Below, in pieces: positions 1-64,000 of a stretch of DNA of 64,000 nt. Every line of letters begins with the position of its first letter. Position 1 is the first letter of the stretch. The stretch lies in NCBI RefSeq assembly GCF_947077765.1, contig NZ_CAMTTF010000003.1:434001-498000 (forward strand), given 5' to 3'. A program made the position numbers and the translations under genes. This stretch comes from Salinibacter grassmerensis. Its GTDB lineage: Bacteria > Bacteroidota > Rhodothermia > Rhodothermales > Salinibacteraceae. The notes under the pieces are model-generated. The model was given only the letters and a program-made list of their open reading frames with translations. It ran no database searches and had not been told where the DNA came from.

Positions 1-1
1 C

Positions 2-817
2 CTCGCCCCCAACCTCACCGAGATCGCCCACGCCGCCGGCGCTGGGGACCGGCTGGTGGCAATCACCTCGTCGGGCGACTACCCGCCCCCGGTGGACACA
101 CTGCCTCACGTGAGTGCCCTGCCCGTCGACTTTGAAGCCGTGGCGGCGCAGGAACCGGATCTCGTGCTGGCCACCGACCAAATCAACGCGCCCGGCGACA
201 CAGACACATTTGAGGCCCTCGACATGCCGATCTACTTCTTCTCGTTCGGGTCGGTCGACGACATCCTGACCAGCATCGAGACCATGGGGCAGCTTCTGGG
301 GACCGAGGCCGCCGCCGCAGACAGTGCCGCGGCCCTGCAATCTTCCCTCGATGCCCTCCGCGCCCGAACAGACTCCATCCCGGACGCTGAGCGGCCTCGT
401 GTGCTGGTGCTGGTTGGGGACGATACGCTCTACAGCTTCGGACGTGGGAGCTACGTGCACACCCTGGTCGACATGGCCGGCGGACGAAGCATCACGGCCG
501 ACGTCGACAACCAGGCCCCCACCCTCAGCGACGAGTACGTCCTTCAGGAAAAGCCGGACGTGATTCTCGGGTTGTGGGGCAGCGACTACGACCCGGATCG
601 CCTGCTCGACCTTCATCCGACGTGGGACGTGGTGCCGGCCCTCAAGAACGACCGTGTCCTGAGCGTCCCCACGTCCCTCATCGCCCGCCCCGGCCCTCGC
701 GTCCTGCGGGGCACCCGGCGACTGGCGCGTGAGCTCCATCCCGGTCGCTTTCCGGCCCCGTCGGACTCCGCCGAGCACGTCCTCTCTTCCTCGATGTCGT
801 CCCCCGCGGCCCCATGA
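2..817 (+). CDS. ABC transporter periplasmic substrate-binding protein, BtuF/FecB-like (5' partial)
   Basis: The reading frame is open from the window edge, and the first residues (LAPNLTEIAHAAGAGDRLVA) match the start of the mature domain of class III (TroA/BtuF-fold) binding proteins, so the true start and signal peptide lie upstream. Family members bind cobalamin, haem or ferric siderophores and deliver them to a FecCD-type permease. The stop overlaps the start of the permease gene in an ATGA, so the two are translationally coupled. The substrate cannot be told from sequence alone. The GTG at 56 is internal, not the real start. Confidence 0.85.
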   Translation, partial: LAPNLTEIAHAAGAGDRLVAITSSGDYPPPVDTLPHVSALPVDFEAVAAQEPDLVLATDQINAPGDTDTFEALDMPIYFFSFGSVDDILTSIETMGQLLGTEAAAADSAAALQSSLDALRARTDSIPDAERPRVLVLVGDDTLYSFGRGSYVHTLVDMAGGRSITADVDNQAPTLSDEYVLQEKPDVILGLWGSDYDPDRLLDLHPTWDVVPALKNDRVLSVPTSLIARPGPRVLRGTRRLARELHPGRFPAPSDSAEHVLSSSMSSPAAP

Positions 818-1839
818 AGCGCCCCTGGCTCGTCGGTTTGGGGCTAACGGCGGTCTTGATCGTCACGGTCGGGGCGGCCGTGGCGGTGGGCAGCACCACC
901 ACGGCCTGGGTCGACGTGTACCGGGTCCTTGCCCACCGGCTCTTCGGCCTCGGCCCGGCCCCGGACCCGACGGTCGATCGCATCGTGTGGCGCCTGCGCC
1001 TCCCGCGGGCCGTCCTGGCCTGTGTCGTCGGCGGTGGGCTCTCCATCATCGGGGTGGCGATGCAGACGCTCGTGCGCAACCCGCTCGCGGAGCCCTACAT
1101 TCTGGGCATCTCTAGCGGCGCCTCGGCCGGGGCGTCGTTTTTCTACCTCGGCTTCCTGCCGCCCCTGCTTAGCAAAACCCTGACGATGCCCCTAGCTGCC
1201 TTCATCGGCGGACTGGCCTCCATCACGATCGTTTATCTCGTGGCCCGCGATGGCCTTCGCGTGTCGGTGGCCCGGCTGCTACTGGCCGGGGTGGCGATGT
1301 CTGCCCTCATGGCCTCCCTGACCTCGTTCGTCACTTTTTCCTCCCCGGAGCCGGACAAGCTGCGGGCGGTGCTCTTCTGGCTGCTCGGCTCGCTGAGCGG
1401 GGCGCGGTGGGAAATTCTCCCCATCCCGGCCGTCACAACCGCCCTCGGCCTCGGGGCGATGATGGTCCTCGCCCGCCCGCTCGACACCATGCTCGTGGGC
1501 GAGGAGCCGGCACAGAGCCTCGGGATGCCGGTCGAGGCCCTCAAGCGCGGCCTCATTGTCCTGGCGACGTTGGTTACGGGCACACTGGTGGCCGTCTCCG
1601 GCGCCATCGGATTCGTCGGGCTCATCGTGCCACATGCCGTCCGCCTGCTCGTGGGCGTGCCGCACCGGCGCCTCGTGCCCCTGAGCTTCGTCGGCGGGGC
1701 CATCTTCCTCTGCTGGGCCGACCTCGCCGCCCGCACGGTCTTGCCAGGCCAGGAGCTGCCCGTGGGCATCCTCACCGCCCTGTGCGGGGTGCCCTTCTTC
1801 CTGGTGCTGCTCCGCCGCCGCGCCTACCACTTTGGGTGA
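814..1839 (+). CDS. ABC transporter permease, FecCD/BtuC family
   Basis: This 341-residue, very hydrophobic protein has the usual length of BtuC/FecCD permeases. It carries the family hallmarks RNPLAEPYILGISSGAS near residue 90 and SGAIGFVGLIVPHAVRLL near residue 262, the latter being the cytoplasmic loop that contacts the ATPase. It forms the inner-membrane channel for import of cobalamin or an iron complex. It overlaps the binding-protein gene by four bases. No ATPase gene follows in the window; it may lie upstream of the edge. Confidence 0.93.
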   Translation: MKRPWLVGLGLTAVLIVTVGAAVAVGSTTTAWVDVYRVLAHRLFGLGPAPDPTVDRIVWRLRLPRAVLACVVGGGLSIIGVAMQTLVRNPLAEPYILGISSGASAGASFFYLGFLPPLLSKTLTMPLAAFIGGLASITIVYLVARDGLRVSVARLLLAGVAMSALMASLTSFVTFSSPEPDKLRAVLFWLLGSLSGARWEILPIPAVTTALGLGAMMVLARPLDTMLVGEEPAQSLGMPVEALKRGLIVLATLVTGTLVAVSGAIGFVGLIVPHAVRLLVGVPHRRLVPLSFVGGAIFLCWADLAARTVLPGQELPVGILTALCGVPFFLVLLRRRAYHFG

Positions 1840-1981
1840 CCGGCCATTTCGAGGAACTGGATCGCCGATCGCGGGACGAGCCCCAGTCCTCTTCTCACAG
1901 GCCCCGCAATGCCCCTAGCAAACCTTTTCCCGGGCCCCGACGTATCGCAGACAGACGCCTTGTTCTAAACTGAATCCCCAG

Positions 1982-3049
1982 ATGCCCGACGCCTCGTCCG
2001 CCGCCACGAACGGCCGCGCCTCCGCCGACGCCTCCAGCGCCGACGGAGAGTCGCTCCCCCTGGATCGCCCCGTCCCCACCACGCTCGATGACATCCGCGT
2101 GCCGGTGGAGGACGACCTCGATGCCTTCCGCTCGTACTTTCGGGAGGCGATGCGCTCGGACCATATGCTGCTGGACAAGGTCACGCAGTACGTCTTGTGG
2201 CAGAAGGGGAAGCGCATCCGCCCCATCCTCGTGCTCCTGTCGGCCCAGGCCTGCGGGGGGGCCGCAACGGACCAGACCCACCGTGCCGCCGCCCTCGTCG
2301 AACTCCTGCACACCGCAACGCTCGTGCACGACGACGTGGTGGACGACGCGGAGGAGCGACGAAGCGCGTTCTCGATCAATGCCCTCTGGAAAAACAAAAT
2401 CGCGGTCCTGCTCGGCGACTTCTTGCTGAGCCGCGGGCTTCTTCTCTCGCTCGACCACGACGACTACTCGGTGCTCCACACCCTCTCCGACGCGGTGCGC
2501 CGGATGAGCGAGGGCGAGCTGCTCCAGATCGAGAAGTCCCGCCTGCTCGACATCGACGAGGAAACGTACTTCCGCATCATCTCGGACAAGACCGCCTCTC
2601 TCATTTCCGCCTGTACCAAGAGCGGCGCCGTCAGCGTCACCGACGACGAGGCGCTCATCGAACGCATGGATGAGTTCGGGGAGACCCTGGGCCTCGCCTT
2701 CCAGATCCGGGACGACCTCTTTGACTTTAGCGCGGAGGACGCTGGGAAGCCGATCGGCATCGACCTGCAGGAGAAAAAGATGACGCTGCCCCTCATCGTG
2801 GCCCTGCGCGAGGCGGGACGACGCGAGAAGAAGCGCATCCTCGCCATCGTGGACCAGGACGAGAAGGACCGCGATGACCTCCGTACCATCGCGGACTTCG
2901 TGGACGAGTACGGCGGGATCGAACACGCCCGCCGGAAAATGGAATCGCTGGCGGCGGACGCCCGCTCGCTGCTGAGCGCCCTTCCGCCCTCTGAGGCGCG
3001 CGCCTCACTCGCCGGACTCACAGAGTTTGCCATCCAACGCTCCCGGTAG
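1982..3049 (+). CDS. Trans-polyprenyl diphosphate synthase
   Basis: The 355-residue protein is an all-alpha class I prenyltransferase. It has the first aspartate-rich motif DDVVD at residues 117-121 and the second, DDLFD, at 244-248; both bind the Mg-diphosphate of the allylic substrate. KGKRIRP near residue 75 is the usual IPP-binding segment. It probably makes the long isoprenoid tail of menaquinone or a geranylgeranyl/octaprenyl diphosphate; chain length cannot be fixed from sequence. The first 30 residues are a low-complexity extension rich in Ala and Ser. A 97-base gap separates it from the next gene. Confidence 0.93.
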   Translation: MPDASSAATNGRASADASSADGESLPLDRPVPTTLDDIRVPVEDDLDAFRSYFREAMRSDHMLLDKVTQYVLWQKGKRIRPILVLLSAQACGGAATDQTHRAAALVELLHTATLVHDDVVDDAEERRSAFSINALWKNKIAVLLGDFLLSRGLLLSLDHDDYSVLHTLSDAVRRMSEGELLQIEKSRLLDIDEETYFRIISDKTASLISACTKSGAVSVTDDEALIERMDEFGETLGLAFQIRDDLFDFSAEDAGKPIGIDLQEKKMTLPLIVALREAGRREKKRILAIVDQDEKDRDDLRTIADFVDEYGGIEHARRKMESLAADARSLLSALPPSEARASLAGLTEFAIQRSR

Positions 3050-3146
3050 GGCCACTGCGGGGTTTCGATTTTCGGCGGGCGAATCGATCTGGCTGCAGCC
3101 TCCCTGGAGCTCGCCGCTCGACACTCGCAATTCGGCCCCTTCCCCT

Positions 3147-3911
3147 ATGCCCGCGCTTCACCTCCTCGGCACCGGCGCCGCCCTCAGCGACTCGCACCGC
3201 ACCACCACCATGCTGGCGGTCTCGGACGACGCGTCCCCCTCGAATACGCTCGTCGTGGACTGCGGCGGCGATGTGCTTCAGCGCCTGCAGGCCTGCGGCC
3301 GGTCCATCGATGACGTCGACGGCCTGATCGTGACACACGCCCACATGGACCACGCGAGTGGCTTTCCGCTCTTCATGGAGAAAATCTGGCTGGACGGGCG
3401 CGACCGCCCGATCCCAGTCTGTGGCATCGAGCCCGCCCTGGCCCAGGCCCAGCGCATGTGGGATGCGTTTGCGCCGGTGCACGAGGGCTGGGACGGCATC
3501 CCGCCCATCGACTGGCGCACGGTGCGGCACGAGCACGGGGCCTCCGCCTGGACCCAGGCCCCGTGGACCGTGACCGCGGCCCCGGTGGATCACGGCGATA
3601 CGGCAAACGTGGGTCTCCGCTTCGGGCACGCCGACGGCGACGGCGTGCTGGCGTACTCCTGTGACACGGCCCCTACCTCCAGCGTCGTAGACCTGGCGCA
3701 GGGCGCCGACGTGCTGGTGCACGAGGCCAACGGCGTCGGGGACGGCCACTCGACCGCAGCGGGGGCGGCAGAGGTGGCCGCCGAGGCAGCGGTGGACCGG
3801 CTCGTGTTGGTCCACCTGCCCCCTGGGGACAAGAGCGAGGCACTCCGCGAGGCCCGGCGGGTCTTCCCCCATACAGACCTGGGGGAGGAACTCGGGACGT
3901 ACGCGTGGTAA
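3147..3911 (+). CDS. MBL-fold metallo-hydrolase, RNase Z/arylsulfatase-like
   Basis: The 254-residue product starts MPALHLLGTGAA and has the zinc-binding motif THAHMDHASG, the central SCDTAP segment and a late VHLPPG histidine, the layout of RNase Z-like beta-lactamase-fold hydrolases. The frame is open back to 3027, but homology begins at the ATG at 3147, so that start is used. True tRNase Z proteins are longer and have an exosite arm not seen here, so a general phosphodiesterase or hydrolase is more likely. It converges on the HlyIII-like gene. Confidence 0.85.
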   Translation: MPALHLLGTGAALSDSHRTTTMLAVSDDASPSNTLVVDCGGDVLQRLQACGRSIDDVDGLIVTHAHMDHASGFPLFMEKIWLDGRDRPIPVCGIEPALAQAQRMWDAFAPVHEGWDGIPPIDWRTVRHEHGASAWTQAPWTVTAAPVDHGDTANVGLRFGHADGDGVLAYSCDTAPTSSVVDLAQGADVLVHEANGVGDGHSTAAGAAEVAAEAAVDRLVLVHLPPGDKSEALREARRVFPHTDLGEELGTYAW

Positions 3912-3916
3912 CGGCG

Positions 3917-4609
3917 CTACAGGACGTATAGCACGACCGCGGCGTAGTGGCACGCACTGCCCACCAGCACGAAGACGTGCCAGATCGCGTGGCTGTAGCG
4001 CAAGGAGTGCCACCCGTAGAACAGGACGCCGATCGTGTAGGCCAGTCCGCCCGCCACGATCAGGAGCAGCCCCCCCACAGGGAGGGCCGTGCTCATCGGG
4101 TCCGCAAAGAGCACCCCCAGCCAGCCCATGAGCAGATACAGCGTCGTGGCCGCGGGGTGAAAGCGGTGCGTCGAGAACAGCTTGAAGAGCAGCCCCGCGA
4201 GGGCAATTCCCCACACCAGCGCAAGCACAGACCAGCCCCAGCCCTCGCGCATGAGCACCCCGGCAAACGGCGTGTAGGTGCCCGCGATGAGCAGAAAGAT
4301 GGCGACGTGGTCGAGGATGCGAAGCGTCCGCTTTAGGCGGGCGGTGCCGACGCTGTGGTAGAGGGTGGAGGTGGCGTAGAGGAAGACCAGCGTGCCGCCA
4401 AAGACCGCCGAGGCGGCCAGGTCCCACCCACCGCCCGCCAGCCCCGACAGGACGAGCAGACCGATCCAGCCAATCAGACTCAACACGAGCCCAATCCCGT
4501 GGGTAATGGCGTTTGCCAGTTCTTCCTCGTAGGACTGCCGCTTGTGCGGCGCCATTGTCGGGTCTTGGGCAGGCTCGGAGACATCGCCCTCAAAGTTCCA
4601 TGGAAGCAT
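3917..4609 (-). CDS. Hemolysin III (HlyIII/YqfA, PAQR) family membrane protein
   Basis: The protein has seven hydrophobic segments and the family signature: an N-terminal EEELANAITHGIGLVLSLIG, a mid-protein TLYHSVG, and HAIWHVFVLVGSACHY near the C terminus. The histidines of these segments form the metal site of the PAQR fold. Function in bacteria is not settled; proposed roles are in membrane lipid homeostasis. Starts at 4609 (230 residues) or 4555 (MAPHKRQ, 212 residues) are both reasonable; the frame is also open to 4684. Confidence 0.88.
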   Translation of the reverse strand: MLPWNFEGDVSEPAQDPTMAPHKRQSYEEELANAITHGIGLVLSLIGWIGLLVLSGLAGGGWDLAASAVFGGTLVFLYATSTLYHSVGTARLKRTLRILDHVAIFLLIAGTYTPFAGVLMREGWGWSVLALVWGIALAGLLFKLFSTHRFHPAATTLYLLMGWLGVLFADPMSTALPVGGLLLIVAGGLAYTIGVLFYGWHSLRYSHAIWHVFVLVGSACHYAAVVLYVL

Positions 4610-4684
4610 GAGAGACACCGCCTTTCGGCAACCAGTCAGGGAGGGGTGGAGACTCCATTCATAGCGTATGACGCATGTCGGCAC

Positions 4685-5248
4685 CTACTGTTGCGAGGCA
4701 AGTCGGTCCTCGTCAGCCTCCGTCAGGGAGGGTTCCTCATCGTGCCGTGCACGCCGCCAGGTTCGATAATCCCGCAAATCTTGCTCCACAAGAGACAGGC
4801 AGGCCGACACGACGGCCGCGTCGTCGAGGAATCCCACAAGCGGGAGGGCATCCGGCACCAGATCGAACGGGTTGAGCACGTAGAGGAGCGCGAACCCGAT
4901 GGCACTGAGGGTCCACACCGGAAGGGCTCGATAGCGCCCATCCCGGGCGTCCTGAACCAGCTGCAGGAGCAGGCGCCCGTCGTCCCAGAGACGACGAAGG
5001 CTCCCATCTTTTCGGAAGCGTGCCTCAATGGCCTCGGCGCGCTCGACCACCGTGTCGAGATCCGCCTCGGTGACCTGGCGGGCCTTCCTCTTCACATACC
5101 CCGTGTCGATGCGCGCAAGCCGGTCGGCAAGGCCTGAGTCGCGAAGGGCGCGGGCACGTGCCCTGAGCCGCGCGAGGACCGACGCCGGGGGCGTCTCCGG
5201 GGGCGCGTCTTGTGGGGCAACGGACCCGCCTGCCTGGCCATCAGCCAT
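4685..5248 (-). CDS. DUF1232 (YkvA-like) membrane protein
   Basis: The 187-residue protein has a long charged N-terminal half and a C-terminal DUF1232 core. The core shows the diagnostic hydrophobic stretch around YVLNPFDLVPDALPLVGFLDD followed by an amphipathic helix. The family is widespread and of unknown function, probably anchored to the inner membrane by one hairpin. It is transcribed away from the OsmC gene and lies 75 bases upstream of the HlyIII-like gene (start 4609), possibly in the same transcript. Confidence 0.85.
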   Translation of the reverse strand: MADGQAGGSVAPQDAPPETPPASVLARLRARARALRDSGLADRLARIDTGYVKRKARQVTEADLDTVVERAEAIEARFRKDGSLRRLWDDGRLLLQLVQDARDGRYRALPVWTLSAIGFALLYVLNPFDLVPDALPLVGFLDDAAVVSACLSLVEQDLRDYRTWRRARHDEEPSLTEADEDRLASQQ

Positions 5249-5455
5249 CGTGAAAGGAAGTAATTAGAGTAATGCGGAGTCTCTGAACGAGGCAGTCCGA
5301 CGAGTGCTCCGCACGTTCACGCCGTAGGGGGTGCCGCCCTTGACGACCGCAGCCGTCTTCCCGTGCCGTTTCGGTCACTCAGTCCCGCTGATTCTCTGCC
5401 CCTTCGTTTCTATGTTGAGGTCCGAGCTCTTTTCCATCTTTCTCTTTCCGAACGC

Positions 5456-5875
5456 ATGCACCTCAGCTTAGATCAAATCAACGATGCCATCCAGTTTCGG
5501 GGCACGAACGGCTCGTACGACGTGGCGATCGCCTCGACGGACGAGCAGGAGGGCCTGAGCCCGATGGAAATGGCGGCACTGAGTGTCGTCGGCTGCAGCA
5601 GCATCGACCTCCTGACCATTCTGGAGAAGCAGAAGCAGGACATTGAAGACTTCAACGCCGATATCGACGGGGAGCGGGCCGACGACTCTCCACGCGTGTT
5701 CACCGACCTACACATGCACTACGAGTTCAGCGGCGACGTGGACCCGGAGAAGGTCCGCCGGGCCATCAACCTGAGCCTCGACAAGTACTGCTCGGTGTCG
5801 AACATGGTCGACCAGACCGCCACCATTACGTTCGCCTTCACCGTCAACGGCGAGCGGTACGAGCAGGGCGAATAG
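5456..5875 (+). CDS. OsmC/Ohr family peroxiredoxin-like protein
   Basis: The 139-residue protein begins MHLSLDQINDAIQFRGTNGS; the frame is open to 5363 but homology and length favour 5456. It has the OsmC layout: beta strands, then SPMEMAALSVVGCSSIDLL with one catalytic-type cysteine at the start of the central helix. The second resolving cysteine expected in OsmC is replaced by a C-terminal CSVSNM segment. Typical members reduce organic hydroperoxides in the cytoplasm; this subgroup (YhfA-like) is less well understood. A hairpin lies just downstream. Confidence 0.87.
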   Translation: MHLSLDQINDAIQFRGTNGSYDVAIASTDEQEGLSPMEMAALSVVGCSSIDLLTILEKQKQDIEDFNADIDGERADDSPRVFTDLHMHYEFSGDVDPEKVRRAINLSLDKYCSVSNMVDQTATITFAFTVNGERYEQGE

Positions 5876-5905
5876 TCGCTCTTCAAACAATGATTTCTCT
5901 TCGAC

Positions 5906-5931
5906 GAGGGGCACGCAGATCGGAGCCCCTC
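5906..5931. terminator. GC-rich hairpin between convergent genes
   Basis: A perfect 7-bp inverted repeat, GAGGGGC (5906-5912) and GCCCCTC (5925-5931), sits in the 69-base gap between the convergent OsmC and carboxyltransferase genes. No long T-run follows on either side, so terminator activity for both strands is inferred from position and stem strength only. Confidence 0.45.
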
Positions 5932-5944
5932 CCCTCCTTTCGGC

Positions 5945-7627
5945 CTACGTCTGAATCACGCCGGGGTTGAAGCGCTCCAGCGTGGGGTTGTGGTCCACCA
6001 TGTCCAGGCCGCGGGCAAGCCACTCACGTGTATCGTGCGGGTCGATGAGGGCATCCACCCACAGACGGGCCGCCGCGTAGTACGGCGTCGTCTGCTCCTC
6101 GTAGCGATTCTGGATTTTGGACAGCAGTTCCTGCTCGTCCTCCGTGGATAGCTCCTTTCCCTGCTTCTCCAGCTGTCGCACCTTGATTTGCTTGAGCACC
6201 TTCGACGCCTGCGTGCCCCCCATCACCGCGATCTTGGCCGTCGGCCACGCCAGGACGAGACGCGGGTCGTAGGCCCGCCCGCACATCGCGTAGTTGCCGG
6301 CGCCGTACGAGTTGCCCACCACGACGGTGAGCTTAGGCACAGTCGAATTTGACACCGCGTTGACCATCTTCGCCCCATCCTTAATGATGCCCCCCTGCTC
6401 GGCCCGTTTCCCCACCATGAAGCCCGTGACATCCTGGAAAAAGACGATCGGGATTTCCTTCTGGTTGCAGTTCATGATGAAGCGGGCCGCCTTGTCGGCA
6501 GCGTCGGCGTAAATGACGCCCCCCACCTGAATCTCGCCCTTCGAGTCGAGGTCCGTCCGGTTGCGCACCACGGCTCGCTGATTCGCCACGACCCCCACGT
6601 TCCATCCGTCGATGCGGGCGTAGCCGGTGAGGAGGGTGCGCCCGTAGCCCTCCTTGTACTCGGTCCAGGACTCCGCGTCGACAATCCGGGCCAGAATCTC
6701 GCGCATGTCGTACTGAGCGTTCCCCTCCGCTGGAAAAAGGCCGTACAGCTCGTCCGCCGGGTAGGCGGGCTCGACCGGCTCCTTTCGAGCGTATCCAAAG
6801 CGCTCTACCGGGCCGGAATGATCCACGATCGACCGGATCTTGTCGAGCGCCGCCTCGTCGTCCTCGACCTTGTGGTCGACCACGCCGGAGATTTCGGAAT
6901 GGGTGGTGGCGCCCCCGAGCTCGTCCTTCTCCACGTCCTCCCCAATGGCCGCCTTCACGAGGTACGGCCCCGCCAAAAATACGGAGCCGGTGTCCTCCAC
7001 AATGATGGCCTCGTCGCTCATGATGGGCAGGTAGGCCCCACCGGCCACACAGCTCCCCATGATGGCCGAAATTTGCGGGATGCCTTTGCTCGACAGCTTC
7101 GCGTTGTTGCGAAAAATGCGCCCAAAGTCGTCCTCGTCGGGGAAGATTTCGTCCTGCATCGGCAGGTAGACGCCCGCCGAGTCGACGAGGTAGATGATGG
7201 GCACATGGTTCTCCAACGCGATGTTCTGTGCGCGAAGGTTTTTCTTGGCCGTGATCGGAAACCAGGCCCCCGCCTTCACGGTGGCGTCGTTCGCCACGAT
7301 CATGCATTCCTGGCCGCTGACGGGCCCCAGCCCCATGACCGTCCCCCCTGCCGGGCATCCCCCCTCGTCCTCGTACATCTCGTATCCGGCAAACAGCCCC
7401 AGTTCGCCAAACGCCGCCGGGTCGTCGACCAGGTACTCAATCCGTTCTCGGGCCGTGAGCTTTCCGCGTTCGTGCTCGCGATCGAGCTTTTCCTTACCGC
7501 CCCCCTTTCGCACCTCCGCGGCGCGCTCCTTCATCGTTTCGACGAGGGCCTCGTAATGGGCCGCTTGCTCCTGGAAGGAAGCGCTTTCAACTGGAGATTC
7601 GGTGCCTAGCGTACCAGAGTCGGACAT
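5945..7627 (-). CDS. Acyl-CoA carboxylase, carboxyltransferase (beta) subunit, MCC-like
   Basis: The 560-residue protein has both crotonase-fold halves of a biotin-dependent acyl-CoA carboxyltransferase. Motifs include GSCVAGGAYLPIMSDE and DTGSVFLAGPYLVKAA in the N half, and VGNSYGAGNYAMCGRAYDPR followed by AVMGGTQASKVL in the C half. These match methylcrotonyl-CoA carboxylase beta more closely than propionyl-CoA carboxylase. It transfers carboxylate from biotin to the acyl-CoA in the cytoplasm, pointing to leucine or branched acyl breakdown. The biotin-carboxylase subunit is not in this window, which is unusual for the family. The substrate call is inferred. Confidence 0.9.
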   Translation of the reverse strand: MSDSGTLGTESPVESASFQEQAAHYEALVETMKERAAEVRKGGGKEKLDREHERGKLTARERIEYLVDDPAAFGELGLFAGYEMYEDEGGCPAGGTVMGLGPVSGQECMIVANDATVKAGAWFPITAKKNLRAQNIALENHVPIIYLVDSAGVYLPMQDEIFPDEDDFGRIFRNNAKLSSKGIPQISAIMGSCVAGGAYLPIMSDEAIIVEDTGSVFLAGPYLVKAAIGEDVEKDELGGATTHSEISGVVDHKVEDDEAALDKIRSIVDHSGPVERFGYARKEPVEPAYPADELYGLFPAEGNAQYDMREILARIVDAESWTEYKEGYGRTLLTGYARIDGWNVGVVANQRAVVRNRTDLDSKGEIQVGGVIYADAADKAARFIMNCNQKEIPIVFFQDVTGFMVGKRAEQGGIIKDGAKMVNAVSNSTVPKLTVVVGNSYGAGNYAMCGRAYDPRLVLAWPTAKIAVMGGTQASKVLKQIKVRQLEKQGKELSTEDEQELLSKIQNRYEEQTTPYYAAARLWVDALIDPHDTREWLARGLDMVDHNPTLERFNPGVIQT

Positions 7628-8457
7628 GCAGCGACAAACGTTCCGGATGACGGGATGAGCGCGATATTGATTTCAAGCTAACCGACGCGGCCCCCAATCC
7701 AAAATGCTTCACCATCCCCGAACGGGCTGTTCACTGGGCCATACCGTCGAGAGAGAATGAGGCAGAAGGAATTATAAATATTCGGAAACATTTTGAGGGC
7801 AAGGCGTCCAAGTGCTGGGGATTTTTCAAATATCGCGCATTTGCCTGCTGCGGGAGGAAACAGACGTATGTACAAGCAACAAAAATTCTTCTCTGGCCCG
7901 TTTCGGCGGGTACATCGGCCCCGCCAGCGGGTTCGGCTGGACGACCTACGGGCCCGAAAGAAACGACGAGCGAGGCAGGTGCGAAAGGCTCGCCACCGGG
8001 CAGAGCAGAGCGAAAAATAGTAGCAACTCGGCCTTGCCCCGCAGATTAGTCTTGCCCAGAGGACCGACGATTGGCTCGATGGCCTCCCCTACCCTTTCGC
8101 CCCCCCCAACGCCTGTTTCGGGGGGGAGAAGACGAGCAACGTGCTTTCACGGGCCCGCGTTTTTTTGCTCCGCCCCGACCAGACCATCTTCATACCCGTC
8201 AGCTGACCCACTGGGTCTGTCCAGGACGGGCCTGCCAAGTACGGCGGGACACGGATGCAACAATGCCCCTGTGGTCCAACGCCGAACCCAAGCGAACCTG
8301 GGAAAACAGTCCCGATTGGGGCTCCTCCCGTTCTCCACAAATACAAAAAGCCCGTCCCCCGGCAGGGGACGAGCCCTTGTGGATGGGACCCGGTAGGTGC
8401 GTTAACCAGGAGCGTCCGGCTGACTCGGACGTCGCTAAGCCCTCAGCTCCGAACAAG
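7628..8457. other. 830-base stretch without a recognised gene
   Basis: No reading frame here resembles a known protein. The stretch holds an AT-rich patch (about 7770-7835), a GC-rich segment with several local inverted repeats (7895-7997), a run of eight C facing seven G (8100-8107 and 8120-8126), a T7 tract at 8160-8166 and the terminator of the downstream minus-strand gene near 8350. I checked by eye for tRNA, tmRNA, SRP RNA and RNase P RNA core motifs and saw none. Confidence 0.5.
8345..8376 (-). terminator. Intrinsic terminator of the CsbD-like gene
   Basis: On the minus strand a GC-rich stem (GAGCCC-type arm against GCCCGTCCCC at 8350-8359, one mismatch, short loop) is followed directly by TTTTT (complement of 8345-8349). 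It lies about 80 bases past the stop of the CsbD-like gene, in the right orientation for a Rho-independent terminator. Confidence 0.7.
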
Positions 8458-8652
8458 CTACAGGATGGCGCTCATCTTGCGGCGAATTTCGTCGATGGGC
8501 TCTTCTGTCTTATCGTGGATCAGGCCCACGATTTTTGTGAAGTTGCCCCGAGCCCGCTTCATTTGTTTGTTGTCGAAGTCCGCCTCATCCCAGATGTCTT
8601 TGATCTGGTCTCGGACCCGACGCCAGTCCTCGTTCATTTTTTCCGTCGCCAT
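8458..8652 (-). CDS. CsbD/YjbJ-like stress protein
   Basis: The 64-residue acidic protein has the CsbD-like layout: an N-terminal amphipathic helix around NEDWRRVRDQIKDIWDEAD, a middle RARGNFTKIVGLIHDKT corresponding to the GKRDQLVGKIQE motif, and a C-terminal helix. CsbD-like proteins are small cytoplasmic proteins induced in the general stress response; their biochemical role is unknown. The gene is monocistronic: it has its own terminator and an inverted repeat, GTAGTT-N9-AACTAC, 13 bases before the start. Confidence 0.75.
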   Translation of the reverse strand: MATEKMNEDWRRVRDQIKDIWDEADFDNKQMKRARGNFTKIVGLIHDKTEEPIDEIRRKMSAIL

Positions 8653-8664
8653 AACCGGCCTTAT

Positions 8665-8685
8665 GTAGTTTGTGAGCAGAACTAC
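8665..8685. promoter_or_regulatory. Inverted repeat upstream of CsbD-like gene
   Basis: GTAGTT (8665-8670) and AACTAC (8680-8685) form a 6-bp dyad with a 9-base spacer, ending 13 bases before the CsbD-like start. It may be an operator or the leader hairpin of a short 5' UTR. The arms are short, so chance occurrence is possible. Confidence 0.3.
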
Positions 8686-8778
8686 GTGTTGACAAGAAGG
8701 TAGTACTGCGGTCTTGGCGTCGTAGTTTCTTGTGAGGCCCGGAGACTAGGAGGAAGAAGTGGCCTCTCCACTGCTTAC

Positions 8779-9015
8779 TCAAAGAACACGCCGCATGTCG
8801 GCTCCACCGTCGGCCGAGGTCGCATCCTTTGACTGGAACTGCCGGACAAGTCGACCCACAGCGTCATCCGCCTCCTGCCGTTCCGGAATAGCCTGTGTGA
8901 TGTCTCGGATTGCCTGGATGTTCTGATGAGAGACCGCGAGAGCAGGGACAAGGGTAGCTCGGTCACATATCGACTTGCAACTCGGAAACCTGAGCGCAGT
9001 CACAGATCGATTCAC
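8779..9015 (-). CDS. Doubtful small hypothetical protein
   Basis: A 78-residue reading frame occupies most of the gap between the CsbD-like gene and the divergent protoporphyrinogen oxidase gene. Its middle part (SHQNIQAIRDITQAIPERQEAD) could form an amphipathic helix, but no family is recognised and the start region looks like random GC-rich translation. It could equally be non-coding. If it is not a gene, 8653-9091 is an intergenic stretch of about 440 bases holding only the inverted repeat at 8665-8685. Confidence 0.2.
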   Translation of the reverse strand: MNRSVTALRFPSCKSICDRATLVPALAVSHQNIQAIRDITQAIPERQEADDAVGRLVRQFQSKDATSADGGADMRRVL

Positions 9016-9091
9016 CCGATGCGCTAAACGGCGGACGTAGCTTTCAGTATAGTCCTCCCCGATTCACCACAAAGCAGCAGCGTCTTCGTCC

Positions 9092-10477
9092 ATGCCCAAC
9101 GTTGGGATCGTCGGAGCCGGCATCAGCGGCCTTGCGGCCGCGCACCGACTCCAGCAGCACGGCCTCTCGGTTCAGGTTCTGGAAGCCTCCGGGCACGCGG
9201 GCGGCGTGATCCGCTCGGAATCGTCGGACGGCTTCCTGGTTGAGCACGGCCCCAACTCGATCCGGGCCGGTGCCGCTGCCCTGGAGACGTTGATCGACGC
9301 CCTTGACCTCCACGAGGAACGCGTCTGGGCCAACGATGCGGCCGACACCCGGTACGTGGTGCGCGACGGCCGGCCCACGCCCCTGCCCCGCTCCGTCGGC
9401 TCTTTCCTCACGACCGATTTGTTCTCGACCCGTGCAAAGCTGCGTCTCCTGGCGGAGCCCTTCATCGGACGGGCCGCGGCGGACGAAGAGAGTGTGGCCC
9501 GGTTCACGGAGCGACGCCTGGGCCCCGAGGTGCTCAACTATGCCGTGGCCCCCTTCGTCGGGGGCGTGTTCGCGGGGACGCCCGAGGACCTGTCGGTCCA
9601 GCACGCCTTCCGTCGCCTCACCGAGCTCGAAGAGGAGTCCGGCTCCCTCCTCCTCGGCGCGATTCGACGGGCCCTCACCAGCGGCGACGATGACACCCCA
9701 GACACCCCCTCGGGCCTCTTCTCTTTCCGCAACGGCCTGCAGACGCTCCCCAACGCACTGGCCGACGCGCTCGGCGATCGCGTCCACCTGAACGCTCCCG
9801 TCCACGCCCTCACGCACGACGGCACTGCGTGGCAGGCGACGGTCTCCCCCGCCGACGCCCCCTCGCACACTCGCTCCTTCGACGCCCTCGTCTGTACCGT
9901 CCCGCTCCATCGGCTTGCCGAGATGGAGCTCGACACCTCCGTCGACCTCTCGCCCCTCAGAGAGGTCGACTATCCCCCGCTCAGCGTGCTCGCCCTCGGC
10001 TATGAGCGGGACGCCATCGACCACCCCCTCGACGGGTTCGGGATGCTCGTGCCCCCTGTAGAGGACACACTGGACATCCTCGGGTCCATCTTTTCCTCGA
10101 CGCTCTTTCCCGGCCGCGCCCCGGAGGGGCACGTGCTCCTCACCACCTTCGTCGGCGGCGCACGCGCCCCGCGCCATGCGACGTCCGACGCGGCAGCCCT
10201 CCAGGACCGCGTGGCCCGCGACCTGGATTCGCTGCTCGGCGTGGATGCCTCCCCGGTCTTTCGGCGTCTCGTCCACTGGCCCCGCGCCATTCCGCAGTAC
10301 GAGCTCGGGTATGGGGCGGTCAAAGATACGTTTGATGCCTTAGAGGCGGCCCATCCTCGGCTTGCCTTCGCCGGCAACTACCGGGCGGGCGTGTCGGTGG
10401 GCGATGCGCTCACGTCCGGCCTGGAGGCGGCCGACCGCCTGCTCGAGGCGGACGAGCGAGCCGCGCAACCTCACTGA
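9092..10477 (+). CDS. hemY: Protoporphyrinogen oxidase (HemY type)
   Basis: The 461-residue protein opens with the FAD dinucleotide-binding motif VGIVGAGISGLAAAHRLQ and the following EASGHAGGVIRSE, and ends with the second FAD contact FAGNYRAGVSVGDALTSG. This is the oxygen-dependent (HemY) flavoprotein that oxidises protoporphyrinogen IX to protoporphyrin IX, the penultimate haem step, at the cytoplasmic membrane face. Length fits the family (450-480). No other haem gene is adjacent. Its last 7 bases overlap the convergent gene that follows. Confidence 0.93.
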   Translation: MPNVGIVGAGISGLAAAHRLQQHGLSVQVLEASGHAGGVIRSESSDGFLVEHGPNSIRAGAAALETLIDALDLHEERVWANDAADTRYVVRDGRPTPLPRSVGSFLTTDLFSTRAKLRLLAEPFIGRAAADEESVARFTERRLGPEVLNYAVAPFVGGVFAGTPEDLSVQHAFRRLTELEEESGSLLLGAIRRALTSGDDDTPDTPSGLFSFRNGLQTLPNALADALGDRVHLNAPVHALTHDGTAWQATVSPADAPSHTRSFDALVCTVPLHRLAEMELDTSVDLSPLREVDYPPLSVLALGYERDAIDHPLDGFGMLVPPVEDTLDILGSIFSSTLFPGRAPEGHVLLTTFVGGARAPRHATSDAAALQDRVARDLDSLLGVDASPVFRRLVHWPRAIPQYELGYGAVKDTFDALEAAHPRLAFAGNYRAGVSVGDALTSGLEAADRLLEADERAAQPH

Positions 10478-11214
10478 CGCCGCGCATCGGTCGCTCCCGT
10501 CTCGGCGGCTAGTTGCCGTACCAGCCGACGCTTCACGACCGGCAGGAGCGTTTCCTGATACGGAACGTCGCGGTCGGTTTTTGAAACGTACGTGGCCGGA
10601 TTGGGGAGGTCGCGACGTTCTTCGATGAGCTGGAGCTTGATCGTCGACGGATTCGTGTCCACGTCTCCTTCCGGGACGGTCTTGCAGTGGACCGTTTTCA
10701 GGGCGCGGTGGGTCTCTCCTTCCCCCTCAATGAGCGATAACGTGTAGCGGAGGACGTGGAGCTCTTCGTCGTGCCGGTGTGGCACCATGAGATATCCCTC
10801 CTGCATGTAGGACGGCATGATGCCCACCGTCTCGAGCTCCAAGTCGTCCTCCACCTGCTCGTAGACGGCCTTTCCTTCCTCAATGACCTCTCGGATGTGG
10901 GGCAGCGCCCACCGGATCAGGTCCTCCACATCGGCCATCTCACACCCGTCGAGGTCCGGCCACTCGTAGGTGAGGGTTTTTTTCTCCCAATCGACGCCCG
11001 CGATGCGGCCGGTGTCGGGCGTGCGGAAATTTTCCGTCCGGTTCAGGACGGTCGTGAGCGCGCCATGCAGCTCCACGAGACGACCGAGGTGGGGGTAGAC
11101 GCGCTGCTCGTCAAACGCGGAGCGGGCCCTCTCCAACCCCGCGAGCACCTTGTACTGGGTGCGCTCAACATCCTCGACGGCACTGGTGAACAGGTTGAGG
11201 CTGAGAGGATCCAT
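10471..11214 (-). CDS. Conserved-looking hypothetical protein at the end of the fad cluster
   Basis: I do not recognise this 247-residue acidic, soluble protein. It starts MDPLSLNLFTSAVEDVERTQ, has a helical N-terminal third and a middle acidic segment (LDGCEMADVEDLIRWALPHIREVIEEG). No signal peptide, membrane segment or nucleotide-binding motif is visible. It is the last gene of the minus-strand lipid cluster, 111 bases after the dienoyl-CoA reductase gene, which hints at a lipid-related or unrelated housekeeping role. Its 3' end overlaps hemY convergently by 7 bases. Codon usage looks like its neighbours. Confidence 0.7.
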   Translation of the reverse strand: MDPLSLNLFTSAVEDVERTQYKVLAGLERARSAFDEQRVYPHLGRLVELHGALTTVLNRTENFRTPDTGRIAGVDWEKKTLTYEWPDLDGCEMADVEDLIRWALPHIREVIEEGKAVYEQVEDDLELETVGIMPSYMQEGYLMVPHRHDEELHVLRYTLSLIEGEGETHRALKTVHCKTVPEGDVDTNPSTIKLQLIEERRDLPNPATYVSKTDRDVPYQETLLPVVKRRLVRQLAAETGATDARRQ

Positions 11215-11325
11215 GTGACTGGGTCTGAACGCGTGAATATGAAGCGACGGACAACGTTATGCATAGAAACTATGCACTTGGTCGTCAATCGCCCAAAAAC
11301 CATTCCGGTTCAGCACCGTCCCGGG

Positions 11326-12180
11326 TCACTCCGGACGCATCTGCTCCATGAGGGCCTTCACCTGACGGCGGGGCATGCGGGTGAATGTGTTGAACTGTCC
11401 CCCCGCGGACAGGGCCTCTCCGCCGTCGAACGTGACAACCTCACCGTTCATGAACGCGGACAGGTCACTGAGCAGGAAGCTGGCCAGGGTGGCCAGTTCT
11501 TCGGGCTCCCCGAATCGACGCACCGGGATGCGCTCCCGCATTTTCTGCTCCAGGTCCTCGTCGGGCACGAGCCGGTCCCACGCCCCTTCGGTCGGAAATG
11601 GGCCAGGGGCAACGGCGTTGAGGCGAATCTCCTCGCTTCCCCATTCCGCCGCCAGCGAGCGCGTCATGGCGACGACACCGGCCTTCGACATGGCGCTGGG
11701 GACCACGTAGGCGCTGCCCGTCTCCGCGTAGGTGGTGGCGATGGAGAGCACAACACCCTCCACGCCCCGCTCCAGCCACCGCTGCCCGCAGGCCTGTGTG
11801 CAGTAGAACGACCCGTACAGGTTCGTCTTTACAATGGCGTCGAAGCCGTTCGGGGAAATGTCTTCCGTCGGCGCCAGGAAGTTGGCCGCGGCGTTGTTGA
11901 CCAGCCGCGTCACGGGGCCCTGCCGGTCCTCGGCCTCTTCGAAGAAGGCCTGCACGGCTTCGTGGTCGCGAACGTTGCACTGAATGCCCTCCGCGGCGCC
12001 CCCTGCCTCTTCAATGTCGCTCACCGTCTCGGCTAGCGGATCGGGGCGGCGTCCGTTGATCGTCACGGTTGCCCCCAGGTCGGCGAATTGGAGGGCCATC
12101 GCGCGCCCCAGACCGGTCCCGCCCCCGGTGACAACGACATGCTGATCGGCGAGGAGGTCGGGCGCAAAAGAATCGGACAT
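11326..12180 (-). CDS. SDR-family 2,4-dienoyl-CoA reductase (DECR type)
   Basis: The 284-residue protein has the SDR NADP-binding motif TGGGTGLGRA at residues 18-27 and NNAAA at 95-99. Instead of YxxxK it has SAMSK at 162-166, with Tyr151 in TTYAETGS 15 residues before Lys166. This Tyr/Ser/Lys spacing is that of mitochondrial-type DECR, where the catalytic Tyr sits outside the classic motif. PGPFPTEGAWDRL also matches. It would reduce 2,4-dienoyl-CoA during degradation of unsaturated fatty acids. Start 12180 is chosen because homology begins there; it follows fadE by 63 bases. Confidence 0.85.
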   Translation of the reverse strand: MSDSFAPDLLADQHVVVTGGGTGLGRAMALQFADLGATVTINGRRPDPLAETVSDIEEAGGAAEGIQCNVRDHEAVQAFFEEAEDRQGPVTRLVNNAAANFLAPTEDISPNGFDAIVKTNLYGSFYCTQACGQRWLERGVEGVVLSIATTYAETGSAYVVPSAMSKAGVVAMTRSLAAEWGSEEIRLNAVAPGPFPTEGAWDRLVPDEDLEQKMRERIPVRRFGEPEELATLASFLLSDLSAFMNGEVVTFDGGEALSAGGQFNTFTRMPRRQVKALMEQMRPE

Positions 12181-12243
12181 AATGAGAGATGGGGGAGTGC
12201 GTTCACGTGAGAACCGAGAGGTACAGTCCGTATGCCGGAGCAC

Positions 12244-14877
12244 CTACGCCGGTTCGTGCGCCCCCGAGGGGTCGGCGGTCTCCGACTCGTCTCCGTCCGC
12301 CGCGTCGGGGGCCCCGTCCCCCCGCGGGCGCGGCGCTGCACCCTCTACATCCTCCGCCGTTACCTCCACGTCCGTCACGTCCCGCTCCAGCCCCTCCACG
12401 ATCGAGGAATCGAGGGCGCCGCGGTCGGCGGGCCGTCCCGGAAGCATGCGGCGCTGCCGGTACTCCTCCAGGTCGAAGGCGTCCACCTGGATGTAGCGCT
12501 CCCGCGCTTCGTCGGCGCGACGGACGAGGTCACGTTCCTCTTCGGTGATCACGTCGTGCTCCACCGCTTCGTCCAGGAGTTGATGGGGACGCCGCTTCGG
12601 CAGGTGGCCGGCACGGATCGCCTCCTTGATTTTCTGGCCAACGTGGTAGGCATCGCGGCTCAGGTGGAATGCGTGCTCCAGCTCCCCCAGCGGCTGATCG
12701 GTATCGTCGGGGACGTATAAGTCCTCCGTGAGCCACTCGCGAGCCCCCTCCTTCTCCTGAATGGCCCGTGCGAGCGTGCCGCCCAGGTCGTCCCCCGGCA
12801 TCTCACCGATCGTATTGAGGCGCGACCACGGTGCCACCACGCCGCGCAGGAGCCAGGTAAGCCCCGGCACCTTCACGTTCTCAAACAGGCCGTCGAACGC
12901 CTCCTGAATCTGCGCGAAGGCGTACTGCATGCTCCAATGCAGGAAGGCTTCCTGATCCTCCGGCCGGCCCTCTTTTTCGAACCGCGTGAGCACCGCCGTG
13001 CCCAGGTACATCCACGACAGCACATCCGCAAAACGGCCGGTGATCTTCTCCTTGCGCTTCAGCATGCCTCCCAGGCTGCCCATCGCGAGGTCGGCAAAGA
13101 AGGCGAAGCTGGCCGAGGCCCACGCCATCTTTCGGTAGTACGGCGCGGCGGGGCCGTCCACGGGACTGCTCGCCAGTCGACCGCGCGTCAGGCTGAGGCC
13201 AACGGCGCGGAAGCCGTTGCGCACCACGTGCCCGATGTGGCGCCAGAAGGCGTCGTCGAAGGCGTCCACGTCCCCCTCCATCAGGGCCTCAATTTCGTCG
13301 AGGGCGTACGGGTGGCACCGGATCGCGCCTTGTCCAAAGATCATCATCGTCCGCGTCAAGATGTTCGCTCCTTCCACCGTGATGCTGATCGGCTGCGCCT
13401 GGTAGGCCAGCCCCATCAGGTTGTTGGGCCCCCGCGAGATCCCGTTGCCCGCCAGCACGTCCATCCCGTCGTTCACCAGGTCACGCTGCAATTCGGTGGT
13501 GTTGTACTTCATAATGGCCGATACCACACCCGGCTTCTCTCCCCGGTCCACCGCGCCATTCGTGTACGTCCGTGCGGCATCCATGATGTACGTATACCCG
13601 GCAATGCGCGCCAGCGGCTCCTCGATGCCCTCAAACTTCCCAATCGAAAGGCCGAACTGCTCGCGCACGGCGGCATGGGCTCCGGCGGTCCGGGTGACGA
13701 ATTTGCCCCCACCCACGGCCTGTGCCGGCAGCATGATGCCCCGGCCGGCCGAGAGCGCGTCCATCAGCATGGCCCAGCCTTCGCCCGCTCCTTCCTCCCC
13801 TCCAATGATGGCGTCCAGGGGCAGCACCACGTCCTCCCCTTCCGTCGGGCAGTTGAAGAACGCCACGCCGAGGGGATCGTGGCGGCGCCCCAGCCTCACC
13901 CCCGGCGTGTCCGTGGGCACGAGCGCACAGGTGATGCCCAGGTCTTCGCCTTTGCCCAGGTGGTTCTCGGGGTCGTGCAGCTTGAACGCCAGGCCGAGCA
14001 CCCCGGAAATGGCGGCCAGCGAAATGTAGCGTTTCTCCCAGTTGAGGCGCAGCTTCAGCTCCCCGTTCTCGTCCTCAAACACCTCCCCGGTGGACTCCAT
14101 CGCCCCCGCGTCCGACCCCGCGTTCGGTTCCGTGAGGGCAAACGAGGGCAGGATCTCGCCACGTGCCAGCTGCGGCAGGTAGTGGTCCTGCTGCTCGTCG
14201 GTGCCGTAGTGGAGCAGCAACTCGCCGGGGCCCAGGGAGTTGGGCACCATCACCGTAATGGAAAGGGGGACGGAGTGCCCGCCCAGTTTCTGTACCACCG
14301 CACTCCGGGCGGCGACGGAGAAACCCTTCCCGCCATACTCCTCCGGAATGATGAGCCCGAAGAACCCGTTCTCCTTCAGGTGGTCCCACGTCTCGGCCGA
14401 CAGATCACCGCGCTGGTGAACCCGCCAGTCATCGACCATCTCGCACACCTCCTCGCACGGCCCGTCCAAAAACGCCTGCTCTTCGTCGGAGAGCTCCGGG
14501 TAGAGCTGATCAAGGGTCTTTTCGAAGTCGGGCTTTCCGGAGAACAGCTCCCCCTCCATCCACACGGTTCCGGCGTCGATGGCCGTCTGCTCGGTCTCCG
14601 AGATGGTCGGCAGGAACTGAAGCGCTTCCATCAATCTCATGACGCCCACGGACACCTGACGCCGGAGTGGGCCGACATTGAAAACGGCCACGAGGACCCC
14701 GTATGGGATCCAGACCCACAGCGACGCGCCTCCCCCGTAGAGCCCGACGGCTCCGGCCAGGGCCCACGACCAGAGCGGCGCGCCGGTGTAGCCGAGTACG
14801 AGGAGCACGAGGAGAATTCCTCCGACAACACCGACCGTCGGCATGCCGGCAAAGAGGTCAAACAACGGAAGAGTCAT
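12244..14877 (-). CDS. fadE: Acyl-CoA dehydrogenase, FadE type with membrane N-terminus
   Basis: The 877-residue protein aligns from its start with E. coli-type FadE: two or three N-terminal hydrophobic segments (residues 1-70), then AIDAGTVWMEGELFSGKPDF, EEQAFLDGPCEEVCEM, IPEEYGGKGFS, VPNSLGPGELLLHYGT and ALTEPNAGSDAG. It catalyses the first, FAD-dependent step of beta-oxidation and is probably membrane associated. It is longer than E. coli FadE (814) mainly through an acidic, Pro/Ala-rich C-terminal tail of about 45 residues, which fits a halophile. Two operator-like dyads lie about 80-125 bases upstream. Confidence 0.93.
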   Translation of the reverse strand: MTLPLFDLFAGMPTVGVVGGILLVLLVLGYTGAPLWSWALAGAVGLYGGGASLWVWIPYGVLVAVFNVGPLRRQVSVGVMRLMEALQFLPTISETEQTAIDAGTVWMEGELFSGKPDFEKTLDQLYPELSDEEQAFLDGPCEEVCEMVDDWRVHQRGDLSAETWDHLKENGFFGLIIPEEYGGKGFSVAARSAVVQKLGGHSVPLSITVMVPNSLGPGELLLHYGTDEQQDHYLPQLARGEILPSFALTEPNAGSDAGAMESTGEVFEDENGELKLRLNWEKRYISLAAISGVLGLAFKLHDPENHLGKGEDLGITCALVPTDTPGVRLGRRHDPLGVAFFNCPTEGEDVVLPLDAIIGGEEGAGEGWAMLMDALSAGRGIMLPAQAVGGGKFVTRTAGAHAAVREQFGLSIGKFEGIEEPLARIAGYTYIMDAARTYTNGAVDRGEKPGVVSAIMKYNTTELQRDLVNDGMDVLAGNGISRGPNNLMGLAYQAQPISITVEGANILTRTMMIFGQGAIRCHPYALDEIEALMEGDVDAFDDAFWRHIGHVVRNGFRAVGLSLTRGRLASSPVDGPAAPYYRKMAWASASFAFFADLAMGSLGGMLKRKEKITGRFADVLSWMYLGTAVLTRFEKEGRPEDQEAFLHWSMQYAFAQIQEAFDGLFENVKVPGLTWLLRGVVAPWSRLNTIGEMPGDDLGGTLARAIQEKEGAREWLTEDLYVPDDTDQPLGELEHAFHLSRDAYHVGQKIKEAIRAGHLPKRRPHQLLDEAVEHDVITEEERDLVRRADEARERYIQVDAFDLEEYRQRRMLPGRPADRGALDSSIVEGLERDVTDVEVTAEDVEGAAPRPRGDGAPDAADGDESETADPSGAHEPA

Positions 14878-15408
14878 GGCGGGCCCTCCTGATTGATGAA
14901 CAGGTCCGTGCGTCCCGGCTCGACCGTCCCGCCAGGGACAAGTCGCTACGGGGCGATGGTTAACACCGTTAATTCACATCATCATTATAGTTAACGGTGT
15001 TATCCATTGCAAGCTCACCGGTGGATCCGGCCCGAATCGATCACGCATGCGACGGTCCGGCTCCCTGCCCGGACGCCCGATCGCTCCACGACCGGTAGGG
15101 CTCAGTACGTCTTTTATCACGGCATAGAGTCCGTGTAGCCCCCAGAGATGGATTTCGGTTCTCCAGAACATCCCTCGACACGCTGAGCGTAACTCAGGGC
15201 CCATCTTAACGATGCCCGTCGTCCTCGGGCGTCCGCCAGGGCATATCCGGGGCCCGACACTCCTTCTATCTGGGGGCTGGCGCGCACATGTTAAACGGCA
15301 GCCCCCAAACAACAGCACAATGCGGTCTCGGGCTCGCAGGAGTTCGGGCTCACCGCGGCGCAAGAGCCTCAGCGCGCTCCGCATTGCACGTGGTGGTAAG
15401 GATCGACG
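14878..15408. other. 531-base intergenic stretch upstream of fadE
   Basis: The part nearest fadE carries the two GTTAAC-type dyads (14959-15004). The rest, to the end of the SDR gene at 15409, shows no convincing gene. It contains an 8-bp inverted repeat, GGGGGCTG (15272-15279) and CAGCCCCC (15299-15306), and a related AGCCCCCAGA near 15138. These may be remnants or the 3' hairpin of the SDR transcript. Confidence 0.5.
14959..15004. promoter_or_regulatory. Double operator-like dyad upstream of fadE
   Basis: Two 15-base dyads, GTTAACACCGTTAAT (14959-14973) and GTTAACGGTGTTATC (14990-15004), are 31 bases apart centre to centre, about three helical turns. AACACCGTTAA and TTAACGGTGTT within them are exact reverse complements. 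The same dyad recurs upstream of the HAD/hydratase gene. They are candidate binding sites for the TetR-family regulator encoded in this cluster (22050-22673); this link is inferred. Confidence 0.55.
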
Positions 15409-16155
15409 TCAGAGATTCTGGGTGGTGGGCCGGTAGAGGATCTCGTTCACGTCGACGTCCTCCGGCTGCTCAATCGCAAACGCGACGGCCCGCGCAAACG
15501 AATCGGCCGACACGGCGTGGTTGTCGTAGAGCGCGTCGGTCTTCTCGGCCACGTCTCCTTCGGAGATCGTATCCGGCAGTTCTGACTCAACGGCCCCGGG
15601 CGAGATGATGGTCGTGCGGAGGCCGTAGGGCGTTGCCTCCTGACGCAGCCCGTCGGAGAGGGCCCGCACTGCGTGCTTCGTGGCCGCGTACACGGCACTT
15701 CCCGCGTGCACGTCATGGCCCGCATCGGAGGAGACGTTGATGATGTGGCCGGACTCCTGCTCCTTCATGTAGGGAAGTGCCGCCGCGATGCCGTACAGGA
15801 CGCCCTTCACGTTCACGTCGATCATCTGGTCCCACTCGTCGACGTTAAGCCGATCGAGCGGGGAGAGCGGCATGACGCCGGCGTTGTTCAGCATCACGTC
15901 GATGCGGCCAAACGCGTCGACCGCAGCATCAACCAGGTCCTGGACCTGTTGGCGCTCGGTGACGTCGGTGGGGACGGCGAGCGCCTCCCCGCCGTCCTCA
16001 ACGATCTCATCGGCGATCGCTTCGAGGCGCTGGGTGCGCCGCGCCCCCAGAACGACGCGGGCGCCGTGTTCGGCCAAATGACGTGCGGCCGCCTCGCCCA
16101 GCCCACTGCTGGCTCCCGTGATCACGACCACCTTCCCTTCGATTCCTGCGCTCAT
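15409..16155 (-). CDS. SDR-family NAD(P)-dependent oxidoreductase
   Basis: The 248-residue protein is a classical short-chain dehydrogenase with [10 protein letters not shown] near residue 14, NNAGV near 90, and catalytic Ser and Tyr-x3-Lys in NVSSDAG and [11 protein letters not shown]. It resembles the YdfG/clavulanate-dehydrogenase-like group acting on 3-hydroxy acids and small carbonyl substrates. It lies between thiolase and fadE genes on the same strand, so a role with acyl or hydroxyacyl intermediates is plausible but unproven. The start at 16155 is preferred to the in-frame ATG two codons earlier. Confidence 0.85.
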
Positions 16156-16215
16156 ACACAAAACGGGTAGTTCGGAAAAACCTGATGTGTCTGGTACGGG
16201 GACGCCCCCGGCCCG

Positions 16216-17421
16216 TCAGAGCCGAAGATTTTCGATAACGCCCGCGGCGCCCATCCCGCCCCCTACACACATCGTGCAGAGGCCATAGCGCACCTCGCGG
16301 CGAATCATCTCGTGCAGCAGCGTCGCGGTGAGCTTTGCCCCGGTGCAGCCGAGCGGGTGCCCCAGCGCAATCGCCCCGCCGTTCACATTGATGATGTCCG
16401 GGTCGAGCCCCACTTCTCGAATCACAGCCAGCGACTGCGACGCAAACGCCTCGTTCAGCTCCACGAGCCCAATGTCGTCGAGCGAGAGTCCGGTCTGCTC
16501 CAGCACCTGCGGGATCGCCTCCGCCGGCCCGATGCCCATGAGCTCCGGATCGACGCCCGCCACGGCGAACCCCTTCAGCATCCCGAGCGGGTCCACGCCG
16601 AGGTCCGTGACCCGGTCGCCGCTCATCACGACCGTCGCGGCGCCCCCGTCGGACCGCTGGGAGGAATTTCCCGGCGTGACGCTGCCGCCCTCCCGGAACG
16701 CGGCGGGAAGCGTCGAGAGCACGTCCAGGTTCGTGCCGCGACGCGGTCCCTCGTCGACCTCCAGCGTCTCGGTTTCGGTCGTAGCCTCCCCCGCGTGCCC
16801 GTTCGCCGACTGGTAGTGCGTCTCCTCCACGGTCAGCGGCACCAGCTCATCCTCGAATCGCCCGTTGTCGATGGCATCCACCGCTCGCTCGTGGGAGCGC
16901 AGCGCGAAGCGGTCCTGGTCGGCCCGCGACACTTCGTACTCGTCGGCCACGTTTTCGGCGGTAATGCCCATGGAAACGTACGTGCCCCCCTTTTCCTCCG
17001 TTAGCCCCGGGTCTGGCTGGAAGAAGAACCCGCTCATCGGCACCTGGCTCATCGACTCCGTCCCGCCCGCCACGATCACGTCGGCCGTGCCCGTGGCGAT
17101 TCGCTGCGAGGCCTGGGCGATCGTCTGCAGGCCCGACGAGCAGAAGCGGTTCACCGTTGCGCCCGGCACGTGGTCCGGCAATCCGGCCTTCTGGGCGATC
17201 AGGCGGCCCACGTTCATTCCCTGTGGGCCCTCGGGAAACGCGCAGCCCATGAGCACGTCCTCGACCATGTCGGGCTTCAGCCCATCTACACGATCCAGGG
17301 CCCCAGTCACAGCCTCGGCGCCAAGATCTTCCGGCCGATAGTGTGCGAGCGTGCCCTTCTCGGCCTTGCCGGCCGGCGTGCGGACGCTGCTGACGATGTA
17401 GGCCTCGTTTTGTGCATTCAT
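16216..17421 (-). CDS. fadA: Acetyl-CoA acyltransferase (3-ketoacyl-CoA thiolase)
   Basis: The 401-residue protein has all thiolase signatures: the nucleophilic cysteine in NRFCSSGLQT near residue 92, NEAFASQS, GGAIALGHPLGCTGA, and the second cysteine in CVGGGMGAAG near the C terminus. It cleaves 3-ketoacyl-CoA with CoA, the last step of beta-oxidation. It follows the HAD/hydratase gene by 123 bases, and the pair matches the fadN-fadA order known from Bacillus. An 11-base stretch shared with the HAD/hydratase operator lies upstream. Confidence 0.94.
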   Translation of the reverse strand: MNAQNEAYIVSSVRTPAGKAEKGTLAHYRPEDLGAEAVTGALDRVDGLKPDMVEDVLMGCAFPEGPQGMNVGRLIAQKAGLPDHVPGATVNRFCSSGLQTIAQASQRIATGTADVIVAGGTESMSQVPMSGFFFQPDPGLTEEKGGTYVSMGITAENVADEYEVSRADQDRFALRSHERAVDAIDNGRFEDELVPLTVEETHYQSANGHAGEATTETETLEVDEGPRRGTNLDVLSTLPAAFREGGSVTPGNSSQRSDGGAATVVMSGDRVTDLGVDPLGMLKGFAVAGVDPELMGIGPAEAIPQVLEQTGLSLDDIGLVELNEAFASQSLAVIREVGLDPDIINVNGGAIALGHPLGCTGAKLTATLLHEMIRREVRYGLCTMCVGGGMGAAGVIENLRL

Positions 17422-17455
17422 TGCGTTGACGGTTGGAACGGTGGAAGGGTGAACG

Positions 17456-17533
17456 GTGAACGTTAAAACGCCGGCACGTTTGAGATTGAGTCTTGCCTGC
17501 CGAACGAGAGAGCGCGCAACGTCAAACGTGCCG
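17456..17533 (-). terminator. Hairpin and operator-like stretch between HAD/hydratase and thiolase genes
   Basis: A perfect 12-bp inverted repeat, CGGCACGTTTGA (17472-17483) and TCAAACGTGCCG (17522-17533), starts 12 bases after the HAD/hydratase stop. On the minus strand it is followed by GGCGTTTTAACG, so it could terminate or attenuate read-through into fadA. Just beyond it GTGAACGTTAA (17456-17466) is identical to bases 19991-20001 in the upstream operator. The long 38-base loop makes termination less certain. Confidence 0.45.
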
Positions 17534-17544
17534 ACGCGCGACGC

Positions 17545-19956
17545 TTAATTTCGGAGGGGCTTATTGTGCTCTAGCATGTGCTGGATGCGGGCCTGGGTCT
17601 TCTCTTCCCCCAGGAGACTCAGGAAAACCTCCCGCTCCAGCTCGATCAGGTAGTCCTTGTGGACCTCCTGCGGACTGCTCAGCTCCCCACCGCACATCAC
17701 TTTTCCGAGTTGCGTCGCGAGGTGCTCGTCGTACTCGGTGATGTAATTCCCTTCGCGGTACTGCATCAGGGCCACCTTGAAGGTGGAAAGGGTTTTCTCC
17801 CCCAGCACCTTGATCTTGTTCATCACGGGCGGCGGGGCGTAGCCCTGCTCACTGAGGCGCAGCACCTCCTGCTTCGCGGCGTAGAGGCGTCGGTCCTCGT
17901 GCATGACGACGCGCGTGTTGTCGGGCAGGAAGCCCATCTCGATCCCCTGCGCGGCACTTTCGGCCACCTCGGCCATTGCCACCGTCTCAAAGTAGGGGCG
18001 CAGGTGATCCTGAATCGCGTTGTGGTTGTCGTTCGGAGCGTTCTGCGCGGCCTTCGCGGCGAGGCGCATGGTGCCGGTCCCGGCGGGAATGAGCCCCACG
18101 CCCAGCTCCACGAGGCCGATGTAGGTTTCGGCGGCCGCAACCGGGTGCGGGCAGGCCATCGCCATCTCGCAGCCGCCCCCCAGCACGCGCTGGTGCGGGG
18201 CCACCACCACCGGCGACGAAGCGTACCGCACCTGCTGGATCGTCCGCTGAAATTCGTCGATGTACTGGTCGATCACGTCGAACGCACCTTCCGAGGCGGC
18301 CATCGCCATCTCTCCGAGGTTGGCCCCGACGGAGAAGTTTTTGCCCTCGTTGCCCACGATCATCCCGCGCAGGTGAGCATTCTGTTCCACCCGCCCAACG
18401 CACTCCCGGAGCCCCATCATCACGTCGCGCCCAAGGGTATTGGCCTTCGACCGAAACTCGAAAAGGGCCACCCCATCGCCCACGTCGAGCAGGGCCGCGT
18501 CGTCAGTGCTCCAGAGCTCATTCGCAGCGTCCTGCTTGATCGGGGCGAGGCGAAGTTCGTCTCCCGGCCGCGGATCGGGCTCGTGTCGATCGGCGTGGGG
18601 CATGAAGACCGCCTGCCCGCCGCCACGAGTGTCGTAGAAAGTCTCACCCCGCTCGTGCATCGTGTGGACCCAGCCCGGCACGTCGAGGGCGTGCTCCTCC
18701 AGGCCGTTCAGGACGGTCTCCATCCCAAGGGCGTCCCACATCTCGAACGGCCCCATCTTCCACCCAAACCCCCATCGGATGGCCCGATCCACGTCCGCCG
18801 GATTGTCAGACACCTCTCCGAGGCGGTTCGCACTGTAGGCCAGTAGCTCCAGCGTCGTTTCTCGAAAGAACCGACCCGCTCGGCCGTCGTCCTCGTACAG
18901 GGCCTGGAGGCGAGCGGACAGCCCCCCCGCGTTCCAGATTGCCCCCAGGTCGCCGAGCTCTTCGCCCACCGCACTCGTGTAGCCGAGGGTCTCCGGGTCG
19001 ATCGACTTGATCTCCCCATCTTCCTTCTTGTAAAATCCGGCCTTCGTCTTCTCCCCCAGCCGGCCGTCGTCCACGAGACGCGCCAGGACGTCCGGCACGG
19101 CGAAAGCTTCGCGCTGCGCCTCGTCGTCGACCAGTTCTCGCAGGTTGGTGGCAACGTCCATCAGCACGTCGAGTCCCACGAGGTCGGCGGTGCGAAAGGT
19201 CGCAGACTTGGGCCGGCCCGAGATCTTGCCCGTCAGCGTGTCGATCTCCTCGATCGTGTAGTCGCCATCGGTGAAGTGACGGATCGCCTGAAGCTGGGCG
19301 AAGACGCCAATCCGGTTGCCGATGAAGTAGGGCACGTCGTTGGCCACGATGATGCCCTTCCCCAGTCGCATCCGCCCAAACTGCGCCACCCGTTCCGTAA
19401 CGTCTGGATCGGTGGCGTCGGTGGGCACCAGCTCCAGCAGCTTCAGGTAGCGCGGCGGGTTGTAGAAGTGAGTCCCCAAGAAGCGGCGCTTGAATTCCGC
19501 GGACCGCCCTTCGGTCATTTCGTGGATGGGCAGCCCGCTGGTGTTCGTGGAGATGACCGCATCGTCCGCGGCGTGCGCCTCGATGCGGGCATGCATGTCG
19601 CGCTTCACGTCCATCCGCTCCACAACCGCCTCCACGACCCAGTCGACCGTCCCGATGCGGCCGAAGTGCTCTTCAAAGTTGCCGAGGTGAATCCGGTCGG
19701 CCTGCTCGTCGGTGAAGAAGGGGGCCGGGCTCGCCTCGCGGGCCTGCTCGAAGCCCTCACGCACGACGGCGTTCGGGTCGTCGCCGTCCTCCGACGCAAT
19801 ATCGAGCAGGTGTACCTCCAGCCCAGCGTTGGCGAGGTGCGCCGCAATCTGCGCGCCCATAGTGCCCGCCCCCAGCACGGCCGCGGTGCGGAATGGAGGG
19901 TGCGTGGGGGGGGCCTCCAGGTCAAGGGCGCGCGTGTCGAGGGATGTGGTGTCCAT
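17545..19956 (-). CDS. fadN: 3-hydroxyacyl-CoA dehydrogenase / enoyl-CoA hydratase fusion (FadN type)
   Basis: The 803-residue protein starts with the NAD-binding AAVLGAGTMGAQIAAHLANA (residues about 26-45) and HFYNPPRYLKLLELVPT of hydroxyacyl-CoA dehydrogenases. A second dehydrogenase C-terminal helical region follows, then a crotonase domain (roughly 490-700) with MIVGNEGKNFSVGANLGEMA and GGCEMAMAC. The domain order, dehydrogenase first, is that of Bacillus FadN and opposite to E. coli FadB. It performs hydration and oxidation of enoyl-CoA in the cytoplasm. A GTTAAC dyad sits 41 bases before the start. Confidence 0.92.
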   Translation of the reverse strand: MDTTSLDTRALDLEAPPTHPPFRTAAVLGAGTMGAQIAAHLANAGLEVHLLDIASEDGDDPNAVVREGFEQAREASPAPFFTDEQADRIHLGNFEEHFGRIGTVDWVVEAVVERMDVKRDMHARIEAHAADDAVISTNTSGLPIHEMTEGRSAEFKRRFLGTHFYNPPRYLKLLELVPTDATDPDVTERVAQFGRMRLGKGIIVANDVPYFIGNRIGVFAQLQAIRHFTDGDYTIEEIDTLTGKISGRPKSATFRTADLVGLDVLMDVATNLRELVDDEAQREAFAVPDVLARLVDDGRLGEKTKAGFYKKEDGEIKSIDPETLGYTSAVGEELGDLGAIWNAGGLSARLQALYEDDGRAGRFFRETTLELLAYSANRLGEVSDNPADVDRAIRWGFGWKMGPFEMWDALGMETVLNGLEEHALDVPGWVHTMHERGETFYDTRGGGQAVFMPHADRHEPDPRPGDELRLAPIKQDAANELWSTDDAALLDVGDGVALFEFRSKANTLGRDVMMGLRECVGRVEQNAHLRGMIVGNEGKNFSVGANLGEMAMAASEGAFDVIDQYIDEFQRTIQQVRYASSPVVVAPHQRVLGGGCEMAMACPHPVAAAETYIGLVELGVGLIPAGTGTMRLAAKAAQNAPNDNHNAIQDHLRPYFETVAMAEVAESAAQGIEMGFLPDNTRVVMHEDRRLYAAKQEVLRLSEQGYAPPPVMNKIKVLGEKTLSTFKVALMQYREGNYITEYDEHLATQLGKVMCGGELSSPQEVHKDYLIELEREVFLSLLGEEKTQARIQHMLEHNKPLRN

Positions 19957-19996
19957 GGCGTCGGTTCGGGACGTGAATGAGAACAGCGTTGTGAAC

Positions 19997-20011
19997 GTTA
20001 ACGGCGTTAAC
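19997..20011. promoter_or_regulatory. Perfect GTTAAC-N3-GTTAAC operator-like dyad
   Basis: GTTAACGGCGTTAAC is a perfect 6+3+6 inverted repeat except for its central three bases. It lies 41 bases upstream of the HAD/hydratase start on the minus strand, a normal position for a repressor site over a promoter. It matches both dyads upstream of fadE. The cluster-encoded TetR protein is the obvious candidate ligand; not proven. Confidence 0.55.
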
Positions 20012-20086
20012 CGCAGGCGTCAAGGGGATGGAACCGCTTTCGGCCCGGCGGGAGGCACCTGGGGAGATACGCGTCCCCCGAGCCTA

Positions 20087-21985
20087 TTACACCTCCACCA
20101 GAACCACTCCCTGGCCGCCCGCCGACTTTTCTTCGTCGTACAGGGCCTCAATCTCATCGGCGTAGGCCTTTCGCACCTCCGGCCGGCGGATCTTCATGGT
20201 CGGGGTCATAAGGTCCGATTCGACGGTCAGCTCGTCGGGGATGAGGGCCAGACGCTTAACGGTAGACCATGGCTCCATCCCCTTGTTTGCGCTCTGCACA
20301 ATTGTCCGGTACGCATTTACAATGTCCGGCTCAGTCAGGAGATCGTCAATGTCCCGCTCGGCGCCCACGCCCCGCTCGTCCGCCAGCGCCCGGACCTGAT
20401 CCTGGGCCGGAAACAGCAGGGCCGCACAGAACTTGCGGTCCCGGCCCACGACGACGGCGTTGTCCACCAGCGGATCACTCCCCATGCGATTCTCGATGGG
20501 CTGGGGCATCACGTACTTCCCGGTCGAGAGTTTGAAGAGGGCCTTCTTGCGGTCGGTGATTTTGAGAAAGCCATCCTCATCAAACTCGCCGATGTCGCCG
20601 GTGTGAAGCCACCCTTCTGCTTCCAACACGGAGTCCGTCTCGTCGGGGGCCTTGTAGTAGCCCTGCATCACGTGGGGCCCACGCGTCAGGATCTCCCCGT
20701 CCTCCGCAATCTTGACCTCCACGCCGGGCAGCGGCTCGCCCACCGTGCCGGGCTTGTTGCGCTGCGGGCGGGTGTAGGCGATCACCGGACTCGTCTCGGT
20801 CAGGCCGTATCCCTGAAGCGTCGTGATGTCCGCCGCCGCTAAAATGTTGGCGAGGTTCGGCTGGAGGGCCGCCCCCCCCACGACCACGTATTTGACCCGT
20901 CCCCCGAAGGCGGCCCGCCACTTGCGAAACACGAGCCGATCCGCCGCCGCGTGCTTGAGGGCGTACAGGGTGGGCTTCGACCGGGTCATGTCGTAGTCCT
21001 GCGCCACCTGGAGGCCCCACTCCCCGATGCGCTTCTGAAGCCCCTGCATGCCCATCACCTTCTTCTTGATGCCGGCGTACACCTTTTCGAGGACGCGCGG
21101 GACCGACGCGAAGACCGTCGGCCGCACCTTCGGCAGGGCGTCCACGAGATTGTCGGGGTGGACGAAGTAGATGCTGATGCCCCGCATCATGTACGCGTAC
21201 TGCAGCATGCGGGCAAACACATGCGTGAGGGGCAGGAACGAGATCACCACCTCTCCTTCCGGGCCGGTCTCGAAATCGTCGATCTCCGCGATCGACGTGA
21301 TGGCGTTCGAGGAGATGTTCTCGTGGGACAGCATCACGCCTTTAGGCCGCCCCGTAGTGCCACTCGTGTAGATGATGGTCGCGAGGTCCTCGGGGGCGAT
21401 GTCCGCCCGAAGATCATCGACGGCCGCGGACGGATTCTCGACGTCGGCGCGGCCCAAGTTCTGAACGGCCCCGAGCGTCTTCAGCGTCACCCGGTCCGGC
21501 AGTTCCGGGCGGTCCTCCTCGTCGCCGGGGTCGCAAACGATAACTGTCTCGATTCGGGGCAGGTCTGGGAGCAGGGCCGCGGCCTGGGCGAGGCGCTTCG
21601 GGTTGGACACGACGAGGGCCTCGGCCTCGGCGTGGTCGACGACGTACTGCATCTGCTCCGCCGCGCTCGACAGGTACAACGGCACGTCGACGAGTCCCCC
21701 AATGAGGCACCCCATGTCGACGACACAGTAGTGCACATCGCTCTCCAGGAGGAGGGCTACCTTCGTCCCCCGCTCCAGACCGAGCGCACGCAGGCCCAGG
21801 GCCGTCTCTTCCGCTCGCCGCCGAAATTGGTCGAGCGACATGGGGACCCAGCCCTCATCCGTCGGCTGGTTTAGGGCTTGGGGATTCTCGTACGCGTCGG
21901 AGGCCTCGTACAGTAGATCGGGAATGGTCCGCCCCCGCACGCATGAACCGGCATCCGGGGGCGCCGCGTGAATGGGACCGGACAT
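20087..21985 (-). CDS. fadD: Long-chain acyl-CoA synthetase (AMP-binding)
   Basis: The 632-residue enzyme has the ANL-family A3 motif YTSGTTGRPKGVMLSHENI, YGLTETSP, and the late TGDIGEFDEDGFLKITDRKK. These mark a long-chain fatty acid-CoA ligase of the FAA1/FadD15 group. It activates fatty acids with ATP and CoA at the cytoplasmic membrane before beta-oxidation. The frame is open to 22264, but the part before the ATG at 21985 overlaps the regulator gene and is not protein-like, so 21985 is used. It follows the TetR gene by 64 bases. Confidence 0.92.
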   Translation of the reverse strand: MSGPIHAAPPDAGSCVRGRTIPDLLYEASDAYENPQALNQPTDEGWVPMSLDQFRRRAEETALGLRALGLERGTKVALLLESDVHYCVVDMGCLIGGLVDVPLYLSSAAEQMQYVVDHAEAEALVVSNPKRLAQAAALLPDLPRIETVIVCDPGDEEDRPELPDRVTLKTLGAVQNLGRADVENPSAAVDDLRADIAPEDLATIIYTSGTTGRPKGVMLSHENISSNAITSIAEIDDFETGPEGEVVISFLPLTHVFARMLQYAYMMRGISIYFVHPDNLVDALPKVRPTVFASVPRVLEKVYAGIKKKVMGMQGLQKRIGEWGLQVAQDYDMTRSKPTLYALKHAAADRLVFRKWRAAFGGRVKYVVVGGAALQPNLANILAAADITTLQGYGLTETSPVIAYTRPQRNKPGTVGEPLPGVEVKIAEDGEILTRGPHVMQGYYKAPDETDSVLEAEGWLHTGDIGEFDEDGFLKITDRKKALFKLSTGKYVMPQPIENRMGSDPLVDNAVVVGRDRKFCAALLFPAQDQVRALADERGVGAERDIDDLLTEPDIVNAYRTIVQSANKGMEPWSTVKRLALIPDELTVESDLMTPTMKIRRPEVRKAYADEIEALYDEEKSAGGQGVVLVEV

Positions 21986-22049
21986 GGACTGCGGGGAGGC
22001 ATCGGTGAGAGGAAACCGGACGCCGCGCCGACGGGCTTCCGGAAAGGCG

Positions 22050-22673
22050 TCAGGGCGTGGACGAAGCGGGCGCCCGAAACCCGCGGAGGACCTGGCGAAT
22101 GGCGGTCTCAATGAACGCATCCGGGTCGATGTGGACGTCCACCCGGTCGGCGAGCAGCAGCGACACGGTGCCGTGCAGCGACGACCACGTGGTACTCGCC
22201 GACACCTGGCTATCGTCCACCTCAAAAATCCCCTGCTCCACGCCTTCGTCAAGGGTTCGAGCAAAGAACTCCAGGTTCTCCCGGGCCGCCCGGTACTTCT
22301 CAGGCGGGTAGCGTTCCATCCGTTCCGGCCGGAGCTGAAACATGATCTCGTAGTACTCCGGGTTGCCGAGTCCGAACTCGACGAAGCATTCGCAGAGGGC
22401 TCGGAGTCGCTGGACCGGAGACTCGGGGTGTTGCGCCGCCGAGTCCCGAAGACGATCTCGCAGATCCATCATGCCCTCGTGGATGAGGGCGTGGAGCAAC
22501 GCATCCTTGCTGTCGAAGTGAAGATAGATGCTAGTGGCACTGTACCCGATAGCGTCGGCAATCGTGCGCATCGACAGCGCCTTGTAGCCCTCCTGCACGA
22601 GCAGGTGACGCGCCGTGTCCAAAATGCGGCGGCGGAGTTCGACCTCCTCCGACCCGTTGGTCGACGTAGTCAT
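22050..22673 (-). CDS. TetR/AcrR-family regulator, likely of fatty-acid degradation
   Basis: The 207-residue protein has an N-terminal TetR helix-turn-helix (MRTIADAIGYSATSIYLHFD, then SKDALLHALI) and an all-helical ligand domain. It is the first gene of the minus-strand fad cluster, ahead of acyl-CoA synthetase, which is the usual setting of FadR-type TetR repressors that release DNA on binding long-chain acyl-CoA. Its candidate sites are the GTTAAC dyads at 14959-15004 and 19997-20011. No such dyad is seen in front of its own gene. Function is inferred from context. Confidence 0.85.
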   Translation of the reverse strand: MTTSTNGSEEVELRRRILDTARHLLVQEGYKALSMRTIADAIGYSATSIYLHFDSKDALLHALIHEGMMDLRDRLRDSAAQHPESPVQRLRALCECFVEFGLGNPEYYEIMFQLRPERMERYPPEKYRAARENLEFFARTLDEGVEQGIFEVDDSQVSASTTWSSLHGTVSLLLADRVDVHIDPDAFIETAIRQVLRGFRAPASSTP

Positions 22674-22870
22674 GCGGGGATCCCTTTGCACCTCGTAACT
22701 GGCGAACACGACGGGGCCACAGGCATGCGGTGACTCCCGGACCTACGAGGCAATGTACTACACGATTAGCACTGATCCAACCCCTTCATGGACGGGCGCA
22801 CAATCGCGCCTCCGGACCTCCATCGTGGAGGATATACTCACCGGAGCGCCCCCGCCTCCTTCCACAGGTC

Positions 22871-24052
22871 CTACTGGAAGTTGAACAGAAGTGAGAAGCG
22901 GAGGGTGTTGGCCAGAGGACTTTCGTCCTCCGCGGTGTAGAGGTAGGAAATATCCACGCCAACGATGTTGTACCGGAGCCCGGCCCCGAACGTAAGGAAC
23001 TGGCGGTCGCCGTTGTCCGGATGCTCGTAGTAGTACCCGGAGCGGAGCGCAAACAAATCGCTGTACCAGTACTCCACACCCGTTCCGACTGTAAACTGCT
23101 GCACCAGGGACAGGCTAGTGGCCTCCCCGTCCGGACCGACCTGCCCGCGGGCCGAGCCCCACGAATCGAAGAGAGCCTCGAACCCAGTATTCCCCACACG
23201 AACTTGTTCAGTCACAGTAGAATCGCCCTGCTGCTTCTGGATTTCTCTTTGCTCCGTACTGACTAATGACTTGTTGAAGTCCGTGGTAACGGTCAGCGAG
23301 TTATATTCGTCGAAGTCGATGGTCAGGGCCGGACCAAATCGCAGGTTGGCGGGAATGGGGTCTTTGTCCGGGCTGTTTTCGTTGAAGTCCAGCGTTCCGC
23401 CCAGGTTTGCGATGTTAAGGCCCGCCGAGAACGTGGCGTCTGCCCCACCCAACGTGAAGGGGGCGGACCGGTAGAGGGCTGAGATATCAGTGGCGAGCGT
23501 GGCCGCGTTCCCCTCTCCGGTGCCTTCCCGCAAGCCGGAGGTGAGCTTCGAGTGGATGTATCGGAGGGACGTCCCCACCCCCAACCGCTCGGAGACCTTC
23601 ACGCCGTAGGATGTGGAAACGGCAAGCTGGTACGAGTTTGTCACACCGAGCCGGTTCCCAGACGGATCACGGATCTCGGTCTCACCAAGGTTGAGGTATT
23701 GGACGTTGCCCCCAAACGTCCCGACGCCGTCGACGTGGTACGACCCGACGAGGTACTCGTAAAACAGGTTGGCGTTAAATTCCGGTAGCCAGTTCGCGTG
23801 CGTAACCCCAACCTGCGTGTCCTTCTGGAACGCGAGGCCGGACGGATTCCAGAAGATCGTGTTGGCGTTGTCGGCGGTGGCCACCCCGGCGTTGCCCATG
23901 CCGGCCGCCCGGCTGTCGGGCTCGATGCGGAGGAAGAGGGCCGAGGACTGGGCGACCTGCCCGTGGGCAGGCACTACCAGCCCCCCCACGAGTAGCAGCC
24001 CAGAGGCAACAACGAACCAGCGGGACAGGCGCGGAAGAACCTGATCAGTCAT
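22871..24052 (-). CDS. porV: PorV/PorQ-family outer-membrane beta-barrel protein (type IX secretion)
   Basis: The 393-residue protein has an N-terminal signal peptide ending near VVPAHGQ. It continues with LFLRIEPDSRAAGMGNAGVAT and NTIFWNPSGLAF, the conserved start of PorV-type (FadL-superfamily) barrels, and ends with an aromatic F-Q typical of outer-membrane barrels. PorV shuttles type IX secretion substrates from the translocon to the attachment complex. No other T9SS component is in the window, and the paralogue PorQ or a UPF0164 barrel remains possible. It is separated by intergenic gaps on both sides and appears monocistronic. Confidence 0.8.
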   Translation of the reverse strand: MTDQVLPRLSRWFVVASGLLLVGGLVVPAHGQVAQSSALFLRIEPDSRAAGMGNAGVATADNANTIFWNPSGLAFQKDTQVGVTHANWLPEFNANLFYEYLVGSYHVDGVGTFGGNVQYLNLGETEIRDPSGNRLGVTNSYQLAVSTSYGVKVSERLGVGTSLRYIHSKLTSGLREGTGEGNAATLATDISALYRSAPFTLGGADATFSAGLNIANLGGTLDFNENSPDKDPIPANLRFGPALTIDFDEYNSLTVTTDFNKSLVSTEQREIQKQQGDSTVTEQVRVGNTGFEALFDSWGSARGQVGPDGEATSLSLVQQFTVGTGVEYWYSDLFALRSGYYYEHPDNGDRQFLTFGAGLRYNIVGVDISYLYTAEDESPLANTLRFSLLFNFQ

Positions 24053-24443
24053 AGCAGAAAAGATTGGTCGCGTACAGAGTGAACGTCAACGCCGGACACG
24101 ACAAGGAAGTGCTCGTCTCCGGGCACCGATGCGCGAGCAGAGCAGAACCGCGACTCCGGTCCGGCGCACCGTGCCATTCCGGAATTCACTAGCGGAGATG
24201 CCCTGGTCGGCTCGGGATGCCCCTCATCCAATTCAATTCGCGCGGCGTCGTCTGTAGCGTTTGTGGATCAACAGGCCGTAAGGGATCTGCGGGGAAAACC
24301 AACGGGAATGTTTGACGCGCTAGAACCCATTTCGCTGTCCAGTACGAATGTAACAGCCATTCCGGACATATTCCAAAGACAAAAGATGTTGCGGATCTCC
24401 ACTTAGGCGGACGGCGCCTGCGGGTTTCGTTGTTCAACCCTCG
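24053..24443. other. 391-base intergenic stretch
   Basis: I see no supported gene here. An 82-codon frame on the minus strand (24189-24437) has no recognisable protein features. The stretch should hold the promoter of the PorV gene, but I could not pick a convincing -33/-7 pair. Confidence 0.5.
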
Positions 24444-24701
24444 TCACGCCTCTTCTTGATCTTCGAGCGCGTCCCGAAGGCGGGTCAGCCGCTGAAGAGA
24501 TTCCGCCATCCGCTGGCTGGCTTCCTGGATGTCCTGGGCCGACGAGGCAAACTGCTCGTCGAGCTCTTCCTCCTGACTCAGTTCAAGTAAAAACTGCGCG
24601 TTCCCGGAGATAATGGAGAGGGGATTGTTGAGATCGTGGTAGACAGTGGACAGGGTCTCGTGGAGCTCGTCCGTCGTTTCAGGCTCTTCGAAGTCACTCA
24701 T
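24444..24701 (-). CDS. Stand-alone histidine-kinase DHp (HisKA-like) domain protein
   Basis: The 85-residue acidic protein is essentially one helical hairpin. It contains the H-box YHDLNNPLSIISGNAQFLLE (residues about 21-40), with the phospho-acceptor-type histidine at position 22 followed by D-L-N-N-P-L, and a second helix rich in Gln, Glu and Arg. No sensor, HAMP or ATPase domain is present before or after it. It could be a phosphotransfer protein, an anti-kinase adaptor, or a kinase fragment. No adjacent frame encodes the missing ATPase domain, so truncation here would be complete. Confidence 0.7.
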   Translation of the reverse strand: MSDFEEPETTDELHETLSTVYHDLNNPLSIISGNAQFLLELSQEEELDEQFASSAQDIQEASQRMAESLQRLTRLRDALEDQEEA

Positions 24702-24770
24702 TATACCGGGTCGCTACTGGCGGAATGGAAAGGGACGGTGAGGCAGGAGGGACCGCACTGTTGCAAAGCT

Positions 24771-25628
24771 TTACAAAGCATGGAGGGGACGTTTATTGAC
24801 GACCTGAACACCACGGTCGGTGCGTTTCACATCGGCAACCGCGACGTCCGGGTCATGTTCGAAGAACAATTTCCATTCCGAATCCGCCGCCTGCCCCAAA
24901 AACTTGCGTTTCTCCTCAATTGTCCGGAGTGGGCGGACGTCGTAGGCCATCGTCCAAGCCGGGGATAGATGGTGCGTGGTCGGGAGAAGGTCCGCCACGT
25001 AAACGAGGGTCGTCTCGTCGTCCCGTACCATTACAATTTGTTGCGCCTCGGTGTGGCCGTGTACGAGGGACACGTCGACGTGTGGCAGAAGTGTTGTCTC
25101 TCCCTCCACACGGTTGAGCCGCCCCGTTTCTTCGATGGGGGCGAATGTGTCGGGGCGGAAGGACTGGGCCTCTTTCGGGTTCGGATCGGTGGCCCAGTCC
25201 CAGTGTCGTTGCTGGACGTGGTAGGTCGCGTTGGGGAAGGCAACTGCAGGATCCCCGTCGACCCGGCGTGTGCTCCCGCCCGCATGATCGAAGTGAAGGT
25301 GCGTGAGGATGACATCCGTCACGTCCGCCGGCGCTACCCCCTGTGCCGCAAGCGAACTCTTGAGGGTGGATCCGCTGTGATCCACCGCGAAGATGTCCTG
25401 GAACTTCGTGCCTTCGAACGTGTCGCCGACCCCAGTGTCGATCAACACGACGCGATCGTTTCCTGTCAGCAGGAGGCACCGCATGCTCAGTGGAATGCGG
25501 TTCTGTTCGTCCGGCTCAATGCGTTCCGACCAGAGGGGCTTCGGCACGATCCCGAACATGGCACCGCCGTCCAACCCAAACCGACCGGTTTCAATGCTGT
25601 GGAGCGTGTAGGGGCCAATTTCGGGCAT
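24771..25628 (-). CDS. MBL-fold metallo-hydrolase (YtnP/lactonase-like)
   Basis: The 285-residue protein has the zinc motif LTHLHFDHAGGST near the middle, an upstream LIDTGVGD aspartate, and a later HGHTEAQQ and YVADLLP. This is the pattern of the lactonase-like (AiiA/YtnP) branch of the metallo-beta-lactamase fold. Substrates in this branch range from acyl-homoserine lactones to simple esters, so none is assigned. Homology begins at MPEIGPYTLHS (25628), although the frame is open to 25691. It lies 75 bases after the Lon-domain gene. Confidence 0.86.
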   Translation of the reverse strand: MPEIGPYTLHSIETGRFGLDGGAMFGIVPKPLWSERIEPDEQNRIPLSMRCLLLTGNDRVVLIDTGVGDTFEGTKFQDIFAVDHSGSTLKSSLAAQGVAPADVTDVILTHLHFDHAGGSTRRVDGDPAVAFPNATYHVQQRHWDWATDPNPKEAQSFRPDTFAPIEETGRLNRVEGETTLLPHVDVSLVHGHTEAQQIVMVRDDETTLVYVADLLPTTHHLSPAWTMAYDVRPLRTIEEKRKFLGQAADSEWKLFFEHDPDVAVADVKRTDRGVQVVNKRPLHAL

Positions 25629-25703
25629 CGGGGGATCGGCGTGTTTGTGACGAGAGATGTGGGCGCGTAATCTCTCGAACACCGACCTCAATGTCCACGG
25701 CTG

Positions 25704-26345
25704 TCATACCTCTTCGGGCGGAAAGTCTTTGAAGTGCCCGTTAGAACGAATCCGCCGCCGGACTCCCTCCTGCTCTTCAATACGAGGGATAACCGACTCG
25801 AAGTGGTTGATGAGGTAGCGGATTCGTTCGTTCTCGGTTTTCCCTTCGAGCACTTCTTGCTTTTGGTCCCCGTCCAGGGCGCCGTTTTGGGCCAGGACGA
25901 ACGACAGGCGGTCCACATCCTCGTACAGATCGGGGCGGACCGTGCGGCCAGCCAGTTCCAACAGCTTCATGTGTTGTGTAATGGCTCGCTCTTTCAGATC
26001 GAGGTCGATGGTCGTCTCCTCATCCTCAATCAGCGCAATGTCGGCGGTGTAGTAGCTCGCCTGGTCGTCGCGAACGGTGTCAATTCGGAATCGCTCCTCC
26101 CCGCGCACCACGATGTCCGAACGCCCGTCGTCGTACTGCTTCACGACCTCTTCGATGCGGGCCGTCGTGCCCACGTCCGCCCGCGACTCCCCATCGGTTC
26201 GGACGATGCCGAAGGGCACCTCGTGCTCTAGGCAGTACGCGGTGAGGGCCCTGTATCGGTCCTCGAAGATATGGAGGGACAACTGCTCACCCGGATACAG
26301 GACAAGGCTCAGCGGAAATAGAGGAAGAGAATCAATCGAATCCAT
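25704..26345 (-). CDS. LON substrate-binding-domain protein
   Basis: The 213-residue protein consists of an N-terminal LON domain, starting LPLFPLSLVLYPGEQLSLHIFE and including RYRALTAYCLE and IVVRGEERFRI, followed by a helical part. It lacks the AAA+ and protease domains of Lon. Such YcaG/SSO-like proteins occur widely and are thought to bind unfolded peptides; their role is unknown. A TATCTTTG element 23-30 bases upstream may be its promoter. The next gene on the strand follows after 75 bases. Confidence 0.85.
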   Translation of the reverse strand: MDSIDSLPLFPLSLVLYPGEQLSLHIFEDRYRALTAYCLEHEVPFGIVRTDGESRADVGTTARIEEVVKQYDDGRSDIVVRGEERFRIDTVRDDQASYYTADIALIEDEETTIDLDLKERAITQHMKLLELAGRTVRPDLYEDVDRLSFVLAQNGALDGDQKQEVLEGKTENERIRYLINHFESVIPRIEEQEGVRRRIRSNGHFKDFPPEEV

Positions 26346-26367
26346 GGAAATACAACACCTAGTGTCG

Positions 26368-26417
26368 CAAAGATAGCACCCGAGCCGACCAGTCGGTTCG
26401 GCTCCTGTTCGAGGACA
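26368..26417 (-). promoter_or_regulatory. Bacteroidota-type -7 element and upstream hairpins
   Basis: On the minus strand TATCTTTG (complement of 26368-26375) matches the TAnnTTTG -7 consensus of Bacteroidota housekeeping sigma factors and would give a start site about 15 bases before the LON-domain gene. A clear -33 TTTG is not seen. Upstream are two adjacent hairpins, one around 26376-26402 (GAGCCGA and TCGGCTC arms) and one at 26402-26417 (CCTGT and ACAGG arms), possibly the end of the preceding ABC gene's transcript. Confidence 0.35.
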
Positions 26418-26597
26418 GGACGACAGTTATCTTCTGTTCTACACCCGGGATTCTTCCCTTGAAGAACTTCGTCTCGCTCCGGACCCGGCTCTGTATACGA
26501 GCGTGTACCGCCCCGTTTGTACAGTTTGGCACAACGGACCCTCGAACCCGGAGTTCGACGCCCGCCGCCAAAGGATCATTTTCGTTTCATCCCAAGA

Positions 26598-27383
26598 TCA
26601 GGCCTCCGGGCGCTCTCCGTCGGGCGGGCCCGTTTCGGGAGCCATCTCGTCGGCTGGGGCCGGCGGGTGCAGCGAGCCGTGCTCAAGCCGAAGGATGCGG
26701 CCGGCCACCTCAGCGAGGGACGGGTCGTGCGAGGCCAGCACGAAGGTATGAGCCATCTCGCGGCTCAGCCGCTCAATCTCGCGGTGCAGGGGCTCGGCCG
26801 TGCGGGCGTCCAGATTGCCGGTGGGCTCGTCCATGAGCACCAGTGCCGGCTCGTTCATGAGGGCCCGGGCGATGGCTACTCGTTGCTTCTCTCCACCCGA
26901 GAGGGTACGGGGCCGATGGTCGGCACGGTCGTCCAGGCCCAGCAGGGCAAGCAGGTCGTGGGCCCGTGGCGTAACGTCCGCCAAAGAGCGGTGCTGGATG
27001 AGGGCCGGCATGGCCACGTTTTCGAGGGCCGTGAACTCCGGGAGCAGGTGATGAAACTGAAAGACAAACCCGATCGACCGATTGCGGAAGGCCGCAAGCT
27101 CCTCGTCGCTTTTCGCGAAGAGATCCGTTCCGGCAAACCGGACCGTTCCATCGGTCGGCCGGTCCAGGGCCCCCAGCAGGTGAAGGAGCGTGGACTTCCC
27201 GGTCCCACTCTCCCCCACGACGGCAAGAATCTCCCCTTCCTGTACGGCCAGGTCAAGGTCCTGAAGAACGGTAAGCGGGTCATCGCCCCCCGTGTCGTAT
27301 TGCTTGAGGAGCGCATCGACCTGAAGCAGCGGCGTGTCCACGGCGGAAAGAGAAGTAAACGACGACAATGGAGTGGTGAGCAC
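26598..27383 (-). CDS. ABC transporter ATP-binding protein, LolD-like
   Basis: The 261-residue ATPase has Walker [10 protein letters not shown], signature [20 protein letters not shown] and Walker [13 protein letters not shown]. The [19 protein letters not shown] segment is typical of the LolD/MacB group. Members drive lipoprotein release from the inner membrane or power FtsX/MacB-type permeases. No permease gene is adjacent. The C-terminal 25 residues are a Pro/Glu-rich tail. It is 67 bases downstream of the sigma-54 regulator gene and may share its transcript. Confidence 0.88.
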
Positions 27384-27450
27384 GGGCCGCCCGGAGCACG
27401 GATCCCTGGTGCACCCTCAGTTTTTGTGCGGGGACGAGCCGCGCCCCTCG

Positions 27451-28830
27451 CTAGTCCCCCCGTTCGAGCCCGTACTTGTTGAGTTTGTTGTAGAGGTGGG
27501 ATCGCTGGATGCCGATCGTTTCGGCCGTCTGACTTACGTTCCAGTCGTGCTCGTGGAGCTTGTGTTGGATGAAGTGTTTCTCAAACTGATCGCGGGCGTC
27601 ACTGAAGTCGTCGTAGCCCTTGATGAGCTCCTGGGCCGGGCCCTCCCCATTCCCCCCCGGCTGCAAAAACTGATCAATGTCGTCCCCTTCGATGACATCG
27701 CCCTTAACGAGAATGAGGAGGCGCTCGATGACGTTGTGCAGCTCTCGGACATTTCCCCGCCAGTCGTACCGCTGCAGCCGCCGGATCGCTTCCTCCGCAA
27801 AGTCTTTCGGCGGAAGCCCGTTGCGCTGGGCCACCCGCTCGGCGATGTGCCGGGTCAGCGGCGGGATGTCTTCTCGGCGGTCTCGGAGGGGCGGGACGTC
27901 GATGAGGATGACGCCGATGCGGTGATAAAGGTCCTCCCGAAACTGTCCCTCTTCAATCTCCTCCATCAGGTCCTTATTGGTGGCCGCCACCACTCGAACA
28001 TCAACCGGAATGGTGTGCTCCCCCCCGACCCGCTCAATTTCATTTTCCTCCAGCACGCGAAGTACCTTCGCCTGCGCCGAAAGGCTCATGTCCCCAATCT
28101 CGTCCAGGAACAGCGTGCCCTCGTGGGCTTGCTCGAACTTGCCGATGCGCTGCTCCGTGGCCCCGGTAAAAGCCCCCTTCTCGTGCCCGAACAACTCGCT
28201 CTCAATCAACTCACTCGGAATCGCGGCGCAGTTCACCTCCACCATCGGCTCGTCGGCCCGGCCCGATTTGTAGTGCAGCCATTTGGCCACGAGTTCTTTG
28301 CCGGTGCCGTTCTCACCGGAGATGAGTACCCGCGCCGCCGTGGGGGCTACCCGCTCAATCGTATCCTTAATCGCTTGAATCTCGTCGCTCTCCCCAATGA
28401 TCGGGGGCAGGTCTCCGGTGCTCTGCTCGGTGATCGTCTGCCGCATCCGGCGGTTCTCGACCTCCAGTTGCCCGTGGTCCAGGGCGTTGCGGACGGTTAC
28501 CAGCAATCGGTTGAGGTCCGGCGGCTTCTCGATGAAATCGAAAGCCCCCAGCTTGGTCGACTCCACCGCCGTCTCGATGGTGCCGTGGCCACTGATCATG
28601 AGGACCGGGACCTCGTATCCCTCGTCGGCGATCGTTTCGAGCACCTCCATGCCGTCCCTCTTCGGCATCTTCACGTCGAGGATCACCAGGTCGTAGGCAT
28701 TCTCGCGGAGGGCCACCAGCGCCTCCTCCCCGTCGACCGCCTCCTCCACCCCAAAGTCCTCATACTCCAGGATTTCGCGAAGCGTCCGCCGAATGCTCGC
28801 CTCGTCGTCAACGACTAAAATTGTAGGCAT
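27451..28830 (-). CDS. Sigma-54-dependent response regulator (NtrC family)
   Basis: The 459-residue protein has three domains. A receiver domain has phospho-acceptor Asp52 in VILDVKMP. An AAA+ domain has Walker A GENGTGKE at 172-179 and the sigma-54 contact loop GAFTGA at 219-224. A C-terminal Fis-type helix-turn-helix reads NVSQTAETIGIQRSHLYNKL. It activates sigma-54 promoters when phosphorylated by a histidine kinase, which is not encoded nearby. The receiver's conserved Lys is in IEKPPDL. Target genes cannot be named from this window. Confidence 0.94.
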   Translation of the reverse strand: MPTILVVDDEASIRRTLREILEYEDFGVEEAVDGEEALVALRENAYDLVILDVKMPKRDGMEVLETIADEGYEVPVLMISGHGTIETAVESTKLGAFDFIEKPPDLNRLLVTVRNALDHGQLEVENRRMRQTITEQSTGDLPPIIGESDEIQAIKDTIERVAPTAARVLISGENGTGKELVAKWLHYKSGRADEPMVEVNCAAIPSELIESELFGHEKGAFTGATEQRIGKFEQAHEGTLFLDEIGDMSLSAQAKVLRVLEENEIERVGGEHTIPVDVRVVAATNKDLMEEIEEGQFREDLYHRIGVILIDVPPLRDRREDIPPLTRHIAERVAQRNGLPPKDFAEEAIRRLQRYDWRGNVRELHNVIERLLILVKGDVIEGDDIDQFLQPGGNGEGPAQELIKGYDDFSDARDQFEKHFIQHKLHEHDWNVSQTAETIGIQRSHLYNKLNKYGLERGD

Positions 28831-28959
28831 GCCGCGAAGGAGACTCGTCCATAGAACGCGCAGGAGGTCGAAGGACCAGACCTCGCCACAGGGATGCCTG
28901 GAGCCCCGAACGCTGATCTCTCACATGCTCGCGTCCCCGGACCCGAAGTGAAGGAGCGA

Positions 28960-29676
28960 CTATGACGAGGGTGCGCTACCCAGACGCACTTCGGCGCGGG
29001 CCAGGTATTGCTCGGCGTTGCTGGCCTGGTCGGAGTCCGGGTACTCGTCCTGGATCCGCTCATATACCCCAATGGCCGCCTCGTACTGGCCGGCCTCTTC
29101 GTAGGCCCGTCCCGCATTGAGCAGATATCGGGGGGCCGTCAACTCATTCTGATACTGTGAGGCAGCCTGTTCGTAGAGATCGGCCGCCCGCTCAAAGGAG
29201 CCCTGGTTTTCCTGAATGGCCGCCTGTGCCGCGTACGCGCTGGCGCCGATGAAATCCTGCCCCTTCTCGAACCGCTGGTAATACGTGGCGGCCCGGTCGT
29301 ACTCTTCCCGCTGATAGAGGGCGTTTGCGGCGTAGAAGGTGGCGAGGTTGCCCGCGTCGGTGCCGCCGTAGTCGTCCGCAATGGAAAGGAGCCCCGCCCG
29401 GTCGCCCGTCCCGTCAAGGGCCTGCTGAAAGTTGCCCTGCTCATACACCGGGAGAATCTGGCCGAGCTGCTGGTTGGCCGCCTCTTCCTGCTGCTGGTGG
29501 TAGTAGATGTATCCCGGAATCGCCAGAATCAACACCAGAAGCGCCACCCCGAGTCCCTGCGCGAGTTGCTTGTACTCGTCGTAGAACAGAAGGGCCCGCG
29601 CGTACAGGTCGACGAAGATGTTTTGCCGAAGTTCTTGTCGGCGCGACGTCTTTTCGGGCGTTTTGAGGGCAGCCAT
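28960..29676 (-). CDS. Membrane-anchored tetratricopeptide-repeat protein
   Basis: The 238-residue protein has a cytoplasmic N-terminus, one membrane helix (LGVALLVLILAIPGYIYYHQ, residues about 42-61) and about four TPR-like helical repeats (for example FYAANALYQREEYDRAATYY and AGRAYEEAGQYEAAIGVYER). The layout is that of YfgM-like proteins, which work with the secretion translocon and periplasmic chaperones, but the resemblance is architectural. It stands 129 bases upstream of the sigma-54 regulator on the same strand. Confidence 0.8.
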   Translation of the reverse strand: MAALKTPEKTSRRQELRQNIFVDLYARALLFYDEYKQLAQGLGVALLVLILAIPGYIYYHQQQEEAANQQLGQILPVYEQGNFQQALDGTGDRAGLLSIADDYGGTDAGNLATFYAANALYQREEYDRAATYYQRFEKGQDFIGASAYAAQAAIQENQGSFERAADLYEQAASQYQNELTAPRYLLNAGRAYEEAGQYEAAIGVYERIQDEYPDSDQASNAEQYLARAEVRLGSAPSS

Positions 29677-31025
<1,349 letters not shown>

Positions 31026-31115
31026 CGGTGCTCCCGCGTCGCCCCGTGTTCCGGGCTACGCCCTTGCGGGGCGGCGTGATCAATCGCTCGTTCTGTCGCT
31101 CAACTTCCCCGTTCC

Positions 31116-32312
31116 ATGCACAAGTTAACCCTCGACGACGTCGACGTACGCGGCCAGCGCGTCCTCATCCGTGTCGATTTCAACGTGCCGCTCGACATCT
31201 CCGAGGACGGAAGTCCCTGTGTGGGGGACGACACCCGTATCCGTGCCGCCCTTCCCACCATTCGCCACGTCCTCGACCAGGGCGGGAAGGCCATCCTCGT
31301 GAGTCACCTGGGCCGCCCAGGCGGACAGCCCGACCCGGACTTGAGCCTCGCCTGCGTGGGGGACCATCTCGGCACCCTCATCGAGGAGCGGGTTCGCTTC
31401 TCCAGCAACACGGTGGGGGATACCGTCGAGGAGGTCATCAACGGCATGAGCGACGGCAGCGTGATTTTGCTGGAGAACACGCGCTTCGACTCTGGCGAGA
31501 AGGCCAACGACGACACTTTCTCGAAGGCGCTGGCCAGCCTGGCTGACGTGTACGTCAACGATGCCTTCGGCGCGGCCCACCGGGCGCACGCCTCCACCGC
31601 CGGGGTGGCCGAGTTCATGGACGTGGCCGTCCTGGGGCGCCTGATGGAGGACGAGATCGAGGCCCTAGCGCGCGTCCGAGACGACCCGGAGCATCCCCTG
31701 GTCGCCGTCCTCGGCGGCTCCAAGGTCTCCGACAAGCTGGGGACGATCCGGGCTCTATCGGAGACGGCGGACCACCTGCTCATCGGAGGGGCCATGAGCT
31801 ACACCTTCCTGAAGGTGCTCGGGCACGAGGTGGGAGCCTCCCGCGTGGAGGCCGATCGGCTGGAAACGGCCGAGGACCTGTACGAACAAGCCGAGGGCGC
31901 CATCACGCTCCCCACGGATCACGTCGTGGCCGAGGCGCCGGAGGCTGAGGCCGAGGCCTCGGTCGTGGAGGACGACATCCCCGAGGATCTCATGGGACTC
32001 GACATCGGTCCCGCTACAATTGACGCCTACCGCGACCGCATCCTCGACGCGGCCACGGTGGTCTGGAATGGACCCATGGGCGTGTTCGAGGTGGATCCAT
32101 TCGCGGACGGCACGACCGCGATCGCAGAAGCTGCGGCCGACGCCACGGACGATGGCGCCTTTTCGGTGGTCGGGGGCGGCGACTCGGTGTCGGCACTGAC
32201 CCAGTCCGGGTGCGACGACCGCATCAGTCACGTCTCCACCGGCGGCGGCGCCCTGCTTACGTTCCTTGAGGGCACCCCCCTTCCCGGAGTCGAGGCCCTC
32301 ACGGATGCGTAG
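31116..32312 (+). CDS. pgk: Phosphoglycerate kinase
   Basis: The 398-residue enzyme has the substrate-binding RVDFNVPLD near its start, VSHLGRP, the hinge region with VAVLGGSKVSDKL, and WNGPMGVFEVDPF and GGGDSVSAL in the nucleotide-binding half. It makes ATP from 1,3-bisphosphoglycerate in glycolysis. Length is standard (390-400). An acidic insert-like stretch (APEAEAEASVVEDD) before the nucleotide domain fits halophilic adaptation. It is the second gene of a gapA-pgk pair. Confidence 0.96.
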   Translation: MHKLTLDDVDVRGQRVLIRVDFNVPLDISEDGSPCVGDDTRIRAALPTIRHVLDQGGKAILVSHLGRPGGQPDPDLSLACVGDHLGTLIEERVRFSSNTVGDTVEEVINGMSDGSVILLENTRFDSGEKANDDTFSKALASLADVYVNDAFGAAHRAHASTAGVAEFMDVAVLGRLMEDEIEALARVRDDPEHPLVAVLGGSKVSDKLGTIRALSETADHLLIGGAMSYTFLKVLGHEVGASRVEADRLETAEDLYEQAEGAITLPTDHVVAEAPEAEAEASVVEDDIPEDLMGLDIGPATIDAYRDRILDAATVVWNGPMGVFEVDPFADGTTAIAEAAADATDDGAFSVVGGGDSVSALTQSGCDDRISHVSTGGGALLTFLEGTPLPGVEALTDA

Positions 32313-32356
32313 CTGCCCGACGCCCCGCTCCCCTCTCCGATGTCCTGCCTCCCGCC

Positions 32357-33298
32357 GTGCTTGACCTTCTCCTCCAGTTCGGTGCGCCTCCGGCATGGTT
32401 CGACTCGCTCAGCCTACGGGTCCTCCTCCTGGGAGCAGTGCGGATCGTCATCATTCTCGCCCTCGCCGCGCTCATTCTCGCGCTGGTCCGGCGGGGCACG
32501 GAGCGGTGGATCGCAGCCGTCGCGGATCTCCCGGCGACTGATCCCAAGCGCCAGCGCGCCGTCACACTTGGCAACCTGCTCCAGTCCACGGCAGGTTATG
32601 TCGTGTGGGCGGTCGCGGGCATCATGGTGCTCAGCGAAGTGGGCCTCGACATCGGGGCGCTCATCGCCACTGCCGGCATCGCGGGCCTGGCCGTTGGATT
32701 TGGGGCTCAGACCCTCGTGAAGGATGTCATCGGGGGCATTTTCCTCCTCTTCGACGACATTCTGCACGTCGGCGACCTCGTGACCATCAGCGGGCACACC
32801 GGAACGGTCGAGACGATCGGGGTGCGGCTGATCAAGCTGCGGAAGTTCGACGGCGAGCTCGTTATGATTCCCGCCGGAGAGGTGCGCATCTTTGGCAACA
32901 AGAGCGTCGAGTGGGCCCGCGCCATCGTGCCGGTGGGCCTCAGCTACGGCCAGGACGTGGATGCCATCCTACCCGTCATGGAACAGGTCGCGAACGAATG
33001 GGTGGCGGACCACGAGGAGATTGTGCTGGACGAGTCCCCGCAGGTGCAAGGCCTCATGGACTTCGGCGACTCGTCGGTCACGGCCCGGGTCGTGGTGCGC
33101 GTGGCGCCGGGCGAACAGTACGCCGCGGAGCGCGAACTACGACAGCGTCTGAAGCGGGCCTTCGACGCGAAGGACGTCGAGATTCCATTCCCACAGCGCA
33201 CGACGCACGTCATCCAGAGCGAGGCACCGGCCCGAACCCCCGAAGCGGACGATGCATCGGATCCCCCTGCCCCCCCGGAGTCTGAAGAGAGCCGATAA
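32357..33298 (+). CDS. MscS-family mechanosensitive channel
   Basis: The 313-residue protein has three N-terminal membrane segments, a pore-lining GIAGLAVGFGAQTLVKDVIGG helix with the Ala/Gly pattern of MscS TM3, and the beta domain beginning FDDILHVGDLV. It opens under membrane tension to release solutes after osmotic down-shock, relevant for a halophile. The C-terminal 25 residues are an acidic, Pro-rich tail. Translation starts at a GTG (32357), 44 bases after pgk. Confidence 0.9.
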   Translation: MLDLLLQFGAPPAWFDSLSLRVLLLGAVRIVIILALAALILALVRRGTERWIAAVADLPATDPKRQRAVTLGNLLQSTAGYVVWAVAGIMVLSEVGLDIGALIATAGIAGLAVGFGAQTLVKDVIGGIFLLFDDILHVGDLVTISGHTGTVETIGVRLIKLRKFDGELVMIPAGEVRIFGNKSVEWARAIVPVGLSYGQDVDAILPVMEQVANEWVADHEEIVLDESPQVQGLMDFGDSSVTARVVVRVAPGEQYAAERELRQRLKRAFDAKDVEIPFPQRTTHVIQSEAPARTPEADDASDPPAPPESEESR

Positions 33299-33303
33299 TC
33301 CCC

Positions 33304-34248
33304 ATGCCTGCCCTCTCCGTCTCGTCGCTGTCGAAGACCTACCGCACCGGCCTCCTGCGGCGCTCAGCGGTGCGGGCACTCGACGGCATCTCGCTTGAGG
33401 TCGAGGAAGGCGCAATTTTTGGGCTTCTCGGTCCCAACGGGGCGGGAAAAACGACCCTCGTCAAAATTCTGCTCGGCCTCGTTCACCCCTCTGGCGGCAC
33501 TGCCCGCCTCTTCGGCCGGCCCGCCGGCACCCCGGCCGCCCGCCACCGGATCGGGTTCGTCCCCGAAAACCACCGCTTTCCGGGGTTCTTCACGGCCACC
33601 CAGACGCTGCACGCCTACGGTCGCCTGGCCGACGTGCCGCGGACTGAGCGCAATCATCGCATCCCTCAGCTGCTGGACCGCCTCGCCCTCGACGGGCGGG
33701 GCGACACGAAGGTTAAGACCTTTTCGAAGGGCATGCTCCAGCGACTCGGGCTGGCCCAGGCCCTCCTCAACGAGCCCGACCTGCTGTTCCTCGACGAGCC
33801 GACCGGCGGCGTGGACCCAGTGGGGCGCCGCGCCATTCGGGACATCGTGCTGGAGCTGCGGGACAAAGGCAAGACGATCTTTCTCAACTCCCACCTCCTC
33901 TCCGAGGTCGAGAAGGTCTGTACGCAGATCGCCATTTTGCGGGACGGGACGCTGGTCCGGCGGGGAAGCGTCGAGGAGCTGACCGCCGTGGATCGGGTGT
34001 ACGATCTCGTCGCCACGCCCGTCCCCGATTCGCTCCTGGACACGCCGGAGCTTCCCCTGACCCCCGCGCCCGACGGCTCTGCCTCTGCGTCGGACCTCGA
34101 CCAGTATCGGGTCCACGCCGACGACCGGGCCACACTCAACGCGGTCGTGGACCGACTGCGCGGCGCCGACGTGGAAATTGAGTCCATCACCCCCCTTCGG
34201 CAGTCCCTCGAAGACTACTTCATCGACGTGGTCGATTCCCCGACCTGA
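33304..34248 (+). CDS. ABC-2 type exporter, ATP-binding protein
   Basis: The 314-residue ATPase has Walker A GPNGAGKTT, signature FSKGMLQRLGLAQALLNEP and Walker B LLFLDEPTGGVD. A C-terminal domain of about 90 residues, as in drug/lipid exporters of the DrrA/NosF group, ends with DVEIESITPLRQSLEDYF. It is 5 bases before the permease gene, so they form one exporter. The transported substrate is unknown. It also begins only 5 bases after the MscS gene, so all three may be co-transcribed. Confidence 0.92.
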   Translation: MPALSVSSLSKTYRTGLLRRSAVRALDGISLEVEEGAIFGLLGPNGAGKTTLVKILLGLVHPSGGTARLFGRPAGTPAARHRIGFVPENHRFPGFFTATQTLHAYGRLADVPRTERNHRIPQLLDRLALDGRGDTKVKTFSKGMLQRLGLAQALLNEPDLLFLDEPTGGVDPVGRRAIRDIVLELRDKGKTIFLNSHLLSEVEKVCTQIAILRDGTLVRRGSVEELTAVDRVYDLVATPVPDSLLDTPELPLTPAPDGSASASDLDQYRVHADDRATLNAVVDRLRGADVEIESITPLRQSLEDYFIDVVDSPT

Positions 34249-34253
34249 GCGTC

Positions 34254-35102
34254 ATGCGCCCCCTATTCGGTCTTGTTCTGATTACGTTTCGGGAGCTCTG
34301 GGCACGGAAGATCGTGCTGGGGCTGTTCATCGTCAGCTCCCTGGTGCTGCTGGCGGTCACCTTCGCCCTGAACCTGGACGTGGTGGAGGGGTCGCTCGCG
34401 GGCATCCGCCTCTTCGGGCAGGAAGCCGCCCCCGAGGACATGAGCGGGGAGGACGCACCGCCCTTGACGCTCTCCCGGGTGGTCGTCGCGGTGGAGTCTG
34501 TCGTGGCCGGCGTGGCGTACTGGATTGGCATTCTGCTGGCGCTCTTCGCCTCCGCCTCCCTTTTCCCGGACCTGCAATCCGACGGGCGTGTGGAGCTGCT
34601 GCTGTCCAAGCCCATTGGCCGCCTGAACGTCTTGTTTGGACACATGCTGGGGGTGTGGAGCGCCATCGGCATCCTCGCGGCGTATCTCTTGGGGGGGGTA
34701 TGGGTCATCATGTCGCTCAAAACAGGGGTGTGGAACCCCCGCTTTCTGCTCTCCCTGCTTCTGGTCGTGGGCATGTTCGCGGTGATGTACGCGGCCGTCA
34801 TGCTGATGGGGGTCTGGACCGAAAGCACGGCGCTGGGACTCATCGTCTCCTACGGCCTCATCTTCGTCTCGATGGTGCTGGCCGCTGCCGACCAGATCGG
34901 CCCAACCCTCGGCCCCGTCGGCAGCCCCGTCTTCTGGGGAATGTACCACACCTTGCCCAACTTCACAGAAGTCACCCAGATTGTCTCCACCCTGGCCAAA
35001 GGCGAGGCGGTGTCGTCCTGGTATCCGTTCGTCTCGTCGCTGCTCTTCGGCGGGGCCGCCTACGGAGTGACGGGCTACTGGTTTGTCCAGCGGGACTTCT
35101 GA
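34254..35102 (+). CDS. ABC-2 type exporter, permease
   Basis: The 282-residue protein has six hydrophobic segments. After the first there is an external acidic loop (QEAAPEDMSGEDAPP), and the core has SASLFPDLQSDGRVELLLSK, the conserved cytoplasmic turn of NosY-like ABC-2 permeases. It pairs with the ATPase encoded 5 bases upstream. NosY-like pairs usually move copper-site assembly factors, but no nos gene is present, so this is only family resemblance. Confidence 0.87.
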   Translation: MRPLFGLVLITFRELWARKIVLGLFIVSSLVLLAVTFALNLDVVEGSLAGIRLFGQEAAPEDMSGEDAPPLTLSRVVVAVESVVAGVAYWIGILLALFASASLFPDLQSDGRVELLLSKPIGRLNVLFGHMLGVWSAIGILAAYLLGGVWVIMSLKTGVWNPRFLLSLLLVVGMFAVMYAAVMLMGVWTESTALGLIVSYGLIFVSMVLAAADQIGPTLGPVGSPVFWGMYHTLPNFTEVTQIVSTLAKGEAVSSWYPFVSSLLFGGAAYGVTGYWFVQRDF

Positions 35103-35195
35103 CCGTAGGGGCGGCGCATCTTTCCACCGGGCGTAGACTTCCCCCACTGCGTTGCCTATTTTTTCGCCCATCGCCTGTCCACGGTCCCCCTCCCC

Positions 35196-36089
35196 ATGAT
35201 TTACCAAACCCCCGACGCCCTTGACCTCCGGCTCAATCAAATTCCGCCGCTCCCTCGTCCGCAGCGTGTCGTCCTAACGACACCGACTCACTTCGACGTC
35301 GAATACGTCATCAACCCGCACATGTCGGAGAACGTGGGCGCGGTCAACAAGGACGTTGCCTGGCAGCAGTGGAAGGCCGTCCGCGCCGCCTACACGGCCC
35401 TCGACCACGCGCCCGTCACGATAAACGGCCAGTCCGGGCTGCCCGACATGGTCTTCTGCGCGAACCAGACCCTTCCCTTTTACAACCCCGAGTCCGACAC
35501 AAAGGGCGTGGTGCTCAGCCGCATGCACAGCGAGCAGCGGGCGGACGAGGTGCCGTACTACGCCCGGTTTTTCGAGGAAAAGGGGTACGCGGTCGAGACC
35601 CTGCCCGAGAACCTGAACGCGGACTTTGAAGGCATGGGGGATGCCCTCTGGCATCCGGACCATCATCTCCTGTGGGGCGGGTACGGCTACCGGACGAGCA
35701 TTGAGGCGTACGAGGCGCTCGGGGAGCTACTAGACGTCCCCATCGTGGCCCTCCGCCTCGTCGACCCGGACTACTACCACCTCGACACCTGTCTGTGTCC
35801 CCTAGACGCCCAGCACGCGCTCGTGGCCCCGGCGGCCTTCGACGACGCAGGCCGCGCTCTCATCGACGCCCTCTTCGAGACGGTCATCGAGGTGCCGGAC
35901 CACGAGGCCCGGCATCAGTTTGCCTGCAATGCCCACTGCCCCGACGGCACACACGTGCTGATTCAGGAAGGCTGCGAGGGCACCAACGACCGACTGCGGG
36001 GCCACGACTTCGTCCCGGTGGAGCTCGACACCGGCGAGTTTATGAAGTCCGGCGGATCGGTATTCTGCATGAAACAGATGATCTGGTAA
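35196..36089 (+). CDS. Amidinohydrolase/DDAH-like guanidine-modifying enzyme
   Basis: The 297-residue protein has the pentein-fold layout of dimethylarginine dimethylaminohydrolases and related amidinotransferases: an N-terminal PDMVFCANQTLPF with a substrate-binding Asp, the catalytic His in FACNAHCPDG, and the nucleophilic Cys in KSGGSVFCMKQMIW near the end. It probably hydrolyses a guanidino compound such as arginine or a methylated arginine. Length is slightly above DDAH (about 255-285). It seems to have its own promoter, 93 bases after the ABC permease. Exact substrate not assignable. Confidence 0.85.
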   Translation: MIYQTPDALDLRLNQIPPLPRPQRVVLTTPTHFDVEYVINPHMSENVGAVNKDVAWQQWKAVRAAYTALDHAPVTINGQSGLPDMVFCANQTLPFYNPESDTKGVVLSRMHSEQRADEVPYYARFFEEKGYAVETLPENLNADFEGMGDALWHPDHHLLWGGYGYRTSIEAYEALGELLDVPIVALRLVDPDYYHLDTCLCPLDAQHALVAPAAFDDAGRALIDALFETVIEVPDHEARHQFACNAHCPDGTHVLIQEGCEGTNDRLRGHDFVPVELDTGEFMKSGGSVFCMKQMIW

Positions 36090-36145
36090 GCCCACACACT
36101 GGTGAGTCCACACAGGAGTCCCATGCAGGAGCAAGGTGCCTCTAG

Positions 36146-36216
36146 ACGTGTGTCCTGGATACTGTGATGTGTGGAGGGGGGGCCCCAGAACAGGCACTCC
36201 CACGACACACGTATCC
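36146..36216. repeat. Nested inverted repeats downstream of the DDAH-like gene
   Basis: ACGTGTGTC (36146-36154) and GACACACGT (36204-36212) are perfect 9-bp complements; GGATAC (36157-36162) and GTATCC (36211-36216) form an alternative pairing, and GTGGAG and CTCCCAC pair inside. It lies between the DDAH-like gene and the glycosyltransferase and may be a transcript end or a switchable leader. Confidence 0.35.
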
Positions 36217-36270
36217 ACCGCGTCTTGACAGCCCTGACGCTCCTCTGTCACAACGTCCGACCGCGTCGGA

Positions 36271-36969
36271 GTGATTGCCCCACGGCTTGTCTCGATCATT
36301 ATCCCTACTCTGAACGAGGAAGACGCAATCGTCCCCACGGTGCGCCGGGCCCGCCGGCAGGAGGGCCCTGTGGAAATTCTGGTTGCGGACGGGGGGTCCA
36401 CCGATGATACCCGGTCGGTGGCGCAGGCCCACGGCGCGGCGGTCCTACAGGCCCCGTGTGGCCGGGCCTCCCAGATGAACCACGGGGCCGATTGTAGCAG
36501 TGGAGACATTCTCCTTTTTCTGCACGCGGACACCCACCTCCCCCCGAACGGACTGTCACGGATCCGGCGTGCCCTGGCCGGGCCCGATGCCCACGCCGGC
36601 ACATTTCGCCTGCGCTTTGATGACCCGACGCCGCTTCTCCGCTTTTACGCGTGGTGCACCCGATGGCCGTGGGTTCGTCTCTGCTTCGGCGACCGGGGCC
36701 AGTTCGTGGAGCGGTCGGCATTCGAGGCCGTGGGCGGCTTCCCAGACTGGCCCCTCTTCGAAGACCTGGAGCTAGCGGCCCGGCTCCACGGGCGTGGGGG
36801 ATTTCACTTTCTGGATGCGGCCGTCACGACGTCGGCCCGCCGGTTCTACCGCCACGGGCCGCTCCGCCAACAGCTTCTCAATCTGTATCTGTGGAGCCAC
36901 TACCTGTGGGGCACCGACCCGGACCGGCTGGCCTCCCTGTACCCCGACCGTCCCGCCCACCTCGACTAG
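36271..36969 (+). CDS. Family 2 glycosyltransferase, TIGR04283 type
   Basis: The 232-residue protein starts at a GTG and has the GT-A nucleotide-sugar binding pattern SIIIPTLNEEDAIVPTV, VADGGSTDDT and the metal-binding LFLHADTHLPP. GDRGQFVERSAFEAVGGFP and a late FEDLELAARL follow, as in the TIGR04283 group of membrane-free small transferases. These are often linked to selenium or radical-SAM clusters; no such partner is near here. Acceptor and sugar are unknown. Confidence 0.88.
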   Translation: MIAPRLVSIIIPTLNEEDAIVPTVRRARRQEGPVEILVADGGSTDDTRSVAQAHGAAVLQAPCGRASQMNHGADCSSGDILLFLHADTHLPPNGLSRIRRALAGPDAHAGTFRLRFDDPTPLLRFYAWCTRWPWVRLCFGDRGQFVERSAFEAVGGFPDWPLFEDLELAARLHGRGGFHFLDAAVTTSARRFYRHGPLRQQLLNLYLWSHYLWGTDPDRLASLYPDRPAHLD

Positions 36970-37049
36970 CACTCCGTCCCGGCTAGGAGACGGCCTGCGC
37001 AAAAAGTGAAGATTCATGAAACCTGCTTGCATTGATACGACTTGCGTAG

Positions 37050-37065
37050 TACTAATTAAATAGTA
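37050..37065. promoter_or_regulatory. BlaI/MecI-type operator
   Basis: TACTAATTAAATAGTA is an inverted repeat (TACTA-N6-TAGTA) in an AT-rich patch 24 bases before the BlaI-family repressor gene. BlaI/MecI repressors bind similar TACA/TGTA-type dyads in front of their own operons, so this is probably the autoregulatory operator. Confidence 0.6.
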
Positions 37066-37088
37066 ATTACACACAAAGACATTCCCCC

Positions 37089-37502
37089 ATGCAGCGAAAG
37101 TCCTTGACCCACCTCGGCGAAACGGAAATGGAGGTCCTCCACCACGTGTGGGACCTCGGCGAGGCCACCGTGGCCGACGTGCGCGAGCGCATTTTGGAGG
37201 ACCGCGACGTGGCGTACACCACGGTCATGACAGTCCTCAAGAAGCTCGCCGAGAAGGGCTATCTCGACTACCACAAGGAAGGCCGATCGTACGTGTACAA
37301 GTCTGCCCAGGAGCAGGACGCGGTGCAGCACAGCCTACTGCGGCGACTGATGGAGAAGGTCTTTCGGGGCTCGCCTTCGGCGCTGGTGCAGACGCTCGTC
37401 CAGCGCGAGGACCTGAGTGACGACGAGCGTGAGGAGATCAGGGCCCTTATCAACGCCCTCGATGAGAAGAACTCCGAGACTGATGATGCAGATGATTCTT
37501 GA
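37089..37502 (+). CDS. BlaI/MecI/CopY-family transcriptional repressor
   Basis: The 137-residue protein has the family's winged helix: LTHLGETEMEVLHHVWDLGE, VADVRERILEDRDVAYTTVM and LAEKGYLDYHKEGRSYVYKS. A C-terminal dimerisation helix holds the region cut in BlaI by the sensor protease. It overlaps the M56 protease gene by about 20 bases, the classic blaI-blaR1 arrangement. It probably represses its own operon through the dyad at 37050-37065. No beta-lactamase is in the window, so the controlled function is unknown. Confidence 0.9.
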   Translation: MQRKSLTHLGETEMEVLHHVWDLGEATVADVRERILEDRDVAYTTVMTVLKKLAEKGYLDYHKEGRSYVYKSAQEQDAVQHSLLRRLMEKVFRGSPSALVQTLVQREDLSDDEREEIRALINALDEKNSETDDADDS

Positions 37503-39204
37503 CGGGCTCTCCGGCCTCGGCACGGCGACGATCGACCCACTGTGGCGGCCGGTTCTGGCGTGGACGGCCCTTGCTCTCCCCCTCTGGGCACTACTGGAGC
37601 AGACCGACCGCCTCCATCCGTACGCCGAATATCGGCTCTCACAGTTGATCCTCGCGGCCCTGCCCGCCGGCATCGTGGCGGTGGGGTTCGTTGAGCTGCT
37701 CCCTGGTGCCACACGTACCGCGGTCCTGCCTGCGCCGTCGGTTGTCGTGCTGCCGCCGATCGAGACCACGGCCGTCTCCACTGTCTCATGGTCGTGGATG
37801 CACGCGGTAGGGCTTCTCACCATCGGCGCGGTGGGAATTGGCCTGTTCCACCTTGGTCGCCTCGGGCTGGAGGTTTTGGCGGTATGCCGTGTCCGTCGGC
37901 GCGTTGGGACTACGGCGACGACGTCCTTGAACGCCGAGATCGATCGCCTCCGGAAGCAGCTCAACGTCGGCCGCCCGGTCCAAATCTGCACCTCTTCAGA
38001 TGCGGCCGTGCCCGTGACGCTCGGCGGCCTCCGTCCCACGATTCTGATGCCGGAGCGGCTCGCAGACGCGCCGGAGGCACGTCGCATGGCCCTCCGCCAC
38101 GAACTGATCCACATTCGCCGCCGGGACGACTGTGCCCAACTGGTGGAGCAGTTCATCGTCGCCCTGTTCGCCGCGCACCCGCTCGTGGGTCGACTGCGGC
38201 GACAGATTACCGAGGCGCGGGAGCGGGCCTGTGACGCGGCGGTCTTGGACCACGGCGCGACCCCCGCAGGCGACTACGCCCGCCTTCTCACCGCCTTTGC
38301 GGACGGAGACTCCTCTCGGCGCCTCGGCTCCCTCTCCCTCTCCGAATCGTCCTCTTCCCTCACCAACCGCCTTACTGCCATGCGCTCCTCAATGCCCTCA
38401 TTTCTTTCCTCTCGATTCGCTCTCGGCACTGCCCTCGTGGCGGGGGGACTTGCACTCACGCTCGGCGTGGTCGCCTGCTCGGACAGCATCGGGCCGTCCT
38501 CCTCGACGGAGGAAACCACGGAGTCCAGCCCCTCCACGACGGCTAACAACGATGAGGTGTACATGGCCGTCGACGATCAACCCGAGCTCGTGGGCGGCAT
38601 GGAGGCTCTACAGGAGTCCGTCTATTACCCCGAGGTGGCAAGGAGGGCGGGGCTTGAAGGGCAGGTCATCGTCCAGTTCGTGGTAGACGAGAAGGGAACT
38701 GTGACAAATCTCAAGGTCACGCGAGGGGTCGACGAGATACTGAACGAATCAGCCCTTGAGGCAGTGCGGCAGCAAACCTTTGAGCCAGGTCGAGAAGAGG
38801 GGGAGCCGGTGCCCGTACAGATGTCTCTTCCGATCACCTTCAAGCGGCCAGAGGCCGGTTCTCCCGAAACTACGACTCGGAATGAAGTTGTCGAATCTCC
38901 TAAATGGTCTCCGGCTGTTGCAAGTATTGAAGGAGGAAAACAAGCTCTTCAGGATGCTACCTCCTACCCTGATCTTGCCAGAAGTGCAGGAATTGAGGGA
39001 ACCGTTCGCATCACCTTTACCGTGAGGAAATCAGGCGAGATCGAGGATGCCCGAGTCACGAAGAGCGTGCACGAAGCCCTTGATGCCGCTGCACTTGAGG
39101 CCGTGAGGAACGTATCGTTTACTCCAGCCAAAGAAGACAGCATTCTGGTTCCCACAGAGATGACCCTACCGATCAGCTTCTCCCTCGCAGGCAATGGAGA
39201 ATAA
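37483..39204 (+). CDS. M56-family (BlaR1-like) membrane metalloprotease with two TonB C-terminal domains
   Basis: The 573-residue protein has N-terminal membrane segments, the zinc-protease motif HELIH at residues 206-210 (cytoplasmic gluzincin domain), and another membrane segment near 310 (FALGTALVAGGLALTLGVVAC). Two TonB C-terminal-type domains follow, about 370-456 and 481-573, each beginning YPEVAR or YPDLAR. In BlaR1-type systems an outer domain senses ligand and the protease cuts the BlaI repressor. Here the sensor domain is replaced by tandem TonB domains, which could couple to an outer-membrane transporter. The second copy looks AT-richer than the rest. Confidence 0.85.
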   Translation: MMQMILDGLSGLGTATIDPLWRPVLAWTALALPLWALLEQTDRLHPYAEYRLSQLILAALPAGIVAVGFVELLPGATRTAVLPAPSVVVLPPIETTAVSTVSWSWMHAVGLLTIGAVGIGLFHLGRLGLEVLAVCRVRRRVGTTATTSLNAEIDRLRKQLNVGRPVQICTSSDAAVPVTLGGLRPTILMPERLADAPEARRMALRHELIHIRRRDDCAQLVEQFIVALFAAHPLVGRLRRQITEARERACDAAVLDHGATPAGDYARLLTAFADGDSSRRLGSLSLSESSSSLTNRLTAMRSSMPSFLSSRFALGTALVAGGLALTLGVVACSDSIGPSSSTEETTESSPSTTANNDEVYMAVDDQPELVGGMEALQESVYYPEVARRAGLEGQVIVQFVVDEKGTVTNLKVTRGVDEILNESALEAVRQQTFEPGREEGEPVPVQMSLPITFKRPEAGSPETTTRNEVVESPKWSPAVASIEGGKQALQDATSYPDLARSAGIEGTVRITFTVRKSGEIEDARVTKSVHEALDAAALEAVRNVSFTPAKEDSILVPTEMTLPISFSLAGNGE

Positions 39205-39214
39205 AACTCTCCGT

Positions 39215-39739
39215 TTAGCGAGCCACCTGCCGGGCCGGATGGTTAGGGTCAGCCTCCGTAAGCCCGCGTTCTGCCGGGTCCCCGTTCTGTCGCAGGCTCC
39301 GGTTCCAGAACCAGATGATGACGCCGAAGAACAGGGCGGCCCCAAAACTCATGAGCCCGTTGATGCCGGCAATTCGGATCTGCGTATCCACGACCGGTGT
39401 CGCATTGATGGCCTCCGTGACGACAATGGACCGGCTGCCCCCCGACGCCACCCGTACCTGCAGGGTTTCTCGCCCCTTTAGGGCAGGCACGATGCCGTGG
39501 GGGAGCGAGAGCCGCTCGCGTGTGAGCGTGGAGCCGTCAGGCATCGGGACGCGGAGGCTCACGTAGTCGTACGTGACCTGGGTTCGGTTCGAGGCATGAA
39601 CCTCCTGTACCTTCGCGGTGGCCGTCGTGCCTTGCGTCTTGGTGCTGTGCAGGTCGTACGCCACCTTCCCCTGATGCAGCGAGAGGACGACCATCAGGAA
39701 CGGGACGAGCAAGGCAGCACGGGCAATCCAGCGGATCAT
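39215..39739 (-). CDS. DUF3592-like membrane protein
   Basis: The 174-residue protein has a hydrophobic helix at each end (LVPFLMVVLSLHQGKVAYDL and INGLMSFGAALFFGVIIWFW) and between them an extracytoplasmic beta-rich part with TQVTYDYVSLRVPMPDGSTL. This resembles DUF3592-type proteins of unknown function. It is convergent with the M56 protease gene, leaving only 10 bases between stops. The family call is tentative. Confidence 0.65.
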   Translation of the reverse strand: MIRWIARAALLVPFLMVVLSLHQGKVAYDLHSTKTQGTTATAKVQEVHASNRTQVTYDYVSLRVPMPDGSTLTRERLSLPHGIVPALKGRETLQVRVASGGSRSIVVTEAINATPVVDTQIRIAGINGLMSFGAALFFGVIIWFWNRSLRQNGDPAERGLTEADPNHPARQVAR

Positions 39740-39858
39740 CGGAGACAGGGGGTCCTGGTAGAGTGAGGATGGAGAGTATATCGGGTCCGTACGGCCGTGG
39801 TCCGCAGTCGATCAGTGGATGCCGGGGATTGTCCGTGAAAAGTCCTCCCTGAGCAACT

Positions 39859-40359
39859 CTACGACAGAAAGAGGTATGGCTTCCAGGTGTCTTCGATCTC
39901 GCCAGCAAAGTCCCGCAGAAACATCACGTAGCTGGGGCGGAACGGTTGGCGTGCCAGTTCCATGTCTGCCTCCTCAGGCGTCGAGTCTCCCTTCTGGTTG
40001 TTACAGGTGACACAGGCCGCCACGAGATTCTCCCACGTGTCGCGTCCCCCTCGAGACTTCGGCACCACATGGTCGATGGTGAGATTGCTTTGGGACCCGC
40101 AGTACTGACACGTGTTTCGGTCCCGCTTCAGAACGTTCTTGCGGGAGAGCATGACTCGCTTGTATGGGACGTTGGCGTACTGCTTCAGACGCACGATGCT
40201 CGGCCACGGCAGTTCTACGCTCGGCGAACGCACGTATCGATCGTCCGCCGATTCCACAAGGTGCACCTTTTGTAGGTGCATGAGGACAACGGCCCGCTCC
40301 ACACTACAGACGGTGAGTGCGCTGTAATCCTGGTTCAACACGAGAACATGCCCGTTCAT
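39859..40359 (-). CDS. HNH endonuclease
   Basis: The 166-residue protein has the HNH zinc-finger nuclease motif: CQYCGSQSNLTIDHVVPKSR, then WENLVAACVTCNNQKGD, with paired CxxC cysteines and the DHV catalytic histidine. The N-terminal part (VLVLNQDYSALTVCSVERAV) is the typical start of the common chromosomal HNH group found in Bacteroidota, whose function is unknown. The start at 40359 is chosen at MNGHVLVLN; the frame runs to 40377. Confidence 0.88.
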   Translation of the reverse strand: MNGHVLVLNQDYSALTVCSVERAVVLMHLQKVHLVESADDRYVRSPSVELPWPSIVRLKQYANVPYKRVMLSRKNVLKRDRNTCQYCGSQSNLTIDHVVPKSRGGRDTWENLVAACVTCNNQKGDSTPEEADMELARQPFRPSYVMFLRDFAGEIEDTWKPYLFLS

Positions 40360-40624
40360 CGGACGCGAGCCTCCCATGCGGTACAGGACTGTCGCTCACT
40401 CCCCGCTCTGGCGGGGGCGGGACGGACCTCTAGCACGACCTGCGTGGAGTTAGTACGGAAGAGAAGAGCCTCCACCGGAATGTCCGGTGCTGATTCGGGA
40501 TGCTAACGCTGCGGGTAAGCCCAAAATGCGTGGTGCGTTATCAAAGGTTAGGGCCCTTTGTTTCTCCGCGAGGTGCTCCGCAGGCTCGCACCCCTGTAAC
40601 GTTTCTCTTTTTGTAAAACCCGTG

Positions 40625-41755
40625 TCACGGGTCCGTCATCCCCGCCCCTTCCTCCCGTCTTAGGTCGCGCAAGACGCGGCGCCAGGCCACCGGCGGATCG
40701 GCCTCGAAGCGAAGACGCTCCTCTGTAGCAGGATGATCGAAGCCGAGACGGTACGCATGAAGCGCAGGATGGGGAAGCGTCTCGAAGAGCTGATCGTAGA
40801 AATTCCGCCGGCTTCCACTCTGCGTCCCGTACCGGACCCGCTGCCCACCGTACTTCGGATCGCCAAGAAGCGGGTGGCCCTGCGAACGCGCATGCACTCG
40901 GATCTGGTGGGTGCGCCCCGTTTCCAACTCGAACTCGACGACGGACGTGTGGGCGTGGGCCTCTACGGTCTCGTAGTGCGTACGGGCCCACTTGCCCTCG
41001 TCCTCGGGCACGACGGCCATCCGCTGCCGGTGGTGCGGGTCGCGGCCGATGGCCCCCTCAATCGTCCCGTCCGGAGGGGCGAAGCCCCCCCACACAATCG
41101 CCCGGTACCGCCGGTCCACTGTGTGGGCCTTGAATTGCTCGGCCAAGGGCTGGTGGGCCCGGTCCCGCTTCGCCACGACCAGCAGGCCGGACGTGCCCTT
41201 GTCAAGCCGGTGCACGATGCCAGGACGTACCACTGGGTGATCCGGCGCCTCGGGAAGCGCGTTGACCAGCGAGAGGCCGACCTCCTCCTCCGACACCTCG
41301 TTCCGCTCATCGTCTGCGGCCACCGCCCCGCCATCCACGTGGTGAAGCAGGGCGTGGACGAGCGTCCCCGAACGGTGGCCCGGCGCCGGATGCACCACCA
41401 TGCCCGCCGGCTTGTTCACCACGAGCAGGTCATCGTCCTCGTGGACCACGTCGAGCGGAATCGCCTCCGGCTCGGCCTGCATCGGCGGCTTCCGAATGAG
41501 CCGGAAGACGATCTCGTCGCCGGGCTCCACCCCGTACGACTTCTTGACGTCCTCCCCGTTCACGTTGAGGTGTCCCTTTTTGATTGCGCGCTGGATCTTG
41601 GTGCGGGAGGCCTCGGGGTAAAAGCGCGTGAGGTACTTGTCGATGCGCAGTGCGTCCGTTTCGGTCTCCGGCACGACCACCTCAACGACGTTCTCCTTCC
41701 GACGCACGTCGGCGTCGTACTGATTGGGATCGAATGACTCAGGAACTTGGCCCAT
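40625..41755 (-). CDS. rluD: 23S rRNA pseudouridine synthase, RluD/RluA family
   Basis: The 376-residue protein has an N-terminal S4 RNA-binding domain (LRIDKYLTRFYPEASRTKIQ) and the catalytic core with the active-site Asp in GIVHRLDKGTSGLLVVAK and the later ETGRTHQIRVHARSQGHPLLG. It isomerises uridines in large-subunit rRNA helix 69 or a close relative site. An insertion after PGHRSGTLVHALLHHVDGG is acidic (DDERNEVSEEE). The start is preceded 38 bases away by the class V aminotransferase gene, in the same direction. Confidence 0.92.
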   Translation of the reverse strand: MGQVPESFDPNQYDADVRRKENVVEVVVPETETDALRIDKYLTRFYPEASRTKIQRAIKKGHLNVNGEDVKKSYGVEPGDEIVFRLIRKPPMQAEPEAIPLDVVHEDDDLLVVNKPAGMVVHPAPGHRSGTLVHALLHHVDGGAVAADDERNEVSEEEVGLSLVNALPEAPDHPVVRPGIVHRLDKGTSGLLVVAKRDRAHQPLAEQFKAHTVDRRYRAIVWGGFAPPDGTIEGAIGRDPHHRQRMAVVPEDEGKWARTHYETVEAHAHTSVVEFELETGRTHQIRVHARSQGHPLLGDPKYGGQRVRYGTQSGSRRNFYDQLFETLPHPALHAYRLGFDHPATEERLRFEADPPVAWRRVLRDLRREEGAGMTDP

Positions 41756-41793
41756 CGCTCGAAAGCTAAAAACTCAAGGTACGGATGTCCGCC

Positions 41794-42933
41794 TCAACGC
41801 ACGAACGAGTCAATCGCGTCGACGACAGTCCGAAGGTCTTCGTAATTGTTGTAGTACGTCGGCGCGAGCCGGAGCTTTTGGTTGCGCACCGCCCCGGTAA
41901 TGCCGTGCTCCTTCAGGTGCTCGAACAGGGCTTCCGGGGCGTCCGGCGCGACCGTCACGATGCCGCTCGCGTGTGTCGGGGCGTCGGTGCCGTAACGGGG
42001 CAGCCCGCGGTCGCTCAGTTCGTCCGCGAGGGCTTTGGAAAGCCGAAGAACGCGCTCTTCGCACCACTCCGGGCCCGCGTCGAGGTACAGGCCGAGGGCT
42101 GCGTGCAGGGCCGCGACGCCGACGCTGTTAAGGGTGCCGGTGCGGAAGCGTCGCGCGTCGTCGTGAAACGTGAGGTCGTAGTCGTCGAGGTGCTCCCAGT
42201 CGACCGGCCCGTGGAGCCAGCCCGTGGGCGGCCGAAGGTGGCCCTGAAGCGCCTCGTCGCAGTAGAGCACGCCGACGCCCTGCGCGGCCATCAGCCACTT
42301 GTGTCCGCCGGCGGTCAAAAAGTCGATGCCCGTTGCCTCCACGTCCACCTGCAAGGCCCCGAGCCCCTGAATGGCGTCCACGCAGAAAATCACGCCGTGC
42401 TCCTCACAGAGCGCGCCGAGCGCCTCCAGGTCCGCCCGGAAGCCCGAGAGGAAGTGCACCCAGGAGACACTCAGGAGTCGCGTCTCGGACCGCAGGGTGT
42501 CGGCCACGTCCTCCACGGTGTACGCCCCCTCGTCCGTCGGCACGAAGTCAACCGCGACGCCCTGGTTCTCTAGGTTCAGAAACGGATATACGTTGGTCGG
42601 GAAGGCGCCATCGGGCACCGCGATGCGGTCGCCCTCCTCCCAGTCGAGCCCGCGGGCCAACACATTGAGGCCGGCCGAGGTGTTGGGGACGAACTCGACC
42701 CGACTCGATTCGGTGCCCAGTACCGTCGCCACCCGGTCTTTTGTCTCTTGAATCACGGGCAGGAAGGACTCAAAGTTTTCGACGGGCGCCTCTGGATCGG
42801 CCCCGTGCCGTTCTCCCACATACGCGTCGATGGCCTCGCGCACCGGCCGGCTCATGGGGCTCACCGCCGCGTGGTTGAGGTAGGTCTGATGCTCCGTGTG
42901 GGGGTAGTGGTTTCGGAGTGCTTCGGGGGTCAT
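41794..42933 (-). CDS. Class V PLP-dependent aminotransferase
   Basis: The 379-residue protein has the fold-type I class V pattern with the PLP-binding lysine in FLTAGGHKWLMAAQGVGVLY and the ring-stacking and Asp region SWVHFLSGFRADLEAL, CVDAIQGLGAL. It is closer to isopenicillin-N-epimerase/selenocysteine-lyase-like proteins than to IscS, since the IscS active-site Cys loop is not visible. Substrate is unknown. It is 38 bases upstream of rluD and probably co-transcribed. Confidence 0.88.
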   Translation of the reverse strand: MTPEALRNHYPHTEHQTYLNHAAVSPMSRPVREAIDAYVGERHGADPEAPVENFESFLPVIQETKDRVATVLGTESSRVEFVPNTSAGLNVLARGLDWEEGDRIAVPDGAFPTNVYPFLNLENQGVAVDFVPTDEGAYTVEDVADTLRSETRLLSVSWVHFLSGFRADLEALGALCEEHGVIFCVDAIQGLGALQVDVEATGIDFLTAGGHKWLMAAQGVGVLYCDEALQGHLRPPTGWLHGPVDWEHLDDYDLTFHDDARRFRTGTLNSVGVAALHAALGLYLDAGPEWCEERVLRLSKALADELSDRGLPRYGTDAPTHASGIVTVAPDAPEALFEHLKEHGITGAVRNQKLRLAPTYYNNYEDLRTVVDAIDSFVR

Positions 42934-43101
42934 AGAGAGCAGGATTCTTCGCGAGAAGTAACGGCACTACCACGCGCCATCTCGGCTCGCGTTCGCCATG
43001 TCCCGGTCTGCTATTGTTGCAACGCCGAGGCCTGGCCGCCGCGGGGACTCGCCCCGGCCCCGGTGTTGCACACAGAGATCAGAACAAAGAACAGGGACAA
43101 T

Positions 43102-44265
43102 CTACGACCGTCGAAATTGCTTCCCTGCGAGCTGACGCACGAGGCCCTTAAACTCAAGCCTGAGGAGAGTCGGAAGGGCCGACGACGGGTCAAGGCCCGT
43201 TTCTTTGCACAGCTCGTCGACGTGAACGGGCGTATCCGAAAGGGCGTTGTACAACACCTGTGCGTCGCCCGACAGGTCGTCGGGGTCGGGTCCGCCCCCC
43301 GCGGCCACGGTTTCCGCGTCCACCTCTTCAGGCTCTTCCACCGTCGCCGCCGGAAGCTCCTCCAGCAGATCGTCCATCGCCATCACGAGCTTCGCGTGGC
43401 CCTTCTGGATGAGGCGGTTGGTCCCCCGGCTGGAGTCTTTGGTGATGGCCCCCGGCACGGCGAATACCTCCCGGTTCTGCTCCAGCGCCAGGCGGGCCGT
43501 GATGAGGGCCCCACCCTCCGCGTACGACTCCACCACGAGCGTGCCGAGGGCAACCCCGCTCAGGATGCGATTCCGCTCTGGAAAGTGGGGCGCGTCGGGC
43601 TCTGCGTCGAGCCCATACTCGGACAGCACCGCCCCGTGCTCGGTAATCCGCTCGGCGAGGGCCGTATGCTTCTGCGGATAGATGTGCCCCACCCCCGACC
43701 CGAGGACGGCAATAGTGCGGCCCCCGGCGTCGAGCGCCCCCTTGTGCGCGGCGGCGTCGATGCCGTAGGCCAGTCCGCTTACCACCGTAAAGCCGCGGCG
43801 GGCCAACGCGGCCCCGAAGTGATGCGCCTGGGCCCGCCCGTAGTCCGTGCAGCGGCGGGTGCCCACGACCGTTACCATCGGGCGCCCGTCTTCGGGCAGC
43901 GTGCCCCGCATCCACAGGAACGCGGGCGGGTCGTAGATTTCGCGGAGGCGGTCGGGAAAGCGCGCATCCCACGGCGAGACGAGCGACGCCCCCAAATCGT
44001 CGGCCCGTTTCATTTCCCGCCGCACCGCCGCCCGGTCGTCGAACGTGAGGATGGCCTCGGCGGTCTGATCGCCCACCCCGTCCACCTGCGTCAGCGTCGA
44101 GCGCGATGCCCGAAAGATCGCACTCGGGGTCTCGAAGGCGGCCAGAAGGGCCCGGAGGCGCTGCGGCCCCACCCCCGATACGAGCGAAAGGCCAATCAGG
44201 GCCCGCTGGTCGTGGGCCTGGTTCTGGCCCGCCGGTTTGTCGTCGTCCGGAAGAGGCAGTCTCAT
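43102..44265 (-). CDS. dprA: DNA-processing protein DprA
   Basis: The 387-residue protein has an N-terminal SAM-like/HhH segment (GPQRLRALLAAFETPSAIFR), the DprA Rossmann core with VVGTRRCTDYGR, VVSGLAYGIDAAAHKGAL and AVLGSGVGHIYP, SYAEGGALITA and a C-terminal winged-helix (DLSGDAQVLYNALSD). DprA loads RecA on single-stranded DNA during natural transformation. Its ATG overlaps the obg stop (ATGA), so it is translationally coupled to obg. Together with the ComEA-like gene at 58099 it suggests competence. Confidence 0.93.
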   Translation of the reverse strand: MRLPLPDDDKPAGQNQAHDQRALIGLSLVSGVGPQRLRALLAAFETPSAIFRASRSTLTQVDGVGDQTAEAILTFDDRAAVRREMKRADDLGASLVSPWDARFPDRLREIYDPPAFLWMRGTLPEDGRPMVTVVGTRRCTDYGRAQAHHFGAALARRGFTVVSGLAYGIDAAAHKGALDAGGRTIAVLGSGVGHIYPQKHTALAERITEHGAVLSEYGLDAEPDAPHFPERNRILSGVALGTLVVESYAEGGALITARLALEQNREVFAVPGAITKDSSRGTNRLIQKGHAKLVMAMDDLLEELPAATVEEPEEVDAETVAAGGGPDPDDLSGDAQVLYNALSDTPVHVDELCKETGLDPSSALPTLLRLEFKGLVRQLAGKQFRRS

Positions 44266-45281
44266 GCGTCGATTGCGTCCGGCGATCGCGTGGAATGGAC
44301 GGTGTCGAAGAGGGTATACTTGAGCTGGTCGAGGCCCATGTCGGCCACGGCACTGATCGGGAGCAGGGGCACGTCGTCCGGGAATTCGTCGGCCACCACG
44401 TCGGGCATTAGCTCTCGCTCGTCGGGGGCCAGAATGTCGATCTTCGACAGCGCCACGACGCGGGGCTTGTCGAGGAGGCCGGCCTCGTGGGACGCAAGTT
44501 CGTGGAGAAGCGCCTCGTACTCCTCACCCAGGTCCTGCGACGTGATGGGGATGACGAACAGTAGGACCGACGTCCGCTCAATGTGACGGAGGAATTGGAG
44601 GCCGAGGCCTTTCCCCTCATGCGCGTCCTCAATGATGCCGGGGATGTCGGCCATCACGAAGGTTTCGTACTCGCTTACGTACACCATCCCCAGTTGGGGG
44701 GTGAGTGTCGTAAATGGGTAGTCCGCCACCTCTGGCTCCGCGGCCGACACGGACGACACGAGTGTGCTCTTGCCCGCGTTCGGGAACCCCACAAGGCCCA
44801 CATCCGCCATCAACTTGAGCTCGAACGTCAGATCGCGCTCTTCTCCCGGCTCACCGGGCTGCGACTCGCGGGGGGCCTGGTTTGTGCTCGACTTAAAAAA
44901 GGCATTGCCCCGCCCCCCCTGTCCCCCTTCGGCCACGCAAATGCGCTGTCCCGACTCCACGACCTCTCCGATGGTCTCTCCCGTCTGTTCTTTCACCACG
45001 GTTCCGGGCGGCACGCGAATGACCTTGTCCTCTCCCGAGGCGCCTGTCTGCTCGCGGCGTCCCCCCGGCTCACCATCCCCCGCAAAGACCTGGGTGTTGT
45101 GGCTGAGGTCCATCAGCGTGTAGAGGTTCTCGTCGGCCTCAACGTACACCGAGCCTCCATCCCCCCCGTCGCCCCCCGCGGGACCGCCCTTCGGCACAAA
45201 CTTTTCGCGGCGCCACGCCACGATGCCTTTCCCCCCGTCCCCACTGCTCACTCTGAGATCGACCTGATCAAGAAACTTCAT
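44262..45281 (-). CDS. obg: Obg-family GTPase
   Basis: The 339-residue protein has the Gly-rich Obg fold (FLDQVDLRVSSGDGGKGIVA, GGPAGGDGGDGGSVYVEADE) and the G domain with G1 GFPNAGKSTLVSS, switch II ADIPGIIEDAHEGKGL and G4 SKID. Obg binds the 50S ribosomal subunit and links ribosome assembly to growth and (p)ppGpp. The C-terminal extension found in some species is absent. It shares a start/stop overlap with dprA. Confidence 0.95.
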   Translation of the reverse strand: MKFLDQVDLRVSSGDGGKGIVAWRREKFVPKGGPAGGDGGDGGSVYVEADENLYTLMDLSHNTQVFAGDGEPGGRREQTGASGEDKVIRVPPGTVVKEQTGETIGEVVESGQRICVAEGGQGGRGNAFFKSSTNQAPRESQPGEPGEERDLTFELKLMADVGLVGFPNAGKSTLVSSVSAAEPEVADYPFTTLTPQLGMVYVSEYETFVMADIPGIIEDAHEGKGLGLQFLRHIERTSVLLFVIPITSQDLGEEYEALLHELASHEAGLLDKPRVVALSKIDILAPDERELMPDVVADEFPDDVPLLPISAVADMGLDQLKYTLFDTVHSTRSPDAIDA

Positions 45282-45460
45282 GCTGACCCCCCAAGGAGTG
45301 TCCCTTGGAGTTGTTTTGGACTATGAAAATGGTAGTGCCGTCGTACGTCCGCCCCACGCCCAAGGTTTTCACCGGGCTTTTTCGGCACAGTCCCGGACCT
45401 GTCCGGCCCGGCCGCGTACGTGTGGGCACGTCCGTCTTTTTCCTCTGACTTTTCGGCCTT

Positions 45461-45907
45461 ATGAACGACATTACCATCTACACCGACGGTGCCTGCAGCG
45501 GGAATCCGGGCCCTGGCGGCTGGGCTGCCATCCTCCTTCCCGACGACGACCCCGACGCCACCGACCCGCTCACCGGCGGGGAGCCCCACACCACCAACAA
45601 TCGCATGGAGCTGACGGCCGCCCTGGAGGCGCTCCGCGCCCTCGGCGAGCAAAGCCGGGTTGCACTCCACACCGACAGCGAGTACCTCTCGAAGGCGTTC
45701 AACGAGGGATGGCTCGACAGCTGGCAGGACAACGACTGGCAGACCTCCTCAAACAACGACGTCAAGAACCAAGACCTGTGGAAGGCGCTCCTCGAGGAGG
45801 CGGAGCGGCACGAGGTCGACTGGGTGTGGGTGAAGGGCCACGCCGACGACGAGTTGAACATCATGGCCGATGAGCTGGCCGTGGCCGCGATGGAGCAGTT
45901 CAAGTGA
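45461..45907 (+). CDS. rnhA: Ribonuclease HI
   Basis: The 148-residue enzyme has the four acidic catalytic residues in their usual places: Asp9 in IYTDGACSGNPGPGGW, Glu50 in NNRMELTA, Asp72 in LHTDSEYL, and Asp137 in MADELA, plus the late HADDEL loop. It degrades the RNA strand of RNA-DNA hybrids. Length fits the E. coli-type enzyme (about 155). It is divergent from obg. Confidence 0.95.
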   Translation: MNDITIYTDGACSGNPGPGGWAAILLPDDDPDATDPLTGGEPHTTNNRMELTAALEALRALGEQSRVALHTDSEYLSKAFNEGWLDSWQDNDWQTSSNNDVKNQDLWKALLEEAERHEVDWVWVKGHADDELNIMADELAVAAMEQFK

Positions 45908-45962
45908 GCATGGGGCCGAGGACCACGCTCCTCTCGTCCAACACGGTCATGCCCGACCGTCT

Positions 45963-46592
45963 TCAGCCTCCCGCCGCCTCCTCGCCGCCCACACGGATCA
46001 GCTCGCCGCGGGCCGACAGGGCATTCCGAAACGCCTCCACAAATTCCTCTACCCGTGACGCACGGACCCCGACCGTGAGGGTCGTCACGTCCGTGTACTC
46101 GCTGTCCCACACGTCCGCGTCGAACTGCCGCAGCACACGTTCCGCCGGAGCGGTGTCGTCGTACTCGTACCGAATCTGAACCGGCGTCCGCACGACGCGC
46201 TCCACACACTCCGCCTGCTCCAGTGCCGCGGCCGCAGCATCGCCGTAGGCTCGTGCCAGGCCTCCCGTCCCCAACTCCGTCCCGCCAAAGTAACGCGTCA
46301 CCACGATGAGCGTGTCCGTAAGGTCGTGCGCGTCAATTTGGCGGAGGATGGGCCGGCCCGCGGTGCCACTCGGCTCCCCATCGTCATCGTACCGAAACGT
46401 ATCGCCGGCCGCACCGAGCCGGTAGGCCGAGCAGTGATGCGTGGCCTTGTGCTCTCGGGTGCGGACAGCAGTGATCGCCTCTTCGGCCGCCGTCCGGTTC
46501 GCCACCGCGACTGCTTCCGCCAGGAACCGGGACCCGTCGACAGTGTGCTCGGCCCGCCCCGAGTTTTCAAGCGTGCGATACGTGTCCGTCAT
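45963..46592 (-). CDS. YigZ/IMPACT-family protein
   Basis: The 209-residue protein has the UPF0029 N-terminal domain (GRAEHTVDGSRFLAEAVAVA, THHCSAYRLG, DDGEPSGTAGRPILRQI and VVTRYFGGTELGTGGLARAY) and a ferredoxin-like C-terminal domain. Bacterial YigZ proteins may bind RNA or regulate translation like eukaryotic IMPACT; the role is unproven. The start at 46592 (MTDTYRT) is used; the longer frame reaching 46772 has no homology. It is convergent with rnhA. Confidence 0.9.
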   Translation of the reverse strand: MTDTYRTLENSGRAEHTVDGSRFLAEAVAVANRTAAEEAITAVRTREHKATHHCSAYRLGAAGDTFRYDDDGEPSGTAGRPILRQIDAHDLTDTLIVVTRYFGGTELGTGGLARAYGDAAAAALEQAECVERVVRTPVQIRYEYDDTAPAERVLRQFDADVWDSEYTDVTTLTVGVRASRVEEFVEAFRNALSARGELIRVGGEEAAGG

Positions 46593-46871
46593 GACGTGTG
46601 GACCGAATGCAAAGGACTTGTCCCCCGGCCTCTCTGGCGTGGAGCTGCCTGTTTTCCGCGGCGCCAAGGTGTAGTTGGAGCCGTCGCGTGTGCAATTGAT
46701 CGACGACCCAGAAACCTGCACCGGGTGGACGGGTGGGCATAGCCTCTCAATCCAAGGGGGGATCCCCCACACAAGCGCAACAATGCTGCATCCCTAGTGC
46801 CAAGAGGGCACGTCGCCAGTGTTGATTCAGTAGTATTTTTGCGTCCCTTTCCCAGTTCCTCTGTACCCATC

Positions 46872-48233
46872 ATGGCCCGATTGGCTTTCGTCGGTCTCGC
46901 GCTTCTTTTCCTGCTAAGCGGCTGTGGCTCGTCCTCCGACGAGGGGGACGACCGCCGCCGAGGGCGGGGAAACAGCTCTCCCCCGTCTGTGGAGGCCGTG
47001 CAGGCCCGCAACGGAACCCTTCCGCTGGAGGAGCGGATGAGCGGCACGGTTCGGGCGCGCAACCAGGTGGCGATCTACCCGGGACTGAGCGAGCCGGTCG
47101 TCGCCGTAGAGGTCCAGACGGGCGATTATGTCGAGGAGGGCGAGCCCCTCGTGCGCCTCCGGCGCGTGACCTACGAGCAACAGGTTCGACAGGCGGAAGC
47201 CGCCCTCCGGAACGCCCAGGCCGAGGCGAAGGGCGCCCAGGCCAGCCTCCGTGGGCTTCGCGCCCAACTAAAACGGACCGAGCGCCTCGCCGACCAGGAC
47301 TTTGAGAGTCAGCAGCAGCTCGAGTCGTTACGGGCCCAGGTGAGCCAGGCCGAGGCCTCCTACGAGCAGGCCCAGGCTCAGGTGGAGCAGGCCGAGTCCA
47401 CCCTGCAAGAACGGAAAACGGCCCTCCGCCGCACCGTCGTGCGTGCCCCAATCAGCGGATACGTGGGGCAGCGCAACGTCGAGGTGGGCCAGCGCGTGGG
47501 GCCCGACACCCGCCTCTACACCATCGGCGACCTCGACTCCATGAAGGTGCGCGTGGAGGTGACGGACCGGATGTTTGGGCGCATCCGCCCCGGCCAGACG
47601 GCCCGCATCCACGTGCCCCAGCAGGACACCGTCCTCACGGCGTCGGTGACTCGCATGTCGCCGTTTCTGAGCGAAGCGTCCTACAGCGCCGAGGCTGTGA
47701 TCGAGGTCGGGAACGACCCCCGCCTCCTCAATCCCGGGATGTTCGTCGAAGTGGACGTGGCCTACGGGGAAAGCGAGCGGGCCACGATCGTCCCCCTCAG
47801 CGCCCTCTACGAAGACCCCGCCTCCAACACCCGCGGCGTCTTTGTGGCCCCGACACTGGGGACGGAGATTCCCGTGGACGTGCCCGAGGACTTCGACACG
47901 GACAATCCCCCGCCACTCACCCCCCCAACCCCCACCACCTTTCGGGAAGTTGAGGTGCTCGCAGAGGGCCAACAGACCGCCGGCATCCGGGGCGTCGAGC
48001 CGGGGGACTGGATCGTGACCGTCGGCCAGGACCAGGTCAGTTCTGCCGGACAGGAGCGAGTGAACGCCCGCGTCCGCCCCATGTCCTGGTCACGCCTGAT
48101 GTCGCTGCAGCGCCTTCAGGACACGGACCTGCTCTACGATGTGCTTGAGCGACAGCAGCGCGTTGCGGAGCGGCGCTTCGGCAATGCAGACTCGACCTCC
48201 AGCGACTCCGCACAGTCGTCCATTGGGGGCTAG
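46872..48233 (+). CDS. RND efflux periplasmic adaptor (HlyD/MFP lipoprotein)
   Basis: The 453-residue protein has a lipoprotein signal with lipobox LSGC (Cys18). The membrane-fusion layout follows: a barrel-sandwich start VAIYPGLSEPVVAVEVQTGD, a long coiled-coil hairpin (about residues 105-180, Gln/Ala/Glu-rich) and LRRTVVRAPISGYVGQRNV. It bridges the inner-membrane pump to an outer-membrane channel. The pump gene begins 45 bases later. A proline-rich stretch (PPPLTPPTPTTF) near residue 350 is unusual. No TolC-like gene follows. Confidence 0.92.
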   Translation: MARLAFVGLALLFLLSGCGSSSDEGDDRRRGRGNSSPPSVEAVQARNGTLPLEERMSGTVRARNQVAIYPGLSEPVVAVEVQTGDYVEEGEPLVRLRRVTYEQQVRQAEAALRNAQAEAKGAQASLRGLRAQLKRTERLADQDFESQQQLESLRAQVSQAEASYEQAQAQVEQAESTLQERKTALRRTVVRAPISGYVGQRNVEVGQRVGPDTRLYTIGDLDSMKVRVEVTDRMFGRIRPGQTARIHVPQQDTVLTASVTRMSPFLSEASYSAEAVIEVGNDPRLLNPGMFVEVDVAYGESERATIVPLSALYEDPASNTRGVFVAPTLGTEIPVDVPEDFDTDNPPPLTPPTPTTFREVEVLAEGQQTAGIRGVEPGDWIVTVGQDQVSSAGQERVNARVRPMSWSRLMSLQRLQDTDLLYDVLERQQRVAERRFGNADSTSSDSAQSSIGG

Positions 48234-48278
48234 CCGCCCGCCCCCGCCGCACACTCTTTTTCTCTCTTCCCTTCCCTC

Positions 48279-51200
48279 ATGGCTCTTTACGATACATCCA
48301 TTCGGCGCCCCGTCGCGACGGCGATGTCGTTCCTCGTCGTGATCGTCGTGGGGGCCGTGAGCTTCTACTACCTCCCGGTGGACCTGCTTCCCGAGATTGA
48401 GTACCCGCGGGTGTCGGTGACGACCAGTTACCCGAACGTGGGGCCCGAGGAGATGGAGCAGATCATCACCGACCCGGTCGCGAATGCGGTCTCGAGCGTG
48501 TCGAACGTGGAGCGCATCACCTCCCAATCGTCGGAGGGCGACAGCCGCGTGAACATGGAGTTTGCACAGGGCACCGACCTCAACGCCGCCGCGAACGATG
48601 TGCGCGCTGCTCTCGACCGCATTCGGGACGACCTGCCGGTCGAGGCCGAGCCGCCCAGCATCCGAAAGTTTGACCCGAACAGCCAGGAGATCGTCTCGAT
48701 CTCTGTCGAGTCGAGTCGGGACTTGCCCTCACTCACCCGGCTGCTGGAGCGCAACCTCAGCAAGCAGTTCGAGCAGATACCCGGGGTCGGGACGATCAGC
48801 GTGCAGGGGGGGATCTATCGGCAAATTCAGGTAAATGTGAACCGCGACCGGCTCGCGGCCTATGATCTCTCCGCCGCACAGGTCCAGCAGGCCATCTCTT
48901 CCTCCAACGTGGCCCTTCCGGGCGGCAACGTGAAGGAGGGCCTCAAGGACCTGTACGTGCGAACGCAGGGGGAGTACCAGTCCCTAGACCAGATTCGAAG
49001 CACCGTCGTGACCACGGCCGACGGAGCGCCCGTGCAGGTCCAGGACGTGGCGGAGATCGTCGACGGCTACGAAGACCTCGGCCGGATCGCAGAGCTGAAC
49101 GGGATACCGGTGCTTCGACTCGACATCCAGAAGCAGAGCGGGGCCAACACCGTGAGCGTCGCGAACCGGGTCCGCGAGGAGGTGAGCCGCGTGAATCAGA
49201 CCCGCTCGGACGTCCGCCTGACGGTTGTAAGCGACCAGAGCGACTTCATCCGGAAGTCGATCAACAACGTCCAGAACTCGGCCATCTGGGGCTCGCTGTT
49301 GGCCATCCTCGTGCTTTACCTGTTCCTGCGGAACGGGTCGACGACGTTCATCATCGCGCTGTCGATCCCCATCTCGATCATCGCGACGTTTGCATTGCTG
49401 TTCTTCAACGATCTAACGTTGAACCAGATGACATTCGGGGGGCTGGCCCTGGGGGTGGGCCTGATCGTCGACAACGCGATCGTGGTCTTAGAGAACATTA
49501 TTCGACAGCGCGAGGAGAAGGGCCGGTCTCTGCGCGAGGCGGCATCGATAGGGACCCGCGAGGTGGCGGGCGCCATCCTGGCCTCCACGATCACCACCTC
49601 CGTGATCTTCCTCCCGCTCGTCTTCGCCCGCACGACGACGGCCTCCCTCTTCCAGTCCCTCGCGCTGGTCGTGGTCTTTGCGCTGGCCTGCTCGCTGCTC
49701 GTGGCGCTTACGCTGGTGCCGATGATGGCCAGCCGCTTCCTTACCGTCGACGCTGGCGAGGGGGATGCCACCGCAGACGCGTCGAAGTCCTGGTTCCAGC
49801 GTGCCTTCGCGACTCTAGAGAACCGGTACTCCGACGCCATCCGGGCCGCACTGCAGCGACGCTGGCTGGTGTTCGGCGCGACGGGCGCCCTGCTGGCAGG
49901 CGCCCTCCTGCTCTGGCCCTACGTGTCCGTCGAATTGGCCCCGCAGACCGACGCCAACCAGATCGACGTGGACATGCAGATGGCACAGGGCACCAACATC
50001 GCCGTGGTGATGGAGTACCTGGAGGAGCTGGAGCAGCGGGTCCAGCCCATGCTCCCGCAGGACGAGGTCGTGAACGTTGCCAAGCAGGTGCAGCCCTGGG
50101 GGGCCGAGGTGGAAGTGCAGCTGAAATCGGCCGGGGAGCGTTCCATCAACACCTTCGCCCTCGCCGACAGCATTCGGGCGGAGGTGACCGGCAAGGTGCC
50201 GGGAGCCGACACTCGCGTGAGCGCGCAGTCGGGACTCTGGATCCTACGACGCGTCTTCAGCGTGGGGGGCGGAAATGAGGCCCTGCGGGTTCAGCTCCGC
50301 GGGTACGACCTTGAGCAGGCCCAGAAGATTGCGCAGCGCGTGAAGCAGGAGCTCGAAACCGTAGAAGGGGTGGCCGGGGCGCGCAGCGGACGGCGCGAGG
50401 GCCAGCCCGAGCAGAACATCCGGTTTCTTCGGAACAAGATCTCGTCTCTCGGCCTCACGACCCAGGAGGTGGCGCGGGCCGTCCAGACCAACCTCGGGGG
50501 CAGCCGGGCCGCCTCCTACCGTGCCGGTGGTGAGCAATTCCCGATCACGGTCCGCCTCCGTCCCGAGGACCGTCTTTCCGTGCAGGACCTGGACAACGTG
50601 TCCATTCAGACGCCAGACGGGACCTCGGTCCCTCTTTCGACGCTCGTGACGACTCAGCGCGGCCGCGGCCCGACGGAGATCCAGCGCATCAACGGGCAGC
50701 GCGTCACCTACATCTCGGCCAACCTGACCAGCGACGCCGTCCTGGGCGAGGTGGTCAACCGGGCCCGAGAGAAGGTGTCGACCCTTTCTCTTCCCGAGGG
50801 CTTTTCGGTCACATTCGGGGGCCAGTACCGCGAGCAGCAGAAGGCGCAGACCGACTTCTTAATCGCCATCTTCATGGCCCTTGTGCTCATCTACATGGTG
50901 ATGGCTGGGCAGTTCGAGCGCTTCCTAGACCCACTCATCGTCATGTTTAGCGTCCCGCTTGTTCTGGTGGGCGTGCTGCCGACGCTCGTCTTCACCGGCA
51001 CCACCGTTAATATTCAGAGCGTGATGGGGTTCGTCATGCTTATCGGCATCGTGGTAAACAACGCAATTGTGCTGGTCGACTACATCAACCTGATGCGGCG
51101 GGAGCAGGACCTCCCTCTGAAGGAGGCCGTGGCCGAGGCCGGGCGGCTGCGCCTGCGGCCCATCCTGATGACCACGCTTACGACAGTGCTAGGACTGGTG

Positions 51201-51410
51201 CCCCTCGCGCTGGGCATCGGTGCCGGGGCGGAGATTCAAGCCGCGCTCGCGCGGGTCGTGATTGGGGGACTCACGGCGTCGACGCTCATCACACTCCTGC
51301 TCATTCCGGTGGCCTACGTGAGCCTCGAGCTGGCGGCCCGCACCGTGCGGTCGAAGCTTCCGGACTGGTCCTGGCTTCCCGACTCTACGGTGCAGCCCCG
51401 GCGGGCGTAG
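48279..51410 (+). CDS. RND multidrug/solute efflux pump (AcrB/HAE1 family)
   Basis: The 1043-residue inner-membrane pump has the AcrB plan: [21 protein letters not shown] at the start, twelve membrane helices in two sets of six, two large periplasmic loops, and the proton-relay helix [20 protein letters not shown] with its acidic residue. [20 protein letters not shown] occupies the equivalent place in the second half. It uses the proton gradient to expel hydrophobic compounds, with the adaptor encoded upstream. Substrate range cannot be told. The methyltransferase-like lipoprotein gene follows after 43 bases. Confidence 0.94.
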
Positions 51411-51453
51411 CGCAGGGTCCACGCGCATCTCCTCCATTGTCTGATTCCTGATC

Positions 51454-52125
51454 ATGCGTCTCGCCCGCTTCTCCGCGCACACCCTGGCCGTTCCGCTTCT
51501 CGCGTGCAGTCTCTTGGGGACCGGACTGCTTCCCCTTTCCGGCTGTGCGCAGGATCAGGATGACTCGGCGACCCGCGGGCCGGACACCTCGGTCGCTCAG
51601 GTCCCATTGCCCGCTACGTCTCCCTCCATTGTGGACTCGACGGTCGATGCCGACGTGCCGTTCGTCGTAAGCCCCGAGAAGACGGTTGAAGGCATGCTGG
51701 AGCTTGCCGGCGTCTCGGCGTCCGATACAGTGTACGACCTCGGCAGTGGCGACGGGCGCGTCCCCATCACGGCCGCCAAGCGCCATGGCGCCCGGGGCGT
51801 CGGGATTGAGATTAAACCCGATCTCGTCCAGCGGGCTCGCAAGCGCGCCGCGCTCGCCGGCGTGAGCGATCAGGTGGAATTTCGGCGACAGGACCTCTTC
51901 GAGGCCGACTTCAGTGACGCAACCGTCGTGACGATGTACCTCTTCCCGGAGGTCAACCTGCGGCTCCGACCGATGCTCTTCGAGCAGCTCGACCCGGGGA
52001 CGCGGGTCGTCTCTCACAGTTTCGACATGAACGGCTGGGCACCGGATTCCACTGTGAGCGTGGACGGGGACGTGTTGTACCTCTGGACCATCCCCGAGGA
52101 GGTTCCCGCCCACCTGCAGGAGTAG
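51454..52125 (+). CDS. Lipoprotein with SAM-dependent methyltransferase fold
   Basis: The 223-residue protein has a signal peptide with lipobox LSGC (Cys31) and a Pro/Asp-rich linker. A class I methyltransferase core follows, with motif I VYDLGSGDGRVPI near residues 93-105, EIKPDLVQRARKRA as motif II, and a short C-terminal beta hairpin. Such a fold needs SAM, normally cytoplasmic, yet the signal predicts membrane anchoring outside the cytoplasm. Similar signal-bearing methyltransferases exist in Bacteria but their substrate is unknown. It is encoded directly after the RND pump, which may be chance or a functional link. Confidence 0.8.
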   Translation: MRLARFSAHTLAVPLLACSLLGTGLLPLSGCAQDQDDSATRGPDTSVAQVPLPATSPSIVDSTVDADVPFVVSPEKTVEGMLELAGVSASDTVYDLGSGDGRVPITAAKRHGARGVGIEIKPDLVQRARKRAALAGVSDQVEFRRQDLFEADFSDATVVTMYLFPEVNLRLRPMLFEQLDPGTRVVSHSFDMNGWAPDSTVSVDGDVLYLWTIPEEVPAHLQE

Positions 52126-52147
52126 CGCACTCCCCCACCACAGCAAA

Positions 52148-52181
52148 ACCCCCACTTCTGCCTGAAGGCAGGAGTGGGGGT
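52148..52181 (-). terminator. Strong intrinsic terminator after tRNA-Ala
   Basis: A 15-bp stem (52148-52162 with 52167-52181, loop TGAA, one mismatch) is followed on the minus strand by TTTT (complement of 52145-52148). It lies 34 bases past the tRNA 3' end. It may also end the plus-strand methyltransferase-like gene, though no T-run follows on that side. Confidence 0.8.
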
Positions 52182-52214
52182 GTCGTGTGATGGGCCCAAA
52201 TGACGGGCTGAAAG

Positions 52215-52287
52215 TGGAGCCACTGGGATTCGAACCCAGGACCTCTGGAGTGCGATTCCAGCGCTCTACCAACTGAGCTATGGCCCC
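52215..52287 (-). tRNA. tRNA-Ala (anticodon CGC)
   Basis: The 73-base minus-strand sequence folds into a complete cloverleaf. The acceptor stem is GGGGCCA with TGGCTCC and contains the G3-U70 pair that marks alanine tRNAs. The D arm starts GCTCAGTTGGTAGAGC, the anticodon stem is CTGGA/TCCAG with loop ATCGCAC (anticodon CGC, reading GCG), and the T arm has CTGGGTTCGAATCCCAG. Discriminator A73 is present; CCA is not encoded. Confidence 0.95.
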
Positions 52288-52533
52288 AGTAGGAGGATAG
52301 CCAGTGCGGGTGCCTGCTGACCTTCTCGCTATGACATGGTTGGCTACGGCCCGTTTTTCGCGTCTGTTCCTGCGTGGCGTGTGCCTGAACCTCCTCGTCG
52401 GTCGAATTGTCGTGAGAACCGTGCGAAGTCGGCCGGTCTTGACGAGCGTGTAAGAAGCCCCGCCGCACAGGCACGCCGCTTCCCTGGGACCGTATGTTCG
52501 GCTACTACTCTATGCCACAAGCCCCCAGGTGCC

Positions 52534-52695
52534 ATGAGTCACCAAAATCTCCCGACCAAAACGTGTCCCGTATGCAACCGCGAGTTTGAATGGCGAAAGA
52601 AGTGGGAGGATGACTGGGAGAACGTGAAATACTGCAGCGAACGCTGTCGCCGCAACAAAGACCGCGACCACATCCCCTGGGCCAAGGAGGAATAG
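52534..52695 (+). CDS. DUF2256 zinc-ribbon-like small protein
   Basis: The 53-residue protein has two cysteine pairs (CPVC and CSERC) around [16 protein letters not shown], the DUF2256 signature. Genes of this family commonly sit next to photolyase/cryptochrome genes, as here, with cryptochrome DASH starting 82 bases downstream. It probably binds one zinc ion; its role is unknown. The frame is open further upstream, but homology starts at 52534. Confidence 0.85.
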
Positions 52696-52776
52696 CGCGT
52701 AGCCGGCTCGGAACACCCCTGCTCACGTCTCCGGGGTTCGCCGCCTCGACACTCACCATTTCACCGCACTGACACC

Positions 52777-54228
52777 GTGCTTTCAACCGCTCTCGTCTGG
52801 ATTCGGAACGACCTCCGCGTACGCGATCACGCCCCGCTTCGCTACGCGGCCGACCACTACGACCAGGTCATTCCGGTTTACTGCTTCGATCCCCGCCACT
52901 TCGGCACGACAATGTTCGACCTGCCGAAGATGAGTTCGGTCCGGGCCCGCTTCCTCCGCGAAAGCGTGCAGGACCTTCGAGACTCGTTTCAGGACCTCGG
53001 GGCGAACCTCGTGGTCCGTCGGGGACGCCCTGAGGACATCCTGCCGGAGCTCGTGCGGCAGACCGACGCCAACGAGGTGCTGCAATTTCAGGAAATCGGG
53101 GGGGAAGAGGAGGAGGTGGAGACGGCCGTGGAGGATGCGCTCCGGGACACCGACGCGACGCCCGGCTTCTTCTGGGGGAAGACCCTCTACCACATTGACG
53201 ACGTTCCTTTCGACGGCCCCGACGACATCCCGAAAGTCTACACGAACTTTCGGAAGGCCGTAGAGAAGAAGAGCACGGTCCGGCCCACCTTGGACGCGCC
53301 GGACTCGCTGCTTCCCCTGCCCGAGGACATCGACCCCGGCACGATCCCCACGCTCGACGACCTCGGCTTCGACGATGACGGGACCGTTGACGAGCGAGGC
53401 GTCCTTCCCTTCCGGGGCGGCGAAAGCCGCGGGCACGACCGCATCGACGAGTACATCTGGCGGGGGGACTTTCTAAAGAAGTACAAGGCGACGCGCAACG
53501 GCCTGCTCGGCGCCAACTATTCCGCGAAGTTCAGTGCCTGGCTCGCCCACGGCTGCATCACCCCCCGGCAAATCCACGAGGAGGTGGAGCGATACGAGGA
53601 CCAACGGGTCGACAACAAGTCCACGTACTGGATGAAGTTTGAGCTGATCTGGCGCGACTTCTTCAGCTACGTCACGTGGAAGGCCGGCGAGCGCCTCTTC
53701 CGCCCCGGCGGCATCAACGGCAACGACATCGACTGGCGCTACTATGACAAGTCCTTCGAGCGATGGGCCGCCGGCACGACCGGCATCCCGTTCGTCGACG
53801 CCAACATGCGGGAGCTCAACCTGACCGGCTACATGTCCAACCGGGGCCGCCAGAACGTGGCCAGCATGCTCTCACAGAGCCTAAAGCTGGACTGGCGAAT
53901 GGGGGCGGCCTACTTCGAGTCGCGCCTCGTAGACTACGACGTGGCCTCCAACTGGGGCAACTGGGCCTACAACTCCCGCGTGGGCAACGACCCGCGGGCC
54001 CGGTACTTCAACATCGTGAAGCAGGCGAAGCGCTACGACGAGGACGGTGAGTACGTCCGCTACTGGCTTCCCGAGTTGAAGGACGTCCCCGACAAGTACG
54101 TGCACGAGCCCCATCGCATGAGCCACGAGCAGCAAAAGAAGTACGGCTGCGTCCTCGGGGCCGACTATCCGAAGCCCGTCGTGGATCTGGACAAGACGTA
54201 CCAGCGGATTCAAAACGAGCGCGGTTGA
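52777..54228 (+). CDS. Cryptochrome DASH (photolyase family)
   Basis: The 483-residue protein starts at a GTG with the photolyase alpha/beta domain (LVWIRNDLRVRDHAPLRYA). The FAD-binding helical domain contains GCITPRQIHEEVE, KFELIWRDFFSYVTWKAGE, TGYMSNRGRQNVASML and DYDVASNWGNWAYNS, characteristic of the DASH branch. These enzymes repair cyclobutane dimers in single-stranded DNA or act as light sensors. It is preceded by DUF2256, supporting the DASH assignment, and suits a sunlit saltern habitat. Confidence 0.93.
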   Translation: MLSTALVWIRNDLRVRDHAPLRYAADHYDQVIPVYCFDPRHFGTTMFDLPKMSSVRARFLRESVQDLRDSFQDLGANLVVRRGRPEDILPELVRQTDANEVLQFQEIGGEEEEVETAVEDALRDTDATPGFFWGKTLYHIDDVPFDGPDDIPKVYTNFRKAVEKKSTVRPTLDAPDSLLPLPEDIDPGTIPTLDDLGFDDDGTVDERGVLPFRGGESRGHDRIDEYIWRGDFLKKYKATRNGLLGANYSAKFSAWLAHGCITPRQIHEEVERYEDQRVDNKSTYWMKFELIWRDFFSYVTWKAGERLFRPGGINGNDIDWRYYDKSFERWAAGTTGIPFVDANMRELNLTGYMSNRGRQNVASMLSQSLKLDWRMGAAYFESRLVDYDVASNWGNWAYNSRVGNDPRARYFNIVKQAKRYDEDGEYVRYWLPELKDVPDKYVHEPHRMSHEQQKKYGCVLGADYPKPVVDLDKTYQRIQNERG

Positions 54229-54400
54229 GGACAAGGCCCCCGTACCGAAAAGTAGAGTGTGATCTCCTTGCACGCCGCGCGACCGCCTCTTCTGCCCGTC
54301 CCTTAAGGCCACCGTTTCACGGCGACAGGAGGCCGCACCGGGGACCGCCGCTCGTCCTTGCAACGCCTCCCTTCGCACGGTGGGCTCTGAACGGAGGGGC

Positions 54401-55597
54401 TTACGCCCCCCCACCCCTCCTCGACGTCGGCGCCCCAGTCCCCTTGGACCGCCGCAGGACAGGCCCGGCCACTAGCGCAACGCCCCCTGCCAGGGCCGCC
54501 ACCAGCCCGATCGCGCCGGACAGGCCCACCGTGTCGGCCACAAATCCGAGCAGGGGCGGCCCCGTAAAGAGCCCGGCGTGCCCCGCACTCGCCACCGCAG
54601 CGATGCTGGATCCCGGCGCCATGCCCGGCGTCTGCGCCGCCCTCCGATACATGACCGGCACCAGCACAGAGAACCCGAGCCCCTGGACGAAAAAGCCTGC
54701 AATGCCCGAGACCGGGTGCGCAATTAAGACGCCCACCCCGAGTCCGAAGGCTGCGAGCAGTGCACCGCCCTGCACCATCCGCCGCGCTTCCAGGTGCTGC
54801 AGAAGCCGGTCGCCCTGGAGGCGCCCAAGGGCCATGGCCGCCGAGAAGGCCGCGTAGCCCAGGCCCGCGACGCCGGCCGTCGCGCCAAGGCCGTTTCGGA
54901 GGTAGACCGCACTCCAGTTCGAAACCGCCCCCTCCCCGAGCAGCACACAGAAGAGCAACGCGGCGAGTCCGGCCAGTGCCGACGACGGCATCGCAAAGAC
55001 GGGACCGGCCTGTGCCCTCGTCGGTCCCCCCAACAGGGCCCCGCGGTGGAGCAGTATGACTCCGGCCCCCACCCCAACGAGGCCCGCGAACTGCCAGCCG
55101 AGGGAAAGCCCGAGTGCCGCGGCGCCACTCCCTACCCCGGCCCCCACCATCCCGCCAATGCTGAAAAACCCGTGGCAGGTGGATAGAATGGGCTTGTCCC
55201 GCCGGTCCTCGACCGCGTTGGTCCGGGCGTTCATCGCCACGTTGAGAAGACCGTTCATCATTCCGGCCCCGATGAGTGCCCCTGCGAGGCCCCCCGCACT
55301 CTGCACAAGTGGAAGCGCGATGAACGGGACTCCTTGCCCGAGGGCCAGCACGAACGTGGTGCCCCCTGCCCCCCACCGGGCCACCAGCCAGCCGGCGAGG
55401 GGCATTACGAGGAGGGTGCCCGCCGGCATGCCCAACAGGACCAGCCCAAGGGCCGCCTCCGATAGTCCAAGGGCCGCCTGCACCTCCGGGATGCGGGCAA
55501 ACCAACTCCCCACGAAGATACTCAGGAGTGAAAATACGAGTGCAACGGCGCGGCTTGGCCGGTGCGTCCAGACAGTGCGGAGAGACGTAATCATCAT
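54401..55597 (-). CDS. MFS transporter
   Basis: The 398-residue protein has about twelve membrane segments and an N-terminal half with FVGSWFARIPEVQAALGLSE and LLGMPAGTLLVMPLAGWLVARWG, resembling the YbjJ-like/fucose-permease-like MFS group. The substrate is unknown. A methyltransferase gene lies 77 bases upstream on the same strand. The start at 55597 (MMITSLR) is a choice among close ATGs; the frame extends to 55627. Confidence 0.88.
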   Translation of the reverse strand: MMITSLRTVWTHRPSRAVALVFSLLSIFVGSWFARIPEVQAALGLSEAALGLVLLGMPAGTLLVMPLAGWLVARWGAGGTTFVLALGQGVPFIALPLVQSAGGLAGALIGAGMMNGLLNVAMNARTNAVEDRRDKPILSTCHGFFSIGGMVGAGVGSGAAALGLSLGWQFAGLVGVGAGVILLHRGALLGGPTRAQAGPVFAMPSSALAGLAALLFCVLLGEGAVSNWSAVYLRNGLGATAGVAGLGYAAFSAAMALGRLQGDRLLQHLEARRMVQGGALLAAFGLGVGVLIAHPVSGIAGFFVQGLGFSVLVPVMYRRAAQTPGMAPGSSIAAVASAGHAGLFTGPPLLGFVADTVGLSGAIGLVAALAGGVALVAGPVLRRSKGTGAPTSRRGGGA

Positions 55598-55674
55598 TCC
55601 CAACCTCCGACGCGACGGCGGCTCCACAGGGATTCCACTTCTCCCTCCCGGCCCGCCATGGCCTGTTCAGTAGC

Positions 55675-56301
55675 TCAGGGACTCTTTCGGCCGCCCGCTA
55701 CGAAGAAATCGTCTTGGCGCCACGCACAGTCCACCTCCGTGAACCCGGCGCGCTCCATGGCTTTGAGCTGCCGATAGAGCGGCAGGGTGCCGACGTGGTC
55801 TCCAATGAGGAAGTGTCCCCCCGGGCGCAGGGGCTCAAGGACGCTACGGAAGAGGAGTTCATAGCGCGACTCCGCCTCCGCCGGGTCCACCTCGTGCCCC
55901 ACGATGGCGTGGAGGGCCAGCGAGGCCACCACGAGGTCGTAGGGCCCGCCCGGGAGCGGCGCCCCGTCGGAGGGCACCGCCACCTGAAGCGGCTCGGCGT
56001 TGCGCGTGAGTTGCCCCACCTTCTCGTGTGCGATGGAGAGCAGGTCCGGGTCTTCATCCAGCAGCACGAGTTCTACCTGCGGGTACGCATCGAGCACCGT
56101 AGCGGCTGCATTGCCGGTGCCGCACGCAAGGTCGCCAACAGTGGCGCCGGGCGGCAGGGGCGGAAGGGCCATGGCCAACTCTTCCAACATCGGAATGGCC
56201 TGTGGAAGCCGTCGCTCCAGATGGATGTCGTACCAGCGGCCGTCGTCCCAATGCCCCCCCTCACGGCGCAGATTATCTCTCCAGTTCGGAAGGTCACTCA
56301 T
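55675..56301 (-). CDS. Class I SAM-dependent methyltransferase
   Basis: The 208-residue cytoplasmic protein has motif I VGDLACGTGNAAAT, the acidic LLDEDPDLL of motif II, and LRPGGHFLIGDHVGTL. It is a class I methyltransferase of unknown substrate. Start 56301 is chosen at MSDLPNW. It lies 57 bases after lexA on the same strand, and the MFS gene follows. Confidence 0.87.
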   Translation of the reverse strand: MSDLPNWRDNLRREGGHWDDGRWYDIHLERRLPQAIPMLEELAMALPPLPPGATVGDLACGTGNAAATVLDAYPQVELVLLDEDPDLLSIAHEKVGQLTRNAEPLQVAVPSDGAPLPGGPYDLVVASLALHAIVGHEVDPAEAESRYELLFRSVLEPLRPGGHFLIGDHVGTLPLYRQLKAMERAGFTEVDCAWRQDDFFVAGGRKSP

Positions 56302-56358
56302 GAACGTAAAGGCGTGAGATCGAAGCAAATGGACGTGTGGAGACGCACTCGTGACGGG

Positions 56359-57009
56359 CTAATGGACCGCCGTGGCTCCCTGACCGCTTTTCTTGTGGAT
56401 GCCCTCCTCGTTGATGTGGCCCACGTAGCGCCCAAGGATGGTAACTTCCTCAAACACATCAGGCTGGATGTGAATGTCGTCGTACTCCGGATTGCAGGGC
56501 TCCAGGCGAAGGCCCTCATCGTCGTGGTGCACGCGCTTTAGGGAGGTTTCTCCGTCATACAGGACCGCGCCAATTCCCCCCTCCGGAATGTCCTCGTCGA
56601 TGAGCAGGACGTAGTCGCCGTCACGGATGTCTGCCCCCCGCATGGACTGTCCCGACACCCGGATCGCGAAAATCTGGTCGAGGTTCGGGAAGAGCATGTC
56701 GAGCGTGATGGTCCCCAGGTCGGCCTCCACGGCTTCCTGGAGCGTCCCGGCCGAAATAATGCCCTTCACCGGGATGCCCGGCTCCTTTTGTTCCTGATAA
56801 CGCTTGGCGAGGTGATAGCCCTGATCGTCCCGCGTGAGGTGCCCCTTGCGATGGAGCGCCTTTAGGTTCTGGGTGACACTGTTGGGCGAGTTGTAGCCGA
56901 AGTGATCGATAATTTCTCGATAGGTCGGCCACACCCCTGTCTCCCGAGTGTGGTCGATCAGGAACTGCAAGAATTCATGCTGCTTGGCAGTGAGCTTTTT
57001 CCGGCCCAT
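56359..57009 (-). CDS. lexA: LexA SOS repressor
   Basis: The 216-residue protein has an N-terminal winged helix (LTAKQHEFLQFLIDHTRETG, YNSPNSVTQNLKALHRKGHL) and the S24 autoprotease domain: cleavage site Ala87-Gly88 in IISAGTL, catalytic Ser122 in VSGQSM and Lys158 in TSLKRV. It represses DNA-damage genes and self-cleaves with RecA-ssDNA. The frame is open to 57123, but homology starts at MGRKKLTAKQ (57009). An inverted repeat of AGAACGCCGG/CCGGCGTTCT type lies upstream. It follows recO by 110 bases. Confidence 0.93.
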   Translation of the reverse strand: MGRKKLTAKQHEFLQFLIDHTRETGVWPTYREIIDHFGYNSPNSVTQNLKALHRKGHLTRDDQGYHLAKRYQEQKEPGIPVKGIISAGTLQEAVEADLGTITLDMLFPNLDQIFAIRVSGQSMRGADIRDGDYVLLIDEDIPEGGIGAVLYDGETSLKRVHHDDEGLRLEPCNPEYDDIHIQPDVFEEVTILGRYVGHINEEGIHKKSGQGATAVH

Positions 57010-57047
57010 GACGGAAAAGCGGTAGCGCTCAGCTGATGAATGGAATG

Positions 57048-57113
57048 CCGGCGTTCTCGAAGAGAAATAGAGGCGGCCACATATTCCACACAGTAGGGTA
57101 TCCAGAACGCCGG
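57048..57113. promoter_or_regulatory. 10-bp inverted repeat upstream of lexA
   Basis: CCGGCGTTCT (57048-57057) and AGAACGCCGG (57104-57113) are perfect complements spanning most of the recO-lexA gap. They could form a transcript hairpin ending recO or hold operator half-sites. No match to the known E. coli or Bacillus SOS box is evident. Confidence 0.35.
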
Positions 57114-57119
57114 AAAAGG

Positions 57120-57902
57120 TCAAGTCGCTCGTTCGGTCGGCCCCGTGCCCTCAATCTGCGCGATGACCGAGCGGCTCCGATCCGGATAGGCGTCGTCGAA
57201 CTGGTACCGCAAAAAGTCACGCACGAGGGCTTCTACCTCTCGCCGAACCGCCGGGGTCATGTTCAGACGCATCACCGTATCGAGATCGGCACGGGCACAG
57301 ACGGCGTAGGCCCGGAGGGCGGGCCGGGAGGCTCGCCTCGGCTGTTCCGGCGTCGCGTCCGCCGGATACACCCCTCCGTCGGCCAGGGAGAGGAGTCCCT
57401 CATCACCGGTCACGGCCTCCACCCGTGTCCGGTCGACGGCCGGTGCCACCCCCAGCATCTGGGCCAGTTGGAGTTGCACGTACGGCCAGAGGTTACTCAC
57501 CCGCGTCTCCACGGTGTTGAGGCGATGAAGGGCCCGGACGACCAACGCAAACGCAGCGGGTTGCGGGTCCTCCTCTTCCATCAGGGCATCGACCAGCTCG
57601 ACAATGCGCAGCCCCACCGTGATGGTTGGCAGCTTCTCGCGGAGACGGTGGAAGGACTGGACGTGACTGCTTTCACTGAGGGTCTGCAGGGTGCGGGAGG
57701 GTTTGTGGTAGAACACCACCTGCGTGTACGCCATCGGTTGCAGGGTCGCCCCGAACGAACTTTTGGGACGCCGGGCCCCCTTCGCCATCACGCCAATCTT
57801 GCCTTTCTCCTGCGTGAAGAGCGTCACAATCTGACTCGTTTCGCCGTAGTCGATGCTCCGCAGGACAACGGCTTTCGTCCGGACGATTGAGCGCTGTGCC
57901 AT
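57120..57902 (-). CDS. recO: DNA repair protein RecO
   Basis: The 260-residue protein has the RecO N-terminal OB-like domain (RTKAVVLRSIDYGETSQIVT, LFTQEKGKIGVMAKGARRPK, FGATLQPM) and an all-helical C-terminal part. The four-cysteine zinc motif of some RecO proteins is absent. It loads RecA on SSB-coated DNA with RecR. Starts at 57902 (MAQRS) or 57908 are both possible. It is immediately upstream of lexA, a repair pairing. Confidence 0.9.
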   Translation of the reverse strand: MAQRSIVRTKAVVLRSIDYGETSQIVTLFTQEKGKIGVMAKGARRPKSSFGATLQPMAYTQVVFYHKPSRTLQTLSESSHVQSFHRLREKLPTITVGLRIVELVDALMEEEDPQPAAFALVVRALHRLNTVETRVSNLWPYVQLQLAQMLGVAPAVDRTRVEAVTGDEGLLSLADGGVYPADATPEQPRRASRPALRAYAVCARADLDTVMRLNMTPAVRREVEALVRDFLRYQFDDAYPDRSRSVIAQIEGTGPTERAT

Positions 57903-58098
57903 GGTCACGAAATACTGACAGGTTCAGGGGCAACACCCCCCATACGGGGATTTTCGACCGCAAATTGTCGAGGGTCAAATTCAGGCCAATGGGCCCATCC
58001 CTCCAGGCTTCACAGACGTTAAATTCTGGCTCCACTCGTGTCTGTATGTACGAGACAATGGATTACAGCGTGGTGCGTATCCCCGTAGGTCCGTCGCC

Positions 58099-58536
58099 AT
58101 GATTTGGCTCTACCGGCTGCAGCAGCGGCTTTCCATTACCCGTCAGGAGGGCCTCGCGATTCTCACTCTGGCCGTGCTCTTTCTGGTCGGCCTCACGGTG
58201 CGCCACATTCAGAAGCAGCAGGTTCCTCCAGTGGCCACCGACTCGCTCGTCGCCCAGCCCTCGGCAGACTCAACCGCCCCTTCTTCAGCGTCCGCCGAGC
58301 CGCGGCCGCCCTCCGCGGAGCACCCGATCAATGTAAATGCAGCGTCGCCGGAGGCCCTGGACGCCCTGCCGGGAATTGGGCCCGCCCTCTCGAAACGGAT
58401 CGTGACGTATCGGTCGACCCAACGTCCGTTCCAGCGCGTCGACGAGTTAAAGCGCGTCGGCGGCATCGGCCCAAAGACACTTTCAACCCTCCGTCCTATG
58501 GTCCGGGTCGCTGCTCCGGATAGCACCTCTGAATAA
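58099..58536 (+). CDS. ComEA-like helix-hairpin-helix protein
   Basis: The 145-residue protein has one N-terminal membrane segment (EGLAILTLAVLFLVGLTV) and a low-complexity Ser/Ala/Pro linker. A C-terminal helix-hairpin-helix domain INVNAASPEALDALPGIGPA and VDELKRVGGIGPKTLSTLRP is of the ComEA type. In transformable bacteria it binds incoming DNA at the outer face of the membrane. With dprA at 43102 it suggests natural competence, inferred from gene content only. It is convergent with the following hypothetical gene. Confidence 0.87.
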   Translation: MIWLYRLQQRLSITRQEGLAILTLAVLFLVGLTVRHIQKQQVPPVATDSLVAQPSADSTAPSSASAEPRPPSAEHPINVNAASPEALDALPGIGPALSKRIVTYRSTQRPFQRVDELKRVGGIGPKTLSTLRPMVRVAAPDSTSE

Positions 58537-58562
58537 CGAATCGAGCGCACTCGCCTATGACT

Positions 58563-58832
58563 CTATGAGCCGGACGGACGGGGGGCCGCTTCGCCCTGCT
58601 TCGCGGAAGGGTCGGATTCCTCTGCGGTCTCCGTTGCGTCCGACGAGCCTTCCTGTTGCTCGCGCACCCGCTCCGCAACGGCCTCCGGGGTCCACTCTTC
58701 CGCTACCTCCTCCTCCCGGTCGAGAAACCGCCAAATCGGCACGAGAAGCAGGGCGGCGAGCAGGGCGAATCCGACCAGGGTCCCGGCAATGATGGGCAGG
58801 TATTCGGGATCAAAGAGCGGCGATGCGTCCAT
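58563..58832 (-). CDS. Small single-span membrane protein, hypothetical
   Basis: The 89-residue protein has one membrane helix (LPIIAGTLVGFALLAALLLVPIW, residues about 13-35) and a cytoplasmic-type acidic tail rich in Glu, Asp and Ser. The layout resembles cytochrome oxidase assembly or CcoQ-like small proteins, but no family is assigned. The start at 58832 is preferred; the frame reaches 58874. Confidence 0.6.
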   Translation of the reverse strand: MDASPLFDPEYLPIIAGTLVGFALLAALLLVPIWRFLDREEEVAEEWTPEAVAERVREQQEGSSDATETAEESDPSAKQGEAAPRPSGS

Positions 58833-58950
58833 GCGTTGAGGCGCGTACCAGAGCAGTATCGTGTGCGTGTACATACGTGCGATCCTCTTGGCCGTTCTGC
58901 ATGCGTGCCTTTCGGTACGTCCTCACGAGTCTTGCACTTCGAACGCCGGA

Positions 58951-58981
58951 AAGGTAGATTCCTCATTGCGAAATCTACTTT
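58951..58981. promoter_or_regulatory. Inverted repeat upstream of response regulator
   Basis: AAGGTAGATT (58951-58960) and AATCTACTTT (58972-58981) are complementary except for one pair, with an 11-base spacer. The dyad ends 32 bases before the OmpR-type regulator gene and may be an operator or a leader hairpin. Confidence 0.4.
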
Positions 58982-59013
58982 CTCTACAGTTTTCGTGAAC
59001 CACAAGCACGGTC

Positions 59014-59778
59014 ATGTCTTTGCCCGGCAGCGCGACAGGGTCCTCTGAGGCCCGGCTCCTCATCGCGGAGGACGACCCGGACCTCGGAAGCAGCCTGGAG
59101 TCATTCTTTGCCCGACACGGCTACGCGGTTCACCACGCCACCGAGGGCGAGAATGCGCTTCAAGAGATGACAACCCTTCCCCCCTACGACCTTGTGCTGC
59201 TGGACGTGAAACTGCCAAATAAGGATGGGTTTGAGGTGCTGCGGGAGGCGCGGCAGTCCGGGGTGAACTCGCCCGTGATCATGCTCACGGTCAAGGACGA
59301 ACACAAGCACAAGCTGCGGGGCTTCGACCTCGGGGCGGACGACTACGTCACCAAGCCCTTTGACACAAAAGAGCTTGCGGCCCGCGTCCAGGCGGTCCTG
59401 TCCCGAAGCGAGTCGGCCCTCCCCGACACCGGGGATGTGTATGGGTTTGGGAACGTGACCGTCCACTTTCCCGATAAAACTGCCAGGAGAAATGATGAGC
59501 CGGTCGGTCTGACCGAGCTGGAGTTCGACATTCTGGCCTACTTCATCGAGCACCGGGGCCGAACGGTCAGTCGCGAACGGCTTCTCCGGGACGTGTGGGG
59601 CATCAGTGGCGACATTACCACCCGCACCATCGACCGGCATGTGGCGTCGCTCCGCAAGAAAATTGAGCCCACGCCGGACGATCCTGCCCATCTACAGACG
59701 GTCTACGGCATTGGGTACAAGTTCGTGGCCGAGGATGGCCCCGACTCTTCCGGGGCTTCCGCCTCGGAGGACAGTTAG
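59014..59778 (+). CDS. OmpR/PhoB-family response regulator
   Basis: The 254-residue protein has a receiver domain (LLIAEDDPDLGSSLESFF, phospho-acceptor Asp64 in VLLDVKLPNKDG, and YVTKPFDTKEL) and a C-terminal winged helix with ELEFDILAYFIEHRGRTVSR, DVWGISGDITTRTIDRHVAS and YGIGYKF. It is a DNA-binding transcription regulator activated by phosphorylation. No histidine kinase is adjacent, so it is an orphan in this window. The lipoprotein gene converges on it and, if not frameshifted, overlaps its 3' end. Confidence 0.93.
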   Translation: MSLPGSATGSSEARLLIAEDDPDLGSSLESFFARHGYAVHHATEGENALQEMTTLPPYDLVLLDVKLPNKDGFEVLREARQSGVNSPVIMLTVKDEHKHKLRGFDLGADDYVTKPFDTKELAARVQAVLSRSESALPDTGDVYGFGNVTVHFPDKTARRNDEPVGLTELEFDILAYFIEHRGRTVSRERLLRDVWGISGDITTRTIDRHVASLRKKIEPTPDDPAHLQTVYGIGYKFVAEDGPDSSGASASEDS

Positions 59779-60466
59779 GGCTCTGCTCCCTCATCCTGCG
59801 GATGAGCCCGCAAGCCTCCCCTTCAGATCCGGGTCGTGGGGAAAGCAGACCGCCACCAACGCTCCACCTGAGCCGCGGGAGATCGATATCATTGTAGGGT
59901 GGGGCCCCTCGCAACGAGTCGCGGAACGCCTGCCTGTCTGTGCGGGACACGCTGGCCCCCACGTCCGCGTCGAGCGAGAAGGTGCCTTCCACGACCTCGT
60001 CGGTGGTCGTCTCGACTGTAACGGTCCCCTCTTTTAGCGGGTAGAAGTGCAACGAGTCGGCGGTCTGCCGCCCGTAGCTGGCAGTAAAGAGGCCCCCCGG
60101 AAAGAATCCTGGCTCACAGGGACCGTCGCAGCGCGCATCAGGGCCCATCTCATAGGTACCCGGATCCAGGGGGCCGTCGGCCAGCCGCATGAACGACAGG
60201 TCGTGCGTCACTGTGTCCTCGTATGTCCCGGCGAGCTGGAGGACGGTGACGGTCTTACCCAGCGGCTGGATGGGGAGCACAAAGACGCTTTGCTCGCCGA
60301 ACGACAGATCGGTGCCGAGTGTCGCCTTGCCCTCGACGGAAGCATTCACCGGCGCCCCCGCCGAGAGCTCGAAACGTGGCTCGGGCGTTGACTCAGGGCC
60401 GGTGCCGTCGCAGGCAGTGAGGAGTCCTACGAGCAGGAAAACCATCGGACGAACAGTCCATCGCAT
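59615..60466 (-). CDS. Probable lipoprotein, likely frameshifted at its C-terminus
   Basis: The 283-residue frame begins with a lipoprotein signal (VFLLVGLLTACDG, Cys19) and a beta-rich outer domain (residues 30-190). The last 80 residues are Arg/Pro/Cys-rich and read antisense to the response-regulator gene, overlapping it by 164 bases, and do not look like protein. A one-base shift near 59830-59900 would instead give an end at a TGA (59793-59791), just past that gene. So the true protein is probably about 225 residues and the present frame is shifted or the sequence has an error. Function unknown. Confidence 0.6.
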   Translation of the reverse strand: MRWTVRPMVFLLVGLLTACDGTGPESTPEPRFELSAGAPVNASVEGKATLGTDLSFGEQSVFVLPIQPLGKTVTVLQLAGTYEDTVTHDLSFMRLADGPLDPGTYEMGPDARCDGPCEPGFFPGGLFTASYGRQTADSLHFYPLKEGTVTVETTTDEVVEGTFSLDADVGASVSRTDRQAFRDSLRGAPPYNDIDLPRLRWSVGGGLLSPRPGSEGEACGLIRRMREQSPNCPPRRKPRKSRGHPRPRTCTQCRRPSVDGQDRPAWAQFSCGATPHAGRWCGW

Positions 60467-60938
60467 GATTCCATCACCCTTGACTGAGAAAATGTTCGGT
60501 TTTCGAGAAATATGGTCCAGACTATATTGTGAACAATTAAAATTTGGGAGAAATGATTCTGATGAAATCTCTTTCTGTCAGGGTTTCGGGGTTCAGCGAC
60601 CGGTTTGTAGCTTGTTGTCGGACTCGGTGTAATTTCCAACGGTCAGTCCTGTAGTGTGGATCGTGAAGCCGGTACAGTTTCGTTTTCGATGAGCAAGCAC
60701 GAGCGGCAGGATCGGCCCGACGTGGATGGGAGCACACCGTGACTGTCGCCCCCACATCTACGATGACGGTGTCCGCAGGCATGGCCTGGAGAAGGCACCG
60801 CTCCAACGCGTTCGTCGAGATTCGTCGAGATAGGCGGACGTCTGGATATCCTCGTCGTAGATCCTCCCGGTCTCCGGCGTGGGCCTCCTCCATCCTCTCC
60901 TTCGCTTTCGTCTCTATTGCCCTTTTCTTCTATACTCG
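60467..60938. other. 472-base intergenic stretch
   Basis: No supported gene. The part up to 60600 is AT-rich and unlike its surroundings. An imperfect tandem duplication, CGTCGAGATT CGTCGAGATA, lies near 60812-60831. A minus-strand frame (60537-60893) has no recognisable features; it might be a remnant of a mobile element, but I cannot support that. Confidence 0.4.
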
Positions 60939-61958
60939 ATGGCCTCGTACACGGAGCGAACAGCTTTTGTCACCGGCGGCACCGGCTTCGTCGGGAGTCA
61001 CCTCGTGGAAGAACTCCTGCACCGCGGCATGGACGAGGTGCGGTGCCTGGTCCGTACCGATCCGAAGTGGTTGGCCGACCTGGACGTAACCTACGTGCAC
61101 GGCGACCTGTCGGACGTGGACGTTCTCTGGGACGCGCTCGACGGCGTCGATGAGGTGTACCACGTGGCGGGCCGCACGCGCGCTCCAACCGAAGAGGAAT
61201 TCCGTGAGGCGAACGTACAGGCCACGCTCAACCTGCTGGGGGCTGTTCAGCACGCCGCGCCCGACCTGGACCGCGTACTGATAACCAGCAGCCTCGCGGC
61301 CGTAGGGCGCTGCGATCAGGACGTGGCGACGGAGGATGTGCCCCTCCATCCCGTCAGCATGTACGGCCGGAGCAAGGCACAAATGGAAGAAGCCCTTCGG
61401 GAACGCCCCGAGACCACCCCCGAATCGTATGCCGGGACGCTCCCTCTTACGGTCATTCGCCCCCCGGCCGTCTACGGGCCGCGCGACCGCGACATTCTCG
61501 ACTTCTTTCGCGCGATCAAGCAGCACGTGTGCCCCATCGTGGGCGGGGGCTCGGCCCGCACGCTGAGCCTGGTGCACGTGCAGGACCTCGCCACCGGCAT
61601 GGTGGACGCGGTCCGCCATCCGGACGCAAACGGAGAGACCTACTTCCTCGGCAGCGCGCGGCCCCACGCCTGGAATGAGGTAAAACAAGCCGCCACCACG
61701 GCCCTCGACACCTGGGCGGTCACCCTTCCGGTGCCGGGGCCACTGCTCGGGGCCGTGGGAGCCGTGGCCGAGGCCTGGGGCTGGGCAACCGGCACCCATC
61801 CACCCCTCAATCGCGACAAGACCCGCGAAATTCGGCACGCCTGTACGGCCTGTTCCAGCGAAAAGGCCGCCCACGACTTCGACTACGAGCCGTCTACCTC
61901 CCTCCACGACGGGGTGGCCCACACGCTTCGTTGGTATGAGGAGCACGGGTGGCTGTAG
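60939..61958 (+). CDS. NAD-dependent epimerase/dehydratase (extended SDR, dihydroflavonol-reductase-like)
   Basis: The 339-residue protein has the extended-SDR cofactor motif AFVTGGTGFVGSHLVEELL near the start and the catalytic MYGRSKAQMEE (Tyr-x3-Lys). The RPPAVYGPRDRDILDFF and VHVQDLATGMVDAV segments match the dihydroflavonol-4-reductase/hopanoid-associated sugar epimerase group. Substrate is unknown. The start at 60939 (MASYTERTAF) is where homology begins; the frame is open to 60879. Confidence 0.88.
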   Translation: MASYTERTAFVTGGTGFVGSHLVEELLHRGMDEVRCLVRTDPKWLADLDVTYVHGDLSDVDVLWDALDGVDEVYHVAGRTRAPTEEEFREANVQATLNLLGAVQHAAPDLDRVLITSSLAAVGRCDQDVATEDVPLHPVSMYGRSKAQMEEALRERPETTPESYAGTLPLTVIRPPAVYGPRDRDILDFFRAIKQHVCPIVGGGSARTLSLVHVQDLATGMVDAVRHPDANGETYFLGSARPHAWNEVKQAATTALDTWAVTLPVPGPLLGAVGAVAEAWGWATGTHPPLNRDKTREIRHACTACSSEKAAHDFDYEPSTSLHDGVAHTLRWYEEHGWL

Positions 61959-62073
61959 GGCCCTCGTTCCCGCCCGACCTCTCCGCGAATCCTCGTCGCG
62001 AAAGCGTCGTACATGGTAGTCGCTCCAGGCGGGGAGCCGCAATTTCTTTCACGATCAACTACCGTTTTCCACC

Positions 62074-64000
62074 GTGAGCAGCCTCGGATTCAACACGGGC
62101 TACATCGAAGAGCTTTACAAGCAGTATCAGGACGACCCTGATAGCGTGAGCGAGAGCTGGCGCGAGTTCTTCGCGGATTACGACCCGGACGCCTCCTTTA
62201 TCCCGGTCAGCCGGACGACCGCAGGCGACGGGGAGGCCACCACTCCCCCCGAAGAGCCCACGGAACCGGAGCCAACGGATCGCGACTCCCCGCCCGACTC
62301 GCCCCCGCCCCAGACAGAGGAGGCCGAAGACGGCGTCGTGGAGCCCCTGCGTCCCGCCTCGGCCCCGGCGGTCGACGAGGAAAAAGCCGACGTGACGGCC
62401 ATGACGGGTCCGTCGGCCAAGGTCGTCGAAAACATGGAGGACAGCCTCGGCATCCCGACGGCCACCTCCGCCCGTACGATCCCGGTCAAACTACTGGACG
62501 AGAATCGCACCCTCCTGAACGACTATCAGAAGCAGGTGGGCGGCGAGAAGGTGTCGTACACGCACATCATCGCCTACGCGATGGTACAGGCGATGCAGAA
62601 ATACCCCGACATGAACACCACGTTTCGGCGGAACGAGGACGGCACGCCGGAGCACGTCGAGCCGGACCAGATCAACCTGGGGCTCGCGATCGACGTGGAG
62701 CGGCGGGGCGAGCGCACGCTCCTGGTTCCGAACCTCAAGGACGCGGGCAGCCTCAACTTCGCCGAGTTCCTCGGGACCTACAACAACGTTGTCGGCCGCG
62801 CGCTGAACGGCGACCTCGACCTGTCCGATTTTCAGGGCACCACGGCCACCCTCACCAACCCGGGCATGATCGGCACGTCGATGAGCGTGGCACGCCTGAT
62901 GCCCGGACAGGGCGTCATCATGGGGGCCGGGGCCATCGACTTCCCGCCCGAGTACCGCGGGTACGACTCGGAGGTTGCCAGCAAGGCCGGCGTCTCTCCG
63001 GTCATGACACTGACCTCCACCTACGACCACCGCGTCATCCAGGGCGCCACCAGCGGGGCCTTCCTCAATCACATTGAGGAGCTGCTGATGGGCAACCACG
63101 ACTTCTACCAGCGGATCTTCTCCGAGCTGGGCGTGCCCTATCAGCCGTTCCGGATGGCTACCGACTCCACGCCGCAGCTCGGGCAGTCCCAGCCCCAGGA
63201 CGAGCTCGACATGACCGAGAAGCAGGCGGCCGTGCTCCAGCTGATTCGGGCCTACCGGGTCCGCGGCCACCTGCAGGCGGACATCAACCCGCTCGGCTAC
63301 GAGTGGGAGTACCACGAGGAGCTCGACCCCGCCACCTACGGCCTCACGGTCTGGGACCTGGATCGGGAGTTCATCACCGGCGGCCTCGGGGGCGAGGACA
63401 AGCTGCCCCTGCGCGAGATTCTATCCATCCTGCGGAAGTCCTACACCAGCAAGGTGGGGACGGCCTTCATGCACATCTCCGACCCTGAGGAGAAGACGTG
63501 GATCCAGAACCGGATCGAGCCGATGCGGAACGCCGGTCCGCCGTCGGAGGACGAGCGCCACCGGATCGTCCAGAAGCTCAACGCGGCCGAGGCGTTCGAG
63601 CGCTTCCTGCACACCAAGTACATCGGCCACAAGCGCTTCTCGCTGGAGGGGTCAGAGACCATGATTCCCCTCATCGACACCCTTCTCTCCGACGCCGCCG
63701 ACGCGGGCGTGGAGGACGTGGTGATGGGCATGGCCCACCGCGGGCGCCTCAACGTGCTGGCCAATATCATCGGCAAGCCCTACGAGGAGATCTTCTCCAA
63801 ATTCGAGGGCAACATCGACCCGAATACAACGCAGGGATCCGGCGACGTGAAATACCACCTGGGGGCCGAGGGGGACGTCACCTCGCCCGACGGCAACGAG
63901 ATTGCCGTGACGCTCGCCTCCAACCCCAGCCACCTGGAGGCGGTGAACCCAGTCGTGGAGGGCATGTCCCGCGCCAAGCAGAACCTGTTGCGCGACGAAC
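62074..64000 (+). CDS. kgd: Kgd-type multifunctional 2-oxoglutarate dehydrogenase (E2 catalytic + E1), 3' partial
   Basis: The open frame from a GTG at 62074 to the window end gives 642 residues. Residues 1-45 are the E1 N-terminal helix (GYIEELYKQYQDDPDSVSES), 50-130 a Pro/Glu-rich linker, and about 134-370 an E2 acyltransferase catalytic domain with DHRVIQGA at 318-325. From about 380 the E1 part begins (AAVLQLIRAYRVRGHLQADI, then VVMGMAHRGRLNVL near 550). No lipoyl domain is visible. This is the mycobacterial Kgd/corynebacterial OdhA plan, a TCA-cycle enzyme making succinyl-CoA with a separate lipoyl partner. The ThDP and C-terminal domains are outside the window. Confidence 0.9.
   Translation, partial: MSSLGFNTGYIEELYKQYQDDPDSVSESWREFFADYDPDASFIPVSRTTAGDGEATTPPEEPTEPEPTDRDSPPDSPPPQTEEAEDGVVEPLRPASAPAVDEEKADVTAMTGPSAKVVENMEDSLGIPTATSARTIPVKLLDENRTLLNDYQKQVGGEKVSYTHIIAYAMVQAMQKYPDMNTTFRRNEDGTPEHVEPDQINLGLAIDVERRGERTLLVPNLKDAGSLNFAEFLGTYNNVVGRALNGDLDLSDFQGTTATLTNPGMIGTSMSVARLMPGQGVIMGAGAIDFPPEYRGYDSEVASKAGVSPVMTLTSTYDHRVIQGATSGAFLNHIEELLMGNHDFYQRIFSELGVPYQPFRMATDSTPQLGQSQPQDELDMTEKQAAVLQLIRAYRVRGHLQADINPLGYEWEYHEELDPATYGLTVWDLDREFITGGLGGEDKLPLREILSILRKSYTSKVGTAFMHISDPEEKTWIQNRIEPMRNAGPPSEDERHRIVQKLNAAEAFERFLHTKYIGHKRFSLEGSETMIPLIDTLLSDAADAGVEDVVMGMAHRGRLNVLANIIGKPYEEIFSKFEGNIDPNTTQGSGDVKYHLGAEGDVTSPDGNEIAVTLASNPSHLEAVNPVVEGMSRAKQNLLRDE

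Follow-up and report, generated by a model that had tools for sequence, protein, structure and literature searches.

A protein of 85 residues that amounts to one HisKA-type DHp hairpin is encoded in the stretch of Salinibacter grassmerensis DNA analysed here (64,000 nt, referred to as the window). The DHp gene is a conserved, real gene in which the kinase part is missing, and its conservation is far above what chance would give. As read from its residues, the product may be a kinase-free DHp dimer whose role is to bind a response regulator and remove its phosphate, a function that we propose tentatively. The protein most likely acts to turn a partner regulator off, or to pass phosphate on, and not to turn the regulator on.

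The DHp protein and the kinase parts of the genome

The features discussed are collected in Table 1. The DHp frame opens with ATG, and its product has a pI of about 4.05 (22 D/E vs 4 K/R). The nearest named relatives are from Salinibacter and Salinivenus, in which proteins are acidic in general, and the acidity is therefore of little informative value. Five Pfam families were matched at E <= 1, with HisKA (PF00512) the sole family above its cut-off (38.7 bits vs 26.9, E 1e-9); SPOB_a (PF14689) scored 22.9 bits, under its cut-off of 28.1, HPt (PF01627) was absent from the five, and no N-terminal sensor domain (PAS, GAF or other) was detected by Pfam. The H-box reads YHDLNNPLSIISGN, as quoted in the initial annotation, and its histidine, His22, lies within YHDLNNPL in helix 1. 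AlphaFold2 (17 rows) predicted a hairpin of two helices, formed by residues 10-44 and 49-84 (mean pLDDT 89.1), and by sequence and model there are no residues beyond the hairpin. These results bear out the initial description of the protein as a solitary DHp hairpin with an intact H-box. Foldseek listed ZraS and other DHp domains amid unrelated hairpins, none at E <= 0.001, and adds little because hairpin matches are unspecific. No promoters or terminators were found by scanning positions 24050-25800, and there was no plasmid match for the DHp gene; one DHp-matching locus (L236) lies on a viral contig. No study was recognised as dealing with the 85-residue protein in a literature search that covered mainly openly accessible papers.

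Table 1. Coordinates, strand and supporting evidence of the features in the window.
Feature	Position	Strand	Evidence
PorV (T9SS) gene	22871..24052	-	NCBIfam T9SS_OM_PorV 312 bits, cut-off 250
Stand-alone HisKA/DHp protein, 85 aa	24444..24701	-	ORF, Pfam HisKA, orthologues in 80/114 genomes of the order
H-box and next helix-1 stretch, residues 21-38 (YHDLNNPLSIISGNAQFL); His22 codon 24636-24638	24588..24641	-	Sequence and residue conservation
MBL-fold hydrolase resembling YtnP lactonase; 69 nt upstream of the DHp start	24771..25691	-	Pfam Lactamase_B 72.3 bits
LON substrate-binding-domain protein	25704..26345	-	Pfam LON_substr_bdg
LolD-like ABC transporter ATPase	26598..27383	-	NCBIfam LolD 268 bits, cut-off 307.75
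NtrC/NtrX-type sigma54 response regulator, candidate partner	27451..28830	-	Pfam Response_reg, Sigma54_activat, HTH_8

The genome (3.78 Mb, 19 contigs; window at C3:434001-498000) was scanned for kinase and receiver domains. HisKA was matched 46 times (E <= 0.01); within the window the DHp gene alone gave a match, and every other match of the genome lies in a frame of at least 241 aa. HATPase_c was matched 60 times (E <= 0.01), never inside C3:434001-498000, in agreement with the earlier statement that no ATPase domain is present in the protein or near it; the CA (HATPase_c) domain by which a sensor histidine kinase is recognised is thus absent from the DHp protein. Receiver matches numbered 43, and the two in the window belong to the NtrC-type regulator and to C3:493059-493391. 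Short HATPase_c frames of 104 aa at C1:917622 (94 aa as L152:7620-7904, C1:917622-917903) and of 167 aa at C1:859581 (L153) would be the candidates for a split kinase, in which a stand-alone ATPase domain encoded elsewhere phosphorylates the DHp in trans. The frame at C1:917622 holds the HATPase_c domain and nothing else, and looks like a lone kinase fragment because elsewhere in the genus the matches sit in frames of 234-926 aa. Autophosphorylation moreover needs the H+1 acid, which is dispensable in the family (see below), and a split kinase is very improbable.

Conservation, gene neighbourhood and receiver fusions

DHp orthologues were recovered by single-sequence search in 80 of the 114 genomes of the order, each with a single copy; the one genome with two places (L140 and L146) carries a single gene cut by contig ends. 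A family profile added three genomes that the single-sequence search had missed (L158, L159 and L163). Of the 296 genomes in a sample of the phylum, the profile matched 23, two of which belong to another family of the class and the other 21 to the order. The 80 loci of the order were retrieved and 81 orthologous frames scanned with Pfam (E <= 0.01), yielding HisKA in 79, Response_reg in five, a sub-threshold SPOB_a match in 14 and HATPase_c in none. The 80 retrieved frames end 49-86 aa past the histidine, the shortest being cut by a contig end. Against the window protein, dN/dS was 0.03-0.18 in seven of eight pairs, and dS was saturated in the eighth (L010).

Were the gene a truncated pseudogene of an ordinary histidine kinase, as its length alone might suggest, its homologues would be expected, in the terms of the initial annotation, all to be longer and to carry an ATPase domain. 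What was found is HATPase_c in none of the 81 frames and the H-box histidine in 79 of 80 sequences; with the order-wide orthologues at one per genome, the shared neighbourhood and the low dN/dS, this reading was rejected as extremely improbable. A gene-prediction artefact was likewise rejected on the shared locus and the protein-level conservation.

A scan of genome contigs matched 34 loci. Nine were bare hairpins (L009-L017), and most of the others encode longer proteins whose chain likewise stops after the DHp; L040-L042 encode kinases of the ordinary, longer kind. Eighteen loci from Fibrobacterota/Chitinivibrionales (L020-L033 and L035-L038) encode long proteins without an ATPase domain that end right after the DHp, with a conserved tail like VVEDYTSSGEQMINLDKSS (L032 runs off the end of its contig); for L025 and L030 Pfam detected nothing but HAMP and HisKA, and at several of these loci a patatin-like gene before and ProB-like genes after were noted by eye. 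Two loci from Zixibacteria (L034:4335-5255 and L039:947-1792) join GAF to the DHp without an ATPase domain and have single-receiver genes nearby; in L039 the H-box histidine is absent and HisKA is under cut-off.

Neighbouring genes were counted on the same strand, within set distance ranges and in informative loci only. Upstream of the DHp gene, the MBL-fold gene (NCBIfam YtnP 195 bits, under the cut-off of 425) was present in 56 of 76 loci and the LON-domain gene in 65 of 75, the LolD-like ATPase gene was linked in 24 of 61, and porV lay downstream within 7 kb in 57 of 67. The MBL-fold gene as such was found in 108 of the 114 genomes. A frame of more than 900 aa, for which the name PorU was inferred from position and size, follows the DHp gene in 36 of 60 loci of the order. 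In this genus porV comes directly after the DHp gene (window positions 22871-24443 and related loci), and the porU-like gene may have been relocated or have disappeared. In nine examined loci (five of family f3, two of f14 and two of f15) no DHp was found, and a frame of 1325-1419 aa lies between the MBL gene and PorV; the absence was judged from these nine loci, the expected place being outside the coverage of L164 and L165. Ten f3/f14 genomes had no match in the family-profile search, in agreement with this absence.

The regulators encoded nearby had been proposed as partners of the DHp protein. The NtrC-type regulator (best NCBIfam match NtrX, 460.6 bits, cut-off 600) does lack a local kinase by the HisKA and HATPase_c matches of the genome, as had been stated, and it is a candidate partner only, the gene lying within 6.1 kb upstream of the DHp gene in 23 of 61 informative loci. 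Its orthologues were present in 102 of the 114 genomes (E <= 1e-145). These include members of f3, f14 and f15, the families in which the DHp was looked for and not found; the distribution of the regulator therefore does not follow that of the DHp, and co-occurrence failed as proof of a partnership. The regulator is still the most plausible target, as a member of the same cluster, although this is the weakest step of the explanation and any receiver of the genome could serve.

In some lineages the DHp stands behind an intact or decayed receiver domain, and receiver-like parts are the only other parts found in the DHp family. Twenty receiver-like N-terminal parts were compared (L073, L121, L124 and L136 were omitted, their long N-terminal parts being judged by eye to be out-of-frame read-through). 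The acidic pair and the Asp are both kept in one of them (L099); L087, L089 and L090 (f1) have kept the Asp and lost the acidic pair, and most others are without the Asp. On a tree built from three neighbour proteins, with 79 rows and two rows unlabelled, the labels "with receiver-like part", "alone" and "absent", set by hand, need nine changes where the minimum possible is two; 15 of 94 rows, including L099 with the best receiver, had fewer than two of the three marker proteins and were omitted. The simplest reading is that the receiver was lost on several occasions while the DHp stayed, a direction that we infer, because change counts do not separate gain from loss. The ancestor would then probably have been a REC-DHp protein whose N-terminal receiver decayed or was lost several times. 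Outside the order, two f16 loci (L187:1438-3053 and L188:134-1761) have a kinase gene whose end overlaps a REC-DHp gene devoid of an ATPase domain. In L187, tested with Pfam, an intact receiver is joined to the DHp directly after a HisKA-HATPase kinase gene, and L188 has the same layout; at each locus the two genes form a pair ready for a phosphorelay, in a different family of the class.

Residue pattern and candidate functions

Residues were counted in 80 DHp sequences, with L146 dropped as the second half of the gene of L140. The H-box positions were located by the G[N/H] pattern, which was present in all 80 loci, and none was dropped. The histidine was found in 79, an acid at H+1 in 68, Asn at H+4 in 77, Pro at H+5 in 76, Gly at H+11 in 80 and Asn at H+12 in 78, counts that favour conserved positions because similarity to the window protein was the basis for collecting the loci. 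The H+1 acid is lost in 12 of the 80 (families f5, f8, f9, f12 and f13), and all 12 have the H+4 Asn. This Asn is missing in three sequences, where it is replaced by Thr (L096), Ser (L118) or Gly (L136). Among 42 other HisKA domains of the genome (45 minus L229, L230 and L235, which have no HxxxxP pattern), 39 carry an acid at H+1, and the H+4 residue is Thr in 31 and Asn in eight.

L096 (genome G073, frame 5872-6225) is the sole orthologue without the H-box histidine, which is Glu there, in a gene cluster that is otherwise intact. Its DHp has 53% identity to that of the window, against 65-66% for L080 and L082, whose MBL identity is similar; on this ground the L096 DHp may be decaying.

In HisKA proteins the H+1 acid is required for kinase and not for phosphatase activity, and Thr or Asn at H+4 is required for phosphatase and not for kinase activity (Willett and Kirby, PMC3510030). 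In the window protein H+4 is Asn26, one of the two residues expected of a HisKA-type response-regulator phosphatase. The family pattern, in which the H+1 acid is dispensable and the H+4 Asn kept, therefore points somewhat more to a phosphatase, and is what one would expect a kinase-free phosphatase to leave behind; the keeping of Asn over the acid is the main point for this reading. Such a role was absent from the initial annotation, which had suggested a dedicated phosphotransfer or dimerisation adaptor, and it fits the residues somewhat better. Phosphotransfer, from that suggestion, is possible, and pure dimerisation is disfavoured because the H-box histidine is kept.

Under the phosphatase reading, the predicted two-helix hairpin would dimerise into a four-helix bundle, as is usual in this fold family, and helix 1 would dock the receiver of a response regulator. 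The H+4 Asn would help water to attack the phospho-aspartate of the regulator, by analogy with HisKA biochemistry, and the net role would be that of a dedicated, ATP-free response-regulator phosphatase. According to the same paper (PMC3510030), DHp alone is a much weaker phosphatase than DHp with its CA domain. CrdS with His changed to Ala retains most phosphatase activity, the half-life of its regulator being 2.6 min, compared with 0.7 min for the wild type and 53.5 min without kinase, and PleC is cited as a phosphatase case that needs the histidine (PMC3510030). A histidine kept in 79 of 80 sequences thus exceeds what a CrdS-like phosphatase needs.

Since the histidine matters little for phosphatase activity in CrdS, its strict retention is the main point for a phosphorelay shuttle, in which the DHp histidine would take phosphate from one receiver and hand it to another, as in Spo0B or ChpT. 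The relatives that join an intact receiver to the DHp, with the f16 REC-DHp gene overlapping the preceding HisKA-HATPase kinase gene, also speak for a relay, as do the sub-threshold SPOB_a matches in 14 of 81 frames. However, the fused receiver has degenerated or disappeared across most of the order (acidic pair and Asp in one of 20), no kinase is linked at the window locus and the histidine is replaced by Glu in one genome (G073, L096); we regard the relay as the main rival reading, though a doubtful one. A non-catalytic adaptor or decoy, in which the DHp would only dimerise with or titrate a kinase or regulator, would suit a small single-domain protein of a family whose other parts are receiver-like, but a pure scaffold needs neither the histidine (79 of 80) nor the H+4 Asn (77 of 80), and this function is unlikely.

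Comparison with known systems

The class defined by "HisKA, no HATPase" is not new, because PMC5847659 already describes archaeal members (nonenzymatic HK-like proteins) and suggests phosphotransfer or phosphatase roles for them. The DHp protein, with a conserved histidine and no HATPase, falls under the definition given there. The archaeal proteins reported in that paper likewise have a conserved histidine and no recognisable HATPase, and REC with HisKA and without HATPase also occurs; they carry PAS, GAF or other sensors, whereas the DHp protein is a bare hairpin, bacterial, order-wide and set in a recognisable locus. It is a minimal, order-wide bacterial variant of these proteins. No description of a bare hairpin as an order-wide bacterial gene was found in the literature covered, mainly openly accessible papers.

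On a broader view that we put forward as speculation of some plausibility, the protein would be a natural minimal regulator phosphatase, descended from a REC-DHp relay that lost its receiver function at first and the receiver itself later, the bare DHp being a dedicated off-switch; the HAMP-DHp proteins of Fibrobacterota, the GAF-DHp proteins of Zixibacteria and the REC-DHp proteins of a related family would form with it one overlooked class of kinase-free two-component hubs. With 85 residues and no ATP site, the protein offers a very small natural system in which docking, phosphotransfer and phosphatase activity of a DHp could be told apart, and genes that resemble incomplete kinases can be conserved regulators.

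Spo0B is a dimer of helical hairpins that form a four-helix bundle (PMC3433190), a likeness touched by the sub-threshold SPOB_a match of the DHp protein. It differs in that the DHp protein falls under the SPOB_a cut-off and has no C-terminal domain. A search for Spo0B by sequence in the PDB was also made, and it was absent among the 47 matches of the family profile. ChpT of Caulobacter is likewise a kinase-dead DHp dimer that handles phosphate; it keeps a C-terminal ATPase-like domain without ATP binding (PMC3433190), whereas the DHp protein has nothing beyond the hairpin. For NtrB and EnvZ, isolated DHp fragments, also without a CA domain, suffice for phosphatase activity (PMC3510030). Those fragments are laboratory constructs, whereas here the gene itself encodes only the DHp, and evolution appears to have retained this phosphatase-capable kind of fragment as a separate gene across an order.
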